Below are positions 1 through 33,201 of a stretch of DNA of 33,201 bases, piece after piece. The stretch spans positions 1-33,201 of the forward strand of contig CAIPAI010000065.1 of assembly GCA_903863015.1 (NCBI GenBank), read 5' to 3'. Below the pieces are notes generated by a model. The model saw only the letters and a list, made by a program, of their open reading frames with translations, was not told the origin of the DNA and searched no databases. The first letter of the stretch is position 1; the number at the start of each line of letters is the position of its first letter. The translations under genes and the position numbers were made by a program. The DNA comes from an uncultured Actinomycetes bacterium. Lineage in GTDB: Bacteria; Actinomycetota; Actinomycetes; Nanopelagicales; Nanopelagicaceae.

Positions 1-337
1 CACTTTCGGCGTGATACTGACGACGTTCGCTATGCCCTACAACGACGAAAGAACAACCTAACCGAGAGAGCATCGCAGCAGAAATATCTCCGGTATAGGC
101 GCCATTAGTTTCAGGAGAAAGATCTTGGGCGCCATAACTAATACGCAATTTATCGCCGTCGACCAGCGTTTGAATTGACCGAATATCGGTGAAGGGTGGC
201 AGTACAACAACATCGACGGCATCGTGATCTTTATCGTCGAGAGAGAAAGCCAACTTTTGCACGAGCCCAATCGCCTCGAGGTGGTTGATGTTCATCTTCC
301 AGTTGCCCGCCATCAAGGGCTTACGCGTTGTCGACAT
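1..337 (-). CDS. tpiA: Triosephosphate isomerase, N-terminal part (cut by window edge)
   Basis: Interconverts dihydroxyacetone phosphate and glyceraldehyde 3-phosphate in the cytosol. I translated the minus strand from an ATG at 337-335 and it stays open to base 1, giving the first 112 residues of a protein that is usually about 250 to 260 long. It begins [16 protein letters not shown], the typical N-terminal TIM motif with the substrate-binding Asn and Lys (residues 12 and 14), and carries GHSERR with the catalytic His at about residue 102. The start overlaps the pgk stop by one base (TAATG), so translation is probably coupled to pgk. The catalytic Glu and the phosphate-binding loop lie outside the window. 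The gap-pgk-tpi order is standard for Actinobacteria. Confidence 0.96.
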
Positions 338-1533
338 TACTGCTCCAATACCGTGATACCAGGGAGCGCCTTGCCCTCTAGATATTCAAGAGAGGCTCCG
401 CCACCCGTTGAAATATATCCGAACTCTTCGTCCCTAAAACCTAGCCGACGAACCGCCGCCGCTGAGTCACCGCCACCCACCACCGTGAAGCCATCTAACT
501 CCGCCAAAGCCTGAGCTACCGCTTTCGTGCCCGCTGCAAAGGCGTCGAATTCAAAGACACCCATGGGGCCATTCCAGAAGAGCGTTTTGCACCCCGAGAT
601 GGCCTCGGCGAATGCCGCTCCTGACACCGGACCGATATCTAAGCCCAATTGATCTGCGGGAATCTCATGAGCTGCCACAACGGTAGCCGGCGAATCCGCG
701 GCAAACGCTGGGGCCACCACAATATCCGTAGGCAGCAAGAGCGTGACGCCCGCTTCCTTTGCTTGGGTGATCAGCGCGCGCACTTCATCCAGTTGGTCAG
801 CTTCTAACAGAGACTTACCAACTTCATGTCCTTGCGCGGCTAGGAACGTGAAGACCATTCCGCCGCCGATCGCGAGCAGATCTACCTTGTCGAGCAAATT
901 CTTGATGACACCCAATTTGTCGCTGACTTTCGACCCACCCAAGACCACTCCGTACGGGCGAACGGGATTCACCGTGAGACGTTTGAGCACTTCGATCTCA
1001 GCAGAGATGAGAAATCCAGCAAAGTGCGGAAGCAACGTTGCGATGTCGTAGACGGACGCATGCTTTCGATGAACTGCGCCAAACCCATCTGAAACGTATA
1101 TATCTCCGAGTGATGCCAAATCTTGAGCGAAGAGCAGCCGCTCTTCGTCTACCTTGCTCGTCTCCGCCGCTTCATAACGCACATTCTCTAGGAGCACCAC
1201 ATCGCCAGGTTGCATCTTTCCGATGGCATCGCTGGCTTTCCCGCCTCGATACTCGGAGATGAAGGCCACGTTGGCGCCGAGCAACTCCCCCAACCGGCGC
1301 GCCACAGGCTCGAGTGACATCTCCGGAACGCGGACACCTTTGGGACGTCCGAAGTGGGCCATCACGATTACTTTTGCTCCGAGAGCACGAAGATGATTGA
1401 TAGTGGGAAGCGATGCCCTGATGCGTCCGTCATCAGTGATGTTGCCATCCTTGATAGGAACGTTGAGGTCGCTTCGAAGCAACACTCGTTTGCCGGCAAT
1501 GTCCGGCAGCGAAGCGAGAGTAGCGATCGGCAT
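337..1533 (-). CDS. pgk: Phosphoglycerate kinase
   Basis: Transfers the acyl phosphate of 1,3-bisphosphoglycerate to ADP, the first ATP-yielding step of lower glycolysis. The 398-residue product has normal family length. The N-terminal domain shows RSDLNVPI (about residues 20-27), HFGRPKG and the substrate-site segment [12 protein letters not shown]. The C-terminal nucleotide domain shows [21 protein letters not shown] and [11 protein letters not shown] near the end. The ATG directly abuts the gap stop (TAAATG), and the stop overlaps the tpiA start, so the three glycolytic genes form one translational unit. Nothing in it looks unusual. Confidence 0.98.
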
Positions 1534-2553
<1,020 letters not shown>

Positions 2554-2558
2554 TCAGG

Positions 2559-2587
2559 GCGCATAGGGAGAGAACTGAGTCATGCGC
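2559..2587. promoter_or_regulatory. Inverted repeat in the whiA-gap spacer, possible gap operator
   Basis: GCGCAT at 2559-2564 is matched by ATGCGC at 2582-2587 across a 17-bp centre, in the 63-bp spacer just upstream of the gap ribosome binding site. It could be an operator or a weak RNA hairpin controlling gap-pgk-tpi separately from the upstream genes. Six pairs across 17 bases can arise by chance, and I found no convincing -35/-10 pair here. Confidence 0.25.
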
Positions 2588-2601
2588 GAATGATTGAAAC
2601 T

Positions 2602-3579
2602 TTACCCCAACATGTCGGGGGTTAAACCTGCTTCTGTGTCTGGGATTCCGAGATCTTGGGCACGCTTATCGGCCATGGCCAAGAGACGTCTAATACGTCC
2701 AGCCACGGCATCCTTCGTGAGCGGTGGGTTTGCCAAAGAGCCCAACTCTTCAAGGCTGGCTTGCCCGTGTTCAATCCGCAACTTCCCGGCCTCTTGCAAA
2801 TGGTCCGGAATATCTTCGCCGAGGATTTCTAACGCACGGGCAACTCGTGCAGATGCAGCAACCGCAGCGCGGGCCGAACGACGAAGATTTGCATCATCGA
2901 AATTCGCTAAGCGATTAGCGGTTGCGCGCACTTCGCGTCGCATGCGCCGTTCTTCCCAAGCAAGGACGCTTTCGTGGGCACCCAGACGCGTCAACATGAT
3001 GGCAATCGCATCTCCGTCACGGATAACTACCCGATCGATTCCGCGAACTTCGCGAGCCTTCGCAACGACACCGAGGCGACGAGCTGCTCCGACGAGGGCA
3101 AGTGCTGCTTCAGGACCAGGGCACGTTACTTCGAGGGCGCATGAACGGCCAGGCTCTGTGAGCGATCCGTGCGCAAGAAAAGCCCCCCGCCATGCCGCTT
3201 GTGCATCACAGAGGGAGGCTGAGACAACTTGTGGGGGCAGACCGCGAACGGGGCGACCGCGTCCATCAATGAGTCCCGTCTGCCTGGCTAGCGATTCCCC
3301 ATCTTTGGTCGAACGAATGAGGTAACGGCTTGCTTTACGCAATCCGCCAGGGGCGATCACCGTTAAATCGGTCTCCTGTGAAAAAACATCAAAGATATCT
3401 TTACGTACTCTGCGAGCGGTGGCCGCGGTATCAACTTCAGCCTCAACAACGATGCGACCGCTCACCACATGTAGTCCGCCGGAGAAACGCAAAATGGCGG
3501 AAACTTCAGACTTACGGCAACACGCTTTGGAGATCATGAGGCGAGCTAACTCATCCTTGACCGCTGCTGTCATCGCCAT
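2602..3579 (-). CDS. whiA: WhiA-type sporulation/cell-division transcription regulator
   Basis: WhiA pairs a degenerate LAGLIDADG homing-endonuclease fold with a C-terminal helix-turn-helix. In Streptomyces it works with WhiB on cell division genes; in non-sporulating relatives its role is broader and less clear. The frame is open to 3696, but I choose the ATG at 3579 (protein [14 protein letters not shown]..., 325 residues): this matches the usual family length, GGAAAG lies 9 bases upstream, and the longer N-terminus has no WhiA character. The C-terminus ([14 protein letters not shown] ... [18 protein letters not shown]) fits the HTH. It lies 40 bp after yvcK in the conserved uvrC-rapZ-yvcK-whiA order. 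Confidence 0.93.
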
Positions 3580-3619
3580 GGGGGCAATCTTTCCAGTATT
3601 TGACTGACTCCGTGCAACT

Positions 3620-4564
3620 TTAGGAAAAAATCTTGGAGAAGAGCGCGGCCAATTTCTCCGGATCATGTTGCAAAGATCCGGGCCCACTAGCGACATCTGC
3701 CACGATAAGGCGACTCCCCTGTGCCGCTAAATACTCCGCCAATTCGGTGGATGCCGGCTGGGATTGAGGGTCAACTATGACCACATCGAAGTGGAACTCA
3801 GGCGCGTGCGCGCTCAAAAGCTCGAGATGTTCGACTGCGGTGAGGCCGATCGCTTCACCTGGCTCACCGAGTGGAACTCCAGATTTTTGTCCTGCATCGA
3901 GGTTCATCACGAGGGCTCGCTTAGCCGGAGAAGAAAGGAGCGCATCCAACTGCGCCGGCACCAAAAGGTGAGGCAAAACACTTGAATACCACGAGCCTGG
4001 CCCCAGGATTATCCACTCAGCATCGGAAATAGCGGCCAACGCTGCCTGGGTTGCCGGCGGATTTGTCGGAGTAAGTTCGATGGAGAGCACTCGACCTCGA
4101 GTGGTGGCGACCGCCACTTGACCCACCACGGTGCGCACTCTGCCTTCGTGCGCGACTTCCGCTTGAATTGTCAATGGCTCGGCAGACATCGGAAGAACTC
4201 GACCGATGATCTTGAGAAGTGCCCCCATGCGGTCTAATCCAGCGACCACATCACCGTTAACATCCCAGAGCGCCGAGAGCATTAAGTTGCCGAGCGAATG
4301 TCCACCCACTTCGCCCTCACCTGGGAAGCGATATTGCACGGCATCTGCCCAACTGCGCCCCCACACGTCGTCAGAGCAGAGGGCAGCTAAGGCCATGCGC
4401 AAATCACCTGGAGGCATCACACCTAATTCAGCTCGCAAGCGCCCGCTAGATCCGCCATCGTCGGCAACCGTCACAATTGCAGTGATTTCTGGGGTGATGC
4501 GACGCAAGGCAGAGAGAGTGGCGGCCAGGCCATGCCCGCCGCCGAGAGCAACAACTCGAGTCAT
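3620..4564 (-). CDS. yvcK: YvcK/CofD-like putative gluconeogenesis and morphology factor
   Basis: A CofD-like fold protein related to 2-phospho-L-lactate transferase. In Bacillus and Mycobacterium, YvcK (CuvA in mycobacteria) binds UDP-sugars and affects cell shape and growth on gluconeogenic carbon. The 314-residue product has [15 protein letters not shown] at the N-terminus (nucleotide-sugar binding), [12 protein letters not shown] at about 33-44 and PPGDLRMAL at about 51-59, all hallmarks of the family. The ATG overlaps the rapZ stop by one base. Because gap, pgk and tpiA lie downstream in the same direction, a link to central carbon flux is plausible but is inference. Confidence 0.94.
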
Positions 4565-5421
4565 TACTCGCGACCAAGATCTCTATGGGTCGAAGTAGCC
4601 AACATGTCGTGGTGAGAGAGTTGCTTCGCCAATTCATCGGCCACTGCTACCGAACGATGCTTTCCGCCCGTACAACCGACCGCAATTGTTAAGTACCTTT
4701 TACCTTCACGTTGATAAGAGGGCGCAAGGCGGAGCAAGAGACTTGCATAATCTTCAATGAAGCCCGCCACGTCAGGTGCAGCTAACACGTAAGACTTCAC
4801 GTCTGCATCCTTGCCTGTGTGATCACGCAGTTCAGGAATCCAATGCGGATTAGAAATGAATCGAACATCGATAACAAAATCAGCGTCATACGGAATCCCG
4901 TATTTAAAACCGAACGAAAGGACCGTGGTGTGCAAATCAGGAAGTGAGGAACCGCCTAAAGTGCTTTCGATGCGCTCCTTAAGTTGATGAACATTTAATG
5001 AGCTCGTATCGATGACGAGGTCGGCAGCAGCTCGCAAATCTCCGAGGAGTTCACGCTCTCGGGCGATGCCGTCGAGAATCCTTCCTTCCTCTTGCAATGG
5101 ATGCGGACGACGCGTTGATTCAAAGCGACGCACCAATGCATCATCGCTTGCTTCCAGAAAGAGCACCTGCACTTGCTCCGGTAATTCTTTCAGCGCCACT
5201 CGAAGTTCTTTGAAAAAGGCTCGACCGCGCACATCAATCACAGCAGCGATGCGGGGGGCACTGTGGTGTTCATCTTTGCCAGGAAGGGACGTGAGGCCAG
5301 GAAGCAGTGCAGGCGGAAGATTATCAACGACATACCAGCCCAAATCTTCCAGGACGTGGGCAGCAGTACTTCTACCAGCGCCTGACATGCCGGTGATGAC
5401 GAGTATCTGTTCGGGTGTCAC
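4564..5421 (-). CDS. rapZ: RapZ/YvcJ-family nucleotide-binding protein
   Basis: P-loop nucleotide-binding protein. In E. coli, RapZ is an RNA adaptor that directs decay of the sRNA GlmZ and so controls glucosamine-6-phosphate synthase; the role in Actinobacteria is less clear. The product has 285 residues. The Walker A-like motif is GMSGAGRS at 11-18, with Arg where Lys is canonical. I recall the same Arg in the mycobacterial homologue, so it is probably lineage-typical and not damage. DNLPPALL follows at about 34, and GCTGGKHRSV marks the conserved C-terminal domain. It lies 17 bp after uvrC and overlaps yvcK by one base. Confidence 0.93.
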   Translation of the reverse strand: MTPEQILVITGMSGAGRSTAAHVLEDLGWYVVDNLPPALLPGLTSLPGKDEHHSAPRIAAVIDVRGRAFFKELRVALKELPEQVQVLFLEASDDALVRRFESTRRPHPLQEEGRILDGIARERELLGDLRAAADLVIDTSSLNVHQLKERIESTLGGSSLPDLHTTVLSFGFKYGIPYDADFVIDVRFISNPHWIPELRDHTGKDADVKSYVLAAPDVAGFIEDYASLLLRLAPSYQREGKRYLTIAVGCTGGKHRSVAVADELAKQLSHHDMLATSTHRDLGRE

Positions 5422-5438
5422 GAGACAACTGTACGCGA

Positions 5439-7364
5439 CTAGGAGAGGATCTCACCGGTCCCCATGTCGACAGCCTGAGTTTCCCCTCGTGCGCTTTCAG
5501 CCGCAAACCAGGCAACAATGCGCGCCGCAATCGCCGGTCCCACTCCAGGCACTTGCGAGATCTCAGCCTCTGACGCGAGACGCAATGCCTTCATCGAAGT
5601 GAAGTTCTCCAGCAGCGCTGCACGGCGGCCCTCCCCCAAACCAGGGATCTCATCAAGGAGAGATTCGATCATGGCACGTCCACGTTTGCTTCGGTGATAG
5701 GTGATGGCGAATCGGTGTGACTCATCACGGAGTCGTTGCAGCAAGAAGAGGGACTCACTCTTGCGAGGCAAGATCACCGGACGCGCGTCTGCCGGCTTCC
5801 AGATTTCTTCGAGACGTTTTGCTAATCCCACCAGAGCGATGTCACCAAAACCTTCGCGCTCCAAAATCTTTGCAGCAGCATCCACCTGGGTTCGCCCGCC
5901 ATCGACCACAATTAATTGCGGGCGGTATGAGAAACGTCGCGCCTGTAATCCCGCAGCGATCTCTTCGGCTCGGTCCACCGACTCTTCATCCTTCAAGCGA
6001 CGCAGCCGGCGGGTTAATACTTCGGACATTGATGCGAGGTCATCCCCGCCACCTTCGCGAATTTCAAAACGTCGATACTCACTTTTGCGGGGGGCGCCGT
6101 CTTCAAATACGACCATCGATCCAACCGCATGTGTACCTTGGATATGCGAGATGTCGTAGCACTCAATTCGTAAAGGTGCGACCTGCAATGCGAGAGCGTC
6201 TTGCAATTCAGAGAGTGCCTGCGCTCGTTTTGAAATGTCACTGCTGCGAAGCAACTGATGTCGCAGTAAGGCTTCTGAGGCATTCCGGGTGACAATTTCG
6301 AGCAGCGACACCTTATCTCCGCGTTGCGGAACTTTGAAAGATGTCTTCTCGTTGCGAGAAATGGCGAGCCATTCTTGTAAATCTTTGGCTCCTTCTGGAA
6401 GTTGCGGCATACAAATCTCTCGTGGAATCTCTTGAGTGAGATCCGAATAGACATCTTGTACAAGTTGGCGATAGAGGTCCGCGCTGCTCTTATCGAAATC
6501 TCTCTCCATGACCACGCTGCGTTGACCACGGATGCGCCCGTGGCGCACTGAGAATATGGTGGCTCCGATTTCAATTTCACCCTCAACCAGCGAAATGAAA
6601 TCAGCATCAGTGTCGTCGGGCAGAACTACTGTGCTGGTCTCCAGCGCCAACTCGAGCGCTATCAAGTCATCTCGCAATTTAGCTGCTCGTTCAAATTCTT
6701 CGGCAGCAGCGGCAGACTCCATCTCTTTCTGCACACGACGGATATACGGAGCGGGATCACGGGAGAAGAAGGAGATGAATTCGCTGATCTTCTGCTTATG
6801 CTCCTCAACGGTGACTTGATTCACGCAGGGTGCAGAGCACTTCTCGATATGGCCTAGGAGGCAAGGACGACCGCTGGCAACCGCCTGCCGCAACACTCCT
6901 GGCGCACAAGTGCGCACCGGAAAAGTGCGTAACACTTGATCAACCACAAGGCGGAGAGCGCCAGCGTTAGGAAAGGGGCCTAGATAGCGCACTCCTTTCT
7001 TCTTGGGGGCCCGAGCGACAAAAACTCGTGGGATGCTCTCCCCCGTCGTGATCGCCAGATATGGATAAGACTTATCGTCCTTGAAACGCACGTTGTACTT
7101 TGGGTCTTCTGATTTAATCCAAGTCCACTCCAGCTGCAAGGCATCAACTTCGGTGGCCACGATCGTCCAGTCGACCGAGGTGGCCTCTTGCACCATCCGC
7201 GCCGTACGTTCATGAAGGTTCTCTTGAAAATATGAAGTGAGCCGGGCGCGAAGATTCTTTGCTTTGCCTACGTATATGACCCGTCCTTGATCATTACGAA
7301 ACCGATAGACGCCAGGCTCTTCTGGTATTTCCGAAGTGCGCGGGCGTTCTTCTGGCGTCATCAC
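5439..7364 (-). CDS. uvrC: Excinuclease ABC subunit C
   Basis: Makes both incisions around a lesion once UvrA has loaded UvrB. The product has 641 residues. The N-terminal GIY-YIG nuclease (about 15-95) shows GVYRF and [17 protein letters not shown]/UvrB-contact segment lies near 205-240 ([17 protein letters not shown]). The RNase H-like nuclease domain includes [17 protein letters not shown] and [13 protein letters not shown]. Tandem helix-hairpin-helix motifs end the protein ([29 protein letters not shown]). The start may be GTG at 7364 (4-nt overlap with the uvrA stop) or the next codon, ATG at 7361 (1-nt overlap); either couples it to uvrA. Confidence 0.97.
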
Positions 7365-10264
7365 GCTGAGGCTTTCGCACTCTTCTTCTTCGCTGTGACC
7401 TTCGCAACCTTAGGGGCAGCGGGCCGCTTGCCCGAGAGCAGTGGTGCCAAGAACGTTCCGGTGTAACTTGCCTTGACCTTTGCAACCTCTTCAGGGGTTC
7501 CCTCGGCGATAACAGTGCCACCACCAGAACCACCTTCGGGGCCCATATCAATCACCCAGTCCGCACATTTGATGACATCGAGATTGTGCTCGATAACAAT
7601 CACGGTGTTCCCGCTGTCAACAAGTCGAGAGAGCACGCCCAGGAGTTTGCGCGTGTCTTCAAAGTGCAGACCAGTAGTTGGCTCATCCAGTACATAGATA
7701 GTTCTGCCGGTTGATCTGCGCTGCAATTCTGTTGCGAGCTTCACTCGTTGGGCTTCACCACCAGAGAGAGTGGGCGCTGATTGACCGAGCCGCACGTAGC
7801 CAAGACCCACATCGTTGAGGGTTTTGAGATGGCGGGAAATCGACGGCACCGCTTCGAAGAAGGTGGCCGCAAACTCAATCGGCATATCCAGTACTTCGGC
7901 GATGGTCTTTCCCTTGAAATGGACCTCAAGAGTCTCTCTGTTATATCGAGCCCCATGGCAGACCTCGCACGGAACATACACATCGGGAAGAAAGTTCATC
8001 TCGATAGTAATGGTGCCGTCGCCACTGCACGATTCGCACCGTCCACCTTTAACGTTAAAAGAGAATCGACCTTGCTGGTAACCACGAATCTTAGCTTCTG
8101 TGGTCTCAGCAAAGAGTTTACGAATATTGTCGAAGACGCCTGTATATGTCGCTGGGTTTGAACGCGGAGTGCGTCCGATCGGTGATTGATCCACATGCAC
8201 CACTTTGTCGAGCTGGTCGACACCGGTAACTGTGCGATGTCGACCAGGAACGATCCGGGCGCCGTTGAGTTTGTTAGCCAAAGTGCTATAAAGAATGTCG
8301 TTTACAAGCGTGGACTTACCTGACCCACTGACGCCAGTGACAGCAACGAAACATCCGAGCGGGAAGGACACATCAATGTTCTGCAAGTTGTTCTCGCGTG
8401 CTCCCTTAACGACGAGGGCCCGTTTCGGATCTATCGGCCGTCGAATTTCGGGCATTTCGATTTGTCGTCGGCCGGAAACATAAGCTCCCGTGATTGACTC
8501 CTCGCTCGCTTCCAATTCAGCAAGCGAGCCAGAGACAACCACCCGCCCTCCATGTTCACCCGCACCAGGACCGATGTCGACGATCCAATCTGCTGATCGA
8601 ATGGTGTCCTCGTCATGCTCGACCACAATCAGAGTATTTCCGAGGTTGCGCAGACGTGTCAGAGTTTCAATCAATCTCCGGTTATCGCGCTGGTGAAGTC
8701 CGATACTCGGTTCGTCTAGTACATAAAGCACGCCCACTAATCCAGAACCGATCTGAGTTGCCAGACGAATGCGCTGGGCCTCGCCACCCGAGAGCGTTCC
8801 TGCGGGGCGATCGAGGGAGAGGTAATCCAAACCCACATCGAGCAAGAAACCAAGGCGAGCGTGCACCTCTTTGAGGACGCGCTCGGCAATCTGCTTCTCA
8901 CGGTTGTTGAGGTGCAAGCCCGAAAGGAATGCATCTGCTTCACGAATTGTCAGTTCGCAGACTTGCGCAATGGACTTATTTCCCAGAGTTACCGCAAGAA
9001 CTTCCGGCTTAAGTCGGGCACCTTTACAAGTAGGGCAGGGAACTTCGCGCATGAATTGCTCGTATCGATCGCGACTCCACTCCGATTCAGTTTCACCGTG
9101 CTTGCGCTCTAGAAAGGGCAGGACGCCTTCGAAACCAGTGGTGTACTGCCGCGTGCGCCCATATCGATTCTTAAATTTGACGGAGACTTCGTACTCCCAG
9201 CCGTTGAGAATGGCCTCTTTAGCCTTCGCCGAGATCTTCTTCCACGGTGTATCTAGCGAGAATTTAACTTCCTCAGTGAGCGCCTCGAGAAGGCGTAAGA
9301 AGTATTCGCTGCTCGTTCCAATCGACCAAGGGGCGATCGCTCCGTCATTGATGCTGAGTTCGTCATCCGGAATGACCAATTCAGGATCCACCTCAAGTCG
9401 ATTTCCTAAACCTGTGCAATCAGGACAGGCACCGAAAGGTGAATTGAAGGAGAAAGATCGTGGCTCGAGTTCTTCGAATGAGAGATCACACTTATGGCAG
9501 GCAAGATGCTCGCTGAAGGTGCGCTCTTTGTCAGGGCCGGACAGGTCTACGAATTCAAGTGTGACCAAGCCAGAGCCCAGGAGGAGCGCGGTTTCCACCG
9601 AATCGGTGAGGCGTTGCTTGGCATTGGACTTTACCGCCAGCCGATCAACCACAACCTCGATGGTGTGTTTCTCTTGTTTCTTCAATTTGGGAACATCTTC
9701 AAGAGCAAAGACTTCGCCATCCACTCGGGCCCGCGAATATCCCTTCAGTCCCAACTCCTTAAAGAGGTCAAGGAACTCGCCTTTGCGACCGCGCACCACG
9801 GGAGCAAGCACTTGAAAGCGCACACCGTCGTCGAGCGCCAATATTTGGTCAACAATATTTTGCGGAGATTGTCGGGCTACCGGGTCGCCACACTTGGGGC
9901 AATGCGGGCGTCCCGCACGGGCGAAGAGGAGGCGCAAATAGTCATACACCTCGGTGATTGTTCCTACAGTAGATCGAGGATTTCGGTTAGTAGATTTTTG
10001 ATCGATCGAAACGGCAGGCGATAGTCCTTCAATAAAATCAACATCCGGCTTATCCATTTGCCCAAGGAATTGGCGGGCATAGGAGCTGAGCGATTCCACA
10101 TAGCGACGTTGGCCTTCAGCGAAGATTGTGTCGAAGGCAAGGCTTGATTTACCTGAACCTGAAAGCCCCGTAAAAACGATAAGCGCATTGCGCGGTAGAT
10201 CGAGGGATACATCTTTGAGGTTATGCTCTCGTGCCCCGCGGACAATAAGTCGATCGTGATTCAT
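7361..10264 (-). CDS. uvrA: Excinuclease ABC subunit A
   Basis: Damage-sensing ATPase that loads UvrB at lesions. The 967-residue product has the duplicated ABC architecture: Walker [10 protein letters not shown] (about 33-41) and GVSGSGKST in the second half, with signatures [13 protein letters not shown] and [13 protein letters not shown]. Cys pairs for zinc binding are seen as CPKC, CHKC with CPDC, and CESC with CEVC. The C-terminus ends in a Lys/Ala-rich tail ([13 protein letters not shown]), a little longer than the E. coli protein. The gene follows terC by three bases and overlaps uvrC by four, so uvrB, terC, uvrA and uvrC appear to be translated from one message. Confidence 0.98.
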
Positions 10265-10267
10265 GAA

Positions 10268-11167
10268 CTAATCTCCGGACCTACGCGTCTTAACCACGCT
10301 AGCCACGGTCGTCACTGCTAATACGCTGACAATGAAGATCAAACTGAAATTGGTCCCAATCTCAGGTAACTCCACAGAACCAATCTGTGTCCAATGAACT
10401 CCGTGTGCCGCTTCAAGAATGAGCTTCAGACCAATAAAGGCCAAGATAACCGCAAGACCTTTAGATAGATATACCAATCGGCTCGCTAGTGCGCCAAGAA
10501 GGAAGTACAACTGGCGCAAGCCAAGGAGCGCAAAGGCATTCGCAGTGAAAACGATGAATGCTTCGCGAGTCAGCCCAAAAATCGCCGGGATCGAATCCAC
10601 GGCAAAGAGCACGTCAGTAATTCCTAATGCGATAATTGAGAGGCCGAACGGTGAGAGCCCCTTCTTCTTGAAGTAACCAAGCACTCTTCCTTCATGCCAA
10701 TCCTCGTCACCGCCCCCACCTTTTCCGAGATGGAATGCCGTGTAGAGGAGGAATGCGCCGAAAAGGAAGAAGACCGCGACAAACTTGTGAATCACAAATG
10801 CGCCAATGCCAATAAAAATGGCACGGAAGAAGAGAGCAAGGGCAATACCTGCCATGAGCGCAGCTTGCTCTCTCTCCTTAGGTAATTTGAGGGCACCAAA
10901 GATGATGATAAAAATGAAGAGATTATCGATAGAGAGCGAGTACTCGGTTAGCCAACCAGCAAGAAATTCATTGCTGGCCTGCGCACCCACTTGCTGGGCA
11001 AGGAAGATCGCAAATCCGAGCGCTAGTGCAATGTAGAAAATAGTCCAAAGAGCGGCTTCTAGGGGCTTAACCTCTCGAGGTCGTCGACGGGCATTGAAAA
11101 AATCGAAAATAAAGACGGCACCCAAAATAGACATCGCGATCGCCCAAGTCTGGCCAGTGATGTTCAT
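10268..11167 (-). CDS. TerC/Alx-family integral membrane protein, probable metal exporter
   Basis: TerC family membrane protein; characterised members (Alx, YceF/MeeF, MeeY) export Mn(II), in some cases metallating exoproteins. The 299-residue product has about eight or nine hydrophobic segments and the paired acidic motifs of the family, [10 protein letters not shown] and [13 protein letters not shown], whose Asp residues are thought to bind metal. Its ATG overlaps the uvrB stop by four bases (10268 end is 3 nt before uvrA). TerC between uvrB and uvrA recurs in Actinobacteria, which suggests co-expression with repair genes; I see no yybP-ykoY-type leader, nor room for one. Confidence 0.92.
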
Positions 11168-13221
11168 CGAGCGCCTTCCATGCCACGCAACTCTTTCTTT
11201 AACTCCGAGATTTCATCACGGAGGCGAGCGGCCACCTCGAAGGCCAGGGAGGCCGCCGCCAGGTGCATCTGCTCAGTCAGGGAGGCTATCAGTTCAATCA
11301 GCTCTGTGCGCGGCAGATTTGCCAGATCACGAGCATGCTTACCGATCTCCGATTTAGCCCCCGCCAATAACTCCTCGGTATCTAAGTCTTCTCGCACAAT
11401 GGAGTCCGTGATATCTGCGATGCGCTTGCGCAATGGCTGCGGATCTACCCCGCGTTCGGTGTTATATCGCACTTGTTTTTCTCGCCGACGATTTGTTTCG
11501 TCGATCGCCTTAGTCATCGAGGCAGTCATATTGTCGGCATACATGTGTACTTCACCGGACACATTTCGCGCTGCACGACCAATTGTTTGAATAAGTGAAG
11601 TCGCTGAGCGAAGGAACCCTTCTTTGTCGGCATCGAGAATGGCGACTAGAGAGACCTCGGGGAGATCCAATCCTTCACGAAGAAGATTGATGCCGACGAG
11701 CACGTCATACGCACCCATGCGAAGTTCGCGCAGAAGTTCGATGCGACGCAAAGTATCTACCTCAGAATGGAGGTATCTGACACGCATTTTGTTCTCAATG
11801 AGATACTCGGTGAGGTCTTCTGCCATCTTCTTAGTGAGCGTGGTTACCAGAACCCGCTCGTTCTTAGCGGCGCGCTCCTTGATTTCACCCATGAGGTCAT
11901 CAATCTGCCCGCGTGAAGGCTTAATAACGATCTTCGGGTCGATAAGGCCAGTAGGTCGAATGACTTGCTCAACCACGCCATTTTCGGCCTTGCCCAATTC
12001 GTAGGGGCCTGGGGTGGCAGAGAGGTAGACCGCTTGGCCGATGCGCTCCTGGAACTCGGTCCATTTCAACGGACGATTATCTAAGGCGCTTGGCAATCTG
12101 AACCCATGTTCTACCAGGGTGCGCTTACGTGAAGAGTCTCCTTCATACATCGCGCCGATCTGCGGAACGGTGACGTGTGATTCATCGATAACCAAGAGAA
12201 AGTCTTCCGGGAAATAGTCAATGAGACAGTTCGGTGCAGAACCCGCATCACGTCCATCAATGTGTCGCGAGTAATTCTCGATGCCTGAACAAAAACCCAC
12301 CTGGCGCATCATTTCAATGTCGTAGGTCGTTCGCATCTTGAGACGCTGAGCCTCTAACAACTTGCCTTGGCGCTCGAACTTCTCTAGCTGCTCAGAGAGT
12401 TCGACCTCGATGCCGGCAATGGCTCGTTCCATACGTTCCGGGCCCGCCACATAGTGGGATGCAGGAAAAACATAAATCTCTTGCTCATCTCTTATAACCT
12501 CACCCGTGAGCGGATGCAGCGTAAGCAATCGCTCAATTTGATCGCCAAACATCTCTATACGTACGGCGTATTCCTCATAGACCGGAATAATTTCAACCGT
12601 GTCGCCACGCACCCTGAAAGTGCCACGAGCGAAAGCAATATCATTGCGCGCGTATTGAATGTCGACAAATTTGCGAAGCAGTGCATTACGTTCTATTTCT
12701 TCTCCAACACGCAGGCGCACCATGCGATCTACGTACTCTTGTGGCGTACCAAGGCCGTAAATACATGAGACCGAAGCAACTACAACAACGTCGCGCCGAG
12801 TGAGTAAGGAATTCGTCGCAGAGTGGCGCAGGCGCTCTACTTCCGCGTTAACCGACGAGTCTTTCTCGATGAAAGTATCGGTTTGCGGGACATAGGCTTC
12901 TGGCTGGTAATAGTCATAGTAAGAAACGAAGTACTCCACCGCATTCTTGGGAAGCAACTCTTTGAACTCGTTGGCAAGCTGCGCAGCCAGAGTCTTGTTA
13001 GGAGCCATCACCAGTGTGGGTCGCTGCAATCTCTCGATAAGCCAGGCAGTCGTCGCGGATTTTCCGGTTCCGGTGGCTCCAAGTAGAACTACGTTCTGCT
13101 CGCCACGCTCGATACGTCGCACCAAATCTTCAATCGCCTCAGGTTGATCACCTGCGGGCACGAAATCGCTAATTACTTCGAAAGGATCAACGCGACGCTG
13201 CAAATCTGAGATGGGCCTCAC
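11164..13221 (-). CDS. uvrB: Excinuclease ABC subunit B
   Basis: Helicase-like lesion-verification subunit that recruits UvrC and is handed to UvrD and Pol I. The 685-residue product carries Walker A GATGTGKS near residue 50, the beta-hairpin region with [12 protein letters not shown] used to probe the lesion, the DESH box ([11 protein letters not shown]), helicase motif VI (QTIGRAARN), and a C-terminal UVR domain (about 640-680) that binds UvrC. Its start is GTG at 13221, overlapping the coaE stop by four bases. Nothing important is missing. Confidence 0.98.
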
Positions 13222-14057
13222 GAGTCAATCCTCAATTGCACCGCTCGGCCGGGATCACAACTGGCATACCCGCCCACTACAGGCACAAAGCCTAATTTGT
13301 AGAGTGCGTCATCTGCCCTCTCGATTTGAATCAGAGTTTCGGAGACTTTACTAGCCGGCACAATGACATTGATGCGCTCGAGAATACGCGCGAGGGCTTC
13401 TTCAGCGGACAAGAGATTGGGACATGCATGTCCGGAAACGGCCACCCTCTCCGCTGCGATGTTTGCAGCGAAGGGCAGGAGTCGATGTTCCATCATTTCA
13501 TTGACCGCTGCTTGAATGTTTTCACTGGGTCCGTCGTTGTTGAGCACGATATCGGCAACGGAGCGTCGCTCCTGATCGCTCCCTTGATTCTTCATGCGAG
13601 TCAGAGCTAGCTGAGTGGATAACCCGCGACCCTCTAGCCGCTCGAGTCGGGTTTCCAGACTCGCTTCAATCATCACTACTAATTGATATCGATCCTGCGC
13701 CCCTGTCTCTACCAGGAGTGGCACGTCGTGAACGACGACCTTTCCCGCTGGGGCTGACTTCACTCGCTCTTGAAAGATGCGGACAATTCGCGGGTGAGTA
13801 ATACGTTCAAGGTCTGCCCTGGCACCTTCGTCGTAAAACACTATGTCAGCAAGAGAGGCGCGATTGAGGGAGCCATCTGGATTCAATATTTCGTGGCCAA
13901 AGCGCAATTGAATTTCGGCAAGCCCTGGCGTCCCTATCGCAACCACTTCGCGAGCGATGAGGTCCGAATCGATCACGAGAGCGCCGGCTTGGGCAAAAGC
14001 TGCGCACGCGAGGGACTTTCCAGCGCCGATGCCACCACTGAGTCCGATGAGAAGCAT
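13218..14057 (-). CDS. coaE: Dephospho-CoA kinase with degenerate C-terminal extension
   Basis: Phosphorylates the 3' hydroxyl of dephospho-CoA, the last step of CoA synthesis. Residues 1-200 are a normal CoaE: P-loop [11 protein letters not shown] (5-15), [21 protein letters not shown] and the lid region. The product has 279 residues, about 80 more than a minimal CoaE. The tail (about 197-279) resembles part of the GrpB/UPF0157 domain fused to CoaE in Mycobacterium, especially [15 protein letters not shown] and [10 protein letters not shown], but it is much shorter and lacks most of that domain, so it looks eroded. The ATG has no good ribosome binding site and sits 6 nt behind TAGGCT, which suggests a leaderless transcript starting this gene run. 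Confidence 0.95.
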
Positions 14058-14063
14058 GGATTG

Positions 14064-14069
14064 AGCCTA
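14064..14069 (-). promoter_or_regulatory. Probable leaderless promoter -10 element for coaE
   Basis: On the minus strand TAGGCT ends exactly six bases before the coaE ATG. It fits TANNNT with transcription starting at or next to the A of the start codon. A possible -35, TCGCTG at 14093-14088 (18-bp spacer), falls inside the loop of the rpsA terminator. The same hexamer and spacing recur at 20247 and 26700. The AGG could alternatively act as a minimal Shine-Dalgarno. Confidence 0.5.
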
Positions 14070-14070
14070 G

Positions 14071-14107
14071 ACGGGAAAAGGGGCGGTCAGCGACCGCCCC
14101 TTCCCGT
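14071..14107 (-). terminator. Rho-independent terminator of rpsA
   Basis: GGGGCGGTC at 14080-14088 pairs perfectly with GACCGCCCC at 14092-14100 around the 3-nt loop AGC, and ACGGGAA/TTCCCGT extends the stem outward (14071-14077 with 14101-14107, two unpaired A on the plus strand). Read on the minus strand the stem runs into TTTT. It starts 15 nt after the rpsA stop and ends 13 nt before coaE, so it separates the two genes. Confidence 0.9.
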
Positions 14108-14122
14108 AATTCACTTGCAGGC

Positions 14123-15523
14123 TTATTCGGCAGCAGCCTCTTCGGTGGTTACAGCGACCACTGGTTCGGTCACTGGTGCGGCTGCAGGTGCAGCTTCAGC
14201 GCCTTCAGCCTCAGCGGCGCGAGCCTCAGCGGCTTGCTTGCGGTGAGCCTCGAAGCGCTTCTGCGCCTCCGCATATTGACGCTCCCACTCTTCGCGGGCA
14301 GCTTCAAAGCCGGGCTTCCACTCATTGGTATCAGAGTCGAAACCTTCTGGGTAGATGTAATTGCCGTTCTCATCGTAATGAGCTGGCATGCCGTACTGGG
14401 TGGGGTCGAAAGCCTCAACAACGGTGTCGCCGTTCTCGTTAGCTTGCTTCAGCGAGAGTGAGATGCGACGACGCTCGAGATCGATGTCGATGACCTTGAC
14501 GAAGAGTTCATCACCCACCTGAACGACCTGCTCTGGAATCTCAACGTGGCGTTCGGCCAACTCTGAAATGTGTACGAGACCTTCGATGCCCTCATGGACG
14601 CGAACAAAGGCGCCGAAAGGTACAAGCTTGGTGACGTTACCCGGCACGACCTGATTGATGGTGTGTGTGCGGGCGAAGTGTTGCCAAGGATCTTCTTGCG
14701 TTGCCTTGAGCGAGAGTGATACACGCTCGCGCTCGAAATCAACGTCGAGAACTTCAACAGTTACTTCAGTGCCCACTTCAACAACTTCACTTGGGTGGTC
14801 GATGTGCTTCCAAGAGAGTTCAGAAACGTGAACGAGACCATCTACGCCGCCGAGATCAACGAAAGCGCCGAAGTTGACGATCGAGGAGACCACACCACTT
14901 CGAACTTGACCCTTTTGAAGTTGGTTGAGGAAGGTAGTGCGAGTCTGTGATTGTGTTTGCTCGAGCCAGGCACGGCGCGAAAGCACCACGTTGTTGCGGT
15001 TCTTGTCGAGCTCGATGATCTTGGCGTCTAGTTCCTTGCCGATGTAAGGAAGCAAGTCGCGAACGCGGCGCATTTCGACGAGCGAAGCGGGAAGGAAGCC
15101 ACGGAGGCCGATGTCGACGATGAGTCCACCCTTAACAACTTCGATAACCGTTCCAGTAACAACTTCGTCGCGCTCTTTCTTGCCTTCGATAGTTCCCCAT
15201 GCGCGCTCGTACTGTGCACGCTTCTTGGAGAGAATGAGACGACCTTCTTTATCTTCCTTCTGGAGCACAAGTGCTTCGACGACGTCGCCGGTCTTTACGA
15301 CCTCACTTGGATCAACATCATGCTTGATGGAAAGCTCACGAGAAGGGATAACACCTTCGGTCTTGTAACCGATGTCTAGAAGGACTTCGTCGCGGTCAAC
15401 CTTGACCACGATTCCGGAGACGATGTCTCCGTCGTTAAAGTATTTGATGGTGCCGTCAATCGCGGCGAGGAAATCTTCTGCAGTGCCAATGTCATTTACT
15501 GCTACAACTGGGCTAGTAGACAC
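14123..15523 (-). CDS. rpsA: Ribosomal protein S1
   Basis: RNA-binding S1 protein of the small subunit. The 466-residue product has four S1/OB-fold repeats, the number usual in Actinobacteria (E. coli has six): about 33-105, 120-190, 205-275 and 290-362, with GIVVKVDRDEVLLDIGYKTE, GLIVDIGLRGFLPASL, FGAFVDLGGVDGLVH and FGAFVRVHEGIEGLVH. The C-terminal 70 residues are rich in Ala and Glu and likely disordered. It starts with GTG at 15523, with GGAG four bases upstream. TACTTT at 15547-15542 is a possible -10 element. It ends in a strong terminator, so it is probably monocistronic. Confidence 0.96.
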   Translation of the reverse strand: MSTSPVVAVNDIGTAEDFLAAIDGTIKYFNDGDIVSGIVVKVDRDEVLLDIGYKTEGVIPSRELSIKHDVDPSEVVKTGDVVEALVLQKEDKEGRLILSKKRAQYERAWGTIEGKKERDEVVTGTVIEVVKGGLIVDIGLRGFLPASLVEMRRVRDLLPYIGKELDAKIIELDKNRNNVVLSRRAWLEQTQSQTRTTFLNQLQKGQVRSGVVSSIVNFGAFVDLGGVDGLVHVSELSWKHIDHPSEVVEVGTEVTVEVLDVDFERERVSLSLKATQEDPWQHFARTHTINQVVPGNVTKLVPFGAFVRVHEGIEGLVHISELAERHVEIPEQVVQVGDELFVKVIDIDLERRRISLSLKQANENGDTVVEAFDPTQYGMPAHYDENGNYIYPEGFDSDTNEWKPGFEAAREEWERQYAEAQKRFEAHRKQAAEARAAEAEGAEAAPAAAPVTEPVVAVTTEEAAAE

Positions 15524-15567
15524 AATTCTCCGTAGGGATAGAAAGTAGTAGTTCGCTCATCCCCGAC

Positions 15568-15585
15568 TCCTGATTTCACTCAGGA
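15568..15585. promoter_or_regulatory. Dyad upstream of rpsA, possible operator
   Basis: TCCTGA at 15568-15573 and TCAGGA at 15580-15585 form a perfect 6-bp inverted repeat with a 6-bp centre. It lies 45 bp upstream of the rpsA start, in the 160-bp divergent spacer shared with the methyltransferase gene. It sits about where an operator near the rpsA -35 would be; function is unproven. Nothing else clear is seen in this spacer. Confidence 0.25.
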
Positions 15586-15683
15586 CACCGCCTCGTAGGT
15601 CTGAGGAAGTGCAAGCAGATGAACCCCAGACGATACGGTGGGGGCGTGAGAAGGGTCAATTTGGCGGCGCGGGAGGAGCGGGC

Positions 15684-16433
15684 GTGATTGAGCGTGGATC
15701 CGTGAGCCCTGCGAGCGCTGCCGCCGCCCACCGTCGCTGGTGGGACGAGCACGCCCGCGAGTATCTCGCCGAGCATGGAGATGCCCTCGCCAACCGCCTC
15801 CAATGGGGGCCTGAAGGGGTGAGCGAGGCCGAGTTGGGCCTCATGGGAGCAGTCGCCGGGCGCACGATCCTTGAGGTTGGCAGCGGAGCGGGCCAGTGCA
15901 GTCAGTGGCTCCGCTCGCAAGGCGCCCATGTCATTGCGTCGGACATCTCCCTGGAAATGCTCAGGGCCGGGGATCCGGGACTCTTGCGGGTGCAGGCAGA
16001 TGGCTTCCTCCTGCCCTTTGCCGACCAGAGCGTCGATATCACCTTCTCCTCATATGGCGCGCTCCCCTTTCTTCCCGATGCCCCAGCAGTCCTACGGGAG
16101 TGGGCTCGCGTCACCCGCGACCTCGTGATCTTTTCAGTCACGCATCCGATGCGCTGGGCACTTCTGGATGACCCTGAGGACCTGACCATCTCGCGCAGTT
16201 ACTTCGATCGAAATGCCTATATCGAACGAAATGACAAGCACGAGGTGACGTACACAGAACACCATCGCACGATCGGCGATTGGGTGGGCGCGATTGTGAG
16301 CGCCGGTATGTCTCTAGAACAAATCGTCGAGCCCGAGTGGCCCGATCGAAACACCGAAACGTGGGGAGCATGGAGTCCGGCTCGCGGGAAATTAATCCCT
16401 GGGACGGCGATCTTCGTTGCTAAGGTGAAGTAA
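15684..16433 (+). CDS. Class I SAM-dependent methyltransferase, substrate unknown
   Basis: Rossmann-fold methyltransferase of the Methyltransf_11 type. Motif I is ILEVGSGAGQCSQWL, followed by the acidic ribose-binding end of strand 2 (VIASDIS) and motif IV-like FADQSVDITFSSYGALPF. The frame is open from 15609, but I choose GTG at 15684: GGAGGAG lies five bases upstream, and the longer N-terminus is Gly-rich filler. That gives 249 residues. Related genes occur near rpsA in other Actinobacteria, but I know of no assigned substrate. Its stop overlaps the MFS gene start (TAATG), so the two are probably co-translated. Confidence 0.85.
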   Translation: MIERGSVSPASAAAAHRRWWDEHAREYLAEHGDALANRLQWGPEGVSEAELGLMGAVAGRTILEVGSGAGQCSQWLRSQGAHVIASDISLEMLRAGDPGLLRVQADGFLLPFADQSVDITFSSYGALPFLPDAPAVLREWARVTRDLVIFSVTHPMRWALLDDPEDLTISRSYFDRNAYIERNDKHEVTYTEHHRTIGDWVGAIVSAGMSLEQIVEPEWPDRNTETWGAWSPARGKLIPGTAIFVAKVK

Positions 16434-17671
16434 TGCGCCAATATCTACAAATTTTGCGAATCAAAGAAGCGCGCCGCTTGTTAATCAGCACCTTGCCGGC
16501 GCGGTTGGCGTATTCGATGGTGGGACTCGCGCTCTTCTTCCATGTCTTGCAAACTTCGCACTCGATCACCAAAGCTGGACTCACCATTGGCATTAATGGT
16601 TTCTGTGGAGCAATCAGCGCTGGCATTCGCGGCGCACTGATGGATCGTTACGGACAAACCTGGCTGCTCTACATACTCGTTCCCGCGTACGCGCTCATGC
16701 TGACGATCGTAAGTTTCTCGTCAAATATTTCCTTACTTCTCGTAGCGGCCGCAGTTCTAGGTTTCGCAGCACCGCCCATCAACATGTCGGCCAGGCCACT
16801 CTGGAAGATTGCAGTGACACCTGATCTCTTGCGCGCTTCGTATGCCCTTGACGTGATGGCGCTTCATGGTGTCACTATTTTTGGGCCGATCTTGGCCAGC
16901 ACGATTTCTTTGGGACTTGATGGAAGTTGGGCGCTGCGTACATGTGCGATCCTGCTCTTCATTGGCGGCATGGCGATGGCTACCTCGCCCGTCTCGCGTC
17001 GCTGGGTACCTGAAGTGAAGATTCCAGGGGAAGTCTCGCTCTGGAAATCACCTGGGATTCGACTCTTGATGGCTGAAGGAATTTGTATTGGATTCGGCTG
17101 GGGGGCTTTCGATGTGGGCTTGCCGGCAAGTGCCACATTGGCCGACAAGGCTCACCTTGCAGGTCCGATTATCGCCTGCATGGGAGTCGGCACCGTCATA
17201 GGAGTCAGTTTCGCCGGCATTATTGCCAAGAAGGTTTCATCGCTGCGTGCGATGAGCATGAGTTACGGAGTCTGGGTGCTCGCCGTCTTGCCCCTACTCT
17301 TCGTCTTTCGTCCCACCCCTGCCCTCTTTGTGGTGGCGTTCCTGATCGGACTTGCCGGCGGTCCACTCCCCGTCTTCTATTGGGAAGTTCTTGATGCCGT
17401 GCGCCCACAGGGCAGCGCGGTTTCTGCCCTCGCGTGGATCTGGGCGTTCGAAGGTTCGTTCGCTGCCGCCGGAGCTGCCGTCGCAGGTCATATTGCTGAA
17501 GTGTGGGGCGCGCGATACGCCTTGGCTATTACACCCGTGGCCGTACTCTGCGGTTTCGCTTTGATTATCTTTGGACGCACACTTCTCAAAGCCGCTGATC
17601 GGATTCCCAGCGACCAAGAGGTAGGCGATGCATTGGTAGAGAGTGAAGACGCTGCACGTACCAATGGCTAG
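16433..17671 (+). CDS. MFS transporter, substrate unknown
   Basis: Major facilitator superfamily permease of 412 residues with about 12 hydrophobic segments in two halves. The loop between helices 2 and 3 shows the MFS motif A-like sequence GALMDRYGQTWLL, and a second weaker one (GIIAKKVSSLRAM) follows helix 8. The class resembles sugar/drug efflux MFS proteins, but no motif fixes the substrate. It starts at an ATG overlapping the methyltransferase stop, suggesting they act on a common compound (methylate and export, for example), which is inference. It converges on polA, sharing the 4-bp CTAG that holds both stop codons. Confidence 0.9.
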   Translation: MRQYLQILRIKEARRLLISTLPARLAYSMVGLALFFHVLQTSHSITKAGLTIGINGFCGAISAGIRGALMDRYGQTWLLYILVPAYALMLTIVSFSSNISLLLVAAAVLGFAAPPINMSARPLWKIAVTPDLLRASYALDVMALHGVTIFGPILASTISLGLDGSWALRTCAILLFIGGMAMATSPVSRRWVPEVKIPGEVSLWKSPGIRLLMAEGICIGFGWGAFDVGLPASATLADKAHLAGPIIACMGVGTVIGVSFAGIIAKKVSSLRAMSMSYGVWVLAVLPLLFVFRPTPALFVVAFLIGLAGGPLPVFYWEVLDAVRPQGSAVSALAWIWAFEGSFAAAGAAVAGHIAEVWGARYALAITPVAVLCGFALIIFGRTLLKAADRIPSDQEVGDALVESEDAARTNG

Positions 17672-20235
17672 TGAGCGCCTTCGTTCCAATTCGTACCGAT
17701 ACCTACATTTACATCTAACGTCACATCCAATGGATAAGCGTTCTCCATTTCGCGGGTGACAATCTCCCGAACTTTCTCCTCTTCACCGGGGGCCACTTCG
17801 ATAATGAGTTCGTCATGCACTTGAAGGAGCAAGCGAGACTTCAACTGTGCCCCAGTAATTTCTTGGTCAACTGCCAACATGGCAAGTTTCACGATATCTG
17901 CTGCGGTCCCCTGAATGGGAGCGTTCAGCGCCATCCGCTCAGCCATCTCTCGTCGTTGTCGATTATCGCTTGCCAAATCAGGGAGGAATCGTTTGCGGCC
18001 CAGCAGCGTCTCTGTATAACCCTTCTTACGCGCCTCCACCACAATCGCCTTCAGGTAGTCGCGGACCCCCCCGAATCTTTCAAAATATGTATCCATCAAA
18101 GTACGCGCCTCAGCATCGGCAATGCCTAACTGCCCCGCCAATCCGTATGCAGAGAGCCCATACGCCAATCCATACGACATCGCCTTAATTTGTCGACGCA
18201 TCTCGGGGGTCACTGCAGTGCGATCAACCCCGAATACTTGACAGGCGACGGTGGTATGAAGATCTTCACCCGAGGCGAACGCGGCGATCAGTCCAGCATC
18301 TTTTGAGAGGTGGGCCATGATGCGCATTTCGATCTGACTGTAATCCGCAGTGAGTAGAGATTCGAAACCCTCGCCAGCAACGAAGGCGGCGCGAATTCTT
18401 CTGCCCTCTTCAGTTCTTACAGGAATGTTTTGCAGGTTGGGATCAACCGAGGAGAGGCGCCCCGTGGCGGTAACTGTCTGGGCCAACGTGGTGTGAATGC
18501 GCCCATCATCGGCAATGGCGCGCTCTAAGCCCTCGACAATCGATTTGAGTTTGGAGAAATCTCTATGCGTCCTAATGACATCTAAAAATGGATGTTGACT
18601 CTGGGTTCGTAACCAATCAATGGCATCAGAGTCCGTAGTGAAACCAGTTTTATTCTTCTTTGTCTTTGGCAAACCCAGTTCTTCAAAGAGCACAACTTGT
18701 AATTGTTTGGGTGACGCGAGATTGATGTCGTGGCCCACTATCCCGGCGCCTTCTTCGGTGGCACGTTGGGCGATTCCGGCGAAGGTACGAGAGAGTTCTG
18801 CAAGCGCAGGACGCGACACCGCAATGCCTACTGACTCCATTCGGTAAAGCAGCGCGGTCAGTGGCATCTCGACCGTGTTCTCCACGTCCGATAAACCCGC
18901 ACGGACGATTTCAGGTTCGAGAACACGCGCAAGCGCTAAGACAGCTTCCGCCTCTGCAATGAGTGGTCCGTCCGTTCCGTCGAGATCTAGGGCCAACTCA
19001 TCACTGCCCGTGTCGACTGGATAACCCAAGTAACGTTCACAAAGTTCGGAGAGATCCTCGACCTTCTGCCCAGGATTAACCAAGTAGGCCGAGATCGCGG
19101 TATCTCGGTAAACACCGTTGATGTCGTAAGCGTGCAATGCGTGCATCAAAGATTTGGCATTGTGTGCAATCTTCTTCTCCGCCGCATCGGCAAGCCACTC
19201 TTTTAATTCTTTGATGGTCCCCACTTCGGTCAACACCGCAGTACCAGAAGAGCAGGCTCGTGCGATGCGCTCGCCCCGCACGGCGATCGCACTCCCTATC
19301 AACTCAACGCTCTCCCGAAGCGCAACCGGCTGCGGACTTTCATCTGTTTTCTCACCGGCAAGCAGTAGCGGCTTCACTCGCTCACGAAGCGCCTTAAATT
19401 CAAGAACATCAAAGAGCTCGTGGACTGGTGCGGAGGGTGCCGGCAGTCGGATCAAGTCACTAATGCTGTACTCCAGCGGAACATCATGACGAAGTGCGGT
19501 CAAATCGCGATTGAGTTTTACTTGCTCGTAGGCCTCTTGCAAGGCGAGGCCGACTTTCCCGGGCACACTCTGGCGCGCTTCCAAGAGTTGAGAAAGGCTT
19601 CCATACTCTTGGATCCACTTCGCTGCTGTCTTCTCCCCCACTCCAGGTATTCCGGGGAGGTTATCGCTCGGGTCGCCGCGGAGAGCGGCGTAATCGGGGT
19701 ATTGCAACGGAGTGAGTCCATACTTCTCTTCCAACGCATCCGGCGTCATGCGCACCAAATCGCTGACACCCTTGCGTGGATAGAGCACGGTGGTGTGATC
19801 ATCAATCAGTTGGAAGGAGTCGCGATCGCCCGTAGAGATCACGATCTCCATGGCATGTGCGTCGGCTTGCGACTTCAGAGTCGCAATGATGTCGTCGGCC
19901 TCGAACCCAGGAATGGCGATGGACTTCACATTAAGCGCCGTTAACACATCACGAATGAGCTCCACTTGCCCTTTGAACTCGGCCGGCGTTGCCGCTCTTG
20001 TCGCTTTGTACTCTGGGAAAACTTCCGTTCGAAAGGTTACTCGCGACACGTCGAATGCCACCGCTACGTGAGTCGGCTTCTCATCCTTCATCAAGTTAAT
20101 AAACATGCTGGTAAATCCATAGACCGCGTTGGTGACCTGGCCCGAGGAGGTCGTGAAATTCTCATGCGGAAGCCCATAGAAGGCGCGATACGCCAATGAA
20201 TGGCCGTCTAGAAGGAGGAGTTTTTGCTGGGTCAC
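17668..20235 (-). CDS. polA: DNA polymerase I
   Basis: Fills repair gaps and removes RNA primers. The 855-residue product has an N-terminal 5' nuclease (1 to about 290: LLLLDGHSLAYRAF, FEADDIIATL, STGDRDSFQLI, GDPSDNLPGIPGVG), a degenerate 3'-5' exonuclease-like domain (about 300-480) without the DxE first motif, so proofreading is likely absent as in other actinobacterial enzymes, and a family A polymerase domain. Polymerase motifs: LTADYSQIEMR (Asp631), O-helix RRQIKAMSYGLAYG (Arg680, Lys684, Tyr688) and QVHDELIIE (Asp808). Tyr at 688 replaces the Phe of E. coli Pol I. It starts with GTG, seven bases after a minus-strand TAGGAT. Confidence 0.98.
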   Translation of the reverse strand: MTQQKLLLLDGHSLAYRAFYGLPHENFTTSSGQVTNAVYGFTSMFINLMKDEKPTHVAVAFDVSRVTFRTEVFPEYKATRAATPAEFKGQVELIRDVLTALNVKSIAIPGFEADDIIATLKSQADAHAMEIVISTGDRDSFQLIDDHTTVLYPRKGVSDLVRMTPDALEEKYGLTPLQYPDYAALRGDPSDNLPGIPGVGEKTAAKWIQEYGSLSQLLEARQSVPGKVGLALQEAYEQVKLNRDLTALRHDVPLEYSISDLIRLPAPSAPVHELFDVLEFKALRERVKPLLLAGEKTDESPQPVALRESVELIGSAIAVRGERIARACSSGTAVLTEVGTIKELKEWLADAAEKKIAHNAKSLMHALHAYDINGVYRDTAISAYLVNPGQKVEDLSELCERYLGYPVDTGSDELALDLDGTDGPLIAEAEAVLALARVLEPEIVRAGLSDVENTVEMPLTALLYRMESVGIAVSRPALAELSRTFAGIAQRATEEGAGIVGHDINLASPKQLQVVLFEELGLPKTKKNKTGFTTDSDAIDWLRTQSQHPFLDVIRTHRDFSKLKSIVEGLERAIADDGRIHTTLAQTVTATGRLSSVDPNLQNIPVRTEEGRRIRAAFVAGEGFESLLTADYSQIEMRIMAHLSKDAGLIAAFASGEDLHTTVACQVFGVDRTAVTPEMRRQIKAMSYGLAYGLSAYGLAGQLGIADAEARTLMDTYFERFGGVRDYLKAIVVEARKKGYTETLLGRKRFLPDLASDNRQRREMAERMALNAPIQGTAADIVKLAMLAVDQEITGAQLKSRLLLQVHDELIIEVAPGEEEKVREIVTREMENAYPLDVTLDVNVGIGTNWNEGAH

Positions 20236-20252
20236 CTGATTGATCCTAGGCT
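20224..20252. promoter_or_regulatory. Overlapping divergent promoters for polA and the thioesterase gene
   Basis: The two genes start 23 bp apart. On the plus strand TTGCTG (20224-20229), a 17-bp spacer and TAGGCT (20247-20252) precede the thioesterase ATG by six bases, a good leaderless layout. On the minus strand TAGGAT (20248 down to... read across the same CCTAGG at 20245-20250) ends seven bases before the polA GTG. The two -10-like elements share the palindrome CCTAGG, and the plus-strand -35 lies inside polA. AGGA could instead serve polA as a ribosome binding site. Confidence 0.5.
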
Positions 20253-20258
20253 GAACCT

Positions 20259-20675
20259 ATGAATAATTCAGAGATGCCCACGTTGGCGGCGGCTATTGAT
20301 GGAGATTTAGTGGGAAAGAAGCTGGGAGTGAAAGTCCTTGAAGCCTCTTCCGCTCGAATAGTGGCAACAATGCCAGTTGAAGGAAACACGCAACCGTTCG
20401 GCTTGCTCCACGGTGGCGCCTCAGTGGCACTAGCCGAGTCCTTGGGCTCTTACGGAGCCGCGCTTCATGCCGGCCCAGGCAAGGCCATCGTGGGACTCGA
20501 TATCAACGCCACTCACCATCGAGCCGGTAAAGGTGGATTAGTGACGGCCGTAGCCACGGCACTCGCGTTAGGGCGTACCATCGTCAGTTATGAAGTCGTG
20601 GTGAGCGACGAAGAAGGCACACGGCTTTGCACAGCGCGCATCACTTGCATGATTCGCGAACTGTCCAAGAATTAA
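20259..20675 (+). CDS. PaaI/YbdB-type hotdog-fold thioesterase
   Basis: Small acyl-CoA thioesterase of the PaaI/EntH (YbdB) group; such enzymes hydrolyse aryl- or acyl-CoA, often to free stalled CoA. The 138-residue product shows the family motif GLLHGGASVALAES at about 49-62 on the central hotdog helix, then GLDINATHHRAGKGG, the conserved strand and turn. The physiological substrate cannot be read from the sequence. Its place beside polA matches other Actinobacteria. It probably starts leaderless at this ATG (no ribosome binding site), and it ends in a TTAA that also contains the livF stop. Confidence 0.9.
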   Translation: MNNSEMPTLAAAIDGDLVGKKLGVKVLEASSARIVATMPVEGNTQPFGLLHGGASVALAESLGSYGAALHAGPGKAIVGLDINATHHRAGKGGLVTAVATALALGRTIVSYEVVVSDEEGTRLCTARITCMIRELSKN

Positions 20676-21385
20676 CCGCCGAGGTAGGCCTTCGTTACTT
20701 CATCGTTAGAGGCGAGTTCGGTTGCGTTACCCGACATCTTGACCGAACCAGATTCCAAGACATAGGCACGATCTGCCACATCTAGAGCTGCTAATGCGTT
20801 CTGCTCTACAAGGAGAATGGTGGTTCCCTGCTCGCGAATCTTAACAATCGTGTCGAAGATCAATTCGACGAGCACTGGAGCAAGACCCATTGAAGGCTCA
20901 TCGAGAAGCAAGAGCTCCGGGCGACCCATCATGGCGCGTGCTACAGCGAGCATCTGTTGCTCTCCACCGCTCATCGTCCCTGCCTTTTGAGTGAGGCGTT
21001 CACGAAGGCGGGGGAAGAGTTCGAGCACGCGATCGTAATCTGCTGCGATCTCGCTCTTATCGTTTCGCAAGAAGGCTCCGAGATCTAGATTCTCCGAAAC
21101 CGTCATGCGAGGGAAAATTCGGCGACCTTCCGGGGATTGGGTAATGCCCTTCTTGACCACATCGTGGCCCTGAAGTCCATTGATCTTTTCTCCCTTAAAG
21201 GTGATGGTGCCGCTCTTCGGAGCGAGCAATCCAGAGATCGTGCGAAGAGTGGTGGATTTGCCGGCGCCGTTAGAGCCAATGAGCGTCACGATCTCGCCCT
21301 TATCGACATTGAAGCTAATGCCCTTTACGGCCATGATCTTTCCGTAGGCAACGCTGAGATCAGTTACTTCGAGGAGAGTGCTCAC
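20672..21385 (-). CDS. livF: Branched-chain amino acid ABC transporter ATPase LivF
   Basis: One of two cytosolic ATPases of a HAAT-type (hydrophobic amino acid uptake) ABC importer. The 237-residue product has Walker A GSNGAGKST (about 37-45), signature MSGGEQQMLAVARAM, Walker B LLLLDEPSMGL and the H-loop region ILLVEQNA. LivF-type proteins have SGGEQQ and lack the extra C-terminal stretch of LivG, which separates it from its neighbour. Its start overlaps the end of livG by four bases. It is the last gene of the liv operon and converges on the thioesterase gene with no room for a hairpin terminator. Confidence 0.95.
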   Translation of the reverse strand: MSTLLEVTDLSVAYGKIMAVKGISFNVDKGEIVTLIGSNGAGKSTTLRTISGLLAPKSGTITFKGEKINGLQGHDVVKKGITQSPEGRRIFPRMTVSENLDLGAFLRNDKSEIAADYDRVLELFPRLRERLTQKAGTMSGGEQQMLAVARAMMGRPELLLLDEPSMGLAPVLVELIFDTIVKIREQGTTILLVEQNALAALDVADRAYVLESGSVKMSGNATELASNDEVTKAYLGG

Positions 21386-22179
21386 TTCCCTCTCCCTTCG
21401 CTCGCGGCCTTACCAAGGTAGGCCTCAATTACTCGTTGGTTACTGCGGATTTCTTCTGGCGATCCTTCGGCGATCTTTTCGCCACGATCAAGAACGGTAA
21501 TACGTTCTGAAACGCTCATAACAACGCTCATGTCATGCTCGATCAAAAGAATAGCCACATCGCGTGCATCGCGTACTCGGTGAACGAAATCAACGAAGAC
21601 GCCGGATTCTTGCGGATTCATACCAGCTGTTGGTTCATCGAGAAGCAAGATCTCGGGCTTGAGCGCAAGCGCACGAGCTACTTCGAGTCGACGTTGATCA
21701 CCGTAAGAGAGATTACGTGCGTACTCAGAAGCCCATTTGCCAATACCCACGAAATCAAGAATTTCGCGTGCGGTGTCGAGAGCTTCTTTCTCTTCCTTGC
21801 GTTGACGCGGAGTTCGAAGAATCGTAGAAGCAATACCTGACTTCAAATGGGAGTGCATAGCAACCATGAGATTCTCTTCAGCGGTCATCAAGCCAAAGAG
21901 GCGGATGTTCTGAAAAGTACGCGCTAATCCAATAGAGGCAATTTTATGTGGAGGTAGATCAGTGATTTCTCGATCTCCGAACATCACCTTGCCCTCGGAT
22001 GGCTTGTAGAGGCCAGTGAGCACGTTAAAGAAAGTGGTCTTACCGGCACCGTTAGGGCCGATGAGAGAAACCACCGACTTCTTAGGAATATTGAACGAGA
22101 CATCGTTAACTGCGAGCAAACCACCAAATTGCACACTGATATTTGTGGCGTCGAGGACCAGTTCGTTTGAGAGTGTCAT
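21382..22179 (-). CDS. livG: Branched-chain amino acid ABC transporter ATPase LivG
   Basis: Second ATPase of the importer. The 265-residue product shows Walker A GPNGAGKTTFFNVLTG (about 39-54), the signature LSYGDQRRLEVARAL, with the SYGDQ form typical of LivG, Walker B LLLDEPTAGMNP and the H-loop LLIEHDMSVV. The C-terminal VIEAYLGKA is also standard for LivG. The start directly follows the livM stop, and its end overlaps livF by four bases, so the two ATPases should be made in similar amounts. Confidence 0.95.
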   Translation of the reverse strand: MTLSNELVLDATNISVQFGGLLAVNDVSFNIPKKSVVSLIGPNGAGKTTFFNVLTGLYKPSEGKVMFGDREITDLPPHKIASIGLARTFQNIRLFGLMTAEENLMVAMHSHLKSGIASTILRTPRQRKEEKEALDTAREILDFVGIGKWASEYARNLSYGDQRRLEVARALALKPEILLLDEPTAGMNPQESGVFVDFVHRVRDARDVAILLIEHDMSVVMSVSERITVLDRGEKIAEGSPEEIRSNQRVIEAYLGKAASEGRGK

Positions 22180-23376
22180 TTACTTCTCCTCCTCATGTGC
22201 CGGCTTCAGTTCTTCGTCGGCATCACCCTCGTGGAGAACGAGGCGCAGGCGCGATTCTGGAATGAGACCTTCACGTTTGAAGAGAATCATCAAGATCAGC
22301 ACGAGCCCAAAGAGTAAGAAGGTAAAGGATGGGAAGTCGACCTCGGTACCGAATTGCGAATTGAAGGTATCGCCCAAGGCGGGCAACCCAGTGGAGTTCA
22401 CCCAAGCGAGAATGAAAGCGCCAAGAATGACGCCCCAGACGTTGCCCATACCACCGAGAACTACCATGGCAAGCAAGAAGATAGAGATCGAGAAGTTGAA
22501 CCGCTCCGCGTAAACGCCATCGACGTGCGTGGCGAAAGCGACGCCACCGATGCCGCCAGCGACTGCGCCGACCGCGTAGGAAGCAAGTTTGGTACGCATC
22601 AACGGGACACCCATCATGCTGGCGGCGAGCTCGTCTTCGCGAATGGCTAGCCAGGCGCGACCCAGACGGCCTCGACGCAGCTGAAGAGAGATGAAGACCA
22701 TAATTGCCGCTAAGAGGACGAAGACGACAAACTTCGAACCGAAGTCGAAGGGTCCCAAATCTTTCACGCCAGTGGGTATCGGATCCAAACGAGTGATTCC
22801 CTTAGTACCGTTTGAAAGGTTAAAGCCATTGATATTTTCACCATTGAAGAAAATTTGGGGAATGATTTCGCCAAATCCCAGCGTGACTAGCGCGAGGTAA
22901 TCGCTCTTAAGGCGAAGCGTGGGAGCACCGATGACCACACCAAAGAAGGCGCAGACCGCACCGCCGATAACAAGGACTAACCAGAAGTTGATATGAAGAC
23001 CAGGTTCGGTGGTGGCTACCGAAGAGAGCCCGTGGAATTTCCATTGCTCAAAGAAGTTGGACATGAACCAACCCGCGGAGTAGCCACCGATAGCCCAGAA
23101 CGCTACATAACCAAGATCGAGCAGACCTGCGTATCCGACCACGATATTGAGGCCGAGGGCACAGATGACATAGACAAGTGCTTCATTCACCGATGAAGGA
23201 GGAAGCCAGAGTTGCAAGAAATCATAGATCGGAAGTGGCAAGCCTTCCCAAGGAAGAGCATATTGATAGACCGCAAACATCACTGCGGCGACGGCAAGGT
23301 AACCCAATGCCCAAGTGCGATGAGAGACCGGTTGCTTTGCGGCCTTCTTTGCTTTACGTGCTGCGCGGGTGGCCAT
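22180..23376 (-). CDS. livM: Branched-chain amino acid ABC transporter permease LivM
   Basis: Membrane permease that pairs with LivH to form the channel. The 398-residue product has a basic N-terminus (KARKAAKQP), about ten hydrophobic segments, and the LivM/LivH family motif GLNIVVGYAGLLDLGYVAFWAIGG (quoted in part: GLNIVVGYAGLLDLG). The cytosolic EAA-like coupling loop is RLGRAWLAIREDELAASMMG. The C-terminus ends in an acidic stretch (DADEELKPAHEEEK). It starts two bases after the livH stop and abuts livG. Confidence 0.94.
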   Translation of the reverse strand: MATRAARKAKKAAKQPVSHRTWALGYLAVAAVMFAVYQYALPWEGLPLPIYDFLQLWLPPSSVNEALVYVICALGLNIVVGYAGLLDLGYVAFWAIGGYSAGWFMSNFFEQWKFHGLSSVATTEPGLHINFWLVLVIGGAVCAFFGVVIGAPTLRLKSDYLALVTLGFGEIIPQIFFNGENINGFNLSNGTKGITRLDPIPTGVKDLGPFDFGSKFVVFVLLAAIMVFISLQLRRGRLGRAWLAIREDELAASMMGVPLMRTKLASYAVGAVAGGIGGVAFATHVDGVYAERFNFSISIFLLAMVVLGGMGNVWGVILGAFILAWVNSTGLPALGDTFNSQFGTEVDFPSFTFLLFGLVLILMILFKREGLIPESRLRLVLHEGDADEELKPAHEEEK

Positions 23377-23378
23377 CG

Positions 23379-24446
23379 TTACACCTTCTCTGTTGTTGAC
23401 TTGCCGAGCAAACCTGCTGGCTTAAATACCATGATGAGAATCAAAATGGTGAAGACCACTGTCTGCGACCACTTCTGCCCAAGCCCAATCGGCAAACCGT
23501 CATTGAGACCTTGAATGATTCCGATAAGAACAGCACCCAGAACTGCACCGTTTAGATTTCCGATGCCTCCGAGCACTGCCGAGGTGAAGGCAATAAGACC
23601 CAACTGGAAACCAAGGTTGTAGTTAGTCGTTCCCGTGGTTTGTTGATAGAGAAGTCCGGCCGCACCAGCGAGTGCGCCACCAATAGCAAAAGTAAACGAG
23701 ATCGTGCGATTCACATCGATACCCATGAGGCGGGCAGCATCTTGATCTTGCGCAGTTGCACGCATCGCCTTACCTTGACGCGTCTTCGTAACCACCCAAC
23801 TCAAGAGCAGAAGGAGAGGTGCCGCCACAAGGAGAAGAATCACGGTGTTCCATGCAATATGCACACCTAGCACAGTGAATTCAGATTGTGGGAGCACCTT
23901 TGGCCAGTTACGTGGAGTGGAGCCGTTCCACTTAATACCAATAAATTGCAGGATGAATGAGACACCAACCGCAGTAATCAACGGAGCAATTTTGGGAGCT
24001 CGACGGAGACGGCGGTAGGCAAATCTTTCAATCAGAATATTGAGGCCACCGCAGAAAGCCATGGCGGCAATTAATGCAGCGAAGAAGGTGAGCCAGCCGG
24101 CAAGGTTAGAAGTCTCTTGACCAAACCACACGGTGATGAAATATGAAGAGAAGAGCGTGCCCAACATGAAGAGATCACCATGGGCAAAGTTGATGAGCTC
24201 GATGATGCCGTAAACAAGGGTGTAGCCAAGTGCGATCAACGCATAGAGAAGTCCGTTACGGAAGCCGAGAATGAAAACCTGAGCGAACTGAGTTGGCGAA
24301 TTGATGAGGTTTGCGACGATCCACACCATCACCAGCGCACCCAGCACTAAACCTGCAGTCAGCTCAATGCGACGACGCCTGATCTGCCCAGGAGTTCCCT
24401 TGTACTGTCGCACGGCTACTTTTTCTACAGCGGCTGCCTGTGTCAC
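23379..24446 (-). CDS. livH: Branched-chain amino acid ABC transporter permease LivH
   Basis: First permease of the importer, 355 residues against about 308 in E. coli; the extra length is an N-terminal stretch with basic residues (QIRRRR, about 21-26) and one hydrophobic segment. Core motifs are ALGYTLVYGIIELINFAHGD, the LivH signature, and the coupling loop GKAMRATAQDQDAARLMGID. The start is GTG at 24446 with GAGGG three bases upstream. The frame is open upstream all the way to the livK stop with no ATG, GTG or TTG, running through six KEST-type repeats, so GTG 24446 is the first usual start. It lies 174 bp after livK, behind a stem-loop and the 12-bp repeats. Confidence 0.93.
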   Translation of the reverse strand: MTQAAAVEKVAVRQYKGTPGQIRRRRIELTAGLVLGALVMVWIVANLINSPTQFAQVFILGFRNGLLYALIALGYTLVYGIIELINFAHGDLFMLGTLFSSYFITVWFGQETSNLAGWLTFFAALIAAMAFCGGLNILIERFAYRRLRRAPKIAPLITAVGVSFILQFIGIKWNGSTPRNWPKVLPQSEFTVLGVHIAWNTVILLLVAAPLLLLLSWVVTKTRQGKAMRATAQDQDAARLMGIDVNRTISFTFAIGGALAGAAGLLYQQTTGTTNYNLGFQLGLIAFTSAVLGGIGNLNGAVLGAVLIGIIQGLNDGLPIGLGQKWSQTVVFTILILIMVFKPAGLLGKSTTEKV

Positions 24447-24457
24447 GTTCCCTCTTC

Positions 24458-24529
24458 CCTTGGTGCTTTCCTTGGTGCTTTCCTTGGTGCTTTCCTTGGT
24501 GCTTTCCTTGGTGCTTTCCTTGGTGCTTT
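24458..24529. repeat. Six exact tandem copies of a 12-bp repeat before livH
   Basis: The plus-strand unit is CCTTGGTGCTTT (minus AAAGCACCAAGG), six identical copies in a row, ending 11 nt upstream of the livH GTG. The unit is a multiple of three, so changes in copy number keep the frame. On the mRNA, AAGGAAAGC recurs every 12 nt and offers several weak Shine-Dalgarno-like AAGG sites. Read in the livH frame it encodes Ser-Thr-Lys-Glu. Perfect identity suggests recent expansion or slippage. Confidence 0.97.
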
Positions 24530-24566
24530 GTTCTGGCGAACCTTCGGTAGAGAGTCTACTCAGTGT

Positions 24567-24607
24567 AATGCGGGTGGCCTCAGAAAGTATCTGAGACCAC
24601 CCGCATT
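24567..24607 (-). promoter_or_regulatory. Long stem-loop between livK and livH
   Basis: AATGCGGGTGG (24567-24577) pairs perfectly with CCACCCGCATT (24597-24607); after one mismatch CTCAG (24579-24583) pairs with CTGAG (24591-24595), leaving a 7-nt loop. It starts 13 nt after the livK stop. Minus-strand sequence beyond it (ACACTG) has no T tract, so it is probably not a full terminator. By analogy with other binding-protein operons it may stabilise livK mRNA ends or partly stop transcription, giving more LivK than permease. Confidence 0.8.
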
Positions 24608-24620
24608 CTCTACTACTGAA

Positions 24621-25862
24621 TTACTTAACCGTGATGACCTTGAGGCCAACCTCGGCGCCACCCTTGACGATTTCAATGGTGATGTCCCTGTTCGTGGTGT
24701 CACCATTCTTGTCGAAGGAGATTGCCTTACCAACAACCGACTTGGTAGCCGAGATCTTGGTGGTAGCAGCCTTCTTGAATACATCTGCGCGGGTACCGTT
24801 CGAGCGAGAAATCGCATCGAGGATGACCTGCATTGCAGCTGCACCGTAGACGGAGAATGCACCAGTTGGCTCGTGCTTGTACTCCTTCTTGTAGTCAGCA
24901 AGGAACTTAGCTGCAGCTCCGGACTTCGGGAAGAAGTCAATTGCAAGACCGGTGAAGGAGAGGTAAGCGCCATCGGCTTCCTTGAGAGCAAGGAAGTCTG
25001 GGTAACCGGTGAAGCCGTCTGGTGCCATCAACTTAACGGTCTTGTTGTCGCCAAGGATTTTGACCTTGTCTTTAACAAGTTGTCCGCCGTTGAGGTCGAA
25101 GATTCCACCGATGTAGATCATGTCAGGCGAAAGAGCCTTGATCTTGGTGAAGAGAGCTTCGTAGTTAGGTTGCTTGTCATCCCAGCCTTCGCCAGCGGTG
25201 CCATCAGAGAGAACGGTAAGACCGATCTTCTTGGCTTCGGTGGTGAATGCTTGAGCTACGCCTTGACCGTAGGTTTGACGATCGTTGAGAACGTAAACCT
25301 TCTTGACGCCTTCGCTCTTTGCGAAGTTAGCAGCAGCTGCTCCTTGGTTGTCATCTGTGGTGACAACGCGGAAGTAGTTGCGCTTGCCGGTTGGGTAGTA
25401 CTTCTCTGGCTCGCCAGCGTTCCAAGGCTTAGTGAGGCCTGGGTTCGTGTTGGCGTTAGAAACCATGAGCATTGGACCCTTTGGATCTTGGTTCAACACA
25501 GGAACGATGATCTTTGCGCAACCTGAGTTGTAGGTACCCATGACAGCAACTTCGTTGCGGTTAGCAACGTGTGCTTGTGCGTTCTTTGCACATTGAGCGT
25601 CATCCCATGAGCCCTTGGCTGCGGTGGAATCGTCGTACTTCTTGAGTGTGACGTTGTACTTGCCGGCTTTTCCGCCAGCTTGCTTGATGAGAAGAGCGAC
25701 TGCTTCGTTAGTTGTATCGCTCTGGTCCTTCGAACCACCCTGCAGAGGTAGATCGGTAGAAACCACGAGAGTGGTTGCGCCTTGTGCTTGAGTCGTCATG
25801 ACAACGCTCATGGCAACAGCAGCTGCACCAACGGCAGCTAGCGCCTTGAGTTTCTTTGACAT
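24621..25862 (-). CDS. livK: Branched-chain amino acid-type substrate-binding protein LivK
   Basis: Extracytoplasmic solute-binding protein of the Peripla_BP_6 (LivJ/LivK) family, 413 residues. The N-terminus is a Sec signal peptide: MSKK, a hydrophobic core to about residue 22, and a likely signal peptidase I site near AQG-ATT (about 28). There is no Cys in this region, so no lipobox, unusual for a binding protein in a Gram-positive. Two Cys near 91 and 115 may form the family disulphide. Leu/Ile/Val is the default ligand guess; amides or other amino acids are possible. The ribosome binding site GAAGGG lies just before ATG 25862, within the palindrome CTTCCGGAAG (25870-25879), and a structured leader precedes it. 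Confidence 0.94.
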   Translation of the reverse strand: MSKKLKALAAVGAAAVAMSVVMTTQAQGATTLVVSTDLPLQGGSKDQSDTTNEAVALLIKQAGGKAGKYNVTLKKYDDSTAAKGSWDDAQCAKNAQAHVANRNEVAVMGTYNSGCAKIIVPVLNQDPKGPMLMVSNANTNPGLTKPWNAGEPEKYYPTGKRNYFRVVTTDDNQGAAAANFAKSEGVKKVYVLNDRQTYGQGVAQAFTTEAKKIGLTVLSDGTAGEGWDDKQPNYEALFTKIKALSPDMIYIGGIFDLNGGQLVKDKVKILGDNKTVKLMAPDGFTGYPDFLALKEADGAYLSFTGLAIDFFPKSGAAAKFLADYKKEYKHEPTGAFSVYGAAAMQVILDAISRSNGTRADVFKKAATTKISATKSVVGKAISFDKNGDTTNRDITIEIVKGGAEVGLKVITVK

Positions 25863-25882
25863 ATGTTCCCTTCCGGAAGTGG

Positions 25883-25938
25883 CGATGTGAGTTTTAACCA
25901 GGGGTCACTAGGTGACTTTTCACCTAGCGTTCACATCG
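25883..25938 (-). promoter_or_regulatory. Nested stem structure in the livK leader, candidate cis-regulatory RNA
   Basis: On the plus strand CGATGTGA (25883-25890) is the perfect complement of TCACATCG (25931-25938), closing a 40-nt interior. Inside it CTAGGTGA (25908-25915) pairs perfectly with TCACCTAG (25920-25927) around a 4-nt loop. A competing hairpin, GTCAC (25904-25908) with GTGAC (25912-25916), cannot form together with the inner stem. The block lies 20 nt upstream of the livK start codon and begins about where a transcript from the -10 at 25953-25948 would start. No known riboswitch recognised; a multi-site DNA operator built of GTGA/TCAC halves is the alternative. Confidence 0.55.
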
Positions 25939-25947
25939 TTGGTAAGG

Positions 25948-25953
25948 AAAGTA
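25948..25953 (-). promoter_or_regulatory. Possible -10 element of livK
   Basis: Minus-strand TACTTT at 25953-25948, preceded by GGCA, fits TANNNT. A start about seven bases on (near 25940) would place the 5' end two bases before the outer stem of the leader. No good -35 is seen at 16-18 bp. The same hexamer occurs before rpsA (15547-15542). An alternative promoter could lie nearer the response regulator stop. Confidence 0.4.
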
Positions 25954-26000
25954 TGCCAAAAGAAGTGAAAAAGACCACCTTTAGGATCTGCTCCTCGATT

Positions 26001-26036
26001 CGACATGTCGGGTATATGCCTCATAAGGGACATATA
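26001..26036. promoter_or_regulatory. Palindrome and AT-rich dyad in the pdtaR-livK spacer
   Basis: CGACATGTCG at 26001-26010 is a perfect 10-bp palindrome. Beside it TATATGCC (26013-26020) can pair with GGACATATA (26029-26036 in part; eight pairs including one G-U on the minus-strand RNA) around an 8-nt loop. They lie 44-79 bp beyond the response regulator stop and upstream of the livK promoter candidate. They may be operators for livK or a weak 3' end for the regulator transcript; there is no T tract. Confidence 0.3.
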
Positions 26037-26079
26037 ACTAATTTACCGCTATAAAGTCAGACAATGGCGAGGCAGGAAT

Positions 26080-26688
26080 TCAGCTCACGTACTGCTCAAT
26101 AAGGCTCTTGGCTACCTCGCCCATCGTGGTGCGTTCATCCATCGCCTGCCGCTGAATCGCCTTAAACGCCTCGGATTCTGAGAGCTGGTGGTGCTCTATC
26201 AAGATCGCCTTAGCGCGATCAATAGCTTTTCGGGCGGCCAAGCGCTCCCCCAAATCGGCGACCTCTCCTTCAAGGGCCATGATCTCTTGATGGCGACTCA
26301 CTGCTATCTCAATAGCAGGCACTAAATCCGGCAAAGAGAAAGGTTTCACCAGATAGGCCATGGCGCCAGCATCCCTGGCTCGTTCCACTAATTCACTCTG
26401 ACTGAACGCAGTCAGCATTAACACTGGCGCAATCCTGGCCGCCACGATCTGCTCGGCGGCCGTGATGCCATCCATGATCGGCATTTTTACATCCAAGATG
26501 ACCAGGTCGGGACGTAATTCGAAGGCAAGCGCGAGCGCGGCCTCACCATCAGCTGCCTGGCCTACCACGTCATATCCGGCCTCGGTAAGCATCTCTACGA
26601 GGTCGAGGCGAATCAACGCCTCATCTTCGGCCACCACGACACGATGGCGAGAAGCACTCGGTGGAATCACCTGTGGAATCAATTGCAC
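26080..26688 (-). CDS. pdtaR: Response regulator with ANTAR RNA-binding domain (PdtaR-like)
   Basis: Two-component regulator acting on RNA by antitermination. The 202-residue product has a receiver domain (about 15-130): acidic pair Glu21-Asp22, phosphoacceptor Asp66 in LVILDVKMP, Thr93 and Lys115, all present. The ANTAR domain (about 140-198) shows LAARKAIDRAKAILIEHH and AFKAIQRQAMDERTTMGEVA. It matches Mycobacterium Rv1626 (PdtaR) in architecture, and the neighbourhood agrees. The partner kinase (PdtaS type) is not in the window. It starts with GTG at 26688, six bases after TAGGCT and without a ribosome binding site, so it is probably leaderless. It lies upstream of livK in the same direction. 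Confidence 0.94.
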   Translation of the reverse strand: MQLIPQVIPPSASRHRVVVAEDEALIRLDLVEMLTEAGYDVVGQAADGEAALALAFELRPDLVILDVKMPIMDGITAAEQIVAARIAPVLMLTAFSQSELVERARDAGAMAYLVKPFSLPDLVPAIEIAVSRHQEIMALEGEVADLGERLAARKAIDRAKAILIEHHQLSESEAFKAIQRQAMDERTTMGEVAKSLIEQYVS

Positions 26689-26694
26689 GGAGCC

Positions 26695-26700
26695 AGCCTA
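26695..26700 (-). promoter_or_regulatory. Probable leaderless promoter -10 element for pdtaR
   Basis: TAGGCT on the minus strand is followed by GGCTCC and then the GTG start, the same 6-nt spacing as before coaE and the thioesterase gene. No convincing -35 is seen 16-18 bp upstream. Confidence 0.45.
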
Positions 26701-26754
26701 CGCGGCAGGAGTGGGATTTATCGGTCGCCACGGGACAGTAAAGTAGCCTTCGCA

Positions 26755-26772
26755 GTTGGGTGAGAACCCAAC
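26755..26772 (+). other. GNRA-loop hairpin in the tRNA leader
   Basis: GTTGGGT (26755-26761) pairs perfectly with ACCCAAC (26766-26772) around the tetraloop GAGA, a stable GNRA type. It ends seven bases before the tRNA. TAAAGT at 26739-26744 could be the tRNA -10, which would put the hairpin in the precursor removed by RNase P. No T tract follows it, so it is not a usual terminator. Confidence 0.5.
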
Positions 26773-26779
26773 ATAGCTA

Positions 26780-26852
26780 GCCTCGGTACTCCAACGGTAG
26801 AGAGGGCGGTCTCAAACACCGCACAGTGTCGGTTCGAATCCGACTCGGGGCA
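26780..26852 (+). tRNA. tRNA with anticodon CAA (Leu by anticodon) but short variable loop
   Basis: A 73-nt cloverleaf. The acceptor GCCTCGG pairs with TCGGGGC over seven pairs, two of them G-U. The D-arm is CTC/GAG with GG in the loop. The anticodon stem GCGGT/ACCGC is perfect, with loop CTCAAAC, giving U33, anticodon CAA at 26813-26815 and A37. The variable region is five bases (ACAGT). The T-arm GTCGG/CCGAC is perfect around TTCGAAT. The discriminator is A; no CCA is encoded. CAA reads UUG (Leu), but bacterial tRNA-Leu is class II with a long variable arm, absent here. Syntenic position between pyk and the ANTAR regulator also carries a tRNA in Streptomyces, as I recall. Confidence 0.8.
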
Positions 26853-26867
26853 CTTCTCGTATCTGCG

Positions 26868-28328
26868 CTAGCGATATGCCGGCGCGACTCCCCCGACTGC
26901 ATCTCCCACGCAATGCACGCGCATCGCGTTGGTAGATCCAGGAATTCCTGGTGGAGAACCAGCCACGATCACAATCAAGTCACCGACAGAGGCACGTTTC
27001 GATTCAAGCAAGACCGTATCAATCTGCTTCACCATCTGATCCGTGTGTTCAACGGATGGGACAAGCAGCGGCTCCACTCCCCATGAAAGTGCAAGTCGAT
27101 TGAACGTACCAACCTCTGGAGTGAGTGCGAGCAGTGGAATCGGAGAGCGCAGGCGCGACATGCGACGAGCGGAATCTCCGGACTGCGTGAAAGCTACTAG
27201 GAATTTGGAATGGGTTACGGCACCTACTTCGACAGCGGCCTTGGTGATCGCTCCGCCTTTAGTGCGCGGATTATGTTGAAGTGGTTTAACTGATGCAAGG
27301 GCCACTAATTCTGTTTTTGCGATGATTCGACTCATTGTTTCGACAGCTTCGACTGCGAATGCTCCGACAGCAGTCTCGCCAGAAAGCATCAGCGCGTCGG
27401 CGCCATCGAGTACTGCGTTCGCACAATCTGTAGCCTCGGCGCGAGTCGGACGTGCTGAGATGATCATGGAATCAAGCATCTGTGTAGCGACGATGACTGG
27501 CTTTGCATTCTCGCGCGCGATGGTGATGCACCGCTTTTGTACAAGAGGCACATCTTCGATGGGAAGTTCGACACCAAGATCTCCACGGGCCACCATGATG
27601 GCATCAAAAGCTAAGACAATTTCTTCCAAGTTATCGACAGCTTGTGGCTTCTCGATCTTCGCGATAACTGGAATGCGTCGCCCTTCCTCATCCATAATCC
27701 GGTGTACATCTTTGATGTCATTTGCAGTGCGAACAAACGAGAGCGCGATCCAATCGGCTCCCGCGTTGAGAGCCCAACGTAAATCTGCTTCGTCTTTGTC
27801 GGAGAGGGCGGGCACGGAAACAGCAACTCCTGGAAGATTAATTCCCTTGTTGTTGCTCACATCTCCGGCATATACGACGCGCGTGACAACATTCGCGCCC
27901 TTTACCTCGGTGACTTCGAGTGAAACTTTGCCGTCGTCGATCAAAATAGGATCGCCCACCCGAACGTCTCCGGCCAAGCCTTTATAGGTCGTCGAACAAA
28001 TCTCTTTGGTTCCTTCGACATCATCTGTAGTAATGGTAAATACATCACCCTTCGCAAGGGTGTGCGGGCCGTTTACGAAGCGCCCGAGACGAATTTTAGG
28101 GCCCTGCAAATCAGCAAGAATGGCGACTGCTCGTCCGGCGGATGCTGCTGAGCGTCGCACTTCGGTGAGCCGACGTTGATGTTCTGCATGATCACCGTGA
28201 GAAAGATTGAGGCGGGCCACATCCATACCAGCAGCGACCAAGCGATCTACTTGCTCCGCACTTTCACTCGCCGGGCCGATGGTGCACACAATCTTTGCGC
28301 GCCTAACGCGTAGCGGTGGAGTACTCAT
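26868..28328 (-). CDS. pyk: Pyruvate kinase
   Basis: Makes pyruvate and ATP from phosphoenolpyruvate, the last glycolytic step. The 486-residue product shows RRAKIVCTIGPAS at the N-terminus, MDVARLNLSHGDH, ADLQGPKIRLG, KIEKPQAVDNL, the active-site MVARGDLGVELP with the following EDVPLVQK, and LSGETAVGAFAVEAV. The C-terminal domain (about 350-486) is present, so allosteric control is possible. The ATG at 28328 has AGAGGA eight bases upstream. It lies 57 bp after gltD on the same strand, with no obvious promoter in the gap, and converges on the tRNA. Confidence 0.97.
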   Translation of the reverse strand: MSTPPLRVRRAKIVCTIGPASESAEQVDRLVAAGMDVARLNLSHGDHAEHQRRLTEVRRSAASAGRAVAILADLQGPKIRLGRFVNGPHTLAKGDVFTITTDDVEGTKEICSTTYKGLAGDVRVGDPILIDDGKVSLEVTEVKGANVVTRVVYAGDVSNNKGINLPGVAVSVPALSDKDEADLRWALNAGADWIALSFVRTANDIKDVHRIMDEEGRRIPVIAKIEKPQAVDNLEEIVLAFDAIMVARGDLGVELPIEDVPLVQKRCITIARENAKPVIVATQMLDSMIISARPTRAEATDCANAVLDGADALMLSGETAVGAFAVEAVETMSRIIAKTELVALASVKPLQHNPRTKGGAITKAAVEVGAVTHSKFLVAFTQSGDSARRMSRLRSPIPLLALTPEVGTFNRLALSWGVEPLLVPSVEHTDQMVKQIDTVLLESKRASVGDLIVIVAGSPPGIPGSTNAMRVHCVGDAVGGVAPAYR

Positions 28329-28343
28329 GCATCACATCCTCTC

Positions 28344-28366
28344 ACAGTGGTTCAAGAACCATCTGT
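28344..28366. promoter_or_regulatory. Dyad in the gltD-pyk spacer
   Basis: TGGTTC (28348-28353), AA, GAACCA (28356-28361) form a 14-bp dyad, flanked by ACAG (28344-28347) and CTGT (28363-28366) with one unpaired base. On the minus-strand RNA it can fold with a CUUG loop. No T run follows, so a terminator is unlikely; an operator or processing hairpin ahead of pyk is possible. Confidence 0.35.
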
Positions 28367-28385
28367 TCGTTGGTGGTGGCGCTTC

Positions 28386-29840
28386 TTAGAGTGTGAGTGG
28401 ACGAGCGCTGGGAGGAATGGGTACTGGCAAAAGGGTACGGCCAGTGAGGAAATGATCCACCCCTGCTGCCGCGGCCCTTCCTTCAGCGATAGCCCACACA
28501 ATCAGAGATTGACCACGTCCAGCGTCACCACACACAAACACCCCGGGAACATTGGTTGAATAATCGTGCGCCCGCTTGATATTTCCACGTTCATCAAGCT
28601 CCACCTCTAATTGTGGGATGAGCTCAGATTTTTCGGGGCCGATGAATCCCATTGCGAGAAAGACAAAGTCCGCTGGGATGATGCGATCAGTATGTCGCAC
28701 GTCTTCAAATTTTCCGTTGACCAATTCGACATCGGAAATACGCAGGCCCGTGAGTTCTCCACCTTCTGCAATGAATTCCGCAGTGTTGACCGCAAAGAGC
28801 CGTTCACCACCCTCTTCGTGCGCGCTTGATGTCCTAAAGATCATCGGGTACGTCGGCCACGGCTGAGCACTTGGGCGTTCCTGCGTCGGGCGCGGCATGA
28901 TTTCAAGCTGTGTGATGGAAGCCGCTCCTTGGCGCAGCGCTGTACCCAAGCAGTCCGCGCCGGTATCGCCCCCACCAATAATCACCACGTGTTTGCCCGC
29001 TACATTGATCGGAGATTCGCCTTCCAACTCCCCCAGACCTTGTCGATTACCCCAAGGCAGATACTCCATCGCTTGGTAGATACCCTTTGCATCACGGCCA
29101 GGGATAGTGAGATCTCGTGCTGCGGTCGCGCCGACGGCAAGAACCACCGCGTCGTAACGAGAGCGCAACTGTTGTCCCGTGATATCAACTCCGGCTTCTA
29201 CGCTGGTGCGAAATCGCGTCCCTTCGGCGCTCATTTGCGCTAACCGACGATCCAGAACGCTCTTCTCCATCTTGAATTCAGGGATGCCATAGCGGAGAAG
29301 ACCACCCACACGATCGGCTCTTTCAAACACGGCAACCGTGTGGCCTGCGCGGGTGAGTTGTTGCGCCACGGCAAGACCAGCAGGGCCAGAGCCAATAACC
29401 GCCACTGTCTTACCAGTGAGCCGATCTGGCGGCAGGGGAACAACTGCGCCACTACCCCACGCGTCCTCGATGGTTCGCAACTCGACTTGCTTGATGGTGA
29501 CAGGATCCCCGGAGATGCCCACCACGCATGCAGTTTCACAAGGCGCCGGGCAAAGTCGGCCAGTGAACTCTGGAAAGTTATTCGTGGCGTGCAGCCGGTC
29601 AATGGCTTCTGCTTTATCGCCGCGCCACATCAGATCATTCCATTCTGGAATCAAATTTCCGAGCGGGCAACCTTGGTGGCAGAACGGAATGCCACAGTCC
29701 ATACATCTACCCGCTTGATGTTGAAGCGCTTCCAAAGGTTGCGTCTCGTACACCTCGCGCCAATCTTTGATACGAATATCTACCGGCCGACGCGTAGGTG
29801 TTTGTCGGTCAGTAGTTATGAACCCTCTTGGATCAGCCAC
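28386..29840 (-). CDS. gltD: Glutamate synthase small subunit
   Basis: NADPH-oxidising flavoprotein subunit that passes electrons to GltB for glutamate formation from glutamine and 2-oxoglutarate. The 484-residue product starts with the Fe-S cluster region: [14 protein letters not shown] (about 46-59) and [10 protein letters not shown] (about 97-106). The first Rossmann site follows, [17 protein letters not shown] (about 147-163), and then the NADPH site [18 protein letters not shown], and [19 protein letters not shown] near the C-terminus. The start is GTG at 29840, with GGAGG six bases upstream, overlapping the gltB end by eight bases, so subunit ratio is probably fixed by coupling. Confidence 0.97.
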
Positions 29841-32800
29841 GAGATGCCTCCATCACTGCGTCTTCAACAGAACGCCCTTCGGCTTCTGCCCGAGCCATCG
29901 CCGCCAAGACACGTGCGTAATCTCTCGGCATCACCATCGTGAAGCGACCTGGTTGGAAATCCGCGAGCAGTTCTTGCGCTCGAGGGGAGCCCGTTTCCGT
30001 CAGATGCTTTTCAATCAAACCTTTGAGCAATGGCACTTGATCCAAAGGAATGGGCAGAAGATCAACCATCTCGACGTTTACTTTCGCTTCATCGAGATCA
30101 AGAACAAAAGCGCGTCCGCCCGACATGCCCGCCGCAAAATTTCTTCCGGTACTTCCGAGGACAACCACAGTTCCGCCAGTCATGTATTCACAAGCGTGAT
30201 CGCTCACGCCTTCAACAACAGCGCTGGCGCCTGAATTGCGGACACAGAAACGTTCACCCACACGTCCCCGAAGGAAGATTTCTCCACTTGTGGCCCCGTA
30301 GCCGATAACGTTTCCAGCAATGATGTTTTCGCTGGAATCAAATGAAGCCTTCTCATCTGGCCGCACCACAATCTTGCCGCCCGAGAGCCCCTTCCCTACA
30401 TAGTCATTGCTATCTCCGAAGAGTCGAATCGTGACGCCTTGTGGAAGAAAGGCACCGAGCGATTGACCAGCCGAGCCATGCAATGAGAGCGCGATGGTGT
30501 CTACGGGCAAGCCCTGGCCACCGAAACGTTTAGTCACTGCACTTCCCAGCATCGTCCCGACCGTGCGGTTCACGTTGCGCACCGGAAGAGAAATATTCAC
30601 CGGAGTTCCATCCCGTAGCGCCGCCTGCGCGAGCTGAATGATTTTCTGGTCGAGCGCCTTTTCAAGGCCGTGATCTTGCGTCTGCGTATTAAGCCGAGCC
30701 GCACCGACTGGCAATGTAGGCAGATGAAGAAGGGGCGAGAGATCGAGTCCGCTGGCTTTCCAATGATCTACAGCTTTGGTGGTTTCTAAAACCTCCACCT
30801 GCCCCACGGCCTCAGCCAAAGTGCGGAAGCCAAGCAAGGCTAATAACTCTCGCACTTCTTCAGCGATGTACTCGAAGAATGTCTCCACAAACTCCGGCTT
30901 ACCCGAAAATTTGGCTCTCAATTCTGGGTTCTGCGTAGCGACCCCGACTGGGCAGGTATCCAAATGACAGACTCGCATCATGACACAACCAGAAACCACC
31001 AGTGGCGCCGTAGCGAAACCAAACTCTTCTGCTCCAAGCAGCGCGGCAATCACTACATCGCGCCCAGTCTTCATCTGACCATCTGCCTGTACCACGATGC
31101 GGTCGCGGAGATTATTAAGCAAAAGAGTTTGCTGAGCTTCCGCCAGGCCTAACTCCCACGGTGCGCCGGCGTGCTTGAGCGAAGTGAGTGGCGAGGCACC
31201 TGTACCGCCATCATGTCCCGATATGAGGACCACATCGGCGTGTGCTTTGCTCACACCTGCAGCGACCGTACCTACACCCACTTCAGCGACTAGCTTCACA
31301 TGAATACGTGCATCCGGATTTGAATTCTTCAAATCGTGAATGAGTTGAGCTAAATCTTCAATCGAATAAATATCGTGATGCGGAGGCGGAGAGATCAGGC
31401 CGACACCTGGAGTCGAATGTCTAGTTTTTGCCACCCACGGATAAACCTTGTTTCCGGGCAACTGGCCACCCTCGCCTGGTTTTGCGCCCTGTGCCATCTT
31501 AATTTGTAAGTCATCGGCATTGACCAAATATTCGCTCGTGACGCCGAAACGACCAGAGGCAACTTGCTTGATTGCAGAACGCTTTGAATCACCGTTCGCC
31601 ATCGGTACGAAGCGTTCAGGATCTTCTCCGCCCTCCCCCGTATTGGACTTACCGCCAATGCGGTTCATGGCAATCGCTAAAGTTTCGTGCGCTTCTTGAG
31701 AAATAGATCCATAAGACATAGCGCCTGTAGAGAATCGCTTCACAATGTCAGCGACACTTTCCACTTCATCTAGCGAGATCGCCGTACGTGATTTGAACGC
31801 GAAAAGCCCTCGAAGCGTCATTAATCGCTCGGATTGCTCGTCAATACGATTCGTATAGCGCTTGAATATTTCATAACGACGAGTGCGTGTGGCGTGTTGT
31901 AGCAAAAAGACCGTGTCCGGATCGAAGAGATGCGGCTCGCCATCACGACGCCACTGGTACTCGCCACCCACTGGAAGGCGCACCGTATTCGGAACTCCCC
32001 CGTCAGTTGGATACGCAATATGGTGCCGGGCTATAGCTTCGTCAGCGATGATGTCTAGGTTGACCCCACCCAACCGCGAAACGGTGCCGGCGAAATATTC
32101 CGAAACAATCTCTTCATCAAGACCGATTGCTTCAAAGACTTGCGCGCCGGTATATGAAGCTACCGTGCTGATGCCCATCTTCGACATCACCTTGAGGACA
32201 CCTTTTCCAAGAGCCTTAATGAGATTTCGAACGGCCTTTTCGGGTGTCACACCGGGCAGCTTGCCTTGGTGAACTAAATCTTCAGCGCTCTCCATCGCAA
32301 GATAAGGATTGACCGCGGCCGCGCCGAACCCAATGAGGAGCGCGACATGATGGACTTCGCGTACATCGCCTGCTTCTACGACTAGGCCGACCTTGGTTCG
32401 TGTCTTTTCGCGAATAAGGTGATGATGCACTGCAGAAGTTAAGAGTAAAGAAGGAATGGGCGCATGATCGGCATCTCCGTCACGGTCAGAAAGAATGACA
32501 ATTCGTGCGCCCTGAGCGATCGCTGTCGAAACTTCGCTTCGAATCTCTTCGATTCGGTGACGTAATGCGCTTCCGCCACCTGCGATCGGAAAGAGTCCAC
32601 GTACGCGGTGCGTTTCAAATCCGGGTAAATCTCCATCGGCATTGACGTGAACAATTTTGGCCAATTCATCGTTATCAATTACCGGAAACGGTAGAACGAT
32701 CTGTCGACACGATGCCGCACTTGGTTGCATCAGGTTATGTTCTGGACCGATAGTCCCTGAAAGTGATGTGACGAGCTCTTCGCGAATAGCATCAAGTGGA

Positions 32801-33201
32801 GGATTGGTGACCTGAGCGAAGAGCTGAGAGAAGTAATCGAAGAGCAAGCGGGGTCTCTTTGAGAGCACGGCAATCGGAGTATCAGTACCCATTGAGCCCA
32901 AGGGCTCACCACCGGTCTTCGCCATAGGGGCAACGAGAATTCGAATCTCTTCTTCTGTATACCCAAAAGCTCGTTGACGCCGTTGAACCGATGCGTGCGG
33001 ATAGACAATATGTTCGCGAGCCGGCAAGTCTTCCAGACGTATCAAACCAGCATGCAGCCACTCAGAATACGGAGCAGAAGTTGCCAACGACTCCTTAATA
33101 TCCTCGTCCGGAACAATGCGACCAGCTGCAGTGTCAACAAGGAACATCTTTCCGGGTTGTAAGCGACCTTTACGCACGACATCCTCAGGAGCGATATCCA
33201 A
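29833..33201 (-). CDS. gltB: Glutamate synthase large subunit, 5' end outside window
   Basis: Catalytic subunit of GOGAT. The window holds 1122 residues of a protein normally about 1500 long; the glutaminase (class II amidotransferase) domain with its N-terminal Cys is missing, being beyond base 33201. Seen in order are the central domain ([20 protein letters not shown] near 93-112), the FMN synthase domain ([45 protein letters not shown]), the 3Fe-4S cysteines ([15 protein letters not shown]) and the C-terminal GXGXG beta-helix ([24 protein letters not shown]). The first codon in the window is TTG, an internal Leu, not a start. The stop overlaps the gltD start. Confidence 0.98.

Follow-up and report, generated by a model that had tools for sequence, protein, structure and literature searches.

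Few lake bacteria are as abundant as the actinobacteria of the acI lineage, which take up amino acids and other nitrogen-rich nutrients via binding-protein transporters. To our knowledge, little is known about how their transcripts are controlled. The locus described here raises the question of what is served by two nested stems situated directly ahead of such a transporter operon. The window, i.e. the whole 33,201-nt stretch of DNA analysed, is a single contig and carries on its minus strand a livK-like substrate-binding protein gene (PF13458; 24621..25862), which is the first gene of a livKHMG-type operon and is followed by livH, livM and livG-type genes; the name livK rests on membership of PF13458, since the match to the livK-type model of NCBIfam scored far beneath the cut-off. 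Upstream, also on the minus strand, is a gene for a pdtaR-like response regulator (26080..26688) containing receiver and ANTAR domains (PF00072 and PF03861, above cut-off). The element lies between these two genes on the same strand, and their adjacency is conserved in many genera. It was also observed that a tRNA-Leu (CAA) gene is located near pdtaR (26780-26852, plus strand), and that a tRNA gene was present at 6 of the 8 relatives' loci scanned.

The original prediction had described two perfect 8-bp stems, one enclosing the other, and these were found on the minus strand. In the outer stem, CGATGTGA (25931..25938) is joined to TCACATCG (25883..25890) by eight perfect base pairs (25938-25931 / 25890-25883), which were formed with a mean probability of 0.98. 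The inner stem (25929-25920 / 25915-25906) consists of CGCTAGGTGA (25920..25929) and TCACCTAGTG (25906..25915), with eight perfect pairs that become 10 bp upon addition of a C-G and a G-U pair, and is closed by an apical loop, AAAG (25916..25919). The 3′ side of the internal loop is an unpaired linker (25891..25905) with the core CCCCTGGTTA; such an unpaired stretch had been predicted at 17 nt, but measures 15 nt once all ten inner-stem pairs are counted. Between the outer stem and the livK start codon (ATG, 25862) there are 20 nt, the spacing that had been proposed. Inside the outer stem is AUGUGA (25936-25931, minus strand), a start codon followed immediately by a stop, which is invariant in three genomes.

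Folding of the leader gave a minimum free energy (MFE) of -28.7 kcal/mol (z -3.5), and none of 200 shuffles was as stable. When 135 leaders from sampled stretches of the same genome (0.51 Mb in total) were ranked by folding z, the livK leader was third, and the two with better values resembled terminators. A perfect 8 + 8 bp nest within 60 nt occurred once in the window, and since none of 60 dinucleotide shuffles of the window gave a comparable pair, the nested stems are not a product of chance. Being a strong hairpin between two genes, the structure could be a transcription attenuator or a terminator of the upstream pdtaR; this is extremely improbable, as a U-tract after the stem is absent on both strands, the terminator scan lists nothing at the livK leader, and no more than 20 nt separate the structure from the start codon.

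A possible transcription start two bases before the outer stem had been proposed from TACTTT at 25953-25948. The position of this hexamer held, and TGGCATACTTT was invariant within the genus (three genomes), but a simple sigma-70 scan did not pick TACTTT as a promoter. Overlapping it is TGGCATACT (25950..25958, minus strand), a predicted extended -10 (TGG + CATACT) that was also invariant in the three genomes. Because TGGCATACTTT does not vary in the genus and GGCATACT is found again ahead of this operon in three other genera, a promoter at TACTTT is plausible, and from the conserved -10-like site transcription is predicted to start 2–5 nt ahead of the outer stem. The 20 nt before the start codon (25863-25882) were identical in three genomes and contain the Shine-Dalgarno (SD) sequence GGAAGGG (25868..25874, minus strand), of which the bases GGAA were at least 97% unpaired in the ensemble, and a weak local hairpin partly or mostly sequestered the last three.

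Evolution of the element was followed in three genomes, G000 and its two sisters, G001 and G002. Between G000 and G001, the inner stem had seven substitutions with 10 of 10 pairs kept (P about 7e-4 for random substitutions), and between G000 and G002 it had seven differences with 8 of 10 pairs kept, an outcome expected for about 6% of random changes. Across the three genomes, three pairs were changed on both sides, i.e. the compensatory changes sought in homologous leaders were present in the inner stem, and the covariation score was reached by 20 of 500 column shuffles; for three sequences, we consider this moderate support for the inner stem. Thus, pairing was kept despite sequence change in the inner stem, whereas the outer stem, in which one base differed in the relatives (a one-sided change of C-G to U-G that retained pairing), was nearly invariant in sequence and hence uninformative. 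The apical loop read AAAG, AGAT and AAAG in the three genomes, which suggests that shape matters more than sequence there, and the linker core was invariant. Since the leader was kept while 19-21% of the four-fold sites in livK differed and the DNA upstream of the promoter diverged in the sister genomes, the whole promoter-leader unit appears to be under constraint, with the inner stem constrained in shape. The retention of the leader next to diverging upstream DNA, together with the inner-stem compensation, supports the original prediction that the livK message begins with a structured RNA acting in cis.

Two explanations that do without a functional RNA have to be weighed against these data. 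The pairing might be a neutral coincidence within a conserved promoter region, considering that the comparison comprised three genomes only and that 20 of 500 column shuffles equalled the covariation score; the empty window shuffles and the survival of all ten pairs through seven inner-stem substitutions in one sister genome make this very unlikely. Alternatively, the inverted repeats could serve at the DNA level, as operators at which a repressor binds across the transcription start, in keeping with the invariance of GATGTGA/TCACATC just past the predicted start. This explanation is unlikely as well, because the inner repeat varies in sequence while its pairing is kept, a feature not required of a DNA site, some 40 bp lie between the outer arms, and there is a single such element per genome.

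A bistable design had also been proposed, in which a competing 5-bp hairpin, GUCAC-CUA-GUGAC, shares bases with the inner stem. This hairpin was rejected, since its ensemble probability was 0.0002 and its sequence was missing in both sister genomes. The related proposal of a switch responding to an amino acid or a protein is not supported: the competitor contributes next to nothing and is not kept in the relatives, the apical loop varies, and nothing terminator-like was found. A riboswitch could nevertheless be drawn differently, with an amino acid binding the internal loop that contains CCCCTGGTTA and shifting the RNA to a pairing between linker and SD. Between the conserved linker and CCGGAAGGG, pairing is possible at -8.3 kcal/mol; when the outer stem was forbidden, the linker-SD pairing appeared in the best fold, 6-6.5 kcal/mol above the MFE, in all three genomes. 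A C-rich linker pairs with nearly any SD, however, the two-helix anatomy is simple, the competing hairpin originally proposed is refuted, and confinement to one gene in one genus is unlike known riboswitch classes; an aptamer at several genes or lineages was sought, and one copy per genome in one genus was found. We regard this form of riboswitch as improbable, and a metabolite-sensing switch reading of the livK leader is not supported.

The distribution of the element was determined with a covariance model, R1, which detected the leader at no site other than livK, as a single copy in each of three genomes of one genus; in the fourth genome of the genus, the contig ends inside pdtaR. Model searches across the genome itself, its family and its order gave no extra copies beyond chance, the best extra match in the own genome having an E value of 0.17, and the weak family matches (E 0.001-0.1) were about as many as expected by chance for 296 genomes. 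No Rfam family matched the window at the gathering score, nor the region 25700-26100 at E values up to 10, and in the relatives' leaders Rfam detected tRNA only. The original prediction had mentioned the livK RNA motif of Pseudomonadales (RF01744) while claiming no evidence of kinship, and rightly so: the two share the name of the downstream gene, but a covariance search with RF01744 gave no match at E values up to 10, and the hosts belong to different phyla.

The livK leader is most likely an ordinary kind of 5′-end element specific to one genus. The function that we favour, at about even odds with all others taken together, is that of a constitutive 5′-terminal RNA structure tuning the stability or translation of the livK mRNA. 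Transcription would begin 2-5 nt ahead of the outer stem. Folding of the nested helix would precede synthesis of the ribosome-binding site (RBS) and leave most of the SD sequence free; the leader and a hairpin after the livK stop would bracket the message and could provide protection from RNases and/or a favourable RBS context, with the binding protein being made in excess over the products of the downstream permease and ATPase genes. The stem near the predicted 5′ end, the open SD, the variable apical loop and a 3′ hairpin of the protective type all fit such a stable, bracketed message. In ABC operons of Escherichia coli, the mRNA segment favoured by differential decay invariably encodes the substrate-binding subunit; the protective 3′ hairpins have no U-tract, and structured 5′ ends are used in other cases (PMC5927463). 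Stem-loops at the 5′ terminus are described as stabilising mRNAs (Emory 1992, as cited in PMC7509114), and in acI bacteria the transcripts of binding proteins are strongly expressed (PMC5574706).

The 3′ hairpin in question (24568..24606, minus strand) is an intercistronic structure of 17 bp without a U-tract, located after the livK stop (z -8.1), and was third among 65 same-strand gene ends in the own-genome sample. At each of the 38 distinct livK loci tested, a hairpin with 10 or more base pairs was found no more than 110 nt from the stop; these hairpins differ widely in sequence by lineage, and 31 of the 38 have no T-rich tail. As the leader is structured and a strong hairpin follows the stop in every locus tested, livK is, by analogy, bracketed in the manner of E. 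coli operons with a selectively stabilised binding-subunit mRNA. The likeness to the protective intercistronic hairpins of the malEFG type lies in a 17-bp hairpin without a U-tract directly after the binding-protein gene, and concerns the 3′ side of livK. What emerges is an RNA structure maintained at the start of one acI transporter transcript, together with a universal hairpin after its first gene. Between livK and livH (24454-24529), a 12-bp unit (CTTTCCTTGGTG) is repeated in tandem 6.3 times; the two sister genomes lack this repeat.

On the 5′ side, the leader resembles stabilisers of the E. coli ompA type: a strong stem is located at the predicted 5′ end or close to it, the SD that follows is mostly free, and the encoded envelope protein is probably abundant. 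It differs from them in that sequence conservation of the outer stem and linker goes beyond what shape by itself would demand. Near-invariance of the outer stem and of the CCCCTGGTTA linker suggests that a pure stabiliser is insufficient, leaving room for a trans-acting factor or for the linker-SD alternative. Also counting against a stabiliser, no such leader was seen by eye at other substrate-binding protein genes of the same genome, and most of the family has a sequence-conserved leader hairpin, which suggests specific recognition.

The livK leader might be the site for a trans-acting factor that controls livK, stabilising or opening the outer stem upon binding. The first candidate is PdtaR, whose gene is directly upstream in this genus and in many others, and ANTAR-target RNAs of actinobacteria have been reported in mRNAs of transporter substrate-binding proteins (PMC8164766). 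Because ANTAR proteins bind RNA and an ANTAR regulator is encoded just upstream, the leader was tested for the ANTAR-target motif, which comprises two short hexaloop hairpins with A1 and G4 separated by a short linker (PMC3369931, PMC8164766). ANTAR hexaloop hairpins with a stem of at least 3 bp were not found from -110 to +20 of livK in the window, G001 or G002. With the defining dual-hexaloop motif absent, the livK leader is not filed as an ANTAR target, and PdtaR may regulate through another site. Similarity to the targets of EutV, NasR, AmiR and PdtaR is confined to the adjacent ANTAR regulator gene and to the fact that the target would be a leader RNA; the livK leader is one compound nested stem rather than two small hairpins, lacks A1/G4 hexaloops and has no terminator.

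The same locus was also read in relatives. The comparison set comprised 296 genomes of the family, with named relatives including the lake acI bacteria Candidatus Planktophila and Nanopelagicus. The livK leaders of many genera form groups, most of which have a hairpin near the predicted 5′ end that differs in sequence; single leaders of relatives were often not significantly more stable than shuffles upon folding. In the group in which livK does not adjoin pdtaR, seven hairpins could be aligned, with 93% of cells paired and seven cells changed on both sides, and their covariation exceeded that of all 500 shuffles and all slid controls; the count for type-B leaders covers only these seven clearly alignable hairpins, the MAFFT alignment of all type-B leaders being misaligned.

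A different element, TCCCTGTCCCGGGA, was present in the leader of 156 of the 296 family genomes, almost always in one copy per genome, and the control gave no match. Its sites coincide with the predicted transcription start of the binding-protein gene adjacent to pdtaR (e.g. L101, L142 and L160). Among 64 distinct TCCCTGTCCCGGGA leaders, 58 lie 97-274 nt after a pdtaR match, a further point in favour of a trans-acting factor; of the others, 4 are truncated where a contig ends and 2 stand ahead of a second, tandem binding-protein gene in the locus. The element is retained even at loci whose binding protein shares only some 25-30% identity with LivK. The 14 bases that do not vary allow a 4-bp stem with the hexaloop UGUCCC to be drawn (UCCC-UGUCCC-GGGA); some variants have a different loop and a longer stem. 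The element is followed by an optional variable hairpin and often by the RBS ACAGGAAGG. An additional outer stem, CCUGU/ACAGG, was dropped from the model of this element, since it was broken or missing in several genera. There is no Rfam family for the TCCCTGTCCCGGGA leader, and TCCCTGTCCCGGGA was absent from all four genomes of the window's genus (g1).

Taken with the near-invariant outer stem and linker, the linkage to pdtaR keeps a trans-acting factor in consideration as the main, though clearly less probable, alternative to the stabiliser; the conserved loop of the family leader is UGUCCC instead of AnnGnn, and the adjacency may be plain synteny. More tentative still is the suggestion of an undescribed acI system in which PdtaR or another factor reads the leader RNA of the adjacent binding-protein operon. 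The RNA would have diverged by genus, taking the form of the nested stem in the window's genus and of UCCC-UGUCCC-GGGA in most genera, and in the former, opening of the leader stem would allow the conserved linker to cover the ribosome site. The pdtaR-linked TCCCTGTCCCGGGA leader is a better lead, and a more promising unknown, than the leader in the window: being conserved in sequence and found in over half of the family genomes, it makes a link between PdtaR and RNA directly testable (UCCCUGUCCCGGGA leaders).

Two other genera showed leaders with features of their own. In genus g7 (L255, L257, L258, L263 and L266), a short frame, AUG AUC AUG AAU GAA AGG UAC UAA, abuts the start codon of the binding protein and could encode a coupled leader peptide, although it is not kept in all relatives. 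In genus g14 (L193, L253, L259 and L264), the leader after pdtaR has its own nested stems, GUCA/UGAC and GCUU/AAGC, and an inner stem of the CUCGA/UCGAG type, around GGGUCU.
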